Source: Hyphomonas atlantica corrig. (GTDB lineage: Bacteria > Pseudomonadota > Alphaproteobacteria > Caulobacterales > Hyphomonadaceae). From it: a DNA stretch of 64,000 nt. The stretch covers positions 1-64,000 of the forward strand of contig NZ_AWFH01000023.1 in the NCBI RefSeq assembly GCF_000682715.1, written 5' to 3'. The position numbers and the translations under genes were made by a program. Under the pieces are notes generated by a model. The model ran no database searches, was not told the origin of the DNA, and saw nothing but the letters and a program-made list of their open reading frames with translations. How positions within the stretch are numbered: the stretch's first letter is position 1; each line of letters starts with the position of its first letter. This document shows positions 1-64,000 of the stretch, piece by piece.

Positions 1-229
1 CAAACTTTGCCTTGGCCATCGGGCCTCTCCTCAATTCTGTTTAGGTGTCCGGCCCGCCGGACGGGTTACGCGTTCAGGCTGGATAGCCCGTTAAACGCGC
101 CTCATAGCCATCTGCGGCGCGGGTTTCAAGCTCGCAATTGCCAGTTCACTGCGGTCAGGTTTCCCGTCTTGCCCCGCCTGCAAAGCACGGATAAGCCGAA
201 ATCGACAAAATTCACGCAAGGACAATGAC
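1..229. other. Left-edge region with no supported gene
   Basis: These bases precede pgi. A short hairpin (GTCCGG/CCGGAC, 47-62) is visible. A 73-codon open frame runs through the region, but its composition is arginine- and proline-rich with no family resemblance, so I do not call it. The pgi promoter probably lies here; I could not pick a convincing -35/-10 pair. Confidence 0.5.
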
Positions 230-1786
230 ATGATCGATGACCTGACCCTGCACGCGGACCGTCTTGCTCGGACGCCTTTGAAGAAACTCGCCGATGCTCG
301 CGCAACCTCAAGCAGGTTGAACGCCTGCGGCTGGTCTATCGATTTATCTCGCCAGTTTCTTGACGCCGAATCGACTGCCGCTCTTCAGCAATTTGGAGAT
401 TCATCAGGCTTGCAAGACGCGGCCGACAAAATGTTCGCCGGCGACATCGTCAATCCGTCGGAAAACCGCCCCGCTCTCCACTGGGCCCTCCGTGCGCAAT
501 CCTCTTTGTCGGGAGAGGCAGAATCTGTCCGCCAAAGCGTACTTCCCGCTCTGGCGTTCGCCAGGGATGTTGCGTCCGGAGCGGTCACCAGCTCCACCGG
601 CGAGCGCTTCAACGCCGTCCTTCATATCGGCATTGGCGGATCTGATTTCGGACCACGCCTGATTGCGGACGCTTTCCAGGATCACGCATCGGATGAGATA
701 GATCTGAGATTTTGCGCGAATGTCGACCCGTTCGATCTTGATCGTGCGATCGCCGGGCTCAACCCGGAGCGCACCCTCGTCATTGGCGTCTCAAAATCCT
801 TCGGCACAGAGGAGACACTCTACAACCTCGCGCGCGCACGCAAATGGCTGGAAGCGACAATCGGCGACAAATCGCAACAACACCTTGCCTTGGTGACAGC
901 AAATCCCGACCGGGCGAAGAATTGGCTTGATGGACGTGAAGCACATGTTTTCGACATGCCCCTGTCCGTCGGCGGCCGCTTCTCGCTCTGGTCCGCCGCC
1001 TCCCTCGCCTGCATGATCTATCTCGGCGCAGACGTATTCGAAGATATCCTGACGGGTGCCGCAGACATGGACGAACACGTCAGAACGACGTCAATGGCCC
1101 AGAATGCGGCGATGCAGCTCGCGCTTCTCGATTACTGGAACGCGACAATTCGCAAAGAGAAGATGCGCGTATTACTCGCCTATGCAAACCGGTTGCGCAT
1201 GCTGCCGACGTATTTGCAGCAGCTCGAAATGGAATCGAACGGCAAATCGGTAGGACCGCACGGCGATGCTGTCTCAGGCGCAACGGCCCCAGCGCTCTGG
1301 GGCGGCGAAGGATCGGTCGGCCAGCATTCCTATCATCAGTGGCTCCATCAGGGCTCACAGGACGTCCCATGCGAGTTTATCCTCGCGCCCGATCGCAATC
1401 GCGATGCGGAAGGCGTTAAAGCGCTGACGGCTCACGCGCTGGCCCAAGCGGAAGTACTCGCGAATGGCCGAACGCTCGAAGAAGTGAAACAGGAAGAACC
1501 TGATCTGACCGACGAAGTCGCCCGACAGAAAGTCCATGCGGGCGGACGCGCCTCGACTTTCTTTGCACATAGCCAGTTCGAGCCCCAGGCATTTGGTTCC
1601 CTTGTCGCCCTTTACGAACATCGGACCTATTTCGCGGGTCACCTATGGGGCTTGAACCCTTTCGACCAATGGGGAGTTGAGCGTGGCAAGACCATGGCCT
1701 CTCGGCTGAAGCCTGCGGTCGCCGGTGAAGCGACGGCCGCGGACACAGTCACCAATTCGCTTATCGCAATGATCACGGGGAACTGA
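230..1786 (+). CDS. pgi: Glucose-6-phosphate isomerase
   Basis: The 518-aa protein interconverts glucose-6-phosphate and fructose-6-phosphate in the cytoplasm. Family landmarks are in order: GIGGSDFGP at about 134-142 and SKSFGTEET at 188-196 (phosphate-binding loops), GGRFSLWSAASL at 246-257, the QQLEMESNGK signature at 328-337 carrying the catalytic Glu, HSYHQWLHQG near 364-373 with the catalytic His, and a C-terminal WGVERGK Lys. The length is slightly below the roughly 550 aa of enterobacterial Pgi. The ATG follows an AAGGA-like site. It ends just before the RNase gene. The fructokinase and trehalose-phosphate synthase of the 46-48 kb locus would feed from or into this step, though they are not linked to it here. 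Confidence 0.97.
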   Translation: MIDDLTLHADRLARTPLKKLADARATSSRLNACGWSIDLSRQFLDAESTAALQQFGDSSGLQDAADKMFAGDIVNPSENRPALHWALRAQSSLSGEAESVRQSVLPALAFARDVASGAVTSSTGERFNAVLHIGIGGSDFGPRLIADAFQDHASDEIDLRFCANVDPFDLDRAIAGLNPERTLVIGVSKSFGTEETLYNLARARKWLEATIGDKSQQHLALVTANPDRAKNWLDGREAHVFDMPLSVGGRFSLWSAASLACMIYLGADVFEDILTGAADMDEHVRTTSMAQNAAMQLALLDYWNATIRKEKMRVLLAYANRLRMLPTYLQQLEMESNGKSVGPHGDAVSGATAPALWGGEGSVGQHSYHQWLHQGSQDVPCEFILAPDRNRDAEGVKALTAHALAQAEVLANGRTLEEVKQEEPDLTDEVARQKVHAGGRASTFFAHSQFEPQAFGSLVALYEHRTYFAGHLWGLNPFDQWGVERGKTMASRLKPAVAGEATAADTVTNSLIAMITGN

Positions 1787-1832
1787 CGCAATCCGGATTC
1801 TCCGTGAAACCTGTGTCGGTGAAACGCGACAA

Positions 1833-2810
1833 GTGTTGCTGGATAACGCGGACCGGCCAGTTGCGCTGAACCTTGAGCGCTGGTCAGACCAAGGTCAAAG
1901 ATTGACGTTCGGCTTGCAAACAAACGGCAGAATACGTGCCCTCCGACCGGACCAGGGAGGCGCCTTCATCGAAACCGATACGGGCCCAGAGGCCTTCATG
2001 CGTCTCCCGAATGCACACCGCCTCACCGAAGGACAGGCCGTGCGTGTTACAATTGCCTCCGAAGCACGGGGAGACAAGCTGCCGCGAGCCGAACTGCTCA
2101 ACGACAAAACACCAGCAAAGGGTCAATTGGTCTGGTCGAACGGAGCTACTAAAGACGTAGCTCCGGGAGATCCCATCGTCGCCGCGGCCTTCGATGAGGC
2201 ACTCTCGAGCGCACTGACATTGCCGAGAGGCGGACGATTGCGCATAGAGCGCACTCACGCGCTGACTTCAGTCGATATCGACACAGCCGGTCGCCAGGGA
2301 ACCGGAAGCGCCGCGAGCCGCGCACTTCAGATCAATCTCGAGGCATGCCGCGAATTGGCGCGACAGTTGAAACTTCGAAAACTCGGTGGACTTGTCGTGT
2401 TGGACTGTGTGGCCCCCCTAAATGCTGGCTCGCGTCAGAAGATAAAGGACGCGATGAAGTCAGAGCTGAGAGCAGCCGATTTAACTTCAAGTACCATACT
2501 GGCCCCGTCCCAACTCGGCTTGATGGAAATGTCTCTCCCTTGGCGCGAAACACCTATTTGCGACCGCCTTCAAAACAACAATGGCGACGCCTCAGACGAA
2601 ACCTTGTGCCTTGAGGGCCTTAGAATACTTGAACAAGCGGCGACACAGAATCGCCTGGACAGGTACACCCTTGAGCTGCCTGAACGCGCTTATGATTGGC
2701 TGGAAAAAGTGGGTCGCCCCTTGAAAGACCTACTGGCCGATAAATACGGTCAAAGACTGACCATTCAGGGTTTCACTAAAAGCAAACCGAGTGTCTACAA
2801 AAGTCCATGA
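1833..2810 (+). CDS. Ribonuclease E/G-like protein
   Basis: This is a short RNase E/G-type endoribonuclease-like protein, 325 aa from the GTG used here. The body resembles the RNase E/G core (GGRLRIERTHALTSVDIDT, then GLVVLDCVAP and the C-terminal TQNRLDRYTLELP region). It lacks the zinc-link and extended parts of about 490-aa RNase G, as is common for the small alphaproteobacterial paralogue. The start is uncertain. The same frame stays open upstream to a stop at 1770-1772 and encodes RILRETCVGETRQV before the GTG, which looks like a family N-terminus. No ATG, GTG or TTG lies in that stretch, so a rare ATT (1797) or ATC (1791) start is possible. It overlaps yacG by 4 nt (ATGA), suggesting translational coupling. 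Confidence 0.8.
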   Translation: MLLDNADRPVALNLERWSDQGQRLTFGLQTNGRIRALRPDQGGAFIETDTGPEAFMRLPNAHRLTEGQAVRVTIASEARGDKLPRAELLNDKTPAKGQLVWSNGATKDVAPGDPIVAAAFDEALSSALTLPRGGRLRIERTHALTSVDIDTAGRQGTGSAASRALQINLEACRELARQLKLRKLGGLVVLDCVAPLNAGSRQKIKDAMKSELRAADLTSSTILAPSQLGLMEMSLPWRETPICDRLQNNNGDASDETLCLEGLRILEQAATQNRLDRYTLELPERAYDWLEKVGRPLKDLLADKYGQRLTIQGFTKSKPSVYKSP

Positions 2811-3016
2811 GCAAGCCGATCTCGCCTAAAGTTTCCAAGCCAAAATGCGCGCAGTGTCGCCGCAAACCGGTAGCAGCAGACTATCGACCGTTCTGTTCGA
2901 AGCGTTGTGCCGACATTGATCTGAACAAATGGCTCTCGGATGGATACGCTATTCCCGGGGCGCCCGCTGACATGGCGGATGACACGCCCGGACAAGAGAT
3001 GTCAGAAGAAGACTGA
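2807..3016 (+). CDS. yacG: YacG zinc-binding protein (DNA gyrase inhibitor family)
   Basis: A 69-aa protein of the YacG/DUF329 family, which in E. coli binds GyrB and inhibits gyrase. The zinc site is visible as CAQC at residues 15-18, then C30 and C34 in FCSKRC, followed by DLNKWLSDGY, a strongly conserved family block. The acidic tail (GQEMSEED) is typical. Its ATG overlaps the stop of the RNase gene by 4 nt. The order RNase-like gene, yacG, tRNA-Phe is common in alphaproteobacteria, which supports the call. Confidence 0.93.
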   Translation: MSKPISPKVSKPKCAQCRRKPVAADYRPFCSKRCADIDLNKWLSDGYAIPGAPADMADDTPGQEMSEED

Positions 3017-3073
3017 AAACAGCATGGACAAGACCAAAAGCCTTCGTTAGATACCGCGCTTCCCCAGTGACCT

Positions 3074-3148
3074 GCCCGGGTAGCTCAGGGGTAGAGCAGC
3101 GGATTGAAAATCCGCGTGTCGGTGGTTCGATTCCGCCCCCGGGCACCA
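3074..3148 (+). tRNA. tRNA-Phe (GAA)
   Basis: A full cloverleaf can be drawn: acceptor GCCCGGG/CCCGGGC, D-stem GCTC/GAGC, anticodon stem GCGGA/TCCGC with loop TTGAAAA (anticodon GAA at 3106-3108), T-stem GGTGG/CCGCC with TTCGATT loop. Discriminator A and CCA are encoded (3145-3148). It lies 57 nt after yacG. Confidence 0.97.
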
Positions 3149-3170
3149 TTTCCAGTGAAATCGCGTCTCC

Positions 3171-3803
3171 TTAAGCTGCCTGTTCTCCTGAATTGCTCCT
3201 CTGGGCAGATGCCTCCAGAACCCCGGGCTCATCCCAGGCACCTTCGGGTCGGATAATGAGGTACGGGTCCTCAAGCATCTGAAGTGCCTTAGGATGGCGT
3301 GGGATGAATATCTCGATCTCCCGATACTCATAATCGGAGAACCAGAATGGAGCTCGGCCATCTATCAAACGACACCTGAACGTCCGCGACCAGACTGGCC
3401 ATAAGCGCGCTTGAATCTGGCCGATCATTCGTTCGTATCCCTTGCGGGCGACCAGCTCAAACGCCGTCGCGAGCAGTACACGCAGACCTGGTCGGCCGCG
3501 TTGGCAGGGCAACAATACGATGCGCTCAAGCTTTGCGAAGTCAGCAAACCATCTGATCCGCAAAGTTCCGACCGGCCGCCCCTTCGCCTTTAACAGGAAA
3601 TGCGTGGCGCATAGATCGTTGCCGTCAAATTCTTCTTCATAAGGGCAGTCTTGCTCGGATAGGAAGACTGCGGCCCGAATGGCGCTAACCTGATGATATT
3701 CATCAAGCGTTCTGACCATCTCCGCCGTGTAAGACAGGTAGGCTTCCGGCGGCACGGGGCGCAGCAATACTTGCTCTCCGATCCGATTGCGCGCCCCAGT
3801 CAC
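3171..3803 (-). CDS. GNAT-family acyltransferase-like protein
   Basis: A 210-aa cytoplasmic protein with GNAT features: IRAAVFLSEQDCPYEEEFDGND in the first third, then GRPVGTLRIRWF and AKLERIVLLP (strand beta4 region), and a GRPGLRVLLATAFELVARKGY stretch where the acyl-CoA pyrophosphate loop belongs. The loop is not a clean Q/RxxGxG/A, so the donor is uncertain. The substrate is unknown. It is the second gene of a pair; its start overlaps the stop of the upstream gene by 4 nt. I considered a LuxI-type signal synthase and do not see the LuxI invariant pattern. Confidence 0.7.
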   Translation of the reverse strand: MTGARNRIGEQVLLRPVPPEAYLSYTAEMVRTLDEYHQVSAIRAAVFLSEQDCPYEEEFDGNDLCATHFLLKAKGRPVGTLRIRWFADFAKLERIVLLPCQRGRPGLRVLLATAFELVARKGYERMIGQIQARLWPVWSRTFRCRLIDGRAPFWFSDYEYREIEIFIPRHPKALQMLEDPYLIIRPEGAWDEPGVLEASAQRSNSGEQAA

Positions 3804-4378
3804 GAAGCCTGGTCCATCAGCGTTTGGAATGGCGGCTGCACGTATAAATCCGGAAGCCCGCCTTCAAATTTCTGAAAGCCCAGACTTTCCATCGACCGGC
3901 GACCGTCTGCCGTCGCGCCGCGCGCATATGCGGGAAATGCCCCGAACATTTCAACGCGCAGGACCGCGGAAACGGTCATGATCTTCTTTCGTGCCTCGTA
4001 CGTCTTGCCCGCATAAACACCGACGTAAAACGCCGAAACACACCGTCCCATGTTGGCCAAGTGCGCCTTCAGGGGTTTCGCAGGATTGTATGAACCGTCT
4101 CGCACAGCGCTTTCTCCTGCCTCTGTCAGGGGCAGTGTGAGAAAAACTCCGTCGACAGGATCACCAGTGACCCAAGCCGTCATTCCCGTCCAATTGTTCA
4201 TATCCGCGATAGAATCAACGGAGGCCAGCTTCCCGTCGATTAGTTCTTCAGCCATCGCTACGGCCTGGTCGAGCTCGCTGCGTGTGGCCAATCTGAACCC
4301 GAAGTCGCCTGCTCGTCTCTCGAAGGCCAAAGGATCCACATCCGCAACCACCATTTTTCTAGTCTGCGTTGCATTCAT
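3800..4378 (-). CDS. Conserved hypothetical protein, possibly GNAT-like
   Basis: A 192-aa protein I cannot name. The C-terminal half (VLRVEMFGAFPAYARGATADGRRSMESLGF region) resembles the end of a GNAT fold, where a residue pattern DGxRxxxxLGF closes the acyl-CoA site, so it may be a diverged acyltransferase. No signal peptide or membrane segment is present. It is translationally coupled (4-nt overlap) to the GNAT gene downstream and is transcribed away from the LysR gene, whose product is its likely regulator. Confidence 0.6.
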   Translation of the reverse strand: MNATQTRKMVVADVDPLAFERRAGDFGFRLATRSELDQAVAMAEELIDGKLASVDSIADMNNWTGMTAWVTGDPVDGVFLTLPLTEAGESAVRDGSYNPAKPLKAHLANMGRCVSAFYVGVYAGKTYEARKKIMTVSAVLRVEMFGAFPAYARGATADGRRSMESLGFQKFEGGLPDLYVQPPFQTLMDQAS

Positions 4379-4442
4379 GAAATTTCTCCATTAGATGGTT
4401 AATTTCCATGACACAGTTTCAGGCGGGCGACTTCGGCACAGA

Positions 4443-5396
4443 ATGAAACGGGGGCTTTCACACACGATAGGCGGTGAAGCGCCGTTCGATCAGTTCGATT
4501 GGGACAGGCTGCGTGTGTTCAGGGCTGTGGCCAAAACGGGCAGCATGAGCGCCGCTGCAATCGTGTTGGGCGGCTCATTGCCGACCATCAGCCGACGGGT
4601 GACCGATCTTGAAGCTGCGCTCCAGGCGGAACTGTTCCAACGGAACCATACCGGCGTAGACCTCACCGATGCCGGCCGAACATTGTTACGTCACGCGGAT
4701 CTAATGGCTGACACAATTCATGCTGCCCAAATAGAGGTCGGCTCTGTGGCAAACGACGTCGGACGTGCAATCCACCTCGTCTGCAATGAACCACTGGCTC
4801 AATACTGGATTGTGCCGCGACTTGCAGAGTTTCAACTACTCAATCCCGAACTCACAATAGATGTTTCAATCAGCAACTCATCGTTAGAATCGCAGGACTC
4901 GGCCTGGGACATTTCGATCCAGACGTATCGCCCCAGAAACCCGGACCAGATTTCACGCCGGATAGGCCGCTCCCACTTTGCGGCATTCGTTTCGTCCGAC
5001 TGGAAATTATCGAACGGGACTCCCGCATCGGTTTCCGACTTAACCCAAGCGCACGCGCTCGTGCATGCGTCCTACGCCTCCCAACTGGAACAATCCCGTA
5101 CACTGTTCCCGGGTCTGGATATGATGCGCCGTATGAACAGCATGGAAGCGATGATCTCGTTCTGTAGCGCTGGAGTATCCCCCGCCATTCTTCCAACGCA
5201 TATCATACATCGGTATCCTGACGTCATTGCCTGCCCCATCCCCGGTCTTCCCGCCCTGGATATTTGGCTCACACAGTCTCCGCGTTTGCGAAGAGTGAAA
5301 AGCGCCGATGGGTTTCTTGATTGGCTTGTGGGGCTGTTCTCACCAACAGAAAGTGATTGGTTCCGGCAATTGAATGTCACATTGAATTTAGGCTAG
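4443..5396 (+). CDS. LysR-family transcriptional regulator
   Basis: A 317-aa LysR-type regulator. The winged HTH is at the N-terminus (DWDRLRVFRAVAKTGSMSAAA, then LPTISRRVTDLEAALQAELFQR), followed by a co-inducer domain with the VPRLAEFQLLNPEL motif. An earlier in-frame ATG at 4395 would add 16 residues; I chose 4443 because family members begin close to the HTH. It is divergent from the GNAT-like pair, 64 nt away, which is the usual arrangement for a LysR protein and its target. Its stop overlaps the convergent acyl-CoA dehydrogenase end by 4 nt. Confidence 0.9.
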   Translation: MKRGLSHTIGGEAPFDQFDWDRLRVFRAVAKTGSMSAAAIVLGGSLPTISRRVTDLEAALQAELFQRNHTGVDLTDAGRTLLRHADLMADTIHAAQIEVGSVANDVGRAIHLVCNEPLAQYWIVPRLAEFQLLNPELTIDVSISNSSLESQDSAWDISIQTYRPRNPDQISRRIGRSHFAAFVSSDWKLSNGTPASVSDLTQAHALVHASYASQLEQSRTLFPGLDMMRRMNSMEAMISFCSAGVSPAILPTHIIHRYPDVIACPIPGLPALDIWLTQSPRLRRVKSADGFLDWLVGLFSPTESDWFRQLNVTLNLG

Positions 5397-6433
5397 GCAA
5401 CGAGGCCTTGCTGTCTCGCCGCCCGTTCACGAAGCACCATTGGCGTTCCAAACAATTGCCGGTTAACGCCGATACGTTTGAACCAATAGTGTAGCCCGAC
5501 TAAATCCGTGAACCCCATACCACCATGCACCTCAGTTGACGTGCGCGCGATAAATGTCGCCACGTCAGACATGTGCGCCTTCGCGAGATATGCCATGGTG
5601 ATCGCCTCGTCGTCGTTCTCGTCAATTGCGTGCGCGGCATGCCAAAGCAAGGCACGACATGGTTCGAGCTTCGCCGCCATTTCGGCGCACAGATGCTTGA
5701 CGGCCTGAAACGATCCGATCACACGGCCGAACTGTTCACGCTCAGATGCATACACCACGGCCTTGTCCAGCATCGCTTGAGCAGCGCCGAGCGTGTCCGA
5801 AGCGATCAATACAGATGCAACCGCAAACACTTGTTCGACGTCAGCAGTCTTTGCGTCCGGATCGGCGCCCGCGACAGCCACCTCAAAGAATTCACGTGTC
5901 CGGTCAATAGTTTTAACAACGCTTGTCTCGTCAGGCGCGCCACAATGAATCGCATCATCCGAATAGAACAGAAGATGCGTTGCATCGCGTACATTAATAG
6001 CCATGAGCGATTTCCCGGTTACCGACGTGCCACTAACCTGTATACCGGAGGAGTCCCGGCGGGAAACAACATCGTTCAAAACCAAACCAAATTTGGCAGC
6101 ACCGGACGCTATATTACCAGCAAGTTCCGAACCGCTCGCGCCAAAAGCATAAGCCGCTACCGTGTTTGCCAGAAATCTAGACGGCACAAGTCCGTACCCG
6201 AAACACTCTTGAACAAGAATGGCGTCAAGAACCCCGAGTCCTGAACCGCCCTCTGGTTCAGGAACCAGCAATCCATCCAAACCCAACGCGGCGATCTTTT
6301 CGTCCAGAACATTCTGAGCGCCGCTCTCTTGGTCCGCAATTGCGCGAATTGTATCCAGGGAGGCCTCATCAGCAACAAAACGCCGGATAGTTTCCTGAAG
6401 CATCACCTGATCTTCTGAGAGTCCAAACTCCAT
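5393..6433 (-). CDS. Acyl-CoA dehydrogenase family protein, degenerate subunit
   Basis: A 346-aa acyl-CoA dehydrogenase-fold protein. The N-terminal helical domain (MEFGLSEDQVMLQETIRRFV) and the C-terminal domain (REQFGRVIGSFQAVKH, then STEVHGGMGFTDLVGLHYWFKR) are clear. The middle beta domain lacks the T/S-P-GSD flavin-contact motif seen in the neighbouring paralogue, and the common GFTWExDLH helix reads GFTDLVGLH. This pattern fits the partner subunit of a heteromeric (alpha2beta2) acyl-CoA dehydrogenase, as known for steroid side-chain enzymes; that is inference. It lies 4 nt downstream of the paralogue. Confidence 0.85.
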   Translation of the reverse strand: MEFGLSEDQVMLQETIRRFVADEASLDTIRAIADQESGAQNVLDEKIAALGLDGLLVPEPEGGSGLGVLDAILVQECFGYGLVPSRFLANTVAAYAFGASGSELAGNIASGAAKFGLVLNDVVSRRDSSGIQVSGTSVTGKSLMAINVRDATHLLFYSDDAIHCGAPDETSVVKTIDRTREFFEVAVAGADPDAKTADVEQVFAVASVLIASDTLGAAQAMLDKAVVYASEREQFGRVIGSFQAVKHLCAEMAAKLEPCRALLWHAAHAIDENDDEAITMAYLAKAHMSDVATFIARTSTEVHGGMGFTDLVGLHYWFKRIGVNRQLFGTPMVLRERAARQQGLVA

Positions 6434-6437
6434 AGCT

Positions 6438-7631
6438 TTATCCTCTCACCAATTTTGGTTCACGCGGCATTCCAAGACCGCGCTCAGAAATAATATTCTT
6501 CTGTATCTGGGCTGTGCCCCCACCGATGATCAGTCCGAGGTCGTACATGTATCTCCATTGCCAGCTTCCGCCTGCACGAAGATGCTCACCCTCCTCATAG
6601 AGCACGCCAAGTTCCCCCAACGCATCGATCGCCAGCCCCGCGATCTGATGATTGAGTTCACAACCTTGCAGCTTAACAATCAGCCCCGCAATTCCTGCGG
6701 ACTCTCTTTTTAGGCGACTGGTCATGATACGTAGCCCATTGGCTTGCATGGCGTAGACTTCAGCCTGCAACGCCATCAATCGATCCCTCAGTACTGGATT
6801 GTCGATCAAGCGCTCTCCGTTGAAGATTTCCGACTTCATCAGTTCGACCAGTTCAACAAAGCGAGCTTTCGTCGCGTTGGGGTCCCCCAACATGCCCCGT
6901 TCATGGGTCAGCGTAGCATTGGCGACCTGCCAGCCCTTATTGACCTCGAACACCACTCCGCTTTTCGGCACGCGCACATCTGTGAAGAAAACCTCGTTGA
7001 AATTGGCAGCACCCGTCATGTCTACGAGCGGACGAACTTCGATACCCGGAATATCCATCGGGAAAAGAATGTAGGTTATGCCGTGATGTTTTTTCGCTTC
7101 AGGATCGGTTCGCACCAAACAGAAAATCATGTCGGCCTGTCGTGCGGTAGACGTCCATATCTTTTGGCCGTTGATGACAAAGTCATCGCCATCTTCCACC
7201 GCACTTGTTCGCAGCGCAGCCAGATCCGATCCTGCTCCGGGTTCGGAATATCCCTGACACCAGATCAGTTCTCCCTTCAGCGTTCGCTCTATATAGGCTG
7301 CTTTCTGCTCCGGCGTACCGAGTTCCAGCAAGGTAGGAACCAACATGGATATTCCTTGTCCGGCAAGCGGTCTTGGCAAACCGGATCGCGCAAACTCTTC
7401 AGCAATGATGCGTGACTTCAGAATATCCGGTTCAGCGCCGTACCCCCCATACTCAGTTGGTATTGTCCTCGCCGTGAGCCCTTCCTTTATCAGGAAGGCC
7501 TGCCAGGCGAGTCGTTTCGGATGCTTCAGTCCCTTGTCGTTCGGTCCGGGCGCAAGGTGGGCATTGGTTTTGAGCGTTTCCGCGACATGGTCACGAAATT
7601 CGGCATATTCGGGGCTAAGTGTCAGGTCCAT
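6438..7631 (-). CDS. Acyl-CoA dehydrogenase
   Basis: A 397-aa FAD-dependent acyl-CoA dehydrogenase that would introduce the alpha,beta double bond into an acyl-CoA. Motifs: WCQGYSEPGAGSDLAALRT (flavin and acyl contacts, about residues 123-141), GQKIWTSTARQADMIF, and GGTAQIQKNIISERGLG at the C-terminus. The chosen ATG at 7631 gives the usual MDLTLSPEYAEFR start; an upstream frame would add 21 residues of unlikely sequence. It is the first gene of a two-gene unit with the degenerate subunit and is divergent from the crotonase, so the three probably serve one beta-oxidation-like pathway. Confidence 0.92.
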   Translation of the reverse strand: MDLTLSPEYAEFRDHVAETLKTNAHLAPGPNDKGLKHPKRLAWQAFLIKEGLTARTIPTEYGGYGAEPDILKSRIIAEEFARSGLPRPLAGQGISMLVPTLLELGTPEQKAAYIERTLKGELIWCQGYSEPGAGSDLAALRTSAVEDGDDFVINGQKIWTSTARQADMIFCLVRTDPEAKKHHGITYILFPMDIPGIEVRPLVDMTGAANFNEVFFTDVRVPKSGVVFEVNKGWQVANATLTHERGMLGDPNATKARFVELVELMKSEIFNGERLIDNPVLRDRLMALQAEVYAMQANGLRIMTSRLKRESAGIAGLIVKLQGCELNHQIAGLAIDALGELGVLYEEGEHLRAGGSWQWRYMYDLGLIIGGGTAQIQKNIISERGLGMPREPKLVRG

Positions 7632-7743
7632 GAAACAAGTCTCGAACGACTTCCCCAAGGTCCGGCAACACCAAAATTGAACTGAGTCTTGCACACCGTA
7701 GCGTAAAGCTGGCTAGCTGAGTTTCATCAAAGGAGGACACTCA

Positions 7744-8508
7744 ATGCCCGTCGAATACAAGAAACAAGGCAATGTCGCGATCATCACGATGAACCGCCCG
7801 GAAGCGCGCAACGCAATCAATGGCGAAATGGCCAGCACAATGGAAGCCGCCATTGACCAGATGGAAGCGGATCCGGAGGTTTGGGTGGGCATTCTCACCG
7901 CTGTCGGCAAGGCATTCTGTGCAGGCGCAGACCTGAAGGAGATTTCTGCAGGTAATGGCGCAGCGCTCTCCACGAAGAAGGGTGGTTTCGCTGGCATCGC
8001 GCGTCGTGAACGCACAAAGCCGCTAATTGCAGCAATCACCGGTTCAGCGCTCGCTGGCGGTACCGAAATCGCCTTGTCCTGCGACATGATTGTATGCGCC
8101 GACGATACAAACTTCGGCCTTCCCGAAGTGAAACGGTCGCTCGTTGCAGGTGCCGGTGGTCTGTTTCGGCTGCCCCGCGCAATCGGAAGGGCTGTTGCAC
8201 TCGAAGCGATCTTGACGGGTGATCCACTTCCGTCTCAACGCGCATATGAGCTTGGTATGGTCAACAAGGTCGTGCCAGAAGCTGACGTGATGAAAGAAGC
8301 AGAGGCACTGGCTGCCAGGATCACAGCGAACGCGCCTCTTGCGGTGTCTGCAAGCCGCGCCGTTGCTATGGACGCTACCAGCAAGAGCGATGATGAACTC
8401 TGGAAGGACAGCGGCAAGGCGTTTGCCAGCATCGTTGGCACAGAAGACTTCAAGGAAGGCCCCAAGGCCTTTATCGAAAAGCGTGCACCCGTCTGGAAGG
8501 GGCGTTAG
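7744..8508 (+). CDS. Enoyl-CoA hydratase/isomerase (crotonase family)
   Basis: A 254-aa crotonase. The oxyanion-hole segments are visible: AFCAGADLKEI near residues 58-68 and ALAGGTEIALSCDMIV near 103-118. The NFGLPEVKRSLVAGAGGLFRLPR stretch follows. It would hydrate or isomerise the enoyl-CoA product of the divergent acyl-CoA dehydrogenases. A strong AAAGGAGGA site sits 8-10 nt before the ATG. The exact substrate cannot be read from the sequence. Confidence 0.92.
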   Translation: MPVEYKKQGNVAIITMNRPEARNAINGEMASTMEAAIDQMEADPEVWVGILTAVGKAFCAGADLKEISAGNGAALSTKKGGFAGIARRERTKPLIAAITGSALAGGTEIALSCDMIVCADDTNFGLPEVKRSLVAGAGGLFRLPRAIGRAVALEAILTGDPLPSQRAYELGMVNKVVPEADVMKEAEALAARITANAPLAVSASRAVAMDATSKSDDELWKDSGKAFASIVGTEDFKEGPKAFIEKRAPVWKGR

Positions 8509-9741
8509 TCAAGTATTCTCCGCATTGTTGAGCCACCGGACTGCGCCACGCCCCGCTGCGCGTCCGGTGGCAAGACATGCCGTGAGCAAATAGCCCCCGG
8601 TTGGCGCGTCCCAGTCCAGCATCTCGCCGGCGAAAAACCGTCCGGGACGATGTTTCAGCATGAAGTGGTCATCCAGCGCCTCAAAGGATATTCCGCCATC
8701 CGTCGATATGGCTTCATCCAGAGGAAAAAGGCCGATGACCGGCACGGGCAAGTGCTTAATCAGACGGGCAAGTTGATCTGGAGCTTCAGCCGCTTCCAGC
8801 CCACCGAATTCGAAAAGCAATGCCCGCTTCACTCCGGCCAGGTTCAGCGTCTTGCGAAGATGGTTGGACAGGGACTGTTTGCCTCGCGGCCTTGAAAGGC
8901 GGTGTCGAACGTCTTCAGCAGAAACATCTGGCAGAAGATCAAGATGGATCGTGGCTTCGCATGCGCGCTCTAGCGCATCGCGAACGCTGAGAGACAGGGT
9001 GAACACAGCCCCGCTTTCCATACCACGCGAGGTAATCACGAACTCCTCCCGGCTTGATTGGTCTTCGAAGCGCACGGCTACATTCTTGACGGGCGCGCCC
9101 GCAAATTCGGCTTGCATCCTGTCCGACCAATTGATCCTCAGGCCGCAATTCGACGGGCGGAAGGGCGATACAGGAACGCCCAGTGTTTCAAATGCCGGAA
9201 GCCACGAACCGTCTGACCCCAGCCGTTTCCAACTTGCTCCACCCAGCGAGAAAATCTGGGCACGACACGGGATACTCCTTTGCCCGTCCGGCGTGAGGAA
9301 GATAAGTTCGCCGGACTCTTCCCACCCGATCCAATGATGACGGGTATGCAGTTCCACACCTTTGCTTTCCAGACGTGCCAGCCACGCCCTGAGCAGGGGT
9401 GACGCTTTCATCTGTTCTGGAAAAACGCGCCCGGTCGGACCGGTCAGCGGCTGAACACCCAGCTGTGCCATCCAGTCCTGAATTCTGGATGGGCCAAAGT
9501 CCGTGACGGCCTGCAAGAGGCGCTGGGGTGCGTTCGGATAGACTGCCGCAAGGTCTGCATCGCTGGCGACATGGGTGATGTTCAGTCCACTCTTGCCGGC
9601 CATCAGGAATTTCCTGGCCGGGCTGGGCATGGCCTCGAACACAGCAACGCGGCGCCCCGCATCCGCGATCATTTCCGCCGCCATGAGTCCGGCAGGTCCC
9701 GCGCCAATCACAGCCGCATCGAGCGGGGCGTCAATCGTCAC
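8509..9741 (-). CDS. NAD(P)/FAD-dependent oxidoreductase (HI0933/BaiN-like flavoprotein)
   Basis: A 410-aa flavoprotein of the HI0933/TIGR03862 type. It opens with a Rossmann dinucleotide site VIGAGPAGLMAAEMIADAGRR, followed by GKSGLNITH near residue 50 and a C-terminal GEMLDWDAPTGGYLLTACLATG that is diagnostic for this family. The physiological reaction of most members is unknown. I placed the start at GTG 9741 because it yields MTIDAPLDAAVIGAGPAG; the open frame continues upstream with non-conserved sequence inside trmJ. The start overlaps the end of trmJ by 11 nt. Confidence 0.85.
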   Translation of the reverse strand: MTIDAPLDAAVIGAGPAGLMAAEMIADAGRRVAVFEAMPSPARKFLMAGKSGLNITHVASDADLAAVYPNAPQRLLQAVTDFGPSRIQDWMAQLGVQPLTGPTGRVFPEQMKASPLLRAWLARLESKGVELHTRHHWIGWEESGELIFLTPDGQRSIPCRAQIFSLGGASWKRLGSDGSWLPAFETLGVPVSPFRPSNCGLRINWSDRMQAEFAGAPVKNVAVRFEDQSSREEFVITSRGMESGAVFTLSLSVRDALERACEATIHLDLLPDVSAEDVRHRLSRPRGKQSLSNHLRKTLNLAGVKRALLFEFGGLEAAEAPDQLARLIKHLPVPVIGLFPLDEAISTDGGISFEALDDHFMLKHRPGRFFAGEMLDWDAPTGGYLLTACLATGRAAGRGAVRWLNNAENT

Positions 9742-10483
9742 GATCGACCCGGGCCTTGCCGCGCCCCAGGGCCAGCGCCTTGATCGCGCCACGGAACGTC
9801 TGCACCTCCTGGCGTGTCCAGTCGGCCCGGATCAGCGCGGCGCGCAGATTGTCCTTCATCAGCGGCGTCTTTTCGGGCGGGAAGAAGTACCCCGCGCGCG
9901 CCAGTTCGTCCTCGAAATGCTCAAACATGCGGTAGAGTTCATCGCGTGGAGCCGGTTCGCCCAGTTTCGCCTTGTCTTGAGAAATCACCCGGTCCGCATC
10001 CTCGCGACGCTTGCCCCATTCAGCGCAGAAAACGCAAACGGCCTGGGCGAGGTTCAGGCTCTTGAAGTCCGGGTCCACCGGATAGGTCATAAGAAAGTCC
10101 GACACAGCCACCGCATCATTCGGGAGGCCGGACTTCTCCGCCCCGAACATGATGGCGGACTGGCCGGCGCCGAGACGCTCGAACGCGGCGTCAGCGGCGT
10201 CGGCAGCGTCGCCCACGCGCTTTTCGATTCCCCTCAGACGCGCCGTGGCGGCGGCCAACCACATGATGCCCTCCAGCGCATCCGGGAGGTTCTCGAAAAC
10301 CTGCACTGTGACACCGGCCTCGAACGCGCCAGCGGACATCGTGTCGGCCGCTGGGTTCGGCCAGCCGTCCCGCGGCGTGACGAGGCGCAAATCTGTAAGA
10401 CCGAAATTGCGCATGACGCGCGCGGCGGCACCGATATTCTCGCCAAGCTGCGGCGAATGAAGAATAATTGCAGGATTTGACAT
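9731..10483 (-). CDS. trmJ: tRNA/rRNA 2'-O-methyltransferase (TrmJ-like, SPOUT)
   Basis: A 250-aa SPOUT methyltransferase. The family start NPAIILHSPQLGENIGAAARVMRNFGL is followed by IMFGAEKSGLPND (motif 2) and FKSLNLAQAVCVFCAEW (motif 3, the trefoil-knot AdoMet site). These match TrmJ, which methylates position 32 of tRNAs. The C-terminal ELYRMFEHFEDELARAGYFFPPE stretch is also typical. ATG 10483 is preferred over an upstream start six codons earlier. It overlaps the flavoprotein start by 11 nt and so is probably cotranscribed with it. Confidence 0.88.
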   Translation of the reverse strand: MSNPAIILHSPQLGENIGAAARVMRNFGLTDLRLVTPRDGWPNPAADTMSAGAFEAGVTVQVFENLPDALEGIMWLAAATARLRGIEKRVGDAADAADAAFERLGAGQSAIMFGAEKSGLPNDAVAVSDFLMTYPVDPDFKSLNLAQAVCVFCAEWGKRREDADRVISQDKAKLGEPAPRDELYRMFEHFEDELARAGYFFPPEKTPLMKDNLRAALIRADWTRQEVQTFRGAIKALALGRGKARVDRDD

Positions 10484-10546
10484 GCAGCCTCCAGTGCCCA
10501 TTCAGCCCTGGAACGTCAACAAGCATCGCTGCCCTTACCGGGCCAT

Positions 10547-11473
10547 CTATTCGCAAGTTAGTCGAACGAGGCGAATTTGATTTGGGAGTGTTGTATAGGA
10601 TGGCTCCATGAACTTCTGAGTTTTGCCGTCAATCGTGATCAGCTCGGCCCCACCCCACTCGTGGCCTTGGCTTTTGGCATGGATGTACAGAATCGAAGCT
10701 CGATCAAATTCCGAATGGGACCCAAGCTTAACACCTTTGCGCTCGCCGGGATCCAGCGCAATCACGAAGGGAGACGCCCGTTGAAAGTTTGGAGTCTGCA
10801 ATGCGTATTCGATCTCCACCGCCTCCTGACACCCATTTTCGACATGAAACCTTATCATCCCGGCATTAATTGCAGCCTCGACCGTTCCCACTTCTGGAAC
10901 ATCAGGCGACTTCGACAGATCCGAAGACGGTGGAAGTGAAGCGGATTGTCCGGATGCCCCATCTTGCGCGGCACCGGGAATTCGTTCGAACGTGTCGGGG
11001 TTCATGAAATCAGGTACGCCGCCTGATTTTGCCTGCCGCGCCGGATCGGAATCGCGTGGCGAAGAAACGAACGGAACGAAGCCACCCCCTACCTTGGGCA
11101 GAGGGGCGCCTGGAACATACTCATTTTGATACAGCATGCTGCCAAGGCGTGCGGAGTCGCAATCTGGAACCTTATAGACACAGTAGGCGATCAGACCGAT
11201 CCCGCCGACTTTTTTCATGGCATCCGTGCGGTTTTCCCATTTCGACATGATGCGACCAGCAGGCACCCATTTGGAAAAGCCGTCATCTTCCTGCACCTTT
11301 ACCCGGTTGCCCGCTCGATCAATATCGATGATCAGCACCGGCGAGTTTGTGACCATGCCTTCCAGATATACTTTCTCGTATAGACTCAGATCATCAATCG
11401 GATAGCCAGACGCCGATAAACCAATCCCAAGCCACAGACTTAGTCCTGCAAACAGAAATCTTGAAATCACCAT
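10547..11473 (-). CDS. Secreted hypothetical protein
   Basis: A 308-aa protein I do not recognise. The N-terminus is a clear signal peptide (MVISRFLFAGLSLWLGIGLSASG). The mature part begins YPIDDLSLYEKVYLEG, has an early SH3-like stretch (VLIIDIDRAGNRVKVQEDDGFSKWVPAGRIMS) and a second hydrophobic segment (GGIGLIAYCVYKV). A proline- and serine-rich linker follows, and the C-terminal half reads like a beta-sandwich (MIRFHVENGCQEAVEIEYALQ). Starts at 11488 or further upstream are possible. It is divergent from icd. Function unknown; export is inferred from the signal peptide. Confidence 0.7.
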   Translation of the reverse strand: MVISRFLFAGLSLWLGIGLSASGYPIDDLSLYEKVYLEGMVTNSPVLIIDIDRAGNRVKVQEDDGFSKWVPAGRIMSKWENRTDAMKKVGGIGLIAYCVYKVPDCDSARLGSMLYQNEYVPGAPLPKVGGGFVPFVSSPRDSDPARQAKSGGVPDFMNPDTFERIPGAAQDGASGQSASLPPSSDLSKSPDVPEVGTVEAAINAGMIRFHVENGCQEAVEIEYALQTPNFQRASPFVIALDPGERKGVKLGSHSEFDRASILYIHAKSQGHEWGGAELITIDGKTQKFMEPSYTTLPNQIRLVRLTCE

Positions 11474-11554
11474 CCCGGCGTCCCCCATCCGTCGGTCGAT
11501 CAAACACTTTTTGGCTGAATGACAGCTGAACCGCCGAAGTGCCAAACCGCTCTT

Positions 11555-11582
11555 TTGACGCGGGCCAAACACCTGCTATAGC
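11555..11582 (+). promoter_or_regulatory. Candidate promoter of icd
   Basis: A -35 hexamer TTGACG (11555-11560) is separated by 16 nt from TATAGC (11577-11582), 38 nt before the icd ATG. Both boxes are close to the housekeeping sigma consensus. Confidence 0.6.
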
Positions 11583-11620
11583 CGAGCCCAAACCGTTTGA
11601 ATGGCAAAGGAAGCATGCAC

Positions 11621-12841
11621 ATGGCGAAAATCAAGGTCAAAAACCCGATCGTCGAGATGGACGGGGATGAGATGACCCGGATCATCTGGCAGATGATCAA
11701 GGACAAACTGATTCACCCTTATCTCGATGTCGACCTGAAATATTACGACCTGTCGATCCAGAAGCGCGACGAAACGGATGACCAGATCACCGTCGATGCG
11801 GCCAATGCAACGAAGCAGTACGGCGTCGCTGTCAAATGTGCGACGATCACGCCGGACGAAGCTCGCGTTGAGGAATTCGATCTGAAGAAGATGTGGCGCT
11901 CGCCAAACGGCACGATCCGCAACATTCTGGGCGGCGTCGTCTTCCGCGAGCCGATCGTGATTTCCAACGTGCCGCGCCTCGTACCCGGCTGGACGCAGCC
12001 GGTGGTCGTTGGCCGTCACGCCTTCGGCGACCAGTACAAGGCGACAGACTTCCTTGTGCCGGGCAAGGGCAAGCTGACCATGAAATGGGAAGCATCCGAC
12101 GGCTCCGACTCCAAGGAATTTGAGGTCTTCGACTTCCCATCCTCCGGTATTGCCATGGGCATGTACAATCTGGACGAGTCGATCCGCGACTTTGCCCGCG
12201 CCAGCATGAACTATGGACTGCAGCGCAAATGGCCGGTTTACCTATCGACAAAGAACACAATCCTGAAAGCCTATGATGGCCGCTTCAAGGACATCTTCCA
12301 GGAAGTGTTCGACAATGAGTTCGCTGACAAGTTCGCCGAATTCGGCGGCACCTATGAGCACCGCCTCATCGACGACATGGTTGCGGCAGCCATGAAGTGG
12401 TCCGGCGGATATGTCTGGGCTTGTAAGAACTATGACGGCGACGTGCAGTCCGACACGGTCGCTCAGGGCTATGGTTCGCTTGGTCTGATGACGTCCGTTC
12501 TGATGACGCCGGATGGCAACACGGTGGAAGCTGAAGCTGCACACGGCACGGTGACGCGTCACTACCGTAACCACCAGAAGGGCGAAGCGACGTCGACCAA
12601 CTCCATTGCCTCCATGTTCGCCTGGACGCGTGGTCTCGACCACCGTGGCCGCATGGACGACACGCCGGATGTACGTGCGTTCGCTCAGAAGCTGGAAGAG
12701 ACCATCATCAAGACGGTTGAGAACGGCCAGATGACCAAGGACCTCGCCCTGCTCGTCGGCCCGGACCAGGAATGGCTGACGACCGAAGGCTTCATCGAAG
12801 CGGTGGACAAGAACTTCCAGGAAGCCATGTCCAAATCCTGA
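11621..12841 (+). CDS. icd: NADP-dependent isocitrate dehydrogenase
   Basis: A 406-aa TCA-cycle enzyme of the type II (eukaryote-like, homodimeric) IDH family, converting isocitrate to 2-oxoglutarate with NADPH formation. It begins [23 protein letters not shown], has KSPNGTIRN-type substrate residues as [24 protein letters not shown], and the [28 protein letters not shown] metal-site region. [11 protein letters not shown] binds NADP. ATG 11621 is preceded by AAGGA at good spacing; upstream TTG and ATG codons in frame are less well placed. It is monocistronic, with its own promoter and a perfect terminator. Confidence 0.97.
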
Positions 12842-12866
12842 TCCCTGCAGGACCAGATTAAAGTTG

Positions 12867-12895
12867 AGCCCCGCAGGAAACTGCGGGGCTTTTTC
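12867..12895 (+). terminator. Rho-independent terminator of icd
   Basis: A perfect 10-bp stem AGCCCCGCAG/CTGCGGGGCT (12867-12876 with 12881-12890) closed by a GAAA tetraloop, followed by TTTTC. It starts 26 nt after the icd stop. The converging small membrane-protein gene ends only 5 nt beyond it. Confidence 0.92.
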
Positions 12896-12899
12896 GTTG

Positions 12900-13019
12900 T
12901 CAGAAAAGGTGTTTCAGCACGAACCATGCACCGAAGACAACACCCAACAATGGTATGAGCGCGATCAACCAGACAGGCCGCGCCTTGACGTTTCCCAGGC
13001 CGTCTTTCTTGTCGTCCAT
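12900..13019 (-). CDS. Small single-pass membrane protein, 39 aa
   Basis: A 39-aa frame reads MDDKKDGLGNVKARPVW, then a hydrophobic helix (LIALIPLLGVVFGAWFVL) and ends KHLF. The short charged N-terminus before one transmembrane segment is what a real small membrane protein looks like. Its ATG shares a base with the gmk stop (TGATG), so it is probably translated by coupling to gmk. It is too short for most gene callers. The icd terminator stem (12867-12890) lies just past its stop and could end both transcripts, although the U-tract points to icd. Function unknown. Confidence 0.7.
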   Translation of the reverse strand: MDDKKDGLGNVKARPVWLIALIPLLGVVFGAWFVLKHLF

Positions 13020-13672
13020 CAAGCCTCTCCAAGAAGCTGGCGCACATGATCCTCAAGGTCCAATTGCCGCAAACGCTTGAGCCGTTCTGTCAACAAGATG
13101 CGCCAGAGCCGCTGATAGGCAACTTCCAGGTCATCATTCACAATCACATAGTCATATCGCCGCCAGTGCATGATTTCGCGCTTGGCGTCTTCCATTCGGC
13201 GCGCAACGATCTCAGGCGTCGAACCGGGACGCGCGGCCAGCCTTTGCTCCAGCGCACTGATACTCGGCGGTAGAATGAAAACCGATACGACGTCGTTCGG
13301 CATCTGGTCGTGCAATGCGTCAGCGCCCTGCCAGTCCACATCAAACAAGACGTCTTCGCCTGCTTCCAGTTTGGCGACGGTATCTGCCTTTGGCGTCCCG
13401 TAATACTTGTCGAAGACGTGAGCCCATTCAAGGAATTCGCGGCGCTCAATCATGTCGTGGAACTGATCTACGGACCGGAAGTGATAGTCCTTCCCATCCA
13501 CCTCTCCTGGCCGTGGCGGTCTGGTCGTCGCGGAGACAGACAGGTTCACATCTTCAAATTCGTCAATCAGCTTCCTTGCCAGCGTGGTCTTCCCCGCACC
13601 TGACGGGCTCGACAGAACCAGCATCAGCCCTCGGCGTTTGCCGCTATCTTTTGGATGTCCACTATTCGACAT
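13019..13672 (-). CDS. gmk: Guanylate kinase
   Basis: A 217-aa GMP kinase making GDP for nucleotide synthesis. The P-loop SSPSGAGKTTLARK follows the N-terminus, and SATTRPPRPGEVDGKDYHF is the GMP-binding signature. FLEWAHVFDKYYGTPK and the VLFDVDWQGADAL Walker-B region follow. The start at 13672 (MSNSGHPKD) overlaps the yicC end by 11 nt; a shorter start at MLVLSSPSG would remove the overlap. It sits in a yicC-gmk-small-ORF unit, a usual alphaproteobacterial order. Confidence 0.95.
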   Translation of the reverse strand: MSNSGHPKDSGKRRGLMLVLSSPSGAGKTTLARKLIDEFEDVNLSVSATTRPPRPGEVDGKDYHFRSVDQFHDMIERREFLEWAHVFDKYYGTPKADTVAKLEAGEDVLFDVDWQGADALHDQMPNDVVSVFILPPSISALEQRLAARPGSTPEIVARRMEDAKREIMHWRRYDYVIVNDDLEVAYQRLWRILLTERLKRLRQLDLEDHVRQLLGEA

Positions 13673-14549
13673 TGGCTGCCTGCTCCTTGAACTGGTCAAT
13701 TGTTCCTTTGAGGCTGAGTCCAGCATTCGTCAAATCGAGGCTGATCGATTTCGAGCACAGCGTATTCGCCTCACGGTTCAGTTCCTGTGCGAGAAAGTCG
13801 AGTTTCCGACCAACCGGTGAACCGGCACTCATCAACTCCCGGGCTGACTGGAAATGGGCCTGCAATCTGTCCAGTTCTTCGCGAACGTCAGCTTTCGCCG
13901 CCGTAAGCGCAAGTTCGGCAGCCAACCTGTCGGGGTCGATCTTTTGTTCGGCACCCAGTTCTTCCAATTGCTTAGAGAGTCGAGCCTTCAGAAGCGCCGG
14001 CTGTTCAGCTGCAAGCGAGATCGCAGAATCCGTGACAGCAGACATTTCCTCGACCAGTTCACCCAGCATCGACGCCAAAGACACACCTTCGGCATGCCGC
14101 GCGACTTCCAGTTCCTTGATCACCTGCTCTGCCGATTTGAGCAGCAAAGACATGGCCCCTTCATCCGCGGCCACATCTCGCAAGCTCGTAGATCCGGTTT
14201 CCACCACACCCTTCATCGTCATAAGCGTCGCAATCGCTTCACTCGACAGCGCTCCGCCATGAGCGCGCTCTGCGGCGTCTTTCAGCGACGACAGCAGTGC
14301 CTCATCGATAACGGCACCGCCTGCCTGATCACTCAATTCAATTCGCAAGGACACCTGTAAGGATCCGCGATTGAACGCCTTGCTTGCGATAGCTTTGACA
14401 GCTCTATCCAGGCCGTCAAATCCTGGAGGCGTGTTTACCCGGACATCCAGTCCACGCCCGTTCACGCTTTTGGCTTCCCAGGCCCAGCCCCCCCAATCGG
14501 CTTCGCCCGCCACTCGGGCAAAGCCGGTCATTCCCGACAATACGCTCAT
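13662..14549 (-). CDS. yicC: YicC family endoribonuclease-like protein
   Basis: A 295-aa YicC family protein. It has the family start LSGMTGFARVAGEADWGGWAWEAKSVNGRGLDV and the conserved tail RKLDFLAQELNREANTLCSKS followed by DLTNAGLSLKGTIDQFKEQAANVE, which carries the acidic residues of the YicC/YloC nuclease C-domain. In E. coli YicC is linked to RNA decay. It lies between mltG (4-nt overlap) and gmk. Confidence 0.95.
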   Translation of the reverse strand: MSVLSGMTGFARVAGEADWGGWAWEAKSVNGRGLDVRVNTPPGFDGLDRAVKAIASKAFNRGSLQVSLRIELSDQAGGAVIDEALLSSLKDAAERAHGGALSSEAIATLMTMKGVVETGSTSLRDVAADEGAMSLLLKSAEQVIKELEVARHAEGVSLASMLGELVEEMSAVTDSAISLAAEQPALLKARLSKQLEELGAEQKIDPDRLAAELALTAAKADVREELDRLQAHFQSARELMSAGSPVGRKLDFLAQELNREANTLCSKSISLDLTNAGLSLKGTIDQFKEQAANVE

Positions 14550-15574
14550 TCCCCAGCGCGCTCCCTCTGAATCTCTTCCCGCTCATATTTTCGATACGCC
14601 GCGACGTTTCGATTGTGTTCGGCGAGCGTCTTGGCAAACAAATGCCCACCCTTGCCATCTGCCACAAAGAATATGTGGCCCGTCTCATCCGGATTGAGGA
14701 CCGCAGCAATTGCCTCACGTCCCGGATTGCAGATTGGCGTCTTTGGCAGTCCATCTATTTGGTAGGTGTTCCAGTCTGTCTTGCGGTCAATTTCTGAGCG
14801 ATAGAGCGTGCGCCGCTGGCCACGCTTGTTGTAGAGCGGCTCGCCTTTTGAGATGCCATAAATGATTGTTGGATCACTCTCCAACCGCATCCCGCGCTTG
14901 AGCCTCGTAACAAACAGGCCCGCAATCTTTGCGCGCTCTCCAAAAACGCCAGTTTCTTTCTCGACAATGGATGCAAGAATTACTGCGTCCTCCGGGCTCG
15001 CAACCGGTAGATCCTCGGCCCTGCCGGCCCAAAGCTCTTCCAGTACTGCAGATTGTGCCTTCTGCACGCGTTCAACCAGCTGCATTCGCGTCGTGCCGCG
15101 CTGGAAAAGATAGGTGTCTGGCAGCAATGAGCCCTCAGGCACCTCTGTCTCAGGCATCGCGCCGGTCAAAATGGGATCTGCCTCAATGATCTTGAGCAAT
15201 TGCGCAGTCGTTCGACCTTCCGGCAATGTGATTTTGTGCAACACAGATTTGCCTTCGATCAGCACGTCCATGACTGAGGCGATGCTTGCCTGAGGCTCAA
15301 GTATGAATTCGCCGGTCTTGATGGCGAGTTCGGTACCGTCCAGTCGCGCTTTAAGCCTGATCAGCCGATCATCGCTGACTATGCCTTCCTGTTCCAATCG
15401 TACCGCGACGCTAGAAAGGGTTTCGCCTGGCTCAACGACAAAGACATGTTCTTGTGTCGACGGCCCGGCTTTCGTGATTTCATTCTGAAACCAGAGCCAG
15501 CCACCCCCCAGGGCGGCACCGCCCACAAACAGGAGCAACACCAGCAACGAAAGCAGTGCTTTGACAAATTTCAT
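14546..15574 (-). CDS. mltG: Endolytic murein transglycosylase
   Basis: A 342-aa inner-membrane MltG. One N-terminal transmembrane helix (ALLSLLVLLLFVGGAALGGGWLWF, residues 6-29) is followed by a LysM-like region and the catalytic YceG domain: LLPDTYLFQRGTTR, then ASIVEKETGVFGERAKIAGLF containing the catalytic Glu, and LESDPTIIYGIS. It cuts nascent glycan strands in the periplasm. Its stop overlaps the yicC start by 4 nt; fabF is upstream, as in many alphaproteobacteria. Confidence 0.96.
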   Translation of the reverse strand: MKFVKALLSLLVLLLFVGGAALGGGWLWFQNEITKAGPSTQEHVFVVEPGETLSSVAVRLEQEGIVSDDRLIRLKARLDGTELAIKTGEFILEPQASIASVMDVLIEGKSVLHKITLPEGRTTAQLLKIIEADPILTGAMPETEVPEGSLLPDTYLFQRGTTRMQLVERVQKAQSAVLEELWAGRAEDLPVASPEDAVILASIVEKETGVFGERAKIAGLFVTRLKRGMRLESDPTIIYGISKGEPLYNKRGQRRTLYRSEIDRKTDWNTYQIDGLPKTPICNPGREAIAAVLNPDETGHIFFVADGKGGHLFAKTLAEHNRNVAAYRKYEREEIQRERAGE

Positions 15575-15636
15575 GAACGCCTCGCGAATCCTGACTGTGC
15601 CAGCCTATATGCCAACCCCAGCCCGGAGAAACGGGC

Positions 15637-16923
15637 TTACTGAACTTCCTTGAGAACCAGCGAAGCGTTCGTCCCACCAAATCCGAAACTATTGGACATG
15701 GCGGCGCGTACGCGTCCCTTCTTCGCCTTATGCGGGATAAGGTCGAGTACTGTTTCGAAGCTCGGATTGTCGAGGTTCAAGGTGGGCGGCATGACCTGAT
15801 CGCGAATAGCAAGCGCGCAGAACGCCGTCTCGATCGCGCCAGCAGCGCCCAGCAAATGCCCAACCGCGGATTTCGTGGAAGACATGGACATGTTCTTGGC
15901 GTGATCGCCAAAGGCGCGTTCGACTGCGCCCGCCTCTCCCTCGTCGCCCTTGGGCGTCGACGTACCGTGTGCATTCACATAATCGATTTCAGTCGGGTCG
16001 ATCCCGGAATTCTTCAGCGCCATCTTCATGGCCCGATATCCGCCTTCCGCACCTTCGGCCGGGGCCGTGATGTGATAGGCGTCGCCGGTCAGGCCGTAGC
16101 CGGAGACTTCAGCGTAAATCTTCGCACCGCGCGCTTTGGCGTGCTCGTACTCTTCGAGCACCACTACGGCAGCGCCTTCGCCCATGACAAAGCCATCGCG
16201 ATCCTTGTCATAAGGCCGCGAAGCCTTTTCAGGCGTATCATTAAAATTCGTGGACATGGCTTTTGCCGCGCAGAAGCCAGCAATTCCAATTCGCCCGATC
16301 ACCGCCTCGGAACCACCTGCGACCATGACATCGGCGTCGCCGAACTTGATCAGTCTCGCAGAGTCACCAATGGCGTGAGCGCCTGTCGCGCAAGCCGTCA
16401 CCACAGAATGGTTCGGCCCTTTGAATTTGTGCCGGATAGATACTTGGCCGGAAGCCAGATTGATCAGGGCAGAGGGGATGAAGAACGGGCTCACCTTGCG
16501 CGGCCCGTTCTCGTGAAGCGTGATTGCTGTGCTGTAGATCGACTCAAGGCCACCAATACCGGATCCGATCAAAACGCCCGTGCGCTCCTGACCTTCATCA
16601 TCCTCAGGTTTCCAAGCCGCATCTTCAACAGCCTCATCAGCTGCAGCAATAGCGTAAAGAATAAACTCGTCGATCCGGCGTATCTCCTTCGGAGACAGGT
16701 ATTTATCCGGATCAAACGCGTTGGGGTCCCCCTCGCCGCCACCGCGACCTGTTACCCACGGAACCTGAAACGCAATCTTGCACGGCATGTCTTCTGGATC
16801 GAACGTATCAATACGCCCTGCTCCAGACTTGCCATCAATCAGGCGTTCCCAAGTTGCCTCGCGACCATTGGCCAACGGCGAGACAATCCCGATTCCGGTA
16901 ATAACAACGCGGCGGTCTGACAT
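15637..16923 (-). CDS. fabF: 3-oxoacyl-ACP synthase II
   Basis: A 428-aa condensing enzyme of fatty-acid elongation. The Cys-His-His triad is visible: Cys in VVTACATGAHAIGDS (about residue 178), His in NAHGTSTPKGD (about 318) and His in KSAVGHLLGAAGAIE (about 355). The C-terminal SNSFGFGGTNASLVLKE block is intact. It lies downstream of acpP (14 nt), fabG and fabD in the standard alphaproteobacterial fab order and upstream of mltG. Confidence 0.97.
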   Translation of the reverse strand: MSDRRVVITGIGIVSPLANGREATWERLIDGKSGAGRIDTFDPEDMPCKIAFQVPWVTGRGGGEGDPNAFDPDKYLSPKEIRRIDEFILYAIAAADEAVEDAAWKPEDDEGQERTGVLIGSGIGGLESIYSTAITLHENGPRKVSPFFIPSALINLASGQVSIRHKFKGPNHSVVTACATGAHAIGDSARLIKFGDADVMVAGGSEAVIGRIGIAGFCAAKAMSTNFNDTPEKASRPYDKDRDGFVMGEGAAVVVLEEYEHAKARGAKIYAEVSGYGLTGDAYHITAPAEGAEGGYRAMKMALKNSGIDPTEIDYVNAHGTSTPKGDEGEAGAVERAFGDHAKNMSMSSTKSAVGHLLGAAGAIETAFCALAIRDQVMPPTLNLDNPSFETVLDLIPHKAKKGRVRAAMSNSFGFGGTNASLVLKEVQ

Positions 16924-16937
16924 AGAGTACCCGAAAC

Positions 16938-17171
16938 TTAGATGTGAGCCTTGATGTGCGTTACCGCATCACCAACCGTGCGGATGGATTCCTGCACGTC
17001 ATCCGGAATTTCGATGTTGAACTCTTCCTCGAAGGCCATGACCAGTTCGACCAGGTCCAGCGAGTCAGCGCCCAGATCATCGATGAAGCTTGCGCTTTCG
17101 ACGACTTTGTCACCATCCACGTCGAGATTATCGACAACAATTTTTTTAACGCGTTCTAGAACGTCAGACAT
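16938..17171 (-). CDS. acpP: Acyl carrier protein
   Basis: A 77-aa acidic carrier. The phosphopantetheine-attachment serine is in [20 protein letters not shown] (Ser about 36). Length and charge are typical. The intergenic stretch upstream of its start (17172-17285) is the largest gap in the fab cluster, consistent with an own promoter for this abundant protein. Confidence 0.98.
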
Positions 17172-17285
17172 GAGTACCTCTCTGAAAATGCCTGAGGACT
17201 GGCCCAGATTCGAACCATTGTGTTGCGCCTAGCATACACTTGGGACGAGCGCCAAGTCCTATGAGTGGAGCTTGCTGTTGTGAAA

Positions 17286-18023
17286 TCAGATCATTGCCAT
17301 GCCACCATTCACATGGATCGTCTGTCCCGTGACGTAGGCGGCTTGATCTGACGCGAGATAAACGGCGGCGGCAGCGATGTCAGAGCCCTGCCCCAACCGA
17401 CCTGCTGGAATTTGGCCCAGGAGCGCCTCTTTCTGCTTTTCCGGCAACACATCCGTCATAGGGGATTCGATAAATCCCGGTGCGATTGTGTTGGCAGTAA
17501 TGCCGCGACTGGCAACTTCCTGCGCGAGCGATTTGGTAAATCCGATCATCCCGGCCTTGGACGCGCAATAATTGGATTGCCCCGGGTTTCCGGTCACACC
17601 TACAATTGACGTGATCCCGATAATCCGACCATGACGGCGCTTCATCATGCCTCGCACACAACTCTTGGTGAGCCGGAAATAGCTGCCCAGATTGACCGAA
17701 AGGACATCGTTCCAGTCATCATCTTTCATCTGCATCAGCAGCTTGTCGCGCGTTATGCCGGCGTTGGCGACCAGTATGTCGAGCGGCCCGATCGCTTCTT
17801 CCGTCTTCCCAACCAGCCCATCAACAGAATCAGCGTCTGAAAGATTACATGGAACAATGGCCGTCTCGCCCTTCAGCGTACCGGCGACCTCTTCCAGCAC
17901 ATTCTCGCGTGTGCCGGACAGCGCCACCTTCGCGCCTGCCTCTGACAATGCCTGAGCGATGGCCCGGCCGATGCCGCCTGATGCGCCGGTTACAAGGGCC
18001 GTACGCCCGGTCAGATCAAACAT
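17286..18023 (-). CDS. fabG: 3-oxoacyl-ACP reductase
   Basis: A 245-aa SDR enzyme reducing 3-oxoacyl-ACP with NADPH. It shows the TGASGGIGRAIA cofactor site, NAGITRDKLLMQMKDDDW (the FabG-specific stretch), the catalytic S-YCASKAG motif, and IAPGFIESPMTD. Placement between fabD (6 nt upstream) and acpP makes the assignment firm among the several SDRs a genome carries. Confidence 0.97.
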   Translation of the reverse strand: MFDLTGRTALVTGASGGIGRAIAQALSEAGAKVALSGTRENVLEEVAGTLKGETAIVPCNLSDADSVDGLVGKTEEAIGPLDILVANAGITRDKLLMQMKDDDWNDVLSVNLGSYFRLTKSCVRGMMKRRHGRIIGITSIVGVTGNPGQSNYCASKAGMIGFTKSLAQEVASRGITANTIAPGFIESPMTDVLPEKQKEALLGQIPAGRLGQGSDIAAAAVYLASDQAAYVTGQTIHVNGGMAMI

Positions 18024-18029
18024 TCTACC

Positions 18030-18980
18030 TTATCCCTTCATTGCTTCTGCAAAGGCTTCCAGATCCTCTGGGGTGCCGAGCGTGAAACCATTCAGCGCCT
18101 TTTCAATGCGGCGCTGCATGACCGTCAGAACCTTGCCATTGCCTGCTTCGCCGGTTGCTTCAACTCCCTGAGCCACCATGAATTGCACACTTTCGGTCCA
18201 GCGCACACGTCCTGTGACCTGCGATATCAGGTTTTTACGAATAATTTCAGGGTCGTTCACTGCACTGGCAGACACATTTGCTACAAGCTCAGTCGCAGGG
18301 CTGGAAATCGCAACATCTGCAAGGGCTTCCGCCATTGCATCAGCGGCGGGTTGCATCAGCGAGCAATGGAACGGTGCTGAAACGTTCAGCAGCATCGCTT
18401 TTTTGACGCCATTGTCTTTCGCATGAGCGCAGGCCGCCTCCACCGCGTCCTTCCTGCCAGAAATGACCAACTGTCCGGGTGCATTGTCATTGGCGATGTC
18501 ACACGCCCCCCCGGTTTCGCGTCCGGCTGCGCAAGCTGCTTCAGCCTGCTCGATGTCAACCCCGAGCAGCGCTGCCATTGCGCCTTCGCCCGGTTGAACT
18601 GCCGCCTGCATCGCGTTGCCACGAATGCGCAACAGTTTAGCCGTGTCAGACAAGCCAATCGAACCTGCCGCAGCCAACGCGGAATATTCACCGAGCGAGT
18701 GACCGGCAACATAGGCCGCATCTTTCGCCGACAGACCAAATTCACTCTCCAGCGCACGCGCCGCTGCAATACTATGGGCCATCAAGGCAGGTTGCGTATT
18801 CGCTGTCAGCGTCAACTCTTCAATATCTCCTGCCCACATCAGCTTTGACAGGTCCTGGCCAAGGGCTTCGTCTACCTCGGTAAACACGTCCCGCGCGGAC
18901 TGAAACGCATCCGCCAGTGCCTTACCCATTCCGATTTCCTGGCTCCCTTGCCCAGGAAAGATCAGCGCAAACTTTTTCAT
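18030..18980 (-). CDS. fabD: Malonyl-CoA:ACP acyltransferase
   Basis: A 316-aa transacylase loading malonyl groups onto ACP. Motifs: [15 protein letters not shown] at the N-terminus, the nucleophile in [15 protein letters not shown] (Ser about 92), and [11 protein letters not shown] with the catalytic His (about 201). ATG 18980 gives the conserved [14 protein letters not shown] start; 36 additional upstream codons are open but unlike any homologue. First gene of the fab cluster, divergent from the rpsF operon. Confidence 0.96.
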
Positions 18981-19038
18981 GTCAGTATTCTCCAGATTGC
19001 GCCCGTGGTTAAAGGTGACCGCGAATGTAAGCAAGCGC

Positions 19039-19067
19039 TTGAAAAACAGGCGCAAATGCGCTTTACA
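19039..19067 (+). promoter_or_regulatory. Candidate promoter of the rpsF operon
   Basis: TTGAAA (19039-19044), a 17-nt spacer and TTTACA (19062-19067) lie about 120 nt before rpsF. The -35 is good and the -10 only fair, so this is tentative. Confidence 0.35.
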
Positions 19068-19110
19068 CCCGCCTTCACTCGCAGGCATGCGGCCCTTGGT
19101 AAACTGGAAT

Positions 19111-19170
19111 GAGCCAGATGAAGGGGGGCCATCGCCAGGCAGTTTCCCGCTGTCCGGCGCCGCATGGCTC
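19111..19170 (+). promoter_or_regulatory. Candidate structured leader of rpsF
   Basis: GAGCCA (19111-19116) pairs with TGGCTC (19165-19170), enclosing a GC-rich interior with CCGG/CCG elements, 18 nt before the rpsF ATG. Many bacteria carry an S6:S18-binding autoregulatory hairpin at this place; whether this is one is inference. Confidence 0.35.
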
Positions 19171-19188
19171 TACTATGGGACTGAAAAT

Positions 19189-19527
19189 ATGGCATTTTAT
19201 GAGCATGTCGTGATCACACGGCCTGACATTTCGCCTGCTCAAGTCGAGACATTCGTCGAAGAACTGAGCGGCTTCCTCAAGGAAAAAGGCGCAAAAGTTG
19301 GCAAGACCGAGTACTGGGGTCTGCGCAACCTTGCCTATCCGATCAAGAAACAACGCAAGGGCCACTACTCCCTTCTGAACATCGACGGCCCTGCCGACGC
19401 GGTTCACGAGCTGGAGCGCCGCCTGCGCATCTCTGACGACGTCATGCGTTACATGACCATTCGCGTCGAAGAACTGAGCGAAGAGCCATCCCCGGTTCTT
19501 TCTCGCAAAGACCGCCGTCGCGACTAG
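19189..19527 (+). CDS. rpsF: 30S ribosomal protein bS6
   Basis: A 112-aa small-subunit protein. The start at 19189 gives [20 protein letters not shown], and the conserved [26 protein letters not shown] core and the [14 protein letters not shown] end are present. Open sequence upstream of this ATG is the leader, not coding. First of the rpsF-rpsR-rplI operon; the gap to rpsR is 15 nt. Confidence 0.97.
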
Positions 19528-19542
19528 GGAAGGACACTCGAA

Positions 19543-19800
19543 ATGGCTCAGAAACTGAACATCACGAATATCCCTGCCCGCCGCCCGTTCGGTCGTCGCC
19601 GCAAGGTCGACCCGTTCACCGGTCAGAACGCGCAGGTCATCGACTACAAGGACGTGAAACTGCTGCAGCGCTACATCTCTGAAAAAGGGAAAATCGTGCC
19701 TAGCCGCATCACGGCCGTAAACCTCAAGAACCAGCGCAAGCTTGCTCAGGCGATTAAACGCGCCCGCATGCTGGCCCTGCTTCCGTTCGAAGTGAAGTAA
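19543..19800 (+). CDS. rpsR: 30S ribosomal protein bS18
   Basis: An 85-aa basic protein with the S18 signature [19 protein letters not shown], then [29 protein letters not shown]. It heterodimerises with bS6 on the platform of the 30S subunit; its gene follows rpsF directly with an AAGGA ribosome-binding site. Confidence 0.98.
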
Positions 19801-19812
19801 GGAGACACCGAC

Positions 19813-20400
19813 ATGCAAGTGATCCTACTTGAACGTATCGAACGCCTCGGCACGATCGGCGACGAAGTCAACGTAAAGAACGGCTTCGCCCGTAACTTCC
19901 TGATCCCGCAAGGCAAGGCCCTGCTGGCCAATGATCGTAATCGCGCCCGCTTCGAAGCGGAACGTGAAGCCATTGAGACCCGCAACGCTGAAGCTCGCGC
20001 GAAAGCCGAGTCCGAAGGCAGCACGCTCGATGGCATGATCTTCACCCTGATCCGTCAGGCTGGCGACACGGGACAGCTCTACGGTTCGGTTACCGCACGC
20101 GACGTGGCCGATGCTGCTGAAGCTGCCGGCCACAAGATCCCGCGTTCTGGCGTTCGCCTGAACCGTCCGATCAAGGCTATCGGCATCTATGACGTTGCGA
20201 TCCGCCTGCACGCGGAAGTGACCATCACAGTTCAGGCAAACGTTGCCCGCTCGACCGAAGAGGCTGAGCGTCAGGCTGCTGGCGAAGACATTGTTGCTTC
20301 CCTGCAGGCCGCCAACATGGAACTCGCTCAAGAGCAGGCAGGCGAACTCGCTGAAGCTGCTGCAGAGCGCGCAGAAGCTGGCGGCGAAGACGAAGAATAA
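19813..20400 (+). CDS. rplI: 50S ribosomal protein bL9
   Basis: A 195-aa bL9. The N-domain MQVILLERIERLGTIGDEVNVKNGFARNFLIP and the C-domain GQLYGSVTARDVADA are diagnostic. It is longer than the 149-aa E. coli protein because of an Ala/Glu-rich C-terminal extension (about residues 150-195), which is common in alphaproteobacteria. Last gene of the operon, followed by a strong terminator. Confidence 0.97.
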   Translation: MQVILLERIERLGTIGDEVNVKNGFARNFLIPQGKALLANDRNRARFEAEREAIETRNAEARAKAESEGSTLDGMIFTLIRQAGDTGQLYGSVTARDVADAAEAAGHKIPRSGVRLNRPIKAIGIYDVAIRLHAEVTITVQANVARSTEEAERQAAGEDIVASLQAANMELAQEQAGELAEAAAERAEAGGEDEE

Positions 20401-20423
20401 TCTTCAGCTTTCGCACAAAATTG

Positions 20424-20457
20424 AAGGCCGCAGCTTTTCACAGCTGCGGCCTTTTTT
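20424..20457 (+). terminator. Terminator of the rpsF-rpsR-rplI operon
   Basis: Perfect 10-bp stem GGCCGCAGCT/AGCTGCGGCC (20426-20435 with 20442-20451) followed by TTTTTT, 25 nt after the rplI stop. Confidence 0.93.
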
Positions 20458-20535
20458 GTGGACGACGTGTGAATTGCGCAGTCAGCAGCGCAACAAGTCC
20501 GTGAATTCACCTCCCGGCTGAGGTAAAAGACTCGG

Positions 20536-22029
20536 ATGCCACTTGATGACGCCCCCGCCGCCTCGATCACTCCACCACACAATTTGTCGGCTGAGGCAGC
20601 TGTGCTGGGCGCGATTCTGTTTGACAACAACGCGTATCAACGTGTTGCCGATATCCTCCGGCCGTCTGACTTCTATGCGCCTGCCCATCAGGAACTGTTC
20701 GACGTTTCAGCCACAATGATCCAGCAGGGCCGGATCGCTGACGGCGTCACTCTTCGAGAGCATTTCGAAAAGGCCGAAAAGCTCACAGAGATTGGTGGGG
20801 CCCTTTATCTCGAGCAATTGCTGGATTCCGCCGCATTCGGCCCTGAAGTTGGCGACTATGCGCGCATGATTCGCGACCTTGCGATGCGACGTACACTGGT
20901 CGGCATCGGCAGCGAACTCCAAGGCCGCGCGCTGAACCCGACGCCTGAAGAAAGCGGTGAGCGACAAATCGAACTCGCCGAACGTCAATTGTTCGATCTG
21001 GCAGAGCGTGGATCTTCGGGACGAGGCTTTAGTTCGTTTTCCGAAGCACTGACCGAGTCGCTGAAAAACGCCGAAGCCGCTTTCAAGCGCGAAGGAAAGA
21101 TCGCGGGTATTCCAACCGTATTGCGCGATCTCGACGAAAAGCTTGGTGGATTGCATCGCTCAGACCTGATCATTCTGGCTGGTCGTCCGTCGATGGGAAA
21201 AACATCGCTGGCGACAAACATCGCCTACAACGCGGCGGCAGCCTATCGCGCTGAGGTGCAGGACGATGGCTCCAAGAAAACTGTCGACGGCGCTATTGTC
21301 GGGTTCTTCTCGCTGGAGATGTCGAACGAACAATTGGCGACACGGATCATCGCCGAACGCACCGGCATCACGACGCACCGCATTCGCCAAGGTGACTTGG
21401 ACAAGAGCGACTTTGAGCGACTTCGCGAGGCAACGGAAGAACTGCAGAATTTGCCGCTTTACATCGACGACACGGGCGGCATCTCAATCAGCCAGTTGGC
21501 TGCGCGCGCGCGTCGCCTGCAACGGTCTGTCGGCCTGGACATGATTGTGATCGACTATTTGCAGCTGATCACCGTCACGAGCGGAAACTCAAACGCAAAC
21601 CGCGTGCAGGAAATTACCCAGATCACAACATCCTTGAAGGCCCTCGCCAAGGATTTGAACGTTCCAATCATTGCGCTGTCACAGCTGTCTCGCGCCGTTG
21701 AGCAACGGGATGACAAACGTCCACAACTCTCAGACCTTCGGGAATCAGGCTCGATCGAGCAAGACGCCGACGTGGTTCTGTTCGTCTATCGGGAAGAGTA
21801 TTATCTCTCCCGTACTGAGCCAGGCGCAGACCCGAATGATCCGGCGTCCAACGAAAAATGGAGCCAATGGCGCCAGCGGATGGACCAGGTTTACGGCAAA
21901 GCTGAAGTCATTATCGGCAAGCAGCGCCACGGCCCCATCGGCCGGGTCGAACTCGCCTTCGACTCGAATGTCACACGCTTTGGCGATCTGTCTCACGATC
22001 AGCAGGGATATGGCGCAGACTTCGAATAG
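20536..22029 (+). CDS. dnaB: Replicative DNA helicase
   Basis: A 497-aa hexameric helicase of the replisome. The N-terminal DnaG-interacting domain (PPHNLSAEAAVLGAILFDNNAYQRVADIL) leads into the RecA-like domain with Walker A AGRPSMGKTSLATNIAY (about 215-231), FFSLEMSNEQLATRI and the Walker-B MIVIDYLQLI. The SQLSRAVEQRDDKRPQLSDLRESGSIEQDAD motif and arginine finger region are intact. A perfect 10-bp palindrome GTGAATTCAC (20501-20510) lies 26 nt upstream. It ends 2 nt before a convergent hydrolase. Confidence 0.97.
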   Translation: MPLDDAPAASITPPHNLSAEAAVLGAILFDNNAYQRVADILRPSDFYAPAHQELFDVSATMIQQGRIADGVTLREHFEKAEKLTEIGGALYLEQLLDSAAFGPEVGDYARMIRDLAMRRTLVGIGSELQGRALNPTPEESGERQIELAERQLFDLAERGSSGRGFSSFSEALTESLKNAEAAFKREGKIAGIPTVLRDLDEKLGGLHRSDLIILAGRPSMGKTSLATNIAYNAAAAYRAEVQDDGSKKTVDGAIVGFFSLEMSNEQLATRIIAERTGITTHRIRQGDLDKSDFERLREATEELQNLPLYIDDTGGISISQLAARARRLQRSVGLDMIVIDYLQLITVTSGNSNANRVQEITQITTSLKALAKDLNVPIIALSQLSRAVEQRDDKRPQLSDLRESGSIEQDADVVLFVYREEYYLSRTEPGADPNDPASNEKWSQWRQRMDQVYGKAEVIIGKQRHGPIGRVELAFDSNVTRFGDLSHDQQGYGADFE

Positions 22030-22031
22030 TC

Positions 22032-23000
22032 TCAGAGCTCGGCGAGCCAACTCAGCAAACGTTCACTGACCTCCACTGGCCGCTCTTGCTGCGTCCAGTG
22101 TCCGCATCCATCGAGCAACTCCGCCCCTCTGAGATCGGCGAGGGCTTTCTTCATCGCGGCGATCATGTCTCCGGGAAACATCTTCAAGACAAGATCCTCA
22201 GTTCCGCCGATGTACAAGGAGGGCTGGGCGATGATCGGAGAAGAGGGATGAGCCGACAGATATGCATGGTCTCGGTGCCAATTGCGATATCGGTTAAGAG
22301 GCCCCCGGAATCCTGACTTGCGGAACTGGGCATCATAGTAGGCCACGTCTTCCTCCGATAACCACGGAAGCGGCATGTCCGGCTCCGGAAGGCGGTGAAG
22401 CAACGTGTCGCCGTGCTTCTTGTCGATGGGCCACGTCCCTGCTGGCGCGTCGCCCGAAATCGCATAATAGAATTTACGGATCGTCTCCGCCGGGTCCGCT
22501 TCGAGTTCGGCCTCAGGTGGCCCTTCGTCTTGGAAGTATATCTGATAAAAAAACAGTCCACGATCCGTGAACAAGGCACGTGCTGCGTCTATGAATACCA
22601 CGTCGCCTGGCGGAATGTAGGGCACAGACAGACCCGCAACTGCCCTGAACTTTCCGGCGTGGAGGCGTGCGGTATTCCACGCGATCGGCGCGCCCCAATC
22701 GTGCCCTACCACAACAGCGGGATCATTCGGGGACAAAGCATCCACAAGACCTGCAATGTCGCCAGTCAGGCTCTCCATGTCGTAGGCTTCTACGGCATGG
22801 GGGCGGTCGGACTCTCCATAACCCCGAACATCGGGCGCTGCCACACGGTAGCCCGCTATCGACAGCGCCTCGATCTGGTGACGCCAAGAATACCAGCTTT
22901 CAGGAAAGCCGTGAACGAGAATGACGAGCGGCCCATCACCAGCGAGCGCAACGCGGAGCCGGACACCGTTGGTGTCTATCAGTCTCAGTTCTGGTGTCAT
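22032..23000 (-). CDS. Alpha/beta hydrolase, epoxide hydrolase-like
   Basis: A 322-aa cytoplasmic alpha/beta hydrolase. HGFPESWYSWRHQ forms the oxyanion region (about 31-43). The nucleophile elbow is GHDWGAPIAW with Asp (about 105), as in epoxide hydrolases and haloalkane dehalogenases, not Ser. The catalytic His is in CGHWTQQERP near 305. Two Tyr-containing cap segments (FFYQIYFQDEGPPEAELEAD and the YDAQF region) favour an epoxide hydrolase. It lies 6 nt downstream of a crotonase and is probably cotranscribed with it. Confidence 0.85.
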   Translation of the reverse strand: MTPELRLIDTNGVRLRVALAGDGPLVILVHGFPESWYSWRHQIEALSIAGYRVAAPDVRGYGESDRPHAVEAYDMESLTGDIAGLVDALSPNDPAVVVGHDWGAPIAWNTARLHAGKFRAVAGLSVPYIPPGDVVFIDAARALFTDRGLFFYQIYFQDEGPPEAELEADPAETIRKFYYAISGDAPAGTWPIDKKHGDTLLHRLPEPDMPLPWLSEEDVAYYDAQFRKSGFRGPLNRYRNWHRDHAYLSAHPSSPIIAQPSLYIGGTEDLVLKMFPGDMIAAMKKALADLRGAELLDGCGHWTQQERPVEVSERLLSWLAEL

Positions 23001-23006
23001 CGCGAC

Positions 23007-23918
23007 TCAATCCTTGTCGCCGATCCATTTGAATTCGGGCTCATTCCACCAAGGATAAAAATTCGGCATACCGTCGGACACCTTCACAGGATAGACCGGC
23101 TTTCGCTTCTCCAAGAAGCTCATCACACCCTCCTTTGCGTCTTCCGTCTTCCCTCGAGAGTAGATGGCAGCGGAGTCAACGATGTGAGCCTCCATCGGAT
23201 GGCTGGCGCCGAGCATGCGCCACATCATCTGGCGTGTGAGAGACGTTGAGACAGCCGCAGTATTGTCGGCAATCTCACGTGCCATTGCGCGTGCGACATC
23301 CATCAATTCTGTCTGCGGATGAACTGAACGAACCAATCCGCCCTCCATCGCTTCCTGAGCGGGAAAGACGCGTCCAGAATAGCACCATTCAAGGGCCTGC
23401 GAAATTCCCACAAGACGCGGTAAGAACCAGCTGGACGCAGCCTCCGGGTTAATGCCCCGACGATTGAATACGAAGCCGAACCGGGCATTGTCGGCCGCGA
23501 TCCGAATGTCCATCGGCAATTGCATCGTAACCCCGATGCCCACAGCCGCGCCATTGATGGCACCAATCACCGGTTTCAGGCTGTCGAAGATACGCAACGT
23601 CACACGCCCGCCGCCATCACGCTGGATGTCTACATCTTCGGTGCGGCCGGCCTCTCCATCTGCAGCCCGCTTGTCGTAATCAAATGTCTTGGCTCCTTCG
23701 GAAAGGTCCGCGCCAGCACAAAACGCTCGGTCTCCCGAACCCGTCACGATCACGGCGCGAACACTGTCATCCGCATCGGTGATGTCGAACGCCTCGATCA
23801 ATTCGTACATCATTTTGCCCGTGAAAGCGTTCATCTTGTCGGGCCGGTTCAGGGTGAGCGTCGCGATTCCATCCTCGATGTCTAGAATGATCTGCTCAAA
23901 TTGCTTCGGCTGCGCCAT
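23007..23918 (-). CDS. Crotonase/enoyl-CoA hydratase family protein
   Basis: A 303-aa crotonase. Oxyanion-hole segments are AFCAGADLSEGAK (about 66-78) and NGAAVGIGVTMQLPMDIRIAA (about 120-140); FGFVFNRRGINPEAASSWFLPRLVG follows. It is longer than the 254-aa crotonase at 7.7 kb, with an insertion of about 25 residues after the first motif and a C-terminal extension ending FYPWWNEPEFKW. The start at 23918 (MAQPKQFEQ) removes an unconserved upstream extension. First gene before the epoxide hydrolase-like gene. Confidence 0.9.
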   Translation of the reverse strand: MAQPKQFEQIILDIEDGIATLTLNRPDKMNAFTGKMMYELIEAFDITDADDSVRAVIVTGSGDRAFCAGADLSEGAKTFDYDKRAADGEAGRTEDVDIQRDGGGRVTLRIFDSLKPVIGAINGAAVGIGVTMQLPMDIRIAADNARFGFVFNRRGINPEAASSWFLPRLVGISQALEWCYSGRVFPAQEAMEGGLVRSVHPQTELMDVARAMAREIADNTAAVSTSLTRQMMWRMLGASHPMEAHIVDSAAIYSRGKTEDAKEGVMSFLEKRKPVYPVKVSDGMPNFYPWWNEPEFKWIGDKD

Positions 23919-24065
23919 GGCTGGACTCCCTTTGCTGTTTTTCCGCGCCAAGCTGCCCGCGCCTCAGCATTCGTCAAGACTTACCCGGCGGCACACAGGG
24001 TTGCGCTTGACGGGACGCAAGGCTCAGCCGGATAGTCTCATCCATTCAGTTAAAGGGATTCCGAG

Positions 24066-25367
24066 ATGAAACTCTCCAATTTGCTGGCCGGCACAGCCTG
24101 CGCGATTATAGTCCAGACAGCCTCGGCTGAGCAGATTTACCTGACCGCAGAGTATTTCGTGGATCCAGTTGCTGCCGAAACAATCGAGAATCCTGCTTTT
24201 CTGATTGAGGACGGCAAGGTCGTCGAACGAGGAAGCGCGAACGAATTGCGCAAACCCCGTGGCGCTGAGATAATCGATCTTGGCAATGCAACCCTGGTAC
24301 CAGGGTTCATCGACATGCATACGCATCTGACATCGGATCCGGAGGACCCTGCCTACTATTCGCTGAGCTTTTCCGACGAACGTGATGCGATCACAGGCGT
24401 CAAGAATGCACGCAAAACCTTGTTGGCGGGCTTCACGACAGTCAGAAATGTTGGCGCCTCAAGCTATAGCGATGTTGCATTACGGGATGCGATCAATGAA
24501 GGCGACGTGCCGGGGCCACGAATGTTTGTGTCAGGGCCGCCCGTCGGCATTCTTGGCGGACATTGCTCAGACAACAATCTGCTGCCGTCAGAATACAATC
24601 TGGTCGGAGAGAACGTCGCGACCGGCCCTTGGGAGATGCGAGAAAAGGTTCGCCGAAATATCAAATACGGGGTGGATCTTATCAAGACGTGTTCCACCGG
24701 TGGCGTGTTTTCCAAAGGCACAAGTCTGGGCGCTGCCCAGGGCACCCTCGAGGAACTCGCCGCCGTCGCCGATGAAGCTCATGCACGTGGTTTAAAGGTC
24801 GCTTCCCATGCGCACGGCACGATTGGGATCAAAAACGCCATTCTGGCAGGTATCGATACTATCGAGCATGCCAGCATCCTCGACGAGAAAACGATTAAGC
24901 TCGCGAAGGACAACGGCACCTTCTTGTCCATGGATATCTACAATACAGAATACACGCTATCTGAGGGGGAAAAGAATGGCGTGCTTGAAGAATCCTTGGC
25001 CAAGGAACGCGCGATCTCGAAGATCCAGCGTGATAGCTTCACGGCGGCAGTGAAATCCGGGGTCAAGGTCGTATTCGGCTCTGACTCAGGCATTTATCCT
25101 CATGGCGACAATGGGCGACAATTCTCACGCATGGTGATGCTTGGCATGACGCCCATGCAAGCCTTGCAGGCAGGCACAAACCTGGCAGCGGAAGCGCTCG
25201 GACAGGAGGGAAAACTGGGCTGTGGTGATGTCGGGTGTTTTGCGAACTTTGTCGCCGTGAAAGCGGACCCGATGGAAGACATCTCCCTATTCGAGTCAGT
25301 CGACTTCGTCATGAAAGACGGAAAAGTCTACAAGCGCGACGGCAAACCAATTGCCGATGCATACTGA
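24066..25367 (+). CDS. Exported amidohydrolase family protein
   Basis: A 433-aa metal-dependent amidohydrolase with a signal peptide (MKLSNLLAGTACAIIVQTASAEQ). The metal ligands are visible: HxH in DMHTHLTS (about 82-86), a likely bridging Lys in LIKTCSTGG (about 203), HAHG (about 249), IEHASIL (about 271) and the final Asp in FGSDSGIYPHGDN (about 341). This is the imidazolonepropionase-like/prolidase-like subfamily, often acting on acylated amino acids or peptides in the periplasm; the substrate is not evident. It is monocistronic in appearance, divergent from the crotonase. Confidence 0.88.
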   Translation: MKLSNLLAGTACAIIVQTASAEQIYLTAEYFVDPVAAETIENPAFLIEDGKVVERGSANELRKPRGAEIIDLGNATLVPGFIDMHTHLTSDPEDPAYYSLSFSDERDAITGVKNARKTLLAGFTTVRNVGASSYSDVALRDAINEGDVPGPRMFVSGPPVGILGGHCSDNNLLPSEYNLVGENVATGPWEMREKVRRNIKYGVDLIKTCSTGGVFSKGTSLGAAQGTLEELAAVADEAHARGLKVASHAHGTIGIKNAILAGIDTIEHASILDEKTIKLAKDNGTFLSMDIYNTEYTLSEGEKNGVLEESLAKERAISKIQRDSFTAAVKSGVKVVFGSDSGIYPHGDNGRQFSRMVMLGMTPMQALQAGTNLAAEALGQEGKLGCGDVGCFANFVAVKADPMEDISLFESVDFVMKDGKVYKRDGKPIADAY

Positions 25368-25470
25368 CGCAGGCCCTTTCGCAACGCGACCAAGCCTGAT
25401 TAGAAGAAGACGATCGCGGTTCGCAACGCTCGGCGTAAACCTAATATTTTACTCAACGGTCTGCTGATCG

Positions 25471-26400
25471 ATGGAATTCAATCCCCTGCCCGCCGTCACC
25501 ACCTTTGCGGCCCCTGTTTTTGTCGCTTCAGTCGCCTTGGAGTGGTGGGCGGTCAAATCAGGTCGCGCTCAGGGGCGATACGATACCAAAGATGCTGTGG
25601 CTTCGCTCGCTATGGGCCTCGGCAATGTCATCATCAATACGCTGACCGGTTCTGTCGCGATCTGGATGATGCTCGTGGCTTGGCCATTTCGTATCCTGAC
25701 CTTGCCTTTCACGCTCTGGTCCGCCTTGGCAGGGTTCGTGCTCTACGACTTCATCTATTATTGGAAGCATCGCTTCGCGCACCGGGCGCGCTGGTGGTGG
25801 ATGGAACATGTCACCCATCATTCCTCGACCAACTACAATTTGACGACGGCCCTGAGGCAGCCTTGGTTTGGCCCGTTCACTGGATTGATATGGATCGGTC
25901 TGCCAATGGTCGTCATAGGCTTCCACCCTTACGTCATTTTCTTTGTGGGCGGTCTGAACCTGCTTTACCAGTTCTGGATTCATACTGAGGCCATCGACAA
26001 AATGCCTCGGTGGTTCGAGGCGGTGTTCAACACACCGAGCCATCATAGAGTGCATCACGCCACCAATCCCCGCTATCTCGACACCAACTTTGCCGGCGTC
26101 TTCATTATCTGGGACAAGGCGTTTGGTACTTTCGTACCCGAGCTGGAAGATGAGAAGCCAATTTACGGAATCGTGAAGCCGCTCAACGATCACAACCCAA
26201 TTGTCATCGCGTTCCATGAGTTTTTCGGTCTTTTGAAAGATTGCGCGTCTGATGGATGGCGGCCGCACCATTGGATCGGCCGACTGATCAATGCGCCTGG
26301 CTGGTCACCTGATGGCAACCACAATCGCTCAACCGAGCTTAAATTCGCATATCTGGAAGACAATCCAGACAAACGAGACTCGCCTGGCTTCCCGAAATAG
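25471..26400 (+). CDS. Sterol desaturase/fatty acid hydroxylase family membrane protein
   Basis: A 309-aa integral membrane di-iron enzyme. The three His clusters are present: WKHRFAHRARWWW (HxxxH, about 94-102), HVTHHSSTNYN (HxxHH, about 113-118) and HRVHHATNPRYLD (HxxHH, about 193-200). Four to five hydrophobic segments flank them. The family hydroxylates or desaturates lipids such as sterols, alkylglycerols or carotenoids; no further assignment is possible. It lies between the amidohydrolase and an acyl-CoA ligase on the same strand with about 100-nt gaps. Confidence 0.9.
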   Translation: MEFNPLPAVTTFAAPVFVASVALEWWAVKSGRAQGRYDTKDAVASLAMGLGNVIINTLTGSVAIWMMLVAWPFRILTLPFTLWSALAGFVLYDFIYYWKHRFAHRARWWWMEHVTHHSSTNYNLTTALRQPWFGPFTGLIWIGLPMVVIGFHPYVIFFVGGLNLLYQFWIHTEAIDKMPRWFEAVFNTPSHHRVHHATNPRYLDTNFAGVFIIWDKAFGTFVPELEDEKPIYGIVKPLNDHNPIVIAFHEFFGLLKDCASDGWRPHHWIGRLINAPGWSPDGNHNRSTELKFAYLEDNPDKRDSPGFPK

Positions 26401-26508
26401 CCCTAGCTGACGCGACGTTGCCGGTAGACGAACGTCCACGTCTGACTAGAAACTTCTCCTGAAAGTCGAACGCGCTCGACAGTAGCCGCGCCGATTCTGG
26501 AGGAAACC

Positions 26509-28056
26509 ATGCATCCCTGTCACCACGCCAAAACCCATCCGGACAAGCCCGCCTATATCATGGCTCCATCTGGGAAAACCGTCACGTTCAAGGAATTGGA
26601 CGAGCGGTCAAATCAGATCGCTCACGCGTTTCGCAATGCTGGCCTGAAGCCCGGCGACACGATCGCCTTGTTCGCAGAGAACTCAGCTCGCTACTTCGAA
26701 ATCTGCTGGGCGGCGCAGCGCTCAGGCCTTTACTTCGTCTGCGTATCGTCCCGGCTCACCGCACCCGAGGTTCAGTATATTATTGAAGATTCCGGTAGCA
26801 CTCTCTTGATCGCCAGCGCGGGCAAAGCCGACATTGCAGAACAGGTGAAGGAACTGACATCGTTAGGTCACTACTGGTGCATCGACGGAAATATCGACGG
26901 CTTTGATGGCCTGGAAGCACATCAGACGGCTTTTTCCACAACACCTATAGCCGACGAAATGGCCGGCACAGATATGCTGTATTCTTCCGGCACCACTGGC
27001 CGCCCAAAAGGCATTCGGCCGCCACTGGAACCAAACACCCCGATAGATGCAGACAATGTTCTCCTTCAGATCACCCGCGCACTTGCCGGGGCCGGGCCGG
27101 ACAATGTCTATCTGTCGCCAGCACCGCTGTACCATGCTGCGCCGCTACGTTGGTGCATGACATTCACTCGCCTCGGCGCAACGCTGGTGGTGATGGAGAA
27201 ATTTGATCCAGAAGCCTTCCTCGACTGCGTTCAGACTTACAAGGCCACGCACACGCAAATGGTGCCAACCATGTTCGTGAAACTGCTCAAACTGCCGGAA
27301 GATGTTCGCAATTCATATGATGTAAGCAGCCTGAAATTCGTCATCCACGCTGCCGCGCCTTGTCCGATCCCGGTCAAAGAGCAAATGATAGAGTGGTGGG
27401 GCCCTATCATCGACGAATACTATGCCGGGTCCGAAGGGAACGGCATGACATGGGCCAAGAGCGCGGAATGGCTGGAGCACAAAGGCACTGTTGGCCGCGC
27501 CATATTCGGCGAACTTCACATCTGCGATGAAAACGGCGACGAAGTGCCCGTTGGCGAAGAAGGCCAAGTATATTTCGGCGGCACAGCCCCGCCAAACTAT
27601 CACAACGACCCGGAGAAGAACGCTTCCGCGCTCAATCCAAAGCATCCGGACTGGTCCTCTTTGGGAGACGTCGGAAAAGTCGACGACGATGGCTTCTTGT
27701 ATCTGACGGACCGAAAGGCGTTCATGATCATCTCAGGGGGGGTGAATATCTATCCGCAGGAAGCAGAGAACGTCCTCATCACACATCCTAAAGTCGCCGA
27801 TGTCGCCGTCATCGGTGTGCCGGATGAAGAGTTTGGCGAAGCTGTTAAGGCCATTGTGCAGCCAATGCCGGGAATTGCACCATCAGACGAGTTGGCCTCC
27901 GAACTACTGGAGTTCTGTCGCAGCGAGCTGTCCAAGATCAAATGTCCAAAATCTGTCGATTTCGATCTTGAGCTGCCACGCCACCCAACCGGAAAGCTCT
28001 ACAAGCGGCTGATCCGCGATCGTTACTGGGGCAAGAAAGAAAGCCGGATCGTTTAA
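26509..28056 (+). CDS. Acyl-CoA synthetase (AMP-forming)
   Basis: A 515-aa AMP-binding ligase activating a carboxylic acid to its CoA thioester. The P-loop is LYSSGTTGRPKGIR (about 161-174), DEYYAGSEGNGMTW is motif A5, SLGDVGKVDDDGFLYLTDRKAFMIISGGVNIYPQE covers the hinge and A8, and the C-terminal Lys is in HPTGKLYKRL. There is no membrane segment. The substrate is unpredictable. It is followed by a MaoC hydratase gene 94 nt downstream, suggesting acyl-CoA degradation. Confidence 0.93.
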   Translation: MHPCHHAKTHPDKPAYIMAPSGKTVTFKELDERSNQIAHAFRNAGLKPGDTIALFAENSARYFEICWAAQRSGLYFVCVSSRLTAPEVQYIIEDSGSTLLIASAGKADIAEQVKELTSLGHYWCIDGNIDGFDGLEAHQTAFSTTPIADEMAGTDMLYSSGTTGRPKGIRPPLEPNTPIDADNVLLQITRALAGAGPDNVYLSPAPLYHAAPLRWCMTFTRLGATLVVMEKFDPEAFLDCVQTYKATHTQMVPTMFVKLLKLPEDVRNSYDVSSLKFVIHAAAPCPIPVKEQMIEWWGPIIDEYYAGSEGNGMTWAKSAEWLEHKGTVGRAIFGELHICDENGDEVPVGEEGQVYFGGTAPPNYHNDPEKNASALNPKHPDWSSLGDVGKVDDDGFLYLTDRKAFMIISGGVNIYPQEAENVLITHPKVADVAVIGVPDEEFGEAVKAIVQPMPGIAPSDELASELLEFCRSELSKIKCPKSVDFDLELPRHPTGKLYKRLIRDRYWGKKESRIV

Positions 28057-28150
28057 GGTTCGTGTGTGTGATTGGCGCCTTGCCCTTCCGTAAATCTTGC
28101 GGAATGGGCGATCCCGGTCCACAACATCTTCAAACCAATAGGAGGATTAT

Positions 28151-28606
28151 ATGGCGGACCCACGCACCATTGCTTACGATGATCTCGAATCGCTTGCCGG
28201 CCAGGAAGTTGGCGTGTCCGATTGGCATGTGATTGATCAGGATCGCGTCAACATGTTTGCTGAGGCGACCGGAGACCATCAGTGGATCCACGTCGACGTG
28301 GAGCGCGCCACCAAAGAGCTCGGTAGCCCGATCGCGCATGGCTTCCTGACATTGTCACTGCTGCCCATGCTGGGCTCTGAGGTGCTCCGCGTTTCCGGCA
28401 CAACACGTGGCATCAATTATGGCTCTGACAAAGTTCGTTTCACGAACATGGTCCCCGTTGGCTCCAAGGTTCGTCTGCGTCAGAAATGCCTGTCTGTGGA
28501 ACCGAAGGCGGGTGGCAAGCAAATGAAGATGGAAGCGACCGTGGAGATCGAAGGACAGGACCGTCCGGCACTCGTCGCTGAGTCTATCACAGTGCTGTAC
28601 GGCTAG
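28151..28606 (+). CDS. MaoC family enoyl-CoA hydratase
   Basis: A 151-aa hot-dog-fold hydratase. The hydratase-2 motif is visible as FAEATGDHQWIHVDVERA followed by LGSPIAHGFLTLSLLP, with catalytic Asp and His in the D-x4-H pattern. It would hydrate trans-2-enoyl-CoA to the (R)-3-hydroxyacyl-CoA. An AGGAGG site precedes the ATG. It is followed by a rho-independent terminator, so it closes the unit that begins with the ligase. Confidence 0.93.
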   Translation: MADPRTIAYDDLESLAGQEVGVSDWHVIDQDRVNMFAEATGDHQWIHVDVERATKELGSPIAHGFLTLSLLPMLGSEVLRVSGTTRGINYGSDKVRFTNMVPVGSKVRLRQKCLSVEPKAGGKQMKMEATVEIEGQDRPALVAESITVLYG

Positions 28607-28632
28607 ACCCGGCCCCAGAGATAAATACCAGG

Positions 28633-28663
28633 AAAAGACCGCCAGTTTGGCGGTCTTTTTTTG
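28633..28663 (+). terminator. Terminator after the MaoC gene
   Basis: Stem AAAGACCGCCA/TTGGCGGTCTTT followed by a T-run, 27 nt after the stop. The A-run on the other arm would let it act in both directions. Confidence 0.9.
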
Positions 28664-28751
28664 TTTGCCATTTGTCGCCATTGCAGAGTTGGCAATGGCG
28701 TGATCAGGCCGAACGCCTATATCATGGTCAGACGCGAATACGGAGCCTGTC

Positions 28752-29156
28752 ATGACCAAGACCAGAATTGAGCGGTCCGACCGCGAATGGCGCGAAATGC
28801 TTACAGAAGAAGAATACCGAGTTGGTATTCGTGAAGGCACAGAACGCGCTTTTACGCCCGGCAATCATAATGATGAGAAGCGAGACGGCCTCTTTCATTG
28901 CAAGGGATGCGATACACCGCTTTGGTCGTCTGAACACAAATTCGACTCCGGCACGGGTTGGCCGAGTTTCTGGCAACCTGCCAGCGAGGGCGTCGTCGCA
29001 ACCAAGACAGATTTCAAGATGATCTTGCCCCGCACCGAATGCCACTGCGCGATCTGTGGAATGCACCAAGGTCATGTCTTCAAGGATGGCCCGCCTCCAA
29101 CAGGTGAGCGCTGGTGTATCAACGGCGTGGTGCTGGAATTCAGACCAGCCGAATAG
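28752..29156 (+). CDS. msrB: Peptide-methionine (R)-S-oxide reductase
   Basis: A 134-aa MsrB repairing methionine-R-sulfoxide. Two zinc CxxC motifs are present (CKGC about 50-53, CAIC about 100-103), with FDSGTGWPSFW between them and the catalytic Cys in RWCINGVVLEF near residue 124. No signal peptide, so cytoplasmic. It stands between a terminator and a peptidase gene. Confidence 0.96.
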   Translation: MTKTRIERSDREWREMLTEEEYRVGIREGTERAFTPGNHNDEKRDGLFHCKGCDTPLWSSEHKFDSGTGWPSFWQPASEGVVATKTDFKMILPRTECHCAICGMHQGHVFKDGPPPTGERWCINGVVLEFRPAE

Positions 29157-29219
29157 CGCTGGACAATATCTGGCGCACCTGATCCTATTCGGGCAAATCA
29201 TACCCCCGGAGATTCAATT

Positions 29220-31460
29220 ATGCGCCTTTCCCTTCTAATGATTAGCGCTGCCGCAGTAGCGCTCAGCACCGGATGCACAATGACCGAAACTTCTTCCCAG
29301 AAAGCGCAAACCGCAGCACCAATACCTGAAAACTCGCCGGTGACCTCACAGCCTGCACCTCCAGTCGCGGCCCGTGTCGACCATGAGATCACACAAGTCG
29401 GTCGAACGCGAAATGATCCCTACAACTGGATGAAGGATGAGAATTGGCAAGAGGTGATGCGCGACCCTTCCGTGCTTCGCCAAGATATTCGAGACTATCT
29501 CGAAGCAGAAAACGCTTTCACCAAAGCGGCACTTGAAGACCCGACAACCGCATTGCGCGAAGAGTTGTTCAAGGAAATGAGAGGGCGCATCAAGGAGGAT
29601 GACAGCTCTGTCCCCGAAATCGATGGTCCTTACGCCTACTATACCCGTTTCCGCGAAGGCGGCGAATATGCAATTATCGCGCGCAAGCCCGCAGACAAGG
29701 CATTTGACGACAGCGCAGAAGAAACGATCCTGCTCGATGGAGATGCACTGGCCGAGGGCAAGGAATACTTTTCATTTGGCGGTATAGACACCTCACCTGA
29801 CCACACTCTGATTGCCTACGCGACAGATACTCAAGGAAGCGAATTCTACTCGATCCGCCTCAAGAACATCGAGTCAGGAGACGACCTTGGCGTCCATATA
29901 GACAACGCCTACGGTCCATTCGAGTGGTCGTCTGATGGAAAGCGCATTTTCTGGATCCATCGTGATGAGAATGCCCGGCCCGACTCCGTATGGCAGCGTG
30001 ATCTCGAAACCGGCGAAGACACCCTGGTTTACCGCGAAGAAGATCCCGGAGTATTCCTGAGCATCAACAAGAGCACGAGTGAGGAAGTTATCTTCATCAG
30101 CGCTTCAAGCCATACGACGTCTGAAGTCTACTGGTTCCCAGTAGAAGAAGCCGATCCAGCCCCTCGTCTCATCGCCGCGCGCGAAACCGACAATGAGTAC
30201 AATGTCGCCCACTGGGACGACCAATTCTACATTCTCACCAATCTGGATGGCGCTGTTGATTTCAAGCTGATGCGTGCACCCATGGAGTCGACGAGCAGGG
30301 ATGATTGGGAGGAAGTTATTCCCCATCGGCCCGGAACGCTGCTTCTGGGCATGCAGCCACAGAAGGACTATTTAACCATTATTGAGCGCGAAAACGGTCT
30401 GCCTCGCATCGTCATTCATGCGCGCAAGGACGGCTCCAGTCATGAAATCAGTTTTGAAGAGGCAGCGTACTCACTCGGTCTGGATAGCGGCTATGATTTC
30501 GAAACGCCTGTTCTGAGATTCGAGTATTCGTCTCCAACTACTCCGGAACAGGTTTTCGATTATAATCTAGACACGCATGAACGAATTCTGCGGAAGACGC
30601 GGGAAGTGCCATCCGGCCACTCCCCGGATGAGTATATTGCAGAGCGCCTGATGGCACCGTCATGGGATGGCGTGGAAGTACCAATCACTCTGTTGCGACA
30701 CAAGACAACTCCGGTGGATGGTTCTGCACCGATGCTTCTCTACGGATACGGCTCCTACGGAATCACCTACCCGGCAGACTTCCGCACAAGCCGCCTCAGC
30801 CTGGTCGATCGCGGAGTTGTCTACGCCATCGTTCACCCGCGAGGCAGCAAGGCGAAGGGTTACCAGTGGTATCTGGATGGAAAGCTTGAAAAGAAGCCGA
30901 ACACATTCAAGGATTTCATTGCAGCCGGACACTATCTCGTTGAGCAGAATTACACGAGCAAGGGCAACATCGTCGCTTATGGCGGATCGGCAGGCGGCTT
31001 GTTGATGGGCGCCGTAGCAAACATGGATCCGGAACTGTTCGGCGGAATCATTGCGGCAGTGCCATTCGTGGACGTGGTAAACACCATGTCTGATGAGAGC
31101 CTGCCGCTAACCCCTCCGGAATGGCCGGAATGGGGCAATCCGCTTACATCTGCGGAAGACTACGATACGATCATGGCCTACAGCCCTTATGACAATGTCG
31201 CTGATCTGGCCTATCCGCCGATGTTGATCACGGGTGGGCTGTCCGATCCTCGCGTTACCTATTGGGAGCCGACGAAATGGGCGGCGCGACTGCGTCACGA
31301 TGCTCCGAATGGCGGCCCTTACTTTCTGCGTATTGAAATGGAAGGCGGTCATGGCGGCGCTTCCGGGCGTTTTGAAGGCCTGAAAGATGTCGCACTGGAC
31401 TACGCGTTTGCGCTCGCCGCGATGGGCAAGGTTGAGAGCGTAAAACTGCAGGACGAATAA
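29220..31460 (+). CDS. S9 family peptidase (oligopeptidase B-like), predicted lipoprotein
   Basis: A 746-aa prolyl-oligopeptidase-family serine peptidase. The N-terminus is a lipoprotein signal peptide with lipobox LSTGC (Cys about 19). A beta-propeller spans about 60-470; the catalytic domain follows with LYGYGSYGITYPADF, the nucleophile in AYGGSAGGLLMGA (Ser about 585), MLITGGLSDPRVTYWEP (Asp region) and the final His in EGGHGGASGRFEG (about 720). The acidic GGSAGG elbow and WPEWGNP stretch match oligopeptidase B, which cuts after basic residues. Envelope location is inferred from the lipobox. Confidence 0.92.
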   Translation: MRLSLLMISAAAVALSTGCTMTETSSQKAQTAAPIPENSPVTSQPAPPVAARVDHEITQVGRTRNDPYNWMKDENWQEVMRDPSVLRQDIRDYLEAENAFTKAALEDPTTALREELFKEMRGRIKEDDSSVPEIDGPYAYYTRFREGGEYAIIARKPADKAFDDSAEETILLDGDALAEGKEYFSFGGIDTSPDHTLIAYATDTQGSEFYSIRLKNIESGDDLGVHIDNAYGPFEWSSDGKRIFWIHRDENARPDSVWQRDLETGEDTLVYREEDPGVFLSINKSTSEEVIFISASSHTTSEVYWFPVEEADPAPRLIAARETDNEYNVAHWDDQFYILTNLDGAVDFKLMRAPMESTSRDDWEEVIPHRPGTLLLGMQPQKDYLTIIERENGLPRIVIHARKDGSSHEISFEEAAYSLGLDSGYDFETPVLRFEYSSPTTPEQVFDYNLDTHERILRKTREVPSGHSPDEYIAERLMAPSWDGVEVPITLLRHKTTPVDGSAPMLLYGYGSYGITYPADFRTSRLSLVDRGVVYAIVHPRGSKAKGYQWYLDGKLEKKPNTFKDFIAAGHYLVEQNYTSKGNIVAYGGSAGGLLMGAVANMDPELFGGIIAAVPFVDVVNTMSDESLPLTPPEWPEWGNPLTSAEDYDTIMAYSPYDNVADLAYPPMLITGGLSDPRVTYWEPTKWAARLRHDAPNGGPYFLRIEMEGGHGGASGRFEGLKDVALDYAFALAAMGKVESVKLQDE

Positions 31461-31473
31461 TCGCAATTCCGAA

Positions 31474-31502
31474 CCGTCCGGTCCTTCTTCAGGATCGGAC
31501 GG
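31474..31502. repeat. Strong hairpin between the peptidase and tRNA-Pro genes
   Basis: CCGTCCGGTCCT pairs with AGGATCGGACGG (one G-T pair) around a TCTTC loop. No T-run follows on either strand. It may end the peptidase mRNA by a Rho-dependent route or protect converging 3' ends. Confidence 0.6.
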
Positions 31503-31505
31503 AAA

Positions 31506-31582
31506 TGGTCGGAGCGATAGGATTCGAACCTACGACCCCTCGCCCCCCAGGCGAGTGCGCTACCGGGCTGCGCCACGCTCCG
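31506..31582 (-). tRNA. tRNA-Pro (GGG)
   Basis: Reading the minus strand, acceptor CGGAGCG/CGCTCCG, anticodon stem CTCGC/GCGAG with loop CTGGGGG (anticodon GGG), T-loop TTCGAAT, discriminator A and encoded CCA (31506-31508). It lies beside merR-ihfA-fabH, a common alphaproteobacterial arrangement. Confidence 0.96.
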
Positions 31583-31635
31583 ACTTCGGCGGCTTGTACC
31601 CAAGCCGCCTCTCTTCCGCAATGTCTTATGTGGGA

Positions 31636-32088
31636 TCAGGCTGCGCGTTCTTGGCGAACGGCATCCAGACGAGCCTTCAGATCCGTAAGACCCACAAGCG
31701 TGTCTTGAAGCTTGTCATCTCGAACGTCTGCTGGGTCAGACCTGAATGCCTCTTCAACCGTTTTCTGAAGCTCTCTAGCCGGGCTTGTACCGAGTGTTGC
31801 TGCGCCAGATAGCACAGCTGCAACGCCTTGTTCTGCCAACAGCGATTTGGCTCCCTTCAAGGTCAGTCCCTTTTCGTGGACCAGGATCTGAATTGCTCTG
31901 AGCGCATCCAGATCCTGCGGACGGAACATACGTCGCCCGTCGGCACGTTTGATAGGGCGTACGTCTTTTGTGAATTTGGTTTCCCAATATCGGATGACAT
32001 GTGTCTCCAGACCGAGTTCCCCTGCCGCTTCACCGATAGACCGGAACGCTTGAGCGGATTTATGGATACGGGCTCGGCTTGCCGACAT
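31636..32088 (-). CDS. MerR-family transcriptional regulator
   Basis: A 150-aa regulator whose HTH (FRSIGEAAGELGLETHVIRYWETKF, then DVRPIKRADGRRMFRPQDLDAL) is of the MerR type lacking metal-binding cysteines. It is the conserved uncharacterised MerR gene found after ihfA in many alphaproteobacteria. The start at 32088 (MSASRARIHK) is 17 nt after the ihfA stop; earlier codons lie inside ihfA. The C-terminal third is Ala-rich and coiled-coil-like. Confidence 0.9.
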   Translation of the reverse strand: MSASRARIHKSAQAFRSIGEAAGELGLETHVIRYWETKFTKDVRPIKRADGRRMFRPQDLDALRAIQILVHEKGLTLKGAKSLLAEQGVAAVLSGAATLGTSPARELQKTVEEAFRSDPADVRDDKLQDTLVGLTDLKARLDAVRQERAA

Positions 32089-32104
32089 GAGAGGTCCTTT
32101 CTGA

Positions 32105-32398
32105 CTATTTATGATCCACCAATGATTTGAGCATTGGTGAAGGGCGGAACGTGACGACGCGGCGCGCGGCAATCACGGCTTCCTCCCCGGTTTTTGGGTT
32201 TCGGCCCTCCCGTGGTGCCTTCGAGCGCACCACGAAATTGCCAAAACGGGAGAGCTTCACCTCATCCTCTGTCTCCAGAGCAGAACCGATCAGTTCCAGG
32301 GTCCGATCCAGCAGATCGGACGATTCCTGACGCGTAACGCCAACTTCTCGTACGATCGCATCCGTGACTTCGGCCCGGGTGACGGTCTGATTGCTCAT
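32105..32398 (-). CDS. ihfA: Integration host factor alpha subunit
   Basis: A 97-aa DNA-bending protein of the HU/IHF family. VTRAEVTDAIVREVG at the start, LSRFGNFVVRSKAPREGRNPKTGEEAVIAARRVVTFRPS across the DNA-binding arm with the Pro-containing NPKTGE tip, and the LK end identify IhfA rather than HU. Placement between fabH and merR is conserved. Two palindromes lie immediately upstream. Confidence 0.95.
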   Translation of the reverse strand: MSNQTVTRAEVTDAIVREVGVTRQESSDLLDRTLELIGSALETEDEVKLSRFGNFVVRSKAPREGRNPKTGEEAVIAARRVVTFRPSPMLKSLVDHK

Positions 32399-32427
32399 GG
32401 GGATTCTCCCGCTTTGGTTAATGAGTG

Positions 32428-32463
32428 AACGAATTTCGTTAACGGATCCCTAGCGGATCCGTT
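32428..32463. repeat. Two adjacent palindromes in the ihfA leader
   Basis: AACGAA-T-TTCGTT (32428-32440) is followed at once by a perfect 9-bp inverted repeat AACGGATCC/GGATCCGTT with a CTAGC loop (32441-32463). They lie 30-65 nt upstream of the ihfA start, downstream of fabH. They could be an operator pair or an RNA structure; no T-run follows. Confidence 0.6.
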
Positions 32464-32502
32464 GCGTCAGTTCTTTGATAATGCTGATTTTTGATGATCA
32501 GG

Positions 32503-33474
32503 CTAGAGCCGGAATAGACTTGCGCCCCAGGAAAATCCCCCGCCCATCGCTTCTGACAGAATCAAGTCGCCGGGTTTGGCGCGACCGCTGCGGACTGCGT
32601 GATCAAGTGCCAGTGGAATAGATGCGGCAGACGTATTCGCATGTTGGTCGACCGTGATGACAACTTTTTCGTCATCGATGTTCATGCGCTTGGCAACGGC
32701 ATCCAGAATGCGCTTGTTCGCCTGATGAGGCACGAACCAATCAATTTCTTCGGAGGACAGCCCGGTTTCATCCAGCACCGCCTGAATTGCCGATGAAATA
32801 TTGGCAACTGCGTGCCGGAACACCTTGTTACCTTCCATACGCACATGCCCAATCGTCCCTGTAGAGCTCACTCCACCATCGACGTAGAGCAGATCTGACT
32901 TGGTTCCGTCAGTTCGGATGTGGTGGGTGATCACACCGGCATCTTCCGCGCCATCCCACTCTTCAGCTTGCAGCACCACAGCGCCGCCGCCATCACCGAA
33001 CAGGACGCACGTGCCGCGGTCCGACCAATCGAGAATGCGCGTGAAGGTTTCCGCACCAATCACGAGAGCCGTGTTAAATAGCCCCTGCTTCAACATCGAG
33101 TCAGCAGTTGCCAGGGCAAAGAGAAAGCCTGAGCAAACAGCCTGCACATCGAAGGCTGCACCTTGTTCAATTCCAAGTTTCGCCTGAACCGCAGTGGCGG
33201 TTGCCGGAAAGGTTCGGTCTGGTGTCGTAGTCGCCAGCACGATCAGATCGACATCAGAGGCCTTCATTCCGGCCGCTTCAAGTGCCTGCTTCGCTGCGCC
33301 AACCGCAATATCTGATGTGACTTCGTCATCAGCGGCCACGTGACGACGGGTTATGCCAGTTCTCTCGATGATCCACTCATTGGTCGTATCGACCATTTGG
33401 GACATGTCATCGTTTGTCAGAACCTTGGCTGGCAGATAGCTGCCAGTTCCACGGATAAAGCTGCGCCGTGCCAT
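32503..33474 (-). CDS. fabH: 3-oxoacyl-ACP synthase III
   Basis: A 323-aa initiating condensing enzyme joining acetyl-CoA to malonyl-ACP. The catalytic Cys is in [19 protein letters not shown] (about 112), His in [11 protein letters not shown] (about 249) and Asn in [15 protein letters not shown] (about 279). It follows plsX by 22 nt, the typical plsX-fabH pair. Confidence 0.97.
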
Positions 33475-33496
33475 GATCTACCTTTACATAAGACGC

Positions 33497-34522
33497 CTAT
33501 TCGGCGGCTATACCCTTCTGCCGGATCTTGTTCAGATTGTGGGCGACCTCTTCCCGGAAGTGGCTATTCGCGAGATCAGCTGCAAGTTCACAAGCACGCG
33601 CAAACCCTTTTGCGTCTGTACCACCGTGGCTTTTCACGGAGACACCGCCAAGACCCAGCAACACACCACCATTTACATTGCTGGGGTTCATCTGTTCGCG
33701 CAGCTGCTTCAAGCCGCCAATGGCCAGTACCGCGCCAACCTTGGAAAGAATGTTTGATGTCAGCGCTTCGCGCACGCGAGTACCGAGCATCCGCGCAACG
33801 CCTTCGCCAGCCTTCAATGCGACATTGCCAGTAAAACCGTCAGTTACAATGACGTCCACTGTTCCAGTCGAAATGTCGTCGCCTTCGATGAAGCCATGAT
33901 AATCAAGGTCCAGATCAGAGTTCCTCAGAAGCTCGTGCGCTTCACGGATCTCGTCGTGACCTTTCATCTCTTCGGAGCCAATATTCAGAATTCCGATCGT
34001 CGGTTTCTCAATTCCAAGAATGGCGCGTGCATAGGCCTCGCCCATGATCGCGAACGTTACCAATTGTGCCGCATCCGCCTCAAGATTTGCACCTACGTCC
34101 AAAACGACGCTGCGACCACGAAGCGTTGGCCAGGCTGCCGTCATGGCTGGCCTGTGAACGCCATCCATCTTGCGCAGGACAAGCATCGAAATGGCCATCA
34201 GCGCACCAGTATTACCCGCCGATACCGACGCATGGGCGCGGCCAGCTTTCACGTCCTCAATCGCATTCCACATCGAAGAGCCCTTGCCTCGACGTAGAGC
34301 CTGGCTGGGCTTCATATCGCTTGTAATGGCCAAGTCCGTATGAACGATCTCAATTCTTTCTGTTGCTTTCGAAAGCAATGAAGCGAGTTTGGTTTCATCG
34401 CCATGAAGACGCACGCGCGCATTGGGGCGAGCGGCAACAAACAACTCAGCACCCGCGACGGTTACGTCCGGGGCGTCGTCGCCCCCCATCGCATCAATTG
34501 CCAGAATCAAGCCGTCAGCCAT
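33497..34522 (-). CDS. plsX: Phosphate acyltransferase
   Basis: A 341-aa peripheral membrane enzyme making acyl-phosphate from acyl-ACP for phospholipid synthesis. [21 protein letters not shown] begins the protein; [47 protein letters not shown] and [18 protein letters not shown] are all conserved PlsX blocks. The DUF177/rpmF genes often found before plsX are absent; only 77 nt separate it from the chaperone gene. Confidence 0.97.
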
Positions 34523-34599
34523 AGGGCTATCACGCTCCGTGAGGTCACTTGGGTTACTTTGCGGTGTTTACGGCGCGCCTCGGGCATTGGCAACGCCGC

Positions 34600-35163
34600 T
34601 CATGTGCTGGAGGGCTCGTCGTCCGCAGGAAGTGCCCAATCGAAATCGCCCGCAAGGACAGTATCATCGTCAAGGGCATCCAAACGATGTCTGTTGTGTA
34701 ACAAGTACAGCGCCAGAAGCCGTTCTCTTCCCGCCTCACTCAAAGCGTTTCGCTGGATGCAAGCAACTACCGCCCCCGTGGAATCTTCGCCGGAATTATA
34801 GACGGCCTCGGTAAGCGCCTTCCCAAGACCGTAATGAACTTCCGCAAGTTTGCGGACTTTGCGGGCAATAGAGGAATCGCCCACTCCGGTTTCCCGATAG
34901 GCCGCGTCGAACTGGTCCAACACTGTGGTATTGAGCCGTTCGGCAATTTTCCTCGCACGCGTCGTGTTGATTCGCCGGAGACGGCCGAGCACTAGCGTGG
35001 CGTGAACCGTAATCATCGCGGCACGGCCTTCAAAACTGTCTATCGCGGCCCCTTGTTCGTACAAATCTGGTCTCAGCGATGCCGCAGCCAAACTGGAATA
35101 CAGCGAGTCTGAAGACTTTCGAATCTGTTTGCTGTCACTGTTCCAAAACTTGGGAAACGCCAT
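34600..35163 (-). CDS. Ubiquinol-cytochrome c chaperone family protein
   Basis: A 187-aa protein of the CBP3/UQCC1-like family (Ubiq_cyt_C_chap), in mitochondria an assembly factor for cytochrome bc1. Conserved stretches: SLYSSLAAASLRPDLYEQGAAIDSFEGRAAMITVHATLVLGRL, and FDAAYRETGVGDSSIARKVRKLAEVHYGLGKAL. The start at 35163 gives MAFPKFW; a longer start is possible. Its usual neighbours bamE (divergent) and plsX (downstream) are present. Confidence 0.9.
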   Translation of the reverse strand: MAFPKFWNSDSKQIRKSSDSLYSSLAAASLRPDLYEQGAAIDSFEGRAAMITVHATLVLGRLRRINTTRARKIAERLNTTVLDQFDAAYRETGVGDSSIARKVRKLAEVHYGLGKALTEAVYNSGEDSTGAVVACIQRNALSEAGRERLLALYLLHNRHRLDALDDDTVLAGDFDWALPADDEPSST

Positions 35164-35241
35164 CAAACCTGCACTCCTCCGCTTGCCAAGACGTGCTACC
35201 AACAGCTAGGTCTTTCGTGTCGAATTAACAGGAGTAGTCCT

Positions 35242-35718
35242 ATGTCGCGATGCGCGATACTGGCACTGTCACTTGTGGCTCTGCCTCTTACAGCCTGCCT
35301 CACGCCCTCGCGTGACTATCATGGCTATGTGGCTGATGAGGCACAACCCCGGGAAATGAAACCTGGCGAAGACACTCGGTCGAGCGTTCTGGCGCAACTC
35401 GGCTCGCCTTCGACGACAAGCATTTTCGACGAGAACACCTGGATCTACATGTCCGAACTCCAGGAACGCGTCGCGTATTTGAACCCGAAGGTCAAATCTC
35501 GCAGTATCGTGGCCATCCGATTCGGAGAGGATGACGCGGTAGAGGAAGTGGTAGAATACGACGAGAATGCAGGCCAAATCGTCAATTACGCCTCTCGCGA
35601 AACACCCACACGGGGACGCGAACTCGGCTTCTGGGAGCAAATCTTCGGCACAATCGGAGCCGTTCAGCTGCCACGAACTGATGAGGCTACACCGGACAAT
35701 CCAACTGGTCGCCGGTAG
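35242..35718 (+). CDS. bamE: Outer membrane assembly factor BamE-like lipoprotein
   Basis: A 158-aa SmpA/OmlA-family lipoprotein. The signal peptide ends at lipobox LTAC (Cys about 19); the BamE fold follows with KPGEDTRSSVLAQLGSPSTTSIFDENTWIYMSE, then SIVAIRFGEDDAVEEVVEY. It would sit on the inner leaflet of the outer membrane with BamA/BamD. The AGGAG site and divergent placement from the bc1 chaperone gene are typical. Confidence 0.93.
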   Translation: MSRCAILALSLVALPLTACLTPSRDYHGYVADEAQPREMKPGEDTRSSVLAQLGSPSTTSIFDENTWIYMSELQERVAYLNPKVKSRSIVAIRFGEDDAVEEVVEYDENAGQIVNYASRETPTRGRELGFWEQIFGTIGAVQLPRTDEATPDNPTGRR

Positions 35719-35949
35719 CCAATTCATTGCAGCTGGAATTCGCTCGGTCCAACCGAGATAGATCACCTTTGCCACGATTTAATAGAATCGAACTCGCGCA
35801 ACGGAAGAATATACGTTAACATATTCGAGTTGTTGGCCGGATAGGCGCAGGAAATGCGGAAGATATTTCAAGCCGTCCGCCAGAATTGGCGTCGATGAAT
35901 CGAGTGGGTCACCCCTCGTAGGCTTCGCCATTACAGCAGGAGGTTGGTG

Positions 35950-36150
35950 ATGGTTTGGAGACTTCCCTTTTTGCGCAAGACGCTGAATTCACTTCAGCTG
36001 TCGAGTCGGAGTACGCCGACACTTCGCTCTAGAAATAACGACGCTCGTCACAAAGGTGAGGCGGCGAAGGACTTGGCACGGAAACGCCTCGATCAGGCAG
36101 ACGCGTTTTCTGAATCCCGAAAACTGGATATATCTCAGCAGCTCGGCTGA
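35950..36150 (+). CDS. Small basic hypothetical protein
   Basis: A 66-aa frame begins at an ATG 6 nt after a perfect AGGAGG (35938-35943), the main reason to believe it. The sequence is rich in Arg, Lys and Ser (RLPFLRKTLNSLQLSSRS, then GEAAKDLARKRLDQADAF) with a C-terminal amphipathic helix. I know no family. It ends 2 nt before the convergent nepR stop. It might be a stress- or DNA-associated small protein; that is a guess from its charge only. Confidence 0.45.
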   Translation: MVWRLPFLRKTLNSLQLSSRSTPTLRSRNNDARHKGEAAKDLARKRLDQADAFSESRKLDISQQLG

Positions 36151-36152
36151 TT

Positions 36153-36341
36153 TCAGCTCGTCTGTTTGTCCTGATTGGATTTTTCTTTTAGCCGCAGCTC
36201 ATCCAGCAAATCCAGAAGATGCTGAGGGCACGGCTCGTTGAGCACACTGGCGTATGCATCACGCAGTGCTGACCCAAGTTGGCGACCACGCTTCAAGTCC
36301 AGTTCGATAACGTCTGGCGAGTGTCTCGCGGCCTTTCCCAT
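36153..36341 (-). CDS. nepR: NepR-family anti-sigma factor
   Basis: A 62-aa protein matching NepR, which sequesters the EcfG sigma factor until phosphorylated PhyR displaces it in the alphaproteobacterial general stress response. The signature is LGSALRDAYASVLNEPCPQH followed by LLDLLDELRLKEKS: the amphipathic helix, the invariant NEP and P-x-LLDLLxxL second helix. A GGGGGAG site precedes ATG 36341. It is usually next to ecfG and phyR; neither is in this window, so this is a solitary, possibly secondary copy. No EcfG-type GGAAC promoter is apparent upstream. Confidence 0.8.
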   Translation of the reverse strand: MGKAARHSPDVIELDLKRGRQLGSALRDAYASVLNEPCPQHLLDLLDELRLKEKSNQDKQTS

Positions 36342-36461
36342 GTGTGACTCCCCCCGAAATCCCCTCGCATACCCGACCGCCCAATCCGATCAACCACGCT
36401 ATTAAATAATTAGCACTGAAAAGGATTAATATGCGCTTACAATTCATCCTGTCCGAGAAAA

Positions 36462-36477
36462 ATACATAAATATGTAT
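36462..36477. promoter_or_regulatory. AT-rich palindrome, candidate operator
   Basis: ATACATA-AA-TATGTAT is a perfect 7-bp inverted repeat, flanked by CGAGA and TCTCG. It lies in the divergent region between nepR and the alpha/beta hydrolase and looks like a TetR/MarR-type site. Confidence 0.45.
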
Positions 36478-36579
36478 CTCGAATATTCTACGGGACCGGA
36501 AGCCGTGCGAGCTTGGATTATGACTAGCTAACCTGCCGCCACGGAGCGGGTGGACATTCAATGCACGCATGTTGACTAT

Positions 36580-37452
36580 ATGAGAATGATCCATGGTCCC
36601 ACTTCGCAAACATATATTTCGCAACGCCTCCGTCTTCATTATGCCGACTGGGGGAATGAAGGCGCGCCCCCCCTGATCCTGCTTCACGGCGGGCGAGACC
36701 ATTGCCGCAGTTGGGACTGGACAGCTCAGGAATTGCGGCAGGACTGGCACGTTATCGCACCCGATCTTCGCGGACATGGTGACAGTGCCTGGTCTGCAGA
36801 TGGAGAGTATTCTGCGCGCGCTTGCGTTTATGATTTCGCACAGCTGATCCATCAGAAGAAACTCGCGCCAGTGACAATCGTCGCGCACTCTTATGGCGGG
36901 AATATCGCACTCCGATATGCGGGCATTTACCCAGAAAATGTTCGCAAACTCGTCGCGATCGAAGGTCTCGGACCTTCACCCAAAATGCTGGAAGAACGCT
37001 TCGGACGACCAATCGACGAACGCATGCGCGAGTGGATCGAAGCAAAGCGCGGTATCGCTGGCCGAGTGCCAAAACGATACGCCAGCCTAGAAGACGCCTT
37101 TACGCGCATGAAAGAAGAAAACAGCTATCTGAATGACGAACAGGCACGCCATCTAACCGTCCACGGAATCAGCCAAAATGAAGATGGCACCTGGTCTTGG
37201 AAATTTGACAACTACTTCCGCACATTTCCACCATACGACATGGCGCATGCAGATCTTGAATACCTTTGGGGTCAGATCACCTGCCCTACGCTTCTGCTGT
37301 ACGGCGAGAAAAGTTGGGCTTCGAATCCTGCGAAAGACGGGCGTCTCCAGAATTTCCGAAACGCTGAAGTCAAACTGTATCAAGATGCAGGACACTGGCT
37401 GCACCATGACAAATTTGACCAATTCATCTCGGACCTGAATTCCTTTTTGTAG
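36580..37452 (+). CDS. Alpha/beta hydrolase
   Basis: A 290-aa alpha/beta hydrolase. LILLHGGRDHCRSWDW gives the oxyanion region, DLRGHGDSAWS follows, the nucleophile is Ser in AHSYGGNIALRYAG (about 117), and the catalytic His is in AGHWLHHDKF near 276. Epoxide hydrolases have Asp at the elbow, so this is an esterase/lactonase-type member. The start is uncertain: GTG 36550 and ATG 36586 are in frame and none has a good ribosome-binding site. It heads a same-strand pair with the SDR gene 79 nt downstream. Confidence 0.87.
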   Translation: MRMIHGPTSQTYISQRLRLHYADWGNEGAPPLILLHGGRDHCRSWDWTAQELRQDWHVIAPDLRGHGDSAWSADGEYSARACVYDFAQLIHQKKLAPVTIVAHSYGGNIALRYAGIYPENVRKLVAIEGLGPSPKMLEERFGRPIDERMREWIEAKRGIAGRVPKRYASLEDAFTRMKEENSYLNDEQARHLTVHGISQNEDGTWSWKFDNYFRTFPPYDMAHADLEYLWGQITCPTLLLYGEKSWASNPAKDGRLQNFRNAEVKLYQDAGHWLHHDKFDQFISDLNSFL

Positions 37453-37531
37453 ATTCCTCTCCCTAGGACACAGGTGGCGCCGCAGGCTGACGGCGGTACA
37501 CTCCCCCTTCTTAAAAAACAGGGGAAACGTC

Positions 37532-38272
37532 ATGACTGATCCATTGCTGAACTTCACAGGTAAAGTTGCCCTTATAACCGGCGGAAGCCGAGGGCTTGGC
37601 TATCAGATGGCCATAGCTCTCGCTGAAAGAGGAGCCGACATCATCGTCGCGAGCCGCAAACTTGAAGCGTGCGAGGCGGCGGCGGACGATATCCGCAAAT
37701 TGGGAAGGCGCGCTCTTGCTGTCGCCGCGCACTGCGGAAAATGGGACGAGATTGATCGTTTGGTTGAAACGGCATATACAGAATTTGGGCGTGTAGACAT
37801 TCTGATCAACAATGCCGGAATGGGGCCTCGCATGGCTAGCCATGACGTGCCTGAAAACCTGTACGACAGTATACTGAATTTGAATTTGAAAGGCCCCTAC
37901 CGCCTCGCAAGCGCCCTCGGTGAGCGCATGAAGTCACAAGGGTGCGGCAGTATCCTGAACATTTCGTCTGTTGCAGCACTTCAGCCCCTTGCCCAAGTCG
38001 TTCCTTACAGCGCCGCCAAGGCAGGGCTTAACGCCATGACCGTCGGCATGGCCAAAGAGTACGCCCCTGAAGTCCGGGTGAATTGTATTTGCGCCGGCCC
38101 TTTCCTGACGGATATAGCCGAAGCGTGGACAGAAGAGGCCCGTCAATCTGCCGATAACGCGCTAGGCAGACCAGGACGACCGGAGGAGATTGTGTCGGCG
38201 GCACTCTACCTTCTGAGCGATGCCGCAAGCTTCTCAACAGGCTCAATCATCACGGTCGACGGCGGAGTTTAA
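37532..38272 (+). CDS. SDR family oxidoreductase
   Basis: A 246-aa NAD(P)-dependent short-chain dehydrogenase. Cofactor site ITGGSRGLGYQMAIAL (about 15-30), NNAGMGPRMAS (about 90), catalytic Ser in LNISSVAA and YSAAKAGLNA with Tyr and Lys (about 156-160). C-terminal SDAASFSTGSIITVDGGV is typical. Substrate unknown. It ends in a 4-nt overlap with the convergent CoA-transferase gene. Confidence 0.92.
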   Translation: MTDPLLNFTGKVALITGGSRGLGYQMAIALAERGADIIVASRKLEACEAAADDIRKLGRRALAVAAHCGKWDEIDRLVETAYTEFGRVDILINNAGMGPRMASHDVPENLYDSILNLNLKGPYRLASALGERMKSQGCGSILNISSVAALQPLAQVVPYSAAKAGLNAMTVGMAKEYAPEVRVNCICAGPFLTDIAEAWTEEARQSADNALGRPGRPEEIVSAALYLLSDAASFSTGSIITVDGGV

Positions 38273-39435
38273 TCTATCCCCAGCCCAAGTTCAGAGAGCA
38301 CAATTTCTGTATGCTCACCAATTCTGGGAGCGGGTGAAATTTCTCTTTCTGGCTGACCGCGGAACACGACTGGAGGTTGGGTTTCCCAGTATCCGCCTTC
38401 AGTTGGGTGCTCACGTCTCTTGAAAAAGTTTGTGGCAATCAGATGAGGGTCCTTCTGGAGATCCGGAAAGTCATTCACACGAGCAGCCGGAATGTCAGCC
38501 TTTCCCAACTCATCCAGCCAATACTCAGTTGGCTGCTTTTCAAAATACTCCTGAACACGCTCCATCATATAGTCTTGGTTGAAGAACCGACCCTTGCGAT
38601 CAGATATTCTTTCATCCTCCAGCTCGTGCGGCGCCCCCATGACATCAAACAGCTTGATCCACCGAGCATCCACATAAGGTGCGATCACAATCCAGCCATT
38701 TGACGTTTTGAGGGGCTGCCGTGATGGATCAACCTGCCGCTGATAAAGGAACGGTCCAACTGGTGGATCGAACTCCGCCTCGTAAAAATGCTCTTCCAGA
38801 AGGAAATGCGTGACGCACTCAAACATCGGAACTTCCACATGAACAGCTTCCCCTGTTCGATCACGATGGTGCAAGGCCGCCAGCGTCGCATACATTGCAT
38901 GCATTCCGGATACCTTGTCAGCAAACGCTGTCGGGATGAACCGGGGGCGTTCATTCCCATCAACTTTGGGCAATAGCATCGTCGCGCCGGACAGGCCCTG
39001 GATCAGGTCGTCATAGGCTGGACGACCGGCGTACGGGCCATCAGACCCAAAGCCCAGACAGTGCACATAAACGATGTCAGGCTTGATGGCCTTTACCTCA
39101 TCGAATGTCAGGCCGAGCCGGGCCACGGCGTCTGGCCGAATATTGTGAATGAATACGTCACTTTCACCGATGAGTCTCCGGATGGCCGCCTTCCCCTCAT
39201 CTGATTTGAGGTCCCAGACGACAGACCTTTTTCCGCGATTTATGGTAAGGTGGCATGGCCCCATGTTCCGATTGTTGGCGGGCTTACCAACGTTTCGAAA
39301 GTCATCCCCCCCCTGCGGCTCCACTTTAACAACGTCTGCGCCAAGGTCTGCCAATGTCTGGGTGCAATATGGCCCGAATATCACGGTCGTCATATCAGCG
39401 ATCTTGATATCTGACAGAATATTGGTGCCGGGCAT
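38269..39435 (-). CDS. CaiB/BaiF family CoA transferase
   Basis: A 388-aa family III CoA transferase. It begins LSDIKIADMTTVIFGPYCTQTLADLGADVVKVEPQGGDD, the family N-terminus; NRGKRSVVWDLKS and YDDLIQGLSGATMLLP follow. The Asp forming the acyl-anhydride is expected near residue 170. It would move CoA between acids, or act as an acyl-CoA racemase. Nearest partners are the convergent SDR and hydrolase. Substrate unknown. Confidence 0.92.
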   Translation of the reverse strand: MPGTNILSDIKIADMTTVIFGPYCTQTLADLGADVVKVEPQGGDDFRNVGKPANNRNMGPCHLTINRGKRSVVWDLKSDEGKAAIRRLIGESDVFIHNIRPDAVARLGLTFDEVKAIKPDIVYVHCLGFGSDGPYAGRPAYDDLIQGLSGATMLLPKVDGNERPRFIPTAFADKVSGMHAMYATLAALHHRDRTGEAVHVEVPMFECVTHFLLEEHFYEAEFDPPVGPFLYQRQVDPSRQPLKTSNGWIVIAPYVDARWIKLFDVMGAPHELEDERISDRKGRFFNQDYMMERVQEYFEKQPTEYWLDELGKADIPAARVNDFPDLQKDPHLIATNFFKRREHPTEGGYWETQPPVVFRGQPEREISPAPRIGEHTEIVLSELGLGID

Positions 39436-39761
39436 TCACACTTCCTCCTACGCGTTCATTTCCACGGATCAGTCGTCCGCTATCGTCGCGGAGAATTAGA
39501 GAAGGTGTCGTTGGGACAGACAAGCGATCAAACGAAAAATCACGGGAGATTCAGCTGTTCTTGATCCCGCCATTTGAGGCTTTGAGCCAACGTTCGGTCC
39601 ATCCTGCGAATACGCGGCATATCGAAAAATTTCTTGCCTTCGAAGACTATTGGTTAAGCTTGTAGTCAGGAGATGCACGGACAATCAAAATTATTATAGC
39701 GGGACGCCGCCACGCCCATGGAAGAGTTTCCGAGTCGGATACGTCATACAAATGACCGCTA

Positions 39762-39775
39762 TGCAATCGATTGTA
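39762..39775. promoter_or_regulatory. LacI-type operator O1
   Basis: TGCAATCGATTGTA, a 14-bp palindrome with one mismatch around CAATCGATTG. Centre 23 bp upstream of O2, about two helical turns, so two repressor dimers could bind the same face. Confidence 0.75.
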
Positions 39776-39784
39776 TTTTTCTGT

Positions 39785-39798
39785 TGCAATCGATTGCA
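39785..39798. promoter_or_regulatory. LacI-type operator O2, overlapping the receptor -35
   Basis: TGCAATCGATTGCA is a perfect 14-bp palindrome. A -35 candidate TTGCAA (39784-39789) lies within it, followed after 18 nt by TATAAG (39808-39813), so bound repressor would block the promoter. Confidence 0.8.
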
Positions 39799-39883
39799 GT
39801 CGATGCCTATAAGGCAATATGCCGGATTACCGGATGAGATATCGACTGGTGAAAACACCAGCAGTGACAGGGAGGAAGAAGTC

Positions 39884-42355
39884 ATGTCGATCACTCGCAA
39901 TTCTCTTTTGTTGAGCGCCGGCGCCGTCGCGCTCGTTTATGGCGCGTCTGCGCAAGACGCTATTGAGGCCACCGAATCCGAGGCTCGTCAGGAAGTCGTG
40001 GTCGTGACCGGCGTGGTAAAATCTGGTGGTCAAAACCGATTGGACAGCTCTATCTCTGTCAGCAGTCTCGACCAGTCGGAACTCATGAAGACCGCGCCCC
40101 GGAGCACATCCGAAATATTCCGCGCCCTGCCCGGCATTCGCGCTGAAAGTTCAGCTGGAGGCGGCAATTCCAATATCGCGGTGCGCGGCATGCCACTGTC
40201 CACTGGCGGCGCTAAATATGTCAGCCTGCAGGAAGATGGCCTCCCAATCCTTCTATTTGGCGACTTCGACTTCGGCCCAGCAGACGGGTTCTACAAAGTT
40301 GACAGCACGCTCGATCGTGTAGAATCAGTCCGCGGCGGCACGGCCTCCACGCTGACCACGAATGGCCCCGGCGGCATCATCAATTTCATCTCAAAAACCG
40401 GTAGTACCGAAGGCGGATCAATCGCACTCAGCACAGGCCTCGATCATGACGACTATCGCGCCGATTTCGAGTATGGCGGCTCATTGTCTGACAGCCTGTA
40501 TTTCCATGTCGGTGGCCACTGGCAGCAAGGTGGCGACTACCGCGATCTGGGGTTTGACGCAGTAAGTGGCGGCCAAATTCGCGCCAGTTTGACCAAGGAA
40601 TTTGAAAGTGGCTTCATCAGGGTCAATACAAAATGGCTCGACAAGGCCGACGCCACCTACATGCCGCAGGCGGCAGGTCTGTCAGGCAATGAAGTCACTG
40701 ACAGCATAGCCGGGCTTTCCGCCACCAATGACAGCCTTCATAGCCCCTTCATCCGCAATGGTCGCGATGTGGACGGCGAAAACACAGTCAACAACTACGA
40801 TCTGGCTGATGGCATCCGCACCCAGCTCAAGTCATTGGGAGTACAGGCGAATTTTGATATCGGCGCAGGTATCAATCTGGACGCCAAGGCACGCTACCAA
40901 GACATCTCAGGATATTTCAATGCCCCCTTCACGCACGCTGTCAGCGACGCGGACACCCTGCTCGCCGGCACCTATGGGGGCGCGACAGCAAGCTTTTTCA
41001 ACGGCCCCGGCACGGGCAATCCGGTCACGTCGGACACCTTGCTCGCTGCAACTGGCAATTCGCTGATCTCTGAAGTCGCCTATTTCAACACAGATCTCGA
41101 CGATATGAGCAATTTCGCTAGCGAATTGCGTGCGTCGAAATCTCTGTCGCTGGACGGGTCAACACTTGACCTGACCGCAGGCTATTTCTTCATGAATCAG
41201 AAGTTCGTCCAGGATTGGCATTGGAATCGCTTCCTGACGTCAACAGATACCAATGCGTCGCTGATCGACATCGCTGGCTTCACTGACAACGGCATTCTGG
41301 GCTACAATCAAGCTTTCGGATGGACGGGCACCAACCGAAATTATGATCTCGAATACCAAGCGCGCGCGCCATTTGTTGCCGCAAACTGGGCACTGGACAA
41401 TGGCCTGACGCTCGACGGATCCATCCGACTGGACACATTGGAGCAGACCGGCACCCGCACCGAAGGTGCACCCGGCGCATTTGATGTCGATGGTGACGGG
41501 GTCATTGATGCGCCGGAGACATCGGTCTCGCTCAATACCGGGCTCGGAGGCGTAGCGAACTTCGAAGTAGACCATACGTCTTTCACGCTTGGCGCAAACT
41601 ACCTGATCTCGGAATCATTGTCGGTGTTCGGACGCTATAGCGAGGGAGCGGCCTTTAATGGCGAGCGTCAACTGTTTAATTCGCTCAACGCCGGCGGAGG
41701 GCTCGTCCCAGGTGGAGAAGAAACCTTTGTGGATGAAACCCAACAGTTCGAGGCAGGTCTGAAATGGCAGGAATCCGGCGACGCCGTTCCAGGCCAGCTC
41801 GATCTCTACGTCACCTATTTCAATGCTGAAACGAAGGAAGACAACTACGAGATCACAACGATGACCGCGCTGGGCAACACATATGTTTCCCAAGGCATCG
41901 AGACAGAACTCAACTATGCCTATGAAGGGTTCGACCTTAGCGGATCTGTCACGTTCACAGATGCAGAAATCGACGCGAGCGACACGGCACCGACAAATGT
42001 GGGCAACACGCCGCGCCGTCAAGCGGATTGGATATGGTCGTTGACGCCATCCTATACAATTGATGGCCTCGGCCGTATTGGCGTGAACTTCACCGGCACG
42101 ACTGACACTTACGTCGATGACGATAACGTCTACGTCATGCCAGGTGCCACGGTGACAAATCTCTTCGCTGATTGGGACATCACCGACCAGGCAACGCTTT
42201 CCATTGGCGTCAACAATGTCTTTGACGAAGTGCTGTTCACTGAAGCAGAAAATGGACGCGTTTTCGACACGGACGGCAACGGAACACCCGACGTAATTGT
42301 AGCTCGCTCCATCAACGGAACTTCTGCGACCGCAACTTTGCGCTACAGATTCTGA
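39884..42355 (+). CDS. TonB-dependent receptor, carbohydrate locus
   Basis: An 823-aa outer-membrane receptor. The signal peptide is MSITRNSLLLSAGAVALVYGASA, followed by the TonB box EVVVVTG near residue 37. The plug domain has SEIFRALPGIRAESS, NIAVRGMPL and LDRVESVRGGTAS...GPGGIINFIS. The barrel ends in aromatic Phe (TLRYRF). Start 39884 follows GGAGGAAG at good spacing. Two LacI operators precede it and a terminator follows, so it is its own transcription unit in the regulon of the LacI gene downstream. By comparison with suxA/CUT loci of Xanthomonas and Caulobacter it likely imports a sucrose-like sugar; the ligand is inferred from neighbours. Confidence 0.92.
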   Translation: MSITRNSLLLSAGAVALVYGASAQDAIEATESEARQEVVVVTGVVKSGGQNRLDSSISVSSLDQSELMKTAPRSTSEIFRALPGIRAESSAGGGNSNIAVRGMPLSTGGAKYVSLQEDGLPILLFGDFDFGPADGFYKVDSTLDRVESVRGGTASTLTTNGPGGIINFISKTGSTEGGSIALSTGLDHDDYRADFEYGGSLSDSLYFHVGGHWQQGGDYRDLGFDAVSGGQIRASLTKEFESGFIRVNTKWLDKADATYMPQAAGLSGNEVTDSIAGLSATNDSLHSPFIRNGRDVDGENTVNNYDLADGIRTQLKSLGVQANFDIGAGINLDAKARYQDISGYFNAPFTHAVSDADTLLAGTYGGATASFFNGPGTGNPVTSDTLLAATGNSLISEVAYFNTDLDDMSNFASELRASKSLSLDGSTLDLTAGYFFMNQKFVQDWHWNRFLTSTDTNASLIDIAGFTDNGILGYNQAFGWTGTNRNYDLEYQARAPFVAANWALDNGLTLDGSIRLDTLEQTGTRTEGAPGAFDVDGDGVIDAPETSVSLNTGLGGVANFEVDHTSFTLGANYLISESLSVFGRYSEGAAFNGERQLFNSLNAGGGLVPGGEETFVDETQQFEAGLKWQESGDAVPGQLDLYVTYFNAETKEDNYEITTMTALGNTYVSQGIETELNYAYEGFDLSGSVTFTDAEIDASDTAPTNVGNTPRRQADWIWSLTPSYTIDGLGRIGVNFTGTTDTYVDDDNVYVMPGATVTNLFADWDITDQATLSIGVNNVFDEVLFTEAENGRVFDTDGNGTPDVIVARSINGTSATATLRYRF

Positions 42356-42394
42356 TCCACCCAGATCAGGAAGCTGCGTATCCCCCTGCGCAGC

Positions 42395-42428
42395 AAGGCC
42401 CGCCTACTCCCGCAGGCGGGCCTTTTAT
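42395..42428 (+). terminator. Terminator after the sugar receptor gene
   Basis: Perfect 11-bp stem AAGGCCCGCCT/AGGCGGGCCTT with loop ACTCCCGC, followed by TTATTT, 39 nt after the stop. Confidence 0.9.
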
Positions 42429-42628
42429 TTGCGCCACATGTCAGTACTGTATTGGCCTAACACTCAGCTGTTGAATCACACGCCAATTGAATTTGCATAA
42501 GTAATTTCTTGATTTATTCTGCGTATTCAAGTCAGTAACTGGCGTCGAATAGCTGCGCCAGGAACGCAACCATGGTCAGATGCGGCCAGCCAAACAAGAC
42601 ACAGCCAGTAGAAGGGAAGATAAGCCAA

Positions 42629-43678
42629 ATGAATGATCACGTGGCAAAATCATCCAGAAAAATGACAATGGCTGAGTTGGCCAAGCTAGCCGATGTAGAT
42701 GTTTCCACTGTCTCTCGCGCACTGAATGACAGCCCCTTGGTCAAGGAAGAGACCAAGAAGCAGATCATGAAGATTGCTGCAGAGACCGGCTATGCAGTTA
42801 ACGCATCCGCTCGAAATCTGCGCCGACAATCGTCTGAAGCCTTGGGAATCGTGATTCCCCTTCGGCCGGAGTCCGGTCAGACGATCTCGGACCCGTTCTA
42901 CCTGGAAATGGTCGGTGCGGTCAGCAAGGCCGCATCCGCCAACGGATATGATCTGATTGTCAGCATTCCGCGAGAAGACGAAACGATTGCTGAACGCCGT
43001 CTCCTACAAACTGGAAAAGCCGACGGTCTGATCGTGATCGGCCAGGCTGGCATGTCCAAGCGACTTGAACACATAGGCCCGCTTGCTTCGAAAATAGTCG
43101 TTTGGGGCGGACAGACCGGGCACACAAACTACACCCTCGTCGGGAGTGACAATGTGGATGGCGGTCGGCTTGCAGCTGATCACCTGATCTCGATTGGTCG
43201 ATCACAGATACTTTTTCTTGGGCCCATCAATCTGCCAGAGGTAAAGTTGAGACACCAAGGATTCCTGGAAGCCCACGCGAAACATGGAAAGCACTGGGAC
43301 ACCAACTTATTGCTGGAGATTGAGTTTGGCGGCCGCAATGCCTTTGAAGCCGTGATCGCAATGCTGGATTCCGGCACCAAATTTGACGCCATCTTCGCCG
43401 CCTCAGACGTGCTCGCGATGGCTGCCCTGATGGCACTGACATCCCGCGGCATCCGCGTTCCTGAAGACGTCGCTGTGACGGGTTATGATAATATCAGCCA
43501 GGCCAGCACAACGACTCCTCCACTGACAACGATTGATCAGAATATTGAACAAGGTGGACGCATGATGGTGGAGAAACTGCTTGCGCAACTCTCAGGAGAA
43601 TCCGTCAAATCGGAATTGACACCTACCCGCCTGATTGTTCGGGAATCCACTTCGGGCGAGGCACAGCCTACTCAGTAG
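42629..43678 (+). CDS. LacI-family transcriptional regulator
   Basis: A 349-aa sugar-responsive repressor. The HTH with hinge helix is MTMAELAKLADVDVSTVSRALNDSPLVKEET...NASARNLRRQ (about 12-60), then a periplasmic-binding-like domain (GIVIPLRPESG, VAVTGYDNISQAS). The DNA-reading helix VSTVSRAL fits a LacI/GalR operator centred on CG, as in the palindromes at 39.76, 39.79 and 46.07 kb. The start at 42629 has an upstream GAAGGGAAG. It converges on the GH68-like gene with an 11-nt overlap of coding ends. Confidence 0.93.
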   Translation: MNDHVAKSSRKMTMAELAKLADVDVSTVSRALNDSPLVKEETKKQIMKIAAETGYAVNASARNLRRQSSEALGIVIPLRPESGQTISDPFYLEMVGAVSKAASANGYDLIVSIPREDETIAERRLLQTGKADGLIVIGQAGMSKRLEHIGPLASKIVVWGGQTGHTNYTLVGSDNVDGGRLAADHLISIGRSQILFLGPINLPEVKLRHQGFLEAHAKHGKHWDTNLLLEIEFGGRNAFEAVIAMLDSGTKFDAIFAASDVLAMAALMALTSRGIRVPEDVAVTGYDNISQASTTTPPLTTIDQNIEQGGRMMVEKLLAQLSGESVKSELTPTRLIVRESTSGEAQPTQ

Positions 43679-44765
43679 AAAGATCTAATTCTGGCAGCTC
43701 TATTTGGCGGACCGGCGGGAAGCTCAATTGTGCATCTTCGCCTGCACGCTCCGTAAACGGCCCAACAATCGTCGCACTTCCATTCGTCAAATCATGGGAG
43801 AGCATGCTCGCACCAAACATGCAGTCCAGCCCGCCCAATACACTCCCGGATTTCGAGCAAGGTCGCCAAGAGCCATCCAGCGCACTTGAAAGATAAAGAC
43901 GCTGCTGCATCTCAACTTCGCTATCCGGCTGCCCCTCATACATTCGATTGCATGCGGAGATCAAAAGCAACCAATTGTCCGTTTCGGCATCATAGTACAG
44001 CTTTGGCACCTCGGACTGACTGTACTCATGGGCATCCGGAAGAAGGATGGGGGGCATAAGGTCAGCGCTCACCTTTCCGCCCTCATCCCGATATATGACC
44101 GCACGCGCAATTGCAGGCACCGCGGGCCCGACCTTTGCTGACCAGAATGCGTTCAATTGTCCATCTTTGTCTCGCACCAAGAATGGATCTCGCCAGGCCA
44201 TGATTGGCCCGCCCTCTTCCCCTGCGCTATCTCCAAGCCGATCACGTGGCCCGAGATAGAAACCCAACGCCGTGATCTTATCATAGTCGCGCATGGGGCA
44301 ACTAATTGTCTGCACGCTTCCACTTTCGACTGTGCCATCAGACTGGCACTTGCCTATGCATATCGTTTGGAGAAAAGCACGGTCGTCAGCGACATCTCGG
44401 ATGCCGGTATATCCGAACAGCACGTTACCGTCAGTGTTCTGGAGAACGGACCCGCTCCATACGTTATGGGCGTCTGCACCATCTGGTGCACTTCCCGGCT
44501 CGATTGCGACCCCACAATCAGTCCACGTAGCCCCCGCATCCAATGAACTGAAATGGCGCACATGAAAGCTGTGATCGTTGCGCCGCGACGGTTGAATATT
44601 GCCTCCATCGAGGCTCCGCCTACTCAACGCAAGGCAATACAAATGCAACGCACCATCCTCGGTTTTCTCTGTCCAGGAATCCCATAGCCACAGATCGGGA
44701 TGACGAATTCCGCCGACGAACGGCGTTTCGCTTGGCGCTGGTATGGGAGCGGTACGACGAACCAT
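43668..44765 (-). CDS. GH68-like intracellular beta-fructosidase
   Basis: A 365-aa five-bladed beta-propeller hydrolase of clan GH-J. The three catalytic motifs can be placed: nucleophile Asp29 in WLWDSW, transition-state Asp193 in WRDPFLV, acid/base Glu252 in QSEVPKLYY. VWSGSVL (103-109) is the usual second motif. This fits GH68 (levansucrase/invertase) better than GH32. It has no signal peptide, so it would split an imported fructoside such as sucrose in the cytoplasm. It is 8 nt downstream of the MFS permease gene and under the same LacI-type operator. Confidence 0.8.
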   Translation of the reverse strand: MVRRTAPIPAPSETPFVGGIRHPDLWLWDSWTEKTEDGALHLYCLALSRRSLDGGNIQPSRRNDHSFHVRHFSSLDAGATWTDCGVAIEPGSAPDGADAHNVWSGSVLQNTDGNVLFGYTGIRDVADDRAFLQTICIGKCQSDGTVESGSVQTISCPMRDYDKITALGFYLGPRDRLGDSAGEEGGPIMAWRDPFLVRDKDGQLNAFWSAKVGPAVPAIARAVIYRDEGGKVSADLMPPILLPDAHEYSQSEVPKLYYDAETDNWLLLISACNRMYEGQPDSEVEMQQRLYLSSALDGSWRPCSKSGSVLGGLDCMFGASMLSHDLTNGSATIVGPFTERAGEDAQLSFPPVRQIELPELDLSTE

Positions 44766-44773
44766 AAAATTTC

Positions 44774-46027
44774 CTAAGTGTACTCGTGTTGATCAGCCGC
44801 TTCGAGAGCAGATGCAGCTGGATTTGCGACCCAATTAATCAGCCCCATGACAAACAAGAGGCCTGCAAAGGCCGTGGCCAGAATAAATCCAATTCTCATA
44901 TCGCCATTGCCGAACTGATCGCTCACAACTGCCATTAGCAACGGCGCAAAAGCTGCGGATGCTGCCGTGAAGAACAAGATCAGGCCCGCAACAGCGCCAT
45001 GATCACTTTTTGGGAAGCAACTGATGCCTTTTGAATTCAACGTTGGATAAATCATCGACATGAAAAGTCCCGACAACGGAAGAAGGAAAACCGCTGCCGT
45101 TTTTCCGAGAAGCGCACTCGCAAGAAAGCAGCCGAAGATAATTGCCGTGAAAGCCAGCATTACCAATTTCCAGTCAACGAACCGCAACACAATTGCTCCC
45201 ATGAACCGACCGATCGCGCGGAGTACGAAGAAGATCATCACCGAATAGGCCGCAAATCCCATCGCCCACTCTGTTCCCGTGAACCCTTCAAGAAAGGTCG
45301 GTAGCCATACAAATATCGCCACCTCGCAAGCGACGTAGAGCGCTATCGCAAGTGAAAATCCGAGCGCGTGCACATTCCCCAAAAGCGATAGTGTATGCCC
45401 AATCGAGGCTGGCGTTTCTTTTTCGCCAGACATGGGCGGATATTCTGTCACCAGTGCCGCAACAACCATTAAACCACATAGGCATGCCGCAATCATGTAG
45501 AGCCACGTCCAGGACAGTCCCTGCGATGTGAGCCACACGACAAGTAGCGGACCGATGATTGCGCCTACACCGAAAAACCCTTCAACAGCATTCATTCGTG
45601 CCGTGTGATCTTGCGTCGAACCGGCCAGATCGCCAATCAACGCCAATGCTGATGTTTTGAATACACCGATCGCCAGTCCCGAGATGAAGAGCAATGCGAA
45701 GTACAACTGAAAACTCTGACCAGACATAAAGAGCGCACTGGCAACACCATACAGGGCCAGTCCGCCAATAATTGTGGACTTCCTCCCGAACCGATCCGCA
45801 AGAAAGCCAAGGCCGATACCGCTCGCGGCAATAGCGACCATCGTTGCCCAATGGAAAGCACTCGCCTCGGTGTTGGTGAGGTTCATATCCACGCGCGCGA
45901 TCTTGATAATTTCGCCAACTGCGTCCGTGGTCATCGCAAACATGAAGAACATCGCATAGGTAAGCGCCGACACCAGATGGCTACCGGTCCGTCGCGACTG
46001 CTGCGATTCCTGTACACTTTTATGCAT
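44774..46027 (-). CDS. MFS sugar permease
   Basis: A 417-aa, 12-helix major facilitator. The MFS motif A is seen as LGFLADRFGRKSTIIGGLAL between helices 2 and 3, and a long central loop (TEYPPMSGEKETPASIGHT) separates the halves. In a locus with a TonB receptor, fructosidase and fructokinase, it most likely carries the disaccharide across the inner membrane, like SuxC. First gene of a two-gene unit with the fructosidase; the LacI-type operator O3 lies 36 nt upstream. Confidence 0.9.
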   Translation of the reverse strand: MHKSVQESQQSRRTGSHLVSALTYAMFFMFAMTTDAVGEIIKIARVDMNLTNTEASAFHWATMVAIAASGIGLGFLADRFGRKSTIIGGLALYGVASALFMSGQSFQLYFALLFISGLAIGVFKTSALALIGDLAGSTQDHTARMNAVEGFFGVGAIIGPLLVVWLTSQGLSWTWLYMIAACLCGLMVVAALVTEYPPMSGEKETPASIGHTLSLLGNVHALGFSLAIALYVACEVAIFVWLPTFLEGFTGTEWAMGFAAYSVMIFFVLRAIGRFMGAIVLRFVDWKLVMLAFTAIIFGCFLASALLGKTAAVFLLPLSGLFMSMIYPTLNSKGISCFPKSDHGAVAGLILFFTAASAAFAPLLMAVVSDQFGNGDMRIGFILATAFAGLLFVMGLINWVANPAASALEAADQHEYT

Positions 46028-46062
46028 CTTGTCGTTTCCTCTCCATCTGTGGTATTAAATAA

Positions 46063-46076
46063 TACAATCGATTGCA
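46063..46076. promoter_or_regulatory. LacI-type operator O3 in a divergent promoter region
   Basis: TACAATCGATTGCA has the same CAATCGATTG core as O1 and O2. It lies in the 94-bp gap between the permease (minus) and the fructokinase (plus), so one site could control both. A second palindrome, GTATTA-AA-TAATAC (46052-46065), overlaps its left end. Confidence 0.78.
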
Positions 46077-46121
46077 ATACATAAATCCGGTCTTTCTTGT
46101 TGTACCGGCGGAGGCGATATC

Positions 46122-47033
46122 ATGGGAGGCAAATTCTATCGCGGCGGTATCGACGCCGGTGGCACCACATTCAAATGTGGCGTCGCTGACGAAGAAGGTG
46201 TGTTGGTTCAGCAATGCCGAGTCCGCGTCACCTCTCCAACAGAGACAATTTCGCAATGCCTTGAGTTCTTTCGCCCGCTCTACGAATCTGAGCGCTTGAG
46301 GTCCTTTGGCATAGCCAGCTTCGGCCCAATCGACGTTGACCTCAGTTCGCCTGATTATGGCACCATCTTGTCTACGCCCAAGCCTGCATGGTCACATACA
46401 AACCTGCGAGCCGCCTTTGAAAAAACCATCGGCCTCCCCGTAGCAGTAGATGTTGACGTAAACGGCGCGCTGCTCGCTGAGCGCACACTGGGCGCAGCGA
46501 AAGGAACGAAATCTGCCGTGTACGTCACGGTTGGCACTGGCATTGGAGCAAGCATCTTTGCGAACGGATCCTTTCTGGGACGCCCAGTGCACCCAGAGTT
46601 CGGGCATATACCTCTTCGGCGAAATGAGCAGGACAAGTCGTTTGATTGCCTTTGCCCCTTCCATTCCGACTGTCTGGAGGGAATGATTTCAGCGAAGGCG
46701 GTTGGCGCACGCGTTGGCGAACCTTCTCTTCTGACAGAAGATGACCCTGTTTGGGAGATCGCCGCAGACTATCTGGCTCAAGCGTGTCGGAGCCTGTATT
46801 TGACCGCTCGGCCAGAGCGGATCATACTTGGCGGCGGCCTGCTGCTTGCGCCTCACCTGATTGGCCGAATACGTCATGCATTTTATGATCAAATGGGCGG
46901 GTATCTCAGCATGGGCTGGAACGCAACTGTGGATCTAATCACCACGCCTGATCTAGGCGATAATGCCGGGTTGATGGGTGCCATCCTTTTGGGACAGGTT
47001 GATCGCTCGCAGCATTTTGCTCTGCTCGCATAG
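46122..47033 (+). CDS. ROK-family fructokinase
   Basis: A 303-aa sugar kinase. The ATP phosphate loop is GGIDAGGTTFKCGVAD (about 8-23), catalytic DVDVNGALLAE (about 109), TVGTGIGASIFANG, and the zinc-site motif HPEFGHIPLRR followed by CLCPFHSDCLEGMIS, a pattern of ROK fructokinases rather than glucokinases. It would phosphorylate the fructose released by the fructosidase to F6P. Preceded by GGAGG and by operator O3. Confidence 0.9.
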   Translation: MGGKFYRGGIDAGGTTFKCGVADEEGVLVQQCRVRVTSPTETISQCLEFFRPLYESERLRSFGIASFGPIDVDLSSPDYGTILSTPKPAWSHTNLRAAFEKTIGLPVAVDVDVNGALLAERTLGAAKGTKSAVYVTVGTGIGASIFANGSFLGRPVHPEFGHIPLRRNEQDKSFDCLCPFHSDCLEGMISAKAVGARVGEPSLLTEDDPVWEIAADYLAQACRSLYLTARPERIILGGGLLLAPHLIGRIRHAFYDQMGGYLSMGWNATVDLITTPDLGDNAGLMGAILLGQVDRSQHFALLA

Positions 47034-47215
47034 TGCGCCCTACGCGCAAGGCTTAAGAACAACCCACACGAGTTCTTCAAAAGCGCTGCCGTCTCATGGT
47101 GCGAAACCCCGTGCCTTGCTCAAATAGTCACATCTTTTCTCGCAACCTTTCCGAGTGAAATGTGTTGCAGTGGTCAAAGCTTGAACTTTGCTTCGACCAT
47201 ATAATGAGGAATACC

Positions 47216-48604
47216 GTGTCCAGATTAGTCGTGTACTCCAATAGACTTCCATTGGGACAAACCGCATCTGGCGGCCTGGTTGTCGCACTGCAGAAGACCA
47301 TGGAGAGCCAAGGTGGCGTATGGATTGGCACCAAGCTCGATGAGTCCATCTCCGATCATTTCTTGAAAGAGTATGATGGCGGAAAGTTTGATCGCCACGC
47401 ACTTCATCTGCAGCCGAGCGAGTACAATGACTACTATCTGGGATACGCGAACTCGGTCCTGTGGCCATTGTTTCATGGACGCACAGACCTACTGGACGTT
47501 GCTCACGGCCAACTAGCGGCTTACGCCAGTGTGAACCAAAAATTGGCTGAAGCAACGAGACACTTGATTACAGACGACGATACGATCTGGATTCACGATT
47601 ATCACTTCATCCCACTGGCATCAGAATTAAGAAAATTGGGCGTCCAAAACCCGATCGGGTTCTTTCTGCACACGCCTTTCCCGACTACAAGCGATGTGCA
47701 CGCCCTCACTCACAAACGCAACCTGTTGGACTGGTTGTCTGCTTATGACCTTGTAGGTCTACAAACCCAGCGCGATGTGTCAGCAATGATTGAAGTCTGT
47801 AGAACAGTATTCGGCGGACAGATGCTTTCAGACGGTCGCATAAGATGCCAAGGTCGGGATATCTGGCCGGCCAGTTTCCCCATAGGTATTGAGGCCGAGA
47901 ATTTTCGGCGAACAGCAGAAGCCCAGAAACCCCTGGCGCCCCAAATCGCATCAGGGCAAAGACTGCTTATCGGCGTCGATAGACTGGATTATTCAAAAGG
48001 CCTGCCTCACAAGTTTCGCGGTTTCCAACGCTACCTTGAGGATAGAGCATCAAGCGATTCACCGCTAACCTTGCTTCAAATTGCGTCACCAACGCGAGAA
48101 GATGTTGAGGCGTACCAGGAGGTTCGCCGAGAACTGGAACAAATTACCGGCCAGGTAAACGGCAGGTTTGCTGAGCTGGGTTACATTCCAATTCAATACA
48201 TTCATCGATCAGTGCCCAGGGACTATCTAGCCGGCCTTTATCGCCGAGCCGATATTGCATTGGTGACCCCCCTCATCGACGGGATGAATCTTGTGGCGAA
48301 AGAGTACATTGCTGCTCAGGATCCAGCAGATCCTGGCGTTCTGATCCTCTCAGAAGCCGCTGGGGCTGCTGAGCAGCTGAAAGTTGGCGCGCTGATGGTG
48401 AACCCCTTCGACCCCGGGTCTGTCTCAGAAGCGATTCAAAGTGCTGCAAGCATGAGCCGTGAAGAACGAATTGAGCGCCATCAGTCGCAATGGAACGAAA
48501 TCGCACGACACGATGTGCATTGGTGGACTGGAACATTCCTCAACAGTCTGAAGAGAAACGCTGCGCAGAGAATTGAACACGATTCAATCCTCCGGTTGGC
48601 GTGA
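47216..48604 (+). CDS. otsA: Alpha,alpha-trehalose-phosphate synthase
   Basis: A 462-aa GT20 enzyme joining UDP-glucose and glucose-6-phosphate to trehalose-6-phosphate. It has SRLVVYSNRLPLGQTASGGL, IWIHDYHFIPLASELR, RLDYSKGLPHKFRGFQRYL and DGMNLVAKEYIAAQ, all OtsA hallmarks. I chose GTG 47216 because GAGGA lies 5 nt upstream and the family starts MSRLVVVSNR; an ATG four codons earlier is possible. No otsB phosphatase gene is adjacent. It may make osmoprotectant from imported sugar, or trehalose-6-phosphate may act as a signal; both are inference. Confidence 0.93.
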   Translation: MSRLVVYSNRLPLGQTASGGLVVALQKTMESQGGVWIGTKLDESISDHFLKEYDGGKFDRHALHLQPSEYNDYYLGYANSVLWPLFHGRTDLLDVAHGQLAAYASVNQKLAEATRHLITDDDTIWIHDYHFIPLASELRKLGVQNPIGFFLHTPFPTTSDVHALTHKRNLLDWLSAYDLVGLQTQRDVSAMIEVCRTVFGGQMLSDGRIRCQGRDIWPASFPIGIEAENFRRTAEAQKPLAPQIASGQRLLIGVDRLDYSKGLPHKFRGFQRYLEDRASSDSPLTLLQIASPTREDVEAYQEVRRELEQITGQVNGRFAELGYIPIQYIHRSVPRDYLAGLYRRADIALVTPLIDGMNLVAKEYIAAQDPADPGVLILSEAAGAAEQLKVGALMVNPFDPGSVSEAIQSAASMSREERIERHQSQWNEIARHDVHWWTGTFLNSLKRNAAQRIEHDSILRLA

Positions 48605-48612
48605 CCTTCAAG

Positions 48613-48843
48613 TTAGTCGGGCTCTTCGTCGACACGTTCAATCTGAGTGGGTACCGGGCCGAGGGCAATCGGATCTCCATCTCCCTTAAAGTGACTTACT
48701 GCGTCCTCCTTCTCGGGTTCGGCTGGCCCCTCACCGGGCAACATTTGCTCGCGCCGACGCTTGGCTGCGTGATCTATTTGACTGGCCTCGCTAGGTGTTG
48801 TTCGCGGATGGGCTGCGGTTTCCAGAGTCTTCCGGGTCATCAT
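48613..48843 (-). CDS. Small charged hypothetical protein
   Basis: A 76-aa hydrophilic protein with no membrane segment: KTLETAAHPRTTPSEASQID, then a basic KRRREQ patch, and a proline- and acid-rich tail (GEGPAEPEKEDAV...VDEEPD). The start at 48843 is preceded by AAAGAGGTGAAC, a fair ribosome-binding site. It converges on otsA. I know no family; the composition suggests a disordered small protein. Confidence 0.5.
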   Translation of the reverse strand: MMTRKTLETAAHPRTTPSEASQIDHAAKRRREQMLPGEGPAEPEKEDAVSHFKGDGDPIALGPVPTQIERVDEEPD

Positions 48844-48909
48844 GTTCACCTCTTTAAAACTCATCAACTCTCCGAACCGCTCAAGGTTTCATCGGATCAG
48901 ACGCAGCCT

Positions 48910-49932
48910 CTAGTCGGAAGAAAAATTTCCTCTTGTTCGGTTCGCGAATGCGACAAGCGACAACATGACTGGCACTTCAACAAGCACTCCAACCACAGTC
49001 GCCAACGCAGCGCCGGAGTTCAAACCGAACAGACTGATCGCTACCGCCACCGCAAGTTCAAAGAAATTTGAAGTCCCGATCAGAGCACAAGGAGCGGCAA
49101 TATTGTGTGGCACCTTCCAGGCCCAGGCAGCTCCGTAGGCAAGCGCAAAAATTGCATATGATTGGATCAGGATTGGTACAGAAATCAGAACAATGATCAG
49201 TGGATCAGACAGAATCACGCGGCCCTGGAACCCAAAAAGCAAAATGACTGTGCCGAGCAACCCAATAATGGAAAGCGGCTTCATATGTGACAGAAAGCGA
49301 TGCAGGTGCGGTTCTCCCCCGCGACCCAATAGAAACGAACGCAACGCCACACCAGCTGCGAGCGGCAGCAGGACGTACAGTCCTACAGATAGTATCAGCG
49401 TCTCCCACGGAACACTCAATTCAGTCACACCAAGAAGAACGGCAACAATTGGCGCAAAAGCGAATACCATAATGGCGTCATTCACGCTGACTTGAACCAA
49501 TGTGTAGTTTGGATCTCCACGCGTAAGCTGGGACCACACGAATACCATTGCTGTACACGGAGCCGCACCCAACAGTATCAATCCGGCAATGTATTGGTTG
49601 GCGTTTTCCGCAGGGATAAGATCTGCAAACACGTATCGGAAGAACAAAACGCCCAGCGCGGCCATGCTGAAGGGCTTTACGAACCAATTTACGATCAAGG
49701 TTATCATCAAGCCCTTCGGCTTCTTGCCAACGTCCTTCAATGTGGAGAAATCGACACCCATCATCATTGGTAGAACCATCGCCCAGATCAGCACGGCTAC
49801 TGGAAAATTGACGTTTGCATACTCGAACGACGCCAAGTCCCGAAATATACCGGGAAGCATCTGCCCCAATCCTATGCCCAGGGCGATCGCAGCAGCGACC
49901 CACAGCGACAGGTACCGTTCAAATTTTCCCAT
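48910..49932 (-). CDS. arsB: Arsenite efflux transporter Acr3
   Basis: A 340-aa, ten-helix BART-superfamily arsenite/H+ antiporter. The family core [32 protein letters not shown] contains the conserved Cys required for transport, and [19 protein letters not shown] is the second conserved block. It exports As(III). It lies downstream of arsR with a candidate ArsR-controlled promoter in the gap. No arsC or arsH is seen nearby. Confidence 0.94.
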
Positions 49933-50027
49933 CGAGGTCTCCTACCAATCGGCACTCTTGCCAGATCCAGCGGGACACCAAGACAAATGCGCTCCGCCAG
50001 CTTCGGATCGCACATAGTACGGCAAGA

Positions 50028-50057
50028 TCATTATTTCAACGTTTATTGAAATATCAA
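50028..50057 (-). promoter_or_regulatory. acr3 promoter with embedded ArsR-type operator
   Basis: On the minus strand, -35 TTGATA (50057-50052), 18-nt spacer, -10 TAATGA (50033-50028). The spacer holds most of a perfect 8-bp inverted repeat TATTTCAA-N6-TTGAAATA (50032-50053), the kind of AT-rich dyad bound by ArsR repressors. Confidence 0.65.
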
Positions 50058-50058
50058 A

Positions 50059-50394
50059 TCAGCATTTGACGACGCTGATATTGGATAGTGACCCGCAGAC
50101 TTCGGGCCGTCCTCGACAACAATTCTCGACAAGAACCGACAATAGTTCACTGACGTTTTCGAACTCTGCGCGATAGATCATATGTCGACCATCACGCGCG
50201 ACGCTTACGAGACCGGAGCTGACCAGGATATTCATGTGCCCCGACAATTTGTTAGGCGCGACATCCAACTCTCTCGCGATAGCGCCCGCTTGGAGCCCCT
50301 CCGGTCCCGCCTCCATCAAAGCACGAAATGCCAATAGTCGCGTTTCCTGTCCGAGCGCAGACAATTGCTTAAGCGTGGGGGCGAGATCTGTCAT
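50059..50394 (-). CDS. arsR: ArsR-family arsenic-responsive repressor
   Basis: A 111-aa winged-helix repressor. MTDLAPTLKQLSALGQETRLLAFRAL leads into the recognition region AIARELDVAPNKLSGHMNILVSSGLV. The C-terminus has a cysteine cluster (ENCCRGRPEVC, then a final Cys), a plausible As(III) thiolate site as in ArsR proteins that use C-terminal cysteines. Start 50394; open upstream codons are not conserved. It is divergent from the second TonB receptor and upstream of acr3. Confidence 0.93.
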   Translation of the reverse strand: MTDLAPTLKQLSALGQETRLLAFRALMEAGPEGLQAGAIARELDVAPNKLSGHMNILVSSGLVSVARDGRHMIYRAEFENVSELLSVLVENCCRGRPEVCGSLSNISVVKC

Positions 50395-50563
50395 GCGAAC
50401 AAATGTAGTCGCTGCCGGGTAAATGTATAGCTCTGGAAAGAACGGCGAAGACGATGCTGCAGCCGCCACATCCTCTCACCTCAACGATCTCCGACAGTTG
50501 CCATTCCTTCGTCCCTGATACGAGACAAACCGCCAAACACCTCCCCGCGATGGCAAATCCTAA

Positions 50564-50585
50564 TTGCGAGTAATTTTCATTTGCA
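50564..50585. promoter_or_regulatory. Fur-like box before the TonB receptor
   Basis: An imperfect dyad with TTGC at one end and TCATTTGCA at the other, 75 nt upstream of the receptor start. It is identical at 18 of 22 positions to 56630-56651. On the reverse strand it reads TGCAAATGAAAATTACT, close to Fur-type boxes. Confidence 0.6.
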
Positions 50586-50659
50586 AAAAAAGCGCAGCGG
50601 AGGTATTCGGGCCGCCTAGTTGCGACTGAGTTGCATTTTCTACTTCTATGGAGGGGTCC

Positions 50660-52645
50660 ATGAACCACACTATTCGCAAGAACACCCTACTAGGCGCCAC
50701 CGCTATCGTCACAGCCATCGCGTTCAGCACGCCTGCATTGGCGCAGGATGCATCAGGTTCCGATGACGCCGAATTCCTTGGAACGCTAACTCTTGGGGAG
50801 AGTAAGCGCGAAGTCCAAGCTGATACGGCGACGCCCGTTACGGTAATCGATCAAGAGGAAATAGATGACAGGCAAGCGAGTACGGTGGCGGAGTTGATCG
50901 ATTCTGTTCCCGGCGTATCTCTCGTGAACGGATCCACGCCAGTTGGCTCAGGCATCAACATCAGGGGTTTCGGCGCGAACGGCACATACGGCACCGACCA
51001 GAAAGTTGCCATTCAAATTGACGGTGCGAGTGTCGGGTCGGAAGAACTATATCGTGTTGGCACTCAATTGTTTACCGATCCATACCTCTACAAGAGCGTT
51101 GAAGTCATTCGGGGAACGGTCGGCAGCTTTGAATATGGATCCGGCATCATTGGCGGCGTTGTACGCCTTGAAACCATTGATGCGTCAGATCTGACAGGTG
51201 GTGAACCAGGCTTCGCGCTTCGCCAGACACTCGGCGGCGCAACGAACATGGATGGCTTCAACTCTTCAACAACACTCGCAATTCAGCCAACCGAAAATTT
51301 CGAAGTACTGGCAAACTATTCCTGGCGTGAACAACACAACCAAGAAGATGGTCACGACCGCGTCATCGAGAATAGTGAATTTGAGCTGCCGTCCTACCTC
51401 GTGAAAGCGCGCTACTCCGCCGGAGACCACAGTGTCACAGCCAGCTACACAAACACAGAGACGACCGAACGCGACAAGCCGTACGACTCTTTTGGAACCA
51501 CCGGTGGATCATTCGGTAACGTCGATCGAGACACGACGTCAGAAACCATCGCACTGAAATACAACTACAACCCTCTCACGAACGACCTGATCAATCTCGA
51601 CGTAATCTACTCATACGCAAATCAAGAAATCGATCAGACCTGCATCGTTGGCAGCGGGCCATTCGGGTGTTTCGCGACAGTTGATTCAGACCACCAGTAT
51701 GAAACCTCAAAGTTAACGGTGAAGAACTCTGCCTTCATTGAGGCGGGGGTCCTTACGCACGACATTCGCGCTGGCCTCGAGTACATTTTGAAAGAACGTC
51801 TGGATGCCAGCTCTGCTCCAGGAGGCGAAGACAACAGATACGCATTCTTTGTTGTGGACAATATCGAGTTCGGCGGGGGTTGGAGCTTTACTCCGGCACT
51901 TCGCTTCGAGACTTCAGAAGTGGAAGGCGTTCTCGATGACGGCAGCAATGCGAGCTATGATAATGATGCGCTCATGGGTGGCGCTTCGCTCCGCTATGAG
52001 TTCGACAATGGCATCGCTCTGTTCGGCAGCTATGCGTACACAGAAAGCCTTCCAATCCTCGACGATCTTGAGAACGAAACCTATATGACCCAGCCTGAAA
52101 TAGGAGAAACGGTCGAAATCGGTGGCTCATATGATCGTATCGGCGTGTTTGGCCGCGATGACTCGCTATCTATCAAAGCCAATTTTTACCGGACCGATCT
52201 TGAAGACAATACATCCTATTCCGGCGTCGATTCCGTTGAACTGTCCGGCCTGGAATTGGAAGGGTCATACGCTCGACGCGACGGCACTTACGTCGATGTC
52301 AACGCCAACATCATTGATGGTGAGCAAACCAACACGACCGGCACAAAGTCTGACTGGCGAAACCTCACTGCTGACAGCATGCGCGTGACACTTGGCAAGA
52401 GATTCTCGCCGCTCGCTGACCTGTCCACGGAGTTTGTTGCAGCCGCGGACGATGAGATTAATGATCGCCCCGGCTATGTCACGGTCAATCTGCGCGCCAC
52501 AATCACGCCACAGGAAGGCGTTCTGGAAGGCACCTCATTCCGCTTCGGAATCGAGAATGCACTGGACATGAACTACATGCCAGCGCTCGCCACCCGGACC
52601 GCTGCGGGACGCAATATCAAATTCACGGTGTCAAAATCCTTCTAG
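50660..52645 (+). CDS. TonB-dependent receptor (heme/metal type)
   Basis: A 661-aa outer-membrane receptor. Signal peptide NTLLGATAIVTAIAFSTPALA; TonB box and plug LGESKREVQADTATPVTVIDQEEI, STVAELIDSVPGV, NIRGFG, KSVEVIRGTVGSFEYGSGIIGG. The barrel ends KFTVSKSF. The plug is closest in style to heme/hemoglobin receptors, but ligand residues cannot be assigned. A loop holds a Cys pair (CIVGSGPFGC). ATG 50660 follows GGAGGGG. A Fur-like box precedes it and a dedicated ExbB-ExbD-ExbD-TonB set follows, separated by two hairpins. Confidence 0.9.
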   Translation: MNHTIRKNTLLGATAIVTAIAFSTPALAQDASGSDDAEFLGTLTLGESKREVQADTATPVTVIDQEEIDDRQASTVAELIDSVPGVSLVNGSTPVGSGINIRGFGANGTYGTDQKVAIQIDGASVGSEELYRVGTQLFTDPYLYKSVEVIRGTVGSFEYGSGIIGGVVRLETIDASDLTGGEPGFALRQTLGGATNMDGFNSSTTLAIQPTENFEVLANYSWREQHNQEDGHDRVIENSEFELPSYLVKARYSAGDHSVTASYTNTETTERDKPYDSFGTTGGSFGNVDRDTTSETIALKYNYNPLTNDLINLDVIYSYANQEIDQTCIVGSGPFGCFATVDSDHQYETSKLTVKNSAFIEAGVLTHDIRAGLEYILKERLDASSAPGGEDNRYAFFVVDNIEFGGGWSFTPALRFETSEVEGVLDDGSNASYDNDALMGGASLRYEFDNGIALFGSYAYTESLPILDDLENETYMTQPEIGETVEIGGSYDRIGVFGRDDSLSIKANFYRTDLEDNTSYSGVDSVELSGLELEGSYARRDGTYVDVNANIIDGEQTNTTGTKSDWRNLTADSMRVTLGKRFSPLADLSTEFVAAADDEINDRPGYVTVNLRATITPQEGVLEGTSFRFGIENALDMNYMPALATRTAAGRNIKFTVSKSF

Positions 52646-52665
52646 AAGGAGCTCCGACCTTCTAG
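52642..52665 (+). repeat. Hairpin over the receptor stop codon
   Basis: CTAGAAGG/CCTTCTAG, 8-bp stem with 8-nt loop, including the UAG stop at 52643-52645. Followed 12 nt later by a larger hairpin. Confidence 0.6.
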
Positions 52666-52676
52666 TCCGTGGAAAG

Positions 52677-52710
52677 GCAAGCACCGAGCGCACTGTTGCT
52701 CGGTGCTTGC
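52677..52710 (+). repeat. Perfect 13-bp hairpin between receptor and exbB
   Basis: GCAAGCACCGAGC pairs perfectly with GCTCGGTGCTTGC around an 8-nt loop. No U-tract follows, so it is not a standard terminator; a Rho-assisted attenuator or an mRNA-stabilising element that sets receptor:motor ratio is more likely. Confidence 0.7.
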
Positions 52711-52774
52711 AGCCATCGGCAGACGACATCGACCATCGAATTATGATATTTTCGAACCGTGAACGGACATACTT

Positions 52775-53407
52775 ATGCTCACCATGTTTCAATCCCTTTA
52801 TCAGGTCGGCGGCCCCGTCCTCGTACTAATCATCGCAATATCGACGTTTACTCTGGCGTTAATAGTTTACAAGTATTGGCAGTTTCGCTCTGACAAAATC
52901 GGACAGTTGAAAGCTATCAAGTCCGCTCTGTCCTCGTTGAATCGTGGTGATGTCAGAGAGGTCTACACGCTTTTATCCGGGTCAAGCCATTGGCTCGCTC
53001 AACTCCTGATCGACGCGATCCCGCTAAGGGATCGCGAGGGCCTGATTCCTCGCTTGGAAACGGAAGCCGAGCAGTCTCTGCAGCCGTATGAAAGTGGCTT
53101 TCGAATTCTGGACACAATCGCTCAACTTGCACCTCTGCTTGGACTGTTGGGAACGGTTCTGGGCATGATTGAGGCATTTCAGGCGCTTCAAACCGCCGGC
53201 TCTCAAGTTGATCCGGCCGCCCTTGCTGGCGGCATTTGGGTCGCACTGCTCACAACGGCCGCTGGTCTTTCCGTCGCCATGCCGACATCGATCGCGCTCT
53301 CATGGTTCGAAGCTCAAATTGATCGTGAACGCGCAATGGCAGAGCATGCTTTTACCGTCTTAGTCACTCCTACATCGGAAGAGCCCACCAGCACCAAACT
53401 GGAGTAA
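52775..53407 (+). CDS. exbB: ExbB/TolQ-type proton channel protein
   Basis: A 210-aa MotA/TolQ/ExbB protein. Helix 1 is VGGPVLVLIIAISTFTLALIVYKYW (about 9-33), and helices 2 and 3 are LDTIAQLAPLLGLLGTVLGMIEAF and GGIWVALLTTAAGLSVAMPTSIAL, the two pore helices with the conserved LAPLLGLLGTVxGM motif. With the two ExbD proteins it energises TonB. First gene of the motor operon; 8 nt before exbD1. Confidence 0.93.
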   Translation: MLTMFQSLYQVGGPVLVLIIAISTFTLALIVYKYWQFRSDKIGQLKAIKSALSSLNRGDVREVYTLLSGSSHWLAQLLIDAIPLRDREGLIPRLETEAEQSLQPYESGFRILDTIAQLAPLLGLLGTVLGMIEAFQALQTAGSQVDPAALAGGIWVALLTTAAGLSVAMPTSIALSWFEAQIDRERAMAEHAFTVLVTPTSEEPTSTKLE

Positions 53408-53414
53408 CTGAACC

Positions 53415-53804
53415 ATGGCATTAAAACGGGTTCGCCGACGCCGTCGCGCTTCAATCACCTCTCTTATAGATGTGATATTCTTGTTGTTGTTGTTCTTCAT
53501 GCTGGCATCCACTTTCTCGGAATTCTCCGAAGTTGAAATTTCCTCAGCGAAATCCCATGGCGGTGTCGATAGCGATCCTCATGTGATCAAACTACTGGTT
53601 ACTAGTAATGGCGTCGACCTGTACGGAAAAACTATTCATGTCGAAAATCTATCCACTGAGCTTCAAGATCTTATCAGACCAGAGAGCAGTTCCATTGTAG
53701 CGGTAGGCGTTACCGAACAAGCGACTACGCAGAACCTGATTGATGCTTTGTCCCTCATTCGAACATTCGAAAACTTTGAGATCGTCGTCGAGGAGCCCTC
53801 ATGA
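53415..53804 (+). CDS. exbD: ExbD-type biopolymer transport protein, copy 1
   Basis: A 129-aa ExbD. A basic N-terminus (RVRRRRRASITSLIDVIFLLLLFFMLAS) holds the proton-carrying Asp at LIDVIFLLL (about 17) in the single transmembrane helix. The periplasmic domain follows. It overlaps the second exbD by 4 nt. Confidence 0.92.
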   Translation: MALKRVRRRRRASITSLIDVIFLLLLFFMLASTFSEFSEVEISSAKSHGGVDSDPHVIKLLVTSNGVDLYGKTIHVENLSTELQDLIRPESSSIVAVGVTEQATTQNLIDALSLIRTFENFEIVVEEPS

Positions 53805-54181
53805 AGCGTCTTCGTCAAAAGCCTCAGCGCGATCCTGTGATCTCGTTGATCAACATTGTATTCCTTATTCTGATTTTTTTCATGGTGGCTGGTTCTCTGT
53901 CGTCACCGCCAGATCCGTCTATAAAGTTTGTTCAGACGCAAAACCTTGAATGTTGCGTCCCGCCGAATGCTATTTCAGTAGATGAGTTTGGACATTTCAC
54001 CCAGTCTGGCGGTGTGATCACGATTGATAAACTTGTTGCGGAACACCGCGACCAAAGTGAGCCTCTAAGATTGCTGCCGGATAGAGAGTTACCCGCAAAG
54101 CGGCTGCTTCAACGGATCAAACAGCTTCGCGTGAGAGGCCTGACCGATATCATCATCGTTACCGAGGATACGAGTAAGTGA
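53801..54181 (+). CDS. ExbD-type biopolymer transport protein, copy 2
   Basis: A 126-aa ExbD paralogue: QRDPVISLINIVFLILIFFMVAGSL. The residue where copy 1 has the proton-binding Asp reads Asn (LINIVFLIL versus LIDVIFLLL). So this copy probably cannot carry protons and may be structural, giving an asymmetric ExbD dimer. The periplasmic part has a Cys pair (ECCVPP). Overlaps exbD1 by 4 nt and tonB by 4 nt (GTGA). Confidence 0.9.
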   Translation: MKRLRQKPQRDPVISLINIVFLILIFFMVAGSLSSPPDPSIKFVQTQNLECCVPPNAISVDEFGHFTQSGGVITIDKLVAEHRDQSEPLRLLPDRELPAKRLLQRIKQLRVRGLTDIIIVTEDTSK

Positions 54182-54999
54182 TTCAGAAGAATATTCTGCG
54201 TTTTTCCGCTGCGCTTTCAGCTGCGACCGCAACACATTTGACTGTGTTGGCTTATACGATGTCCCAGCCCTTGTCCGGGCCGGCATTGATTGCTGGCAAC
54301 TCTTTCAGCGTGGAACTGGGCTCCATCGCCGAAACGACCCCAAGTTCGGATCCAAAGCCTACAAAGCAGGCTCCGGCGGAACCAGAACCACAGCCTGCAC
54401 CCATCAAACCGGATTCTACTCCCGCGCCAAACCCAAACAAAGAAACCGCCCCCCTGCTCCCGGATACGACACTTCTTCCGGAGCCACCTCCAACAATAGA
54501 GCAAGAGCCTGTCGTCGAAACTAAGGCCGCACCCGAACAAGAGGATGACAGCAGCAATCTGGTTTCAGACCCCGCGCATCTGGATTCATCAAAGGACCTC
54601 GATCAGGCTGTATCGGCGGACACCGGCTCGGAAAAATCCAGTGATGCTGAAAACGCCACGACGGAAACCGAGACCACCCCCGCGGGCGAAGCGCCAAGTG
54701 ACACTCTGAACGATGCGAATTCAGGTGCGCCTGGCAACGCTGCAGAGTCAAATTACAAGGGCCTGGTGATGCAGCATCTATCACGTCAAAGGCGCCCTCG
54801 CGCCTCTAGTCCGGGATCGGCATTCGTCGAGTTTCGTATCAGCCCACGTGGCGCGGTGAAAAGCATCAGGATTTCAAGAAGTTCTGGCTCGTCACGCTTT
54901 GATAGAGAGGCAATCATTGTCGTGAAAAAGGCGGCTCCTTATCCGAAGCCACCCTTTGGTGTGAACACCATGTTCACTGTTGAAATTGCAGGCACCTAA
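54178..54999 (+). CDS. tonB: TonB-like energy transducer
   Basis: A 273-aa TonB. It starts at GTG 54178 overlapping the exbD2 stop. The N-terminal helix (FSAALSAATATHLTVLAYTM, about 9-28) keeps the His of the TonB SxxxH motif. A proline/acid-rich linker spans about 55-190 (KQAPAEPEPQPAPIKPDS and on), and the C-terminal TonB fold is at about 195-273 (VEFRISPRGAVKSIRISRSSGSSRFDREAIIVVKKAAPYPKPP). It ends the motor operon dedicated to the upstream receptor. Confidence 0.92.
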   Translation: MIQKNILRFSAALSAATATHLTVLAYTMSQPLSGPALIAGNSFSVELGSIAETTPSSDPKPTKQAPAEPEPQPAPIKPDSTPAPNPNKETAPLLPDTTLLPEPPPTIEQEPVVETKAAPEQEDDSSNLVSDPAHLDSSKDLDQAVSADTGSEKSSDAENATTETETTPAGEAPSDTLNDANSGAPGNAAESNYKGLVMQHLSRQRRPRASSPGSAFVEFRISPRGAVKSIRISRSSGSSRFDREAIIVVKKAAPYPKPPFGVNTMFTVEIAGT

Positions 55000-55065
55000 A
55001 CATCTTCCACCTAATCCGATAACGGTCGTTCTTGACTATCGACGTTCAGAAACAGTCAGATAGCA

Positions 55066-56553
55066 CTATCCCGTCTTACCAAAAGTGATGGCGATGGCGC
55101 CCAGCTCTTCTCCAGCTTCGAGCTTCTCTGCTATAGCTTGATCGGATAGCGTAAAGCTCAAGCGCTCGTGCTGATGTCCCCCATGCTCGCGCGCAGCTTC
55201 CAGGTGCAATGTGTACTCACCTTCCGGCACCGGTTCACCATCGTCATTCAGACCATCCCACTTCATGGTATATTCACCGGGACGACGTGTCGGTCCTGAC
55301 ACTGCATCAACAAGACTTCCCGCTTTGCGGCCAAAGCGCCTGTGCCAGTAATAATTCTCTTCCATCCAGCGCGCCTCTTCACCGGCCAGCATGAGGATTC
55401 TAACCAAATTGCGTTCGGCATCCGCAATCCAAACCGCAACATATGGGCGCTCGTAGTCGGCAACGTTGTGTTCGGGTATCTCAAAACTCACCGCGAACTC
55501 TGTGCCGTCCGGCCATACGGCCCCGACTTCGTCACTTCTAGCATTCTGCAATAGCAAGCCGGACCAGCCAGATGTCGCGTGGTGTCGCCCGTCTGAGGAT
55601 ATGATCTCTGCTTCCACGCCAGGCTTGGACTCTATAAATTCAAGACCACCCTTCAGTTCCATGACCATCAACGCAGTCGCGATTGCGTCGGCTTCGATCG
55701 CCGAAGCAGCGTAAACGCTTGCCGACTTGATGTGAGATACTGGCCAACCGTCAGCTGGCGAAATGATGTGTCCAAATTCTTGACCATTGATTTCAAGACT
55801 TCGCGGACTTTGCGCACTTGTCGCCACCGCGCCACCAGTGAGTTTTAACATCGTTCCATGCGCACTAGCACCGTCCGCCAGCTCGGACTCAGACGTTACA
55901 GCGACTTTCCATTGCCCTCCATCGTCAGAACCCTTGCCCCAAACGCGTATGTCGCCTCCAATATTGAGAAGTAGGCCTTCTGCGCTTGGCGCAGCCGCTC
56001 GACCAACTTCAACAGCTGAATCCAATATGTATCCCTTGGCCAATGCATCCATGTTGAATTGAACAATGTCGGGACGCTGGATAGTCGCTCGACCCTCGTC
56101 AATCTCTACATCCGCTCGCCGTATTTCGCCCGCTTTAATTCGCAGTTCGGGTCGCTGCGGAAGCGTCTGACTTTTAGCAGCAACTGACCATTCATTGACC
56201 AATTCGCCGACACGACAACTCAGAGCCTGATCTGTCTCCACCCGATAAGCTTCACAGCTATTCCAAACTTCCAAGAGGTCCGTCGAAACACGTTGTTCAT
56301 GTGTCGCGTTCAGTCGCCGTAGTTCGGATTCCTGGTACAAGCTGAACACGGAATTAAGTCGTTCGATTTCTTCAAGTATCGCTGTCTCGACTCGAGTTGC
56401 CTCACTTTGCGTCGGCGCCACTACCACCAGATCAAAAGACGTTCCCAGCACGTAGTCGTGATGACTCTTGAACGTATCAGCATGAGCAAATTCACGATTG
56501 GCGACGGTCAGTCCGCACACGACCGCCAATCCGATGAGCGTATATCTGAGCAT
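55066..56553 (-). CDS. ApbE-like FMN transferase fused to DUF2271
   Basis: A 495-aa exported two-domain protein. Signal peptide MLRYTLIGLAVVCGLTVANREFAHA. Residues about 35-315 are an ApbE (FAD:protein FMN transferase) domain: LLNIGGDIRVWGKG, FGHIISPADGWPV and AIEADAIATALMVM, including the Asp/Thr metal and flavin positions. Residues about 350-495 match DUF2271 (AVWIADAERNLVRILMLAG, then YYWHRRFGRKAGSLVDAVSGPTRRPGEYTMKWDGLND). DUF2271 is more often a separate gene beside ApbE, so the fusion is notable. No obvious flavinylation target with a DGAT-type motif is seen in the neighbours. It converges with tonB and diverges from the DUF4198 gene. Confidence 0.85.
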   Translation of the reverse strand: MLRYTLIGLAVVCGLTVANREFAHADTFKSHHDYVLGTSFDLVVVAPTQSEATRVETAILEEIERLNSVFSLYQESELRRLNATHEQRVSTDLLEVWNSCEAYRVETDQALSCRVGELVNEWSVAAKSQTLPQRPELRIKAGEIRRADVEIDEGRATIQRPDIVQFNMDALAKGYILDSAVEVGRAAAPSAEGLLLNIGGDIRVWGKGSDDGGQWKVAVTSESELADGASAHGTMLKLTGGAVATSAQSPRSLEINGQEFGHIISPADGWPVSHIKSASVYAASAIEADAIATALMVMELKGGLEFIESKPGVEAEIISSDGRHHATSGWSGLLLQNARSDEVGAVWPDGTEFAVSFEIPEHNVADYERPYVAVWIADAERNLVRILMLAGEEARWMEENYYWHRRFGRKAGSLVDAVSGPTRRPGEYTMKWDGLNDDGEPVPEGEYTLHLEAAREHGGHQHERLSFTLSDQAIAEKLEAGEELGAIAITFGKTG

Positions 56554-56629
56554 CAGGTCTCCAATTGCCAAGCTTCAGTCACATCACGTCGAAACCCAAG
56601 AGGCGGATGCGATGGAGCATAATTCTTAC

Positions 56630-56651
56630 TTGCAACTAAATCTCATTTGCA
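56630..56651. promoter_or_regulatory. Fur-like box in the apbE/DUF4198 divergent region
   Basis: Same 22-bp element as at 50564 (18 of 22 positions), with TTGC and TCATTTGCA ends. It is 48 nt upstream of the DUF4198 start and 77 nt upstream of the apbE-like start, so it can control both. Confidence 0.62.
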
Positions 56652-56698
56652 TATTGTGCAAGCCAAATACTGATACATTTTCAACCTAGGGGCCTTTC

Positions 56699-57496
56699 AT
56701 GAACGGACTGAAAACCTGCGCGTCCGCGCTCACTGCCATTATTGCCTTCAGCGGGGCCGCACATGCCCACACATCATACGTCGTGCCGAACGTCTTTGTG
56801 ACAAGCGAAGGCCAATACGTGACGGCTCAATCCGCTTTCACCGAAGACCCATTCGTTCCCGAAATCGCTGTGGCGTCGGACGATTTCCACGTCGTCTTGC
56901 CCGATGGCGTAAGAGACGATTTCGACGTTATCACGCCTCTGCACCAAGTAGTGATTCTTGAAGAGTCTCTTCGCGATGAAGGCACATACCGACTCACAAC
57001 TGGTGTACGTTATGGTCGGAAAAGCCAAAAAGCGCTTGTTGATGGAAAATGGGTCCCGGTATTCGGACCCGATGCACAAGTCCCTGAGAATGCCACTGAA
57101 GTCATCAGTAGCCAGACTGTAACCGTCGCAGATGCATATGTCACAAAGGGGGCCTCAACGTGGGAACCTGTCAACTTGGCGCTTGGCCGCCTGGTTCTGA
57201 AACCGTTGTCTCACCCCAACGAAATCTATTTGGAAGATGGTGCTGAATTCGAAATCTTGTTCGACGGCAAACCATTGGCGAACCAGTCTGTCGAAGTCAA
57301 ACGCGAAGGCGGGGCATATGAGGATGCCAAGTTTGAGCAACACATTGAAACCGACGAAAACGGAATTCTGTCGCTCTCTTTCGATCGAGCGGGAAAATAC
57401 CTGATCATGACTCGCCATGCCTCGCCTGCTCCGGAAGGCGCTGAAGTCGACGAGCATAGTCACACCACTTCTCTAACATTCGAAGTCGCAAAATAA
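56699..57496 (+). CDS. DUF4198-family exported protein
   Basis: A 265-aa protein. The signal peptide (KTCASALTAIIAFSGAAHA) would be cleaved after AHA to leave His at the mature N-terminus: HTSYVVPNVF. That N-terminal His is characteristic of DUF4198 and suggests metal binding through the alpha-amine and imidazole. Beta-sandwich domains follow (LVLKPLSHPNEIYLEDGAEFEILFDGKPLANQSVEVKREG; TDENGILSLSFDRAGKYLIMTRH), then a His-bearing tail (VDEHSHTTS). Related proteins occur with nickel, copper or iron uptake genes. It heads a unit with the EF-hand gene 27 nt downstream. Confidence 0.86.
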   Translation: MNGLKTCASALTAIIAFSGAAHAHTSYVVPNVFVTSEGQYVTAQSAFTEDPFVPEIAVASDDFHVVLPDGVRDDFDVITPLHQVVILEESLRDEGTYRLTTGVRYGRKSQKALVDGKWVPVFGPDAQVPENATEVISSQTVTVADAYVTKGASTWEPVNLALGRLVLKPLSHPNEIYLEDGAEFEILFDGKPLANQSVEVKREGGAYEDAKFEQHIETDENGILSLSFDRAGKYLIMTRHASPAPEGAEVDEHSHTTSLTFEVAK

Positions 57497-57523
57497 CATT
57501 CTGATCTAATACGGATACACAAT

Positions 57524-58036
57524 ATGAAATACGCCATGCCCGCCCTAGCCATCCTAGCTTTGGGTCCGCTCACCGCTTGCACAACTCAAGAAGCCATCAC
57601 GACTACTGAATCGGAAATTGCCACCACAACATCTGAAACCGCAGAGCAGACAGACCGGCCGATAAGCAGCGCACGCGGCCATAGCAAGGCGGCCTTCTTC
57701 GATAAATATGACATCAACGGAGATGGCAAGGTTTCAGAAGTCGAGTTCATGGGCGAACGCGAGGATGGCTATCGTCGCAGGGACGCAAATGGCGACGGGC
57801 AGGTCCATGCAGAAGAATATGTATCCGAGTATGAAGTCCGTCTTTTGAAGCAAATGGAAGACCAACGCACGCGCCAGATCGACCAAGCCGACTTCAGGTT
57901 TACCGTATTGGACAAGAATGAAGACGGAAATCTGTCACTGGATGAATTCCACGCATCCGGCTCTCGTATGTTCTCCGCTCTGGACACGAATGAAGACGGG
58001 ATCGTTGATGAACTAGACGACGCAGAGAATTACTGA
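57524..58036 (+). CDS. EF-hand lipoprotein
   Basis: A 170-aa envelope lipoprotein with lipobox LTAC (Cys about 19). After a Thr/Ser-rich linker there are four EF-hand-like loops: DINGDGKVSEVEF, DANGDGQVHAEEY, DKNEDGNLSLDEF and DTNEDGIVDELDD. The first three have canonical Ca2+ ligands at positions 1, 3, 5 and 12. It follows the DUF4198 gene closely and is ended by a terminator, so the two are cotranscribed. Its role in the metal locus is unknown. Confidence 0.9.
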   Translation: MKYAMPALAILALGPLTACTTQEAITTTESEIATTTSETAEQTDRPISSARGHSKAAFFDKYDINGDGKVSEVEFMGEREDGYRRRDANGDGQVHAEEYVSEYEVRLLKQMEDQRTRQIDQADFRFTVLDKNEDGNLSLDEFHASGSRMFSALDTNEDGIVDELDDAENY

Positions 58037-58068
58037 ATCAGAACCAATCGTCTCTTATTGAACGAAAC

Positions 58069-58103
58069 AAGCTGCGGCTCCTCCGAGGGGCCGCAGCTTT
58101 TCC
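58069..58103 (+). terminator. Terminator after the EF-hand gene
   Basis: AAGCTGCGGC/GCCGCAGCTT (58069-58078 with 58090-58099), extended by a weak inner pairing, followed by TTCCTTTTCC. It also lies just beyond the convergent MFS gene end. Confidence 0.8.
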
Positions 58104-58133
58104 TTTTCCTCGTACCACGTGGATGCTGCCCAA

Positions 58134-59729
58134 CTACCCCACCGACAACAGCTCGCGTTCGCTTTGTTCCCGCACGCGCGCCTCATCGGCGGGCAATGCA
58201 CGGAATGCAATTATGCCAAACAACAAGCCTCCGACTGGTAAGGCCAGGCACCATATCATCGCCAACCGAAGTGCCTCAGCGGGCGATGCTCCGCCTGCAG
58301 TGTAAACATCACTGACCTGACCTATGAGGTAAGGGCCAATCGCGGTTCCGATCAGCGTCGTAACCATGGTAAAGAACGCGTAGGACGTCGCCCTGCCGCG
58401 TGGAACATTCAGATCGTTGATCGTGGCCATCGCTGGCCCAGTTGCCATCGCCGTAAAGAAGAACAAGACAGCAAGACAGGCATAGGCTGAAATCAGCGTC
58501 GTCGAGAAGAGAAAGGCCGAGGACATGATTATCGCCCCAACTGTAGCGGCGAGATAAACTACCAATTTCCCATGTACAAATTTCTGGCGAAGCCGATCAG
58601 CAAGAATCCCCCCAAAAGTAATTCCGCAAAACCCGGATACTGCGCTCGACAGCCCCACGACCATTCCTACCTGACTATTGGCGACTTCATAGGTTCTCTG
58701 AATAAGAGGAACACTCCAGAATGCGAATGCTACACCGACGAAAACCACGCCCGCGGCCGATATAGTCAAGCAAATCATCGCACGTGACCTGAACAACAAA
58801 TGAAACACGTCCGGGTCTCTCAACAGAAATGACTGGCTCCATGAAAACGCTGCAAAGACGCCAATTGCAAGCGCTACCCATTGGGTAACATCTCCAGTAA
58901 GCAGAATGAGCCCCCAAGCCAAGACCGCCAGCAAAGCAATGGTCACAACGTTCACGACGATGAGTGACGGTTTCGCGCCGCCGCGCGCCAACATGAAAAG
59001 GTTGAGGACAGGAACCATACTGCCAAGCGACACGGCTACTTCCTTCAAAGGCGAGCCGGCAATAGGCTTGGCGCCGCCATCGTAACGACCTCGTTCAGGC
59101 TCGCGAATCTTGGCGACAACAAGCGACAACAGCAGCCCAGGCAATCCAACGGCCATGAACGCCACTTGCCACCCTTTCAAACCAAACGGAGCGAGTGACG
59201 TATCAGGGTACGTCGCGGCCCAGGCATCAAGAATTGACCCGCCCAAGAACAATCCACAGCCAAGGCCGATATACACACCGCCCGCATACAAAGCGACGAC
59301 CGTAGTCCTCAAATGGGGAGGGTAGTAGTCGTACAACAGCGACAAGGCAGCTGGCGACGCGCTCGACTCTCCAATTCCGACGCCGAACCTGTAGGTTGCC
59401 AGAGAAGCAAACCCCTTTGCGGTGCCAGACAAGGCCGTCATCAAACTCCAGAAACCCAATCCTAGGGAGATCAAATGAGTTCGATTCCAAGCATCGGCCA
59501 ATCGACCAAGCGGAATGCCAAAAGTCGCGTAAAATACAGCGAATGCTGTTCCGTACAGAAACCCTAAATCGGCATCCGATATTTGGAGATCCGCTTTGAT
59601 GTCTTCGGCCAGTATCGCCAATATCTGGCGATCCAGAAAGTTCAGAACGTAAACGAGAAAAAGGATTACCAGTACACCATTGGCGTATCCTCGGCTTTCC
59701 TTCACGGGGGCGGCGACTGACTGATCCAC
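58134..59729 (-). CDS. Spinster-like MFS transporter
   Basis: A 531-aa, 12-helix MFS protein. FLDRQILAILAEDIKADLQISDADLG and IPLGRLADAWNRTHLI (motif A) match the spinster-type subfamily, often found with catabolism genes for aromatic, steroid or terpenoid acids. The start is unclear: GTG 59729 lies 7 nt after the SnoaL gene stop and needs no upstream extension, but it lacks a clear ribosome-binding site. Last gene of the operon that starts with the third TonB receptor. Confidence 0.88.
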   Translation of the reverse strand: MDQSVAAPVKESRGYANGVLVILFLVYVLNFLDRQILAILAEDIKADLQISDADLGFLYGTAFAVFYATFGIPLGRLADAWNRTHLISLGLGFWSLMTALSGTAKGFASLATYRFGVGIGESSASPAALSLLYDYYPPHLRTTVVALYAGGVYIGLGCGLFLGGSILDAWAATYPDTSLAPFGLKGWQVAFMAVGLPGLLLSLVVAKIREPERGRYDGGAKPIAGSPLKEVAVSLGSMVPVLNLFMLARGGAKPSLIVVNVVTIALLAVLAWGLILLTGDVTQWVALAIGVFAAFSWSQSFLLRDPDVFHLLFRSRAMICLTISAAGVVFVGVAFAFWSVPLIQRTYEVANSQVGMVVGLSSAVSGFCGITFGGILADRLRQKFVHGKLVVYLAATVGAIIMSSAFLFSTTLISAYACLAVLFFFTAMATGPAMATINDLNVPRGRATSYAFFTMVTTLIGTAIGPYLIGQVSDVYTAGGASPAEALRLAMIWCLALPVGGLLFGIIAFRALPADEARVREQSERELLSVG

Positions 59730-59736
59730 AATAATG

Positions 59737-60102
59737 CTAGCGTAGTGCAGCCAGAGGGGTTGGATCGAGATACTCTTCAATCCGAGCAATCTTTCCGTCT
59801 TCTACAAGCACAACTGCGATCGCATCAGCTTCTATGGTTTTGTCATCTAGCGTCACAACTCGCAGAATATGCTGCTGAAGCCAACCACCCGGAATCTCGA
59901 CCATCCTCTGGATGTCATACGTGCGCGATTTGGTCTTCGAAATGATGTTCTTGAACGTTGCCATGTTTTGGTCAACGGTTTGCGTCTTGCGGTCATAATT
60001 GTGCCAGATACCGGCGTCTGGTTTGAAGCATGCGCGAGCGCCTGGCTCGTCACCCGCTTCCAGGCGGCTCTTGAATTTTTCGGCTAGGTCCAATGCACTC
60101 AT
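59737..60102 (-). CDS. SnoaL/NTF2-like protein
   Basis: A 121-aa single-domain cone-fold protein (SALDLAEKFKSRLEAGDEPGARACFKPDAGIWHNYD, then IEADAIAVVLVEDGKIARIEEYLDP). No signal peptide, so cytoplasmic. Family members bind small hydrophobic ligands or catalyse epoxide opening or cyclisation; catalytic residues cannot be assigned. Between the tandem-domain lipoprotein and the MFS gene. Confidence 0.8.
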   Translation of the reverse strand: MSALDLAEKFKSRLEAGDEPGARACFKPDAGIWHNYDRKTQTVDQNMATFKNIISKTKSRTYDIQRMVEIPGGWLQQHILRVVTLDDKTIEADAIAVVLVEDGKIARIEEYLDPTPLAALR

Positions 60103-60131
60103 GGGAAAAGTCCTGATGTAGTTTGAATGGA

Positions 60132-60153
60132 GCGCCCCATTGAGATGGGGCGC
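60132..60153 (-). repeat. Hairpin between SnoaL-lipoprotein and SnoaL genes
   Basis: GCGCCCCAT/ATGGGGCGC, perfect 9-bp stem with a 4-nt loop, no U-tract on the transcribed (minus) strand. Confidence 0.65.
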
Positions 60154-60168
60154 GGCAATAAAGGTTCC

Positions 60169-61068
60169 TTATTCGTCCAGCAGCGCCTGCACGTGGTCCG
60201 GCACCGGCTCTCCTTTGCGGGTCAAGTCTCCGATTGCGGGATTGAAGTAGTCCCTCCACAAACGGATCTTTCCGTTCTCGAACTCGAACATACCCATATA
60301 TGGGATCTGAATCCGATTGCCTTTTGCATCAACAAAATCGTCTGCACCCTCAACCATCAAAATATCTCCATCTTGCGCGTGACGATTGATACGCCACTGG
60401 ATATTACTCATCCCGGCGCCAAACTTTTCAAGGAATGCACGAATTTCATCAGGACCCTTCAATGGCTCTGACCCAACGCGATAGTAATAGGTTACATCAG
60501 GCGCGACATGCGCCAAGACGCCATCGATGTTTCCAGCTTTCCAGGAATCCATAATCTGGTTGACGGTAGCGAGATGATCCGGCTCAGGCTGAATGACGCC
60601 CATTTCTGTGAAGAGCTCGTTTCGGTCATAGTATTCGCGCCATTCTGTGACCTTGCCCTCTTCAATAACCAGCACACCAGTAACTGGAACAGCCCCATGC
60701 TTGCCGTTGACGTCGAAGTCATCAACGCGCTCCAGGAATACAGTGTTGCCAGTCGCGGAAACTGTCTTGAGTTGCAGCTCCAAGCGAGTAGCATTCTTCA
60801 GCAATGCGCCGAGGTGCTCCCGCAAGGTTTCGCGACCATGAATTGGCTCAATCATCATTGAATGCAAAACGGCATCCTCAGAAAACAAGTTTGCAATTCT
60901 ATCGACGTCCAGATCATTCCAGGCGGCAACCATGTCTTTTGCAACGGCAATGCTTTCTGCTTCCAATGTGCTTTCCACGGCCAATTCAGTCTCCATATTT
61001 TGAGGGGCAGTCTGACAGGCGGTCACGAGCATCGCGCTCGCTACAGCCAGTTTTGAAATGAGTTTCAT
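60169..61068 (-). CDS. Lipoprotein with two tandem SnoaL/LEH-like domains
   Basis: A 299-aa predicted lipoprotein: signal peptide KLISKLAVASAMLVTAC with Cys about 18. Two copies of the same fold follow. The first (about 40-165) has MVAAWNDLDVDRIANLFSEDAVLHS and VEEGKVTEWREYYD; the second (about 170-290) has IMDSWKAGNIDGVLAHVAPDVTYYY, EIRAFLEKFG and FENGKIRLWRDYFNP. Both resemble limonene-1,2-epoxide hydrolase/SnoaL domains, the WRxYxD/N ends being typical. Two domains on one envelope-anchored chain are unusual. AGGAATG precedes ATG 61068. Between the TonB receptor and SnoaL genes. Confidence 0.83.
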   Translation of the reverse strand: MKLISKLAVASAMLVTACQTAPQNMETELAVESTLEAESIAVAKDMVAAWNDLDVDRIANLFSEDAVLHSMMIEPIHGRETLREHLGALLKNATRLELQLKTVSATGNTVFLERVDDFDVNGKHGAVPVTGVLVIEEGKVTEWREYYDRNELFTEMGVIQPEPDHLATVNQIMDSWKAGNIDGVLAHVAPDVTYYYRVGSEPLKGPDEIRAFLEKFGAGMSNIQWRINRHAQDGDILMVEGADDFVDAKGNRIQIPYMGMFEFENGKIRLWRDYFNPAIGDLTRKGEPVPDHVQALLDE

Positions 61069-61101
61069 CGATTCATTCCTGATGGGTTGAGAGATAGGAG
61101 G

Positions 61102-61144
61102 CCGGCCCGCTCCTGTTAGGTGCGGGCCGGTCTTGCTCGAGCAA
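61102..61144 (-). repeat. Palindrome and hairpin after the third TonB receptor
   Basis: On the minus strand the receptor stop is followed by the 12-bp palindrome TTGCTCGAGCAA (61133-61144) and a 9-bp stem CCGGCCCGC/GCGGGCCGG (61102-61110 with 61122-61130). No U-tract. Comparable to the hairpin after the receptor at 50.7 kb. Confidence 0.65.
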
Positions 61145-61166
61145 AAGGGGCACTCGAACAAGTGCG

Positions 61167-63485
61167 CTAAAATTGATAACCGAATGAAATTCCATATGTG
61201 CGCGGCGCGCCGAGCGTAGAAACTTCATCCCCCAAAAAGGCAATGATATTTGTTCGATAGAGCTCATCAGCGAGATTTTTGCCCCAGAGCGAAACGGACC
61301 AATCAGCGTCTTGCGGTGCGTACGTGACACGCCCATCTATCAGTCCGTATGCCTCTTCTTTTTGAAAATTGTCAGGTAGCCAGTAAAGCTCACCCTGCGC
61401 CGCATAACTCAATCGAAGCGTGAGCGCGTCAGGATTTCCAAGGAAATCTGCCGTGTACTCTCCTCCGATGTTGAACTGGTAATTCGGTGTGCGCTGCAAT
61501 TCGTTCCCCGAATTATCCAGACCATTCGAGTCTACGAAGTCTTCATATTCTGTGTCGAGCAATGTCACCGCCCCGAACAGGAACAAGTCGTCGTTCACGA
61601 CCCATTGCATCTCCGTCTCAATGCCCATGATGTTCGCATCAGCCGCATTGTCAGTAATGTTGCACAGACATCCATCGTCAGTTTGAGTGACCTGAAGATC
61701 CTTATACTTCATAGAGAATAGAGCAGTGTTCAGACGAGCCCGGCCATCAAGCAGGTCAAGTTTCAGCCCCAACTCAATGTTCTCAACGGTTTCTGGATTG
61801 TATGGGGTTGTTGCAGCTGCTGGGTTCGCTGGCGTATCTTCAAATCCACCGCCCTTGTAGCCGTGTGAATACGTCAGGTACGTCAGGATAGAATCATTCG
61901 GCTCCCACTCAAGTGTGGCCTGAGGTGTTACTTCTTCCGTTGTTTGTGAATAAGCCACATCGGTAAACGGCGTGATGAGTGGAGACAACGGAACTGTGTC
62001 CGTTGGATTGTATCTGTCGCCGGTCTGAATCTGGAGCCCAGAAACCGTTCCGGTCTTTTCATCCTGCGACCAACGCACACCAACGGTACCACGCAGCTGG
62101 TCCGCAAACTCATATCCAACCTGCCCAAATACTGCGCGACTGCTCGTCTCGCCGTTATTGATCCAGTGGGATTCTCCTGACAGCGTTCCAAGAACAGTCA
62201 ATGGAACTTCAGCGAGATACTTGTCGAACTTGTCAACGTCATCTTCCTGAATATACGCTCCAACGAGCCAATTCAGAGGACCATCACCATTCGATAGAAG
62301 ACGAAACTCCTGGGTAATCTGCGTAATCTCTTCGTCTTCCAAAACGGGGAACGAAAATGCCAACGGTGTAGGAGTTACTCCAAAACCGTTTCGGTAGCCG
62401 ATGCCCGTTTGGTCATACATGCTATAGGCTTCGGCAGTTCGATATCCTGTGATCGACCGGAACGTGGCAATATCTCCAAATCCCTTTTCAATATCCAGCG
62501 TGACGCCGATCGCTTCGCGACGAAGGACTTGGGATTGATCTGAATTATCACCCGTATACCGATAACTTTGTGGAAGGCTCTCGCGAATGTCGAGACCGCC
62601 GGGCAACAGCGCGGAGATGGCATCCCGGGTCGTGCTCCATGGCCCCTGACCCGCCGCATTCGGATCGTCAATTGCTACACGATGAATTCCGTTCGACGAA
62701 TCATCTGAATAATCAACAATGCCGCGGATAGTCAGGTCAGCCCCGTCGGGCTCCCACATCAATTGCGCTCGCGCCTGAAAGGAATCTAGATTGTCGAGGT
62801 CACGTTTGAGCGTGAGGTCTTTGTTGTATCCGTCATGCTTGCGGGATTGAAACGAAAGACGGCCGGTTAAATTCTCCGCAATCGTTCCGGTCACATGACC
62901 GTTGAACAACTGACTGTCATAATTTCCGAACTCCGCTGTGAACGCTCCCCCGAAGTCTTCTTCCGGTTTGGCCGTATAAATGGAGATCGCTCCACCAACA
63001 ACGTTTCGTCCCAACAGCACGCCCTGTGGGCCACGAACTACTTCAACTCGCTCGACATCAAAAAAGTCCGAGTTCAGAAGGCCCGAACGACCGACATATA
63101 CATCATCGATGAAGATACCGATTGATTGGTCGGCGGAAGGTGAATCCAGTCTCGTATTCGTGATACCCCGAATATTGAATTCCTGGTCCAAGGGTGAGTT
63201 TTCAGTGTAACTCAACGAGCTAATGTTACGCGCCAAATCTGAATAACTCAGCACCCGATCCTTTTGAAGCGACTCGCCGGTAACCGCGGATACAGCTACC
63301 GCAGCATCTTGCAAAGTCGACTCTCGCCTTTGTGACGTGATCACTACCGTATCAAGAGTACGAGACCCCGCTGAGCCCGCTTCTTCGACACTATCTACAT
63401 CAGCATCCTGAGCATAAGCTGTGTTACTGAAAGCAACTATCGCAAGCGCCATCGCGCTTGTTCGCATCAATCCAAAGCGACGCAT
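61167..63485 (-). CDS. TonB-dependent receptor
   Basis: A 772-aa outer-membrane receptor. Signal peptide MRTSAMALAIVAFSNTAYAQ; TonB box DTVVITSQRRESTLQDAAVAVSAV, an iron-complex/outer-membrane-receptor style plug (FNIRGITNTRL, GIFIDDVYVGRSG, DVERVEVVRGPQGVLLGRNVVGGAISIYT) and C-terminal YGISFGYQF. This plug type is abundant in sphingomonads and Hyphomonadaceae and is tied to varied lipophilic ligands. ATG 63485 follows GGGAGGAAG. Upstream are several direct repeats. The downstream SnoaL and MFS genes suggest a non-iron ligand; this is inference. Confidence 0.92.
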   Translation of the reverse strand: MRRFGLMRTSAMALAIVAFSNTAYAQDADVDSVEEAGSAGSRTLDTVVITSQRRESTLQDAAVAVSAVTGESLQKDRVLSYSDLARNISSLSYTENSPLDQEFNIRGITNTRLDSPSADQSIGIFIDDVYVGRSGLLNSDFFDVERVEVVRGPQGVLLGRNVVGGAISIYTAKPEEDFGGAFTAEFGNYDSQLFNGHVTGTIAENLTGRLSFQSRKHDGYNKDLTLKRDLDNLDSFQARAQLMWEPDGADLTIRGIVDYSDDSSNGIHRVAIDDPNAAGQGPWSTTRDAISALLPGGLDIRESLPQSYRYTGDNSDQSQVLRREAIGVTLDIEKGFGDIATFRSITGYRTAEAYSMYDQTGIGYRNGFGVTPTPLAFSFPVLEDEEITQITQEFRLLSNGDGPLNWLVGAYIQEDDVDKFDKYLAEVPLTVLGTLSGESHWINNGETSSRAVFGQVGYEFADQLRGTVGVRWSQDEKTGTVSGLQIQTGDRYNPTDTVPLSPLITPFTDVAYSQTTEEVTPQATLEWEPNDSILTYLTYSHGYKGGGFEDTPANPAAATTPYNPETVENIELGLKLDLLDGRARLNTALFSMKYKDLQVTQTDDGCLCNITDNAADANIMGIETEMQWVVNDDLFLFGAVTLLDTEYEDFVDSNGLDNSGNELQRTPNYQFNIGGEYTADFLGNPDALTLRLSYAAQGELYWLPDNFQKEEAYGLIDGRVTYAPQDADWSVSLWGKNLADELYRTNIIAFLGDEVSTLGAPRTYGISFGYQF

Positions 63486-63536
63486 CGCTCTTCCTCCCAT
63501 TGTAAGTCTTCTAAACGAGACCGTTCAGTTCTGGTT

Positions 63537-63564
63537 TGACCGGTGTCTAGGTGACCGGTTCTAG
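63537..63564. promoter_or_regulatory. Tandem direct repeat before the third receptor
   Basis: TGACCGGTGTCTAG (63537-63550) and TGACCGGTTCTAG (63552-63564) repeat with a 15-bp period; a related GACCGTT is at 63519-63525. They lie 52-79 nt before the receptor start and look like a regulator site. Confidence 0.5.
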
Positions 63565-63571
63565 CCATACG

Positions 63572-63685
63572 AAATTGCTAAACAGCACCAGTGGGTTTGT
63601 CAATGCAAGTTACTAGTTTTTTCGATATCGCAAGTATATTCGCTTAATTATGTCAGAAGCGAACGGCTCGCTTAAATTGCTAAAC
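63572..63685. repeat. Two 12-bp direct repeats AAATTGCTAAAC
   Basis: Identical 12-mers at 63572-63583 and 63674-63685, 102 bp apart, in the AT-rich gap between the ligase and the receptor. The spacing is near ten helical turns, suiting a looped regulator; this is inference. Confidence 0.5.
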
Positions 63686-63714
63686 GAAACCTAAAAGCAG
63701 AATTTTGATGATAA

Positions 63715-64000
63715 TCAGTCGCGGGATGCTATTTCAGATAGATCCCGGCGCAGAACTTTTCCTAGTGGGTTGCGCGGCAAACTCGGAACAACAATCAGCT
63801 TCTCTGGTAACTTGTACACGGAGATTTCTTTTGACTTCAAAAAATCCACCAGGATCTCCAAGTCGATATCCGCATCTGGCTGGGTAACCACCACAGCGCA
63901 GACGCGCTCCCCCAGCCGATCGTCCGGATAAGCTGCGCAGGCAGCTTCCTTCACGGCGGGGTGGCTCTCGATAAGACTATCCAGTTCAGCCGGAGAAATG
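63715..64000 (-). CDS. AMP-dependent acyl-CoA ligase, C-terminal part (cut by window edge)
   Basis: The last 95 or so residues of an AMP-binding ligase: ISPAELDSLIESHPAVKEAA, DDRLGERVCAVVV, and SVYKLPEKLIVVPSLPRNPLGKVLRRDL with the catalytic Lys of the A10 motif (NPLGKVLR). The rest lies beyond the right edge. On the same strand as, and upstream of, the TonB receptor operon, with a 229-bp gap; it may belong to the same pathway. Confidence 0.85.
   Translation of the reverse strand, partial: ISPAELDSLIESHPAVKEAACAAYPDDRLGERVCAVVVTQPDADIDLEILVDFLKSKEISVYKLPEKLIVVPSLPRNPLGKVLRRDLSEIASRD

Follow-up and report, generated by a model that had tools for sequence, protein, structure and literature searches.

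A probable iron-starvation gene cluster in Hyphomonas atlantica with an ApbE–DUF2271 fusion and a PepSY gene at a separate locus

Published work already proposes clusters that combine ApbE, DUF2271, DUF4198, PepSY and TonB-receptor genes as candidates for iron reduction in the periplasm under Fur control (PMC8238504, PMC7190382, PMC3751524), although a preliminary description of the present locus took these families as known separately. The flavinylation of DUF2271 and the link of such clusters to Fur and iron are covered by PMC8238504, PMC3751524 and PMC11870441; flavinylation was demonstrated for Amantichitinum ursilacus, and a single ApbE–DUF2271 protein, RUL87804.1, was noted in the same study (eLife 2021, PMC8238504). 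The available sections of that study describe TonB receptors in some of the clusters, and Fur repression in Shewanella and Caulobacter. In Caulobacter crescentus, the parts are distributed over two loci: the receptor CC2194 and the DUF4198/EF-hand protein CC2193, under Fur, and the Fur-bound operon CC3059-3063, composed of a transporter, DUF2271, DUF4198 and ApbE (PMC3751524). The transporter is a PepSY-family protein (PMC11870441). In the HiuABC and FoxB systems, a Fur-regulated receptor is combined with a PepSY inner-membrane reductase for a proposed reductive release of iron; ApbE, DUF2271 and DUF4198 are not named in the accessible part of the source (PMC13001220), whereas electrons in the system described here would use a covalent flavin.

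The window analysed here is a stretch of 64,000 nucleotides of H. atlantica DNA. Eight genes lie at 50648–58036, at the positions first claimed for them, and the ORF list and Pfam agree on an uninterrupted set of receptor, ExbB-ExbD-ExbD-TonB, fusion, DUF4198 and Ca-binding lipoprotein genes; the ORF list holds no further plausible gene between them. On the forward strand, the gene of a TonB-dependent receptor of 665 aa (50648..52645; PF07715, PF00593) is followed by those of an ExbB-type proton channel protein (52775..53407; PF01618), ExbD 1 (53415..53804; PF02472), ExbD 2 (53801..54181; PF02472) and TonB (54178..54999; PF03544). By Pfam and locus comparison, the ExbB, ExbD and TonB genes adjoin the receptor gene and form a private motor. 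The gene of an ApbE FMN transferase fused to DUF2271, a flavin-acceptor domain, occupies the reverse strand (55066..56571; Pfam, alignments) and diverges from the forward-strand genes of a DUF4198 periplasmic protein (56699..57496; Pfam, alignment, fold search) and an EF-hand lipoprotein with four EF loops (57524..58036; Pfam, lipobox judged by eye). An intrinsic terminator with a 14-pair stem lies on the forward strand (58069..58099; hairpin scan), and the end previously given to the cluster, 58103, is just beyond this hairpin and is no gene boundary. In the promoter and terminator scans, matches were about as numerous as in shuffled sequence (7 versus 6.0 and 8 versus 7.3, respectively); the hairpin at 58069 is distinguished from the shuffle-level matches by its stem.

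COG1477 is taken here to be ApbE. The Alteromonas macleodii genes MASE_18630-18640 resemble the window in placing COG1477-DUF2271 and DUF4198 near an iron-responsive TonB-dependent transporter, whereas an EF-hand protein, a private motor and PepSY are not named in the available part of that source (PMC7190382). The clusters in the available sections of PMC8238504 share all four domain types with H. atlantica if PepSY, DUF2271, DUF4198 and ApbE are counted genome-wide; the window differs in the fusion of ApbE to DUF2271, in the SGPT motif, in a PepSY gene outside the cluster, and in the additional EF-hand lipoprotein and private TonB motor. The CC2194–CC2193 pair likewise resembles the window, where such parts, divided between two loci in Caulobacter, are combined at one, with ApbE and DUF2271 fused (PMC3751524).

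The gene set was found in 6 of the 37 genus genomes searched, and the neighbourhood comparison confirms the proposed co-occurrence in relatives, since the genus and Henriciella genomes share the cluster. Altered versions occur in Henriciella, Kordiimonas and Emcibacteraceae, and also in a Puniceicoccaceae bacterium and a family from a different class. That unrelated genes have become neighbours by chance is hardly conceivable: nothing was found in its favour, and it is refuted by fusions accompanied by DUF4198 and EF-hand genes across at least five families and two phyla.

Two putative Fur-like boxes, both on the forward strand, link the cluster. Box 1 lies 5′ of the receptor gene (50564..50585; pattern scan, family comparison) and box 2 in the gap that separates apbE-DUF2271 from the divergent DUF4198 gene (56630..56651; pattern scan); the count of 18 identical positions in 22 was reproduced, and a weaker site at 56613 overlaps box 2. 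The common pattern TTGCNNNTNNNTNTCATTTGCA has two zero-mismatch matches in the 3,604,440-base genome, both in this cluster, and 12 more sites at two mismatches, compared with one in total for the reversed-pattern control. Two of these two-mismatch sites, C12:17912 and C62:110846, look Fur-like and were set aside because they lie inside called ORFs. The window boxes score 18 and 19 of 20 against a consensus that was picked with these boxes in view; among 687 background windows of 410 bp, drawn from five regions of this genome, four reach 15 and none reaches 16. Thus, the boxes are not randomly spread. All 12 Hyphomonadaceae loci have a site of at least 15 of 20 upstream of the receptor gene, and with corrected ORF starts the DUF4198 genes of L069 and L070 have boxes scoring 17 and 14. 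The receptors of L074, L076, L112, L114 and L119 have no box or a weak one (9–13 of 20). Within the family, the putative Fur-like boxes are conserved.

The fusion retains the catalytic His and the acceptor Thr. Its ApbE half matches PF02424 with 181 bits, and the catalytic His268 aligns with His257 of Vibrio cholerae ApbE (6nxi, compared with the H257G mutant 6nxj). The DUF2271 half (PF10029, 139.9 bits) is the sole DUF2271 match in the genome at E 0.001. A statement that the fusion is also the sole ApbE was dropped, because the whole-protein search had missed the split ApbE of G025, which scripts found. The flavin-site motif, DAVSGPT (residues 422–428), ends in SGPT and does not match the published [S/T]GA[S/T]. 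None of the 19 fused proteins has the strict motif, against 4 of the 17 others; all 19 retain the acceptor Ser/Thr, and the final Ser/Thr is present in 36 of 36 proteins overall. Position 2 is Glu, Gln, Arg, His or Lys in 10 of the 19, and the variants are SGPT, AGPT, SEPT, SRPT, SHAT, SQAS, TRPT, ARET, ARAT and TKPS. These counts omit L073, in which a run of unknown bases covers the site, L114 (G548), with an ApbE half too weak for calling a fusion, and L068 and L071, which duplicate L049 and L048; L110, a near copy of L075, stays among the 19. In the structure model, pLDDT falls below 50 at model residues 392–422, the site included, and the model is too poor there to judge its reach to the ApbE site. 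As far as the alignments indicate, the motif of the fused proteins has drifted while the acceptor Ser/Thr was retained, a feature not described before, and the fusion may flavinylate itself and reduce iron.

A PepSY (PF16357) gene was not found next to the fusion in the window. The genome has one such gene, C61:73877-74611, on another contig, and it differs from the PepSY that relatives carry beside the fusion. The cluster is not self-contained as first described, since the PepSY gene that follows apbE-DUF2271 in relatives is missing. The idea of a linked system with shared Fur-like boxes stands, on co-occurrence and scans, and that of metal import with periplasmic flavin chemistry is plausible. 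In 11 of 18 fused genomes, the gene immediately 3′ of the fusion is a PF16357 gene, and a distal one occurs in all seven genomes with no adjacent copy and in 1 of the 11 with one. Fisher's test gives p = 0.00025, uncorrected for relatedness, and 0.00041 with one near copy removed, values that overstate the association because the genomes are related. The 18 are the fused genomes searched whole, with the genome of L076 outside the set and G937 and G945, identical at the PepSY locus, counted once; G940 lies outside the genomes searched for the fusion. On the fusion tree, the PepSY labels need four changes, at least two of them forced by well-supported branches. On the PepSY tree, the adjacent copies form one clade (100/100), separate from the split and orphan type; the row L147 (G792), with a wrong frame, a long branch and two conserved His missing, was not relied on. 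G000, G003 and G937 retain PepSY alone at the site where G025 has PepSY-DUF2271-DUF4198-ApbE; the PF16357 gene of the window genome, like that of two relatives, is an orphan at the place where a sister species has the full split operon. The box TGAGAATGACTTGCAA precedes 13 of 13 split or orphan PepSY genes of the genus with 15–16 of 16 positions (15 in the window genome), compared with 8–10 at the 11 adjacent genes, and is weak outside the family (12, 12, 10 and 11 in G792, G825, G946 and G548). To judge from these comparisons, absence of the adjacent PepSY pairs with a distal PF16357 gene, and the orphan PepSY behind its conserved Fur-like box is apparently a remnant of a split-operon site; both observations are new.

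The reading that we favour, at somewhat better than even confidence, is that a self-flavinylating protein with its electron donor encoded in trans mediates reductive iron uptake under Fur control. The receptor, powered by its own ExbB-ExbD-ExbD-TonB motor, would bring a ferric chelate into the periplasm, and the ApbE half of the fusion would put FMN on Thr428 of its own DUF2271 half. A PepSY protein would pass electrons across the inner membrane to the covalent flavin, which would reduce Fe(III) to Fe(II); the donor here is most likely the C61:73877-74611 protein, acting in trans and with its own Fur-like box. The released metal would be bound and passed on by the EF-hand lipoprotein and by the DUF4198 protein, a predicted metal binder through its N-terminal His. 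We hold more tentatively, at a little under even confidence, that a self-maturing fusion with a drifted motif is served by an exchangeable donor: lineages with no adjacent PepSY would draw on a PepSY from a paralogous split operon, which three species would have reduced to the PepSY gene and its Fur-like box. The recognition motif would be free to drift because FMN is transferred within one chain.

Two alternatives concern the electron donor and the role of the fusion. The donor could be another PepSY_TM protein, with the C61 PepSY otherwise employed: a PF03929 search of the window genome gave five matches, four of them at places other than C61:73976, and the PepSY_TM protein on contig C10 has NAD-, FAD- and 2Fe-2S-binding domains. 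We regard this as improbable, since the complementary pattern concerns PF16357, the family that the box scans and the cross-genome comparison covered, and the C61 gene retains its conserved box. Equally improbable is a fusion that serves as flavin transferase for another protein, with a siteless DUF2271 half as docking domain. The departure from [S/T]GA[S/T] in all 19 fused proteins and the Glu, Gln, Arg, His or Lys at position 2 in 10 of them would fit such a role, but the acceptor Ser/Thr is kept throughout, the motif was found in no other protein of the cluster, and no FMN_bind protein was found in the six fused genus genomes.

The ligand admits two further readings. In a heme-uptake locus, a HutA-like receptor would deliver heme, and the flavoprotein and DUF4198 would handle heme or its iron in the periplasm. 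The best NCBIfam family of the receptor is indeed the heme/hemoglobin receptor TIGR01785, and its three PDB matches are all heme receptors, among them ShuA (3fhh, E 1.6e-19); the score of 206 bits, however, is below the cut-off of 317. FRAP and NPNL are motifs of heme/hemoglobin TonB receptors, and both strings are absent from this sequence, whose 665 residues include six His, all outside the plug match (58–171). CC2194, the Fur-regulated 'Hemin receptor' of Caulobacter, adjoins the DUF4198/EF-hand gene by locus number (PMC3751524) and is HutA by elimination, according to the available part of PMC13001220. Kordiimonas and Emcibacteraceae clusters, however, keep fusion, PepSY, DUF4198 and EF-hand genes with receptors just 25–26% identical, and we consider heme unlikely. 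Uptake of nickel or another transition metal is very unlikely, although the Ideonella sakaiensis DUF4198 protein (9gcb) uses its N-terminal His to bind Ni (Kd 18 nM), and the neighbours of its family include TonB receptors and NikR (PMC12537917). The model of the window protein matches the folds of Ni-bound 9gcb and Zcp (9mhi, of 9mhi-9mho) in Foldseek; a single-sequence PDB search gave no match, and the alignment search did. Ala23-His24 and His172-Pro173 are invariant in 13 of 13 aligned sequences, and His24 is the predicted mature N-terminus after a signal-like stretch, with cleavage judged by eye. Identity to 9gcb and Zcp is 16–19%, however, and the alignment has no His at the spacing of the second ligand, His18. 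The metals tried are given as Ni, Zn, Co and Cu, with iron not listed in the available text (PMC12537917), and published relatives show iron- and Fur-dependent responses (PMC3751524, PMC7190382). From these comparisons, nickel and heme rank below iron as the main ligand, and the cluster is a probable iron-starvation gene set.

In the available sections of the cited papers, the electron donor of flavinylated DUF2271 is deduced from gene neighbourhoods. Loss of the adjacent PepSY, with another PepSY alone behind a Fur-like box, offers a natural experiment tying donor to acceptor, and motif drift in cis-fused proteins would reveal the true substrate needs of ApbE.

The preliminary description assigned eight genes to the cluster, and ORF calls and domain searches bore out all of them together with their strands and domains. 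The receptor, ExbB, two ExbD and TonB genes are contiguous on the + strand, the apbE-DUF2271 fusion (55066-56571, - strand), which joins an ApbE FMN transferase and DUF2271 in one protein, is divergent from the DUF4198 gene, and the next gene after DUF4198 encodes a lipoprotein carrying four EF-hand loops. At 58069-58099, 3' of the cluster, lies a hairpin that has a stem of 14 pairs and a T-rich tail. Upstream of the receptor are genes for an ACR3-type arsenite efflux protein and an ArsR-type regulator (window 48910-50469, both - strand), and the first Fur-like box is located between the regulator gene and the receptor gene. Neighbourhood comparison agrees with the proposed association: in the Hyphomonadaceae loci, receptor, ExbB, ExbD, TonB, DUF4198 and EF-hand genes accompany the fusion. 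The cluster is real and conserved, and its kind is already known. According to published accounts, PepSY/DUF2271/DUF4198/ApbE clusters occur with TonB receptors and Fur control (PMC8238504), and Alteromonas has an iron-responsive neighbourhood of COG1477-DUF2271, DUF4198 and a receptor (PMC7190382). In Caulobacter, Fur binds both a cluster of receptor, DUF4198 and EF-hand genes and an operon of DUF2271, DUF4198 and ApbE genes (PMC3751524); fitness in EDTA drops when this operon carries insertions (PMC11870441). Within the part of the literature on these protein families that was covered, no treatment of PepSY loss from fused clusters was found.

The boxes at 50564-50585 (receptor) and 56630-56651 (apbE-DUF2271/DUF4198 divergent promoter) have 18 of 22 bases in common, as first stated, and a motif scan of the 3.6 Mb genome found zero-mismatch matches to their common pattern at these two places only. 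With 2 mismatches, 12 more sites appear genome-wide, compared with 1 for the reversed-pattern control. Of 687 background windows drawn from five regions of this genome, 4 score 15/20 and none scores higher. A box of at least 15 lies upstream of the receptor in 12/12 Hyphomonadaceae loci and, using corrected gene starts for two loci, upstream of DUF4198 in 11/12, the remaining locus scoring 14; the window rows are not independent in this scoring, since the consensus was picked with the window's boxes in view. Beyond the family the scores are mixed: 15-16 at both the receptor and DUF4198 in Kordiimonas loci; 15, 15 and 17 at DUF4198 and just 9-11 at the receptor in loci L112, L119 and L114; and no box above 13 at the positions scored in L074, L113 and L076. 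Each window promoter also has a second, weaker box-like site (50620 and 56613, 14/20) near or overlapping the main box.

The fusion is found in 6/37 genomes of the genus and in 0/24 genomes from the order's other families. A loose first look gave lower bounds of at least 2/385 genomes class-wide with both halves in one frame, at least 4/398 phylum-wide (E below 1e-100) and at least 2/147 in f218, a family of another class (E 1e-50). A scan of named loci gave at least 13, of which 11 are fusions; fusion loci among those named come from Henriciella, Hyphomonas, an uncultured Hyphomonadaceae, Kordiimonas, Emcibacteraceae and Puniceicoccaceae. DUF4198 and EF-hand genes accompany the fusion in the last three groups and in genomes G792 and G825, and only DUF4198 and PepSY do so in G154. 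Puniceicoccaceae bacterium K14 (L074, Verrucomicrobiota) carries PepSY, DUF4198 and EF-hand genes alongside the fusion, which suggests transfer between phyla. Genome G709, close to Kordiimonas laminariae, has a second fusion (L111 9154-10647); the 20 kb of sequence covered at that locus gave no match to PepSY, DUF4198 or a receptor. In Alteromonas antoniana (L079 8335-9432), PepSY is fused to DUF2271, a second fusion type joining the flavin domain to its probable donor.

The DUF4198 model (mean pLDDT 84) matches Zcp, for which zinc, copper and cobalt structures exist, and a Ni-bound DUF4198 structure; the Ni-bound protein holds its metal by the N-terminal His and His18 (PMC12537917). The window protein has a histidine, His24, just past a signal-like stretch (invariant in 13/13), but lacks a His at the spacing of the second ligand. 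Heme receptors are the nearest relatives of the receptor, yet it scores under their cut-off, and the FRAP and NPNL motifs of heme receptors are absent from its sequence.

In G020, G004 and G019, the gene directly after the fusion encodes a 215-aa PepSY_TM_like_2 protein (PF16357) and overlaps the fusion gene by 4 bases; no PF16357 gene is present there in the window, G003 or G025. Searching these six fused genus genomes gave one PF16357 match each, local in the first three and distal, elsewhere in the genome, in the others. With 13 more genomes searched, and G548 excluded as not counted as a fusion, PepSY is local only in 10 (G004, G019, G020, G941, G943, G944, G947, G948, G154 and G709), distal only in 7 (the window genome G000, G003, G025, G942, G945, G792 and G825), both in one (G946) and neither in none (Fisher p = 0.00025, or 0.00041 without the near copy G709; relatedness inflates both). 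On the fusion tree these labels need 4 changes, 2 of them forced by well-supported branches, and they are not strongly clustered, since 4 changes or fewer suffice in 56-65 of 500 label shuffles. In the PepSY tree, local PepSY forms a single clade (100/100) separate from the type found in the split operon PepSY-DUF2271-DUF4198-ApbE and from its orphans, split-type genes left alone. A new element is that the electron donor of the fusion is likely encoded in trans. Other PF03929 proteins of the window genome are possible donors as well: the local/distal pattern concerns PF16357 alone and not this wider family, which has 5 matches in the genome, 4 of them at other places, one with NAD-, FAD- and 2Fe-2S-binding domains. 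This last protein is one of two PepSY_TM proteins that lie side by side on contig C10 (9892-11276, L066), possibly a second periplasmic reductase.

As for a PF16357 donor in trans, the split-type gene is found in 13 genus genomes, beside DUF2271 and DUF4198 in 10 and alone in 3 (G000, G003 and G937, the last identical to G945, the genome of L073, across 3.6 kb at the orphan locus). All 3 orphan genomes have the fusion without local PepSY, and no orphan occurs in the 8 genomes from which the fusion was shown to be absent (p = 0.018, or 0.014 if G940, outside the 8 and also without an orphan, lacks the fusion). Shared neighbours place the complete split operon of G025 at the same site as the orphans; in the PepSY tree, the PepSY gene of this operon and the G937 orphan are sisters (96/95). 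Beside the window genome's orphan are two large genes (contig C61, L052 10209-15355), which resemble error-prone polymerase and ImuB-type genes in the appearance of their sequence; G003 also has them where G025 carries the remainder of the split operon. Upstream of each of the 13 split-type or orphan genes, the box TGAGAATGACTTGCAA matches at 15 or 16 of 16 positions (15 in the window genome), and in Henriciella algicola at 15; it scores 8-10 at 11 local PepSY genes and is weak in G792, G825, G946 and G548 (12, 12, 10 and 11). The PepSY residues His55, His78 and His182, which their family makes candidate heme ligands, are conserved in 27, 26 and 26 of 27 proteins, the exception being a mis-picked frame.

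The drifting flavin site of the fused protein is also a new element. DUF2271 is reported to be flavinylated at [S/T]GA[S/T], and replacing the predicted threonine abolished flavinylation of one DUF2271 protein (PMC8238504). The window fusion has SGPT. Non-fused proteins have [ST][GS][AP][ST] in 17/17 and the strict motif in 4/17; the corresponding values for fused proteins are 5/19 and 0/19, with E, Q, R, H or K at position 2 in 10/19 and S or T as the final residue in 19/19. Known FMN transferase structures match the ApbE half, and H268 aligns to the histidine that is replaced in the H257G structure from V. cholerae. The motif occurs in no other protein of the cluster, and a search of the six fused genus genomes turned up no FMN_bind protein. 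From these observations we infer flavin transfer within one chain, which, if true, would relax the site motif.
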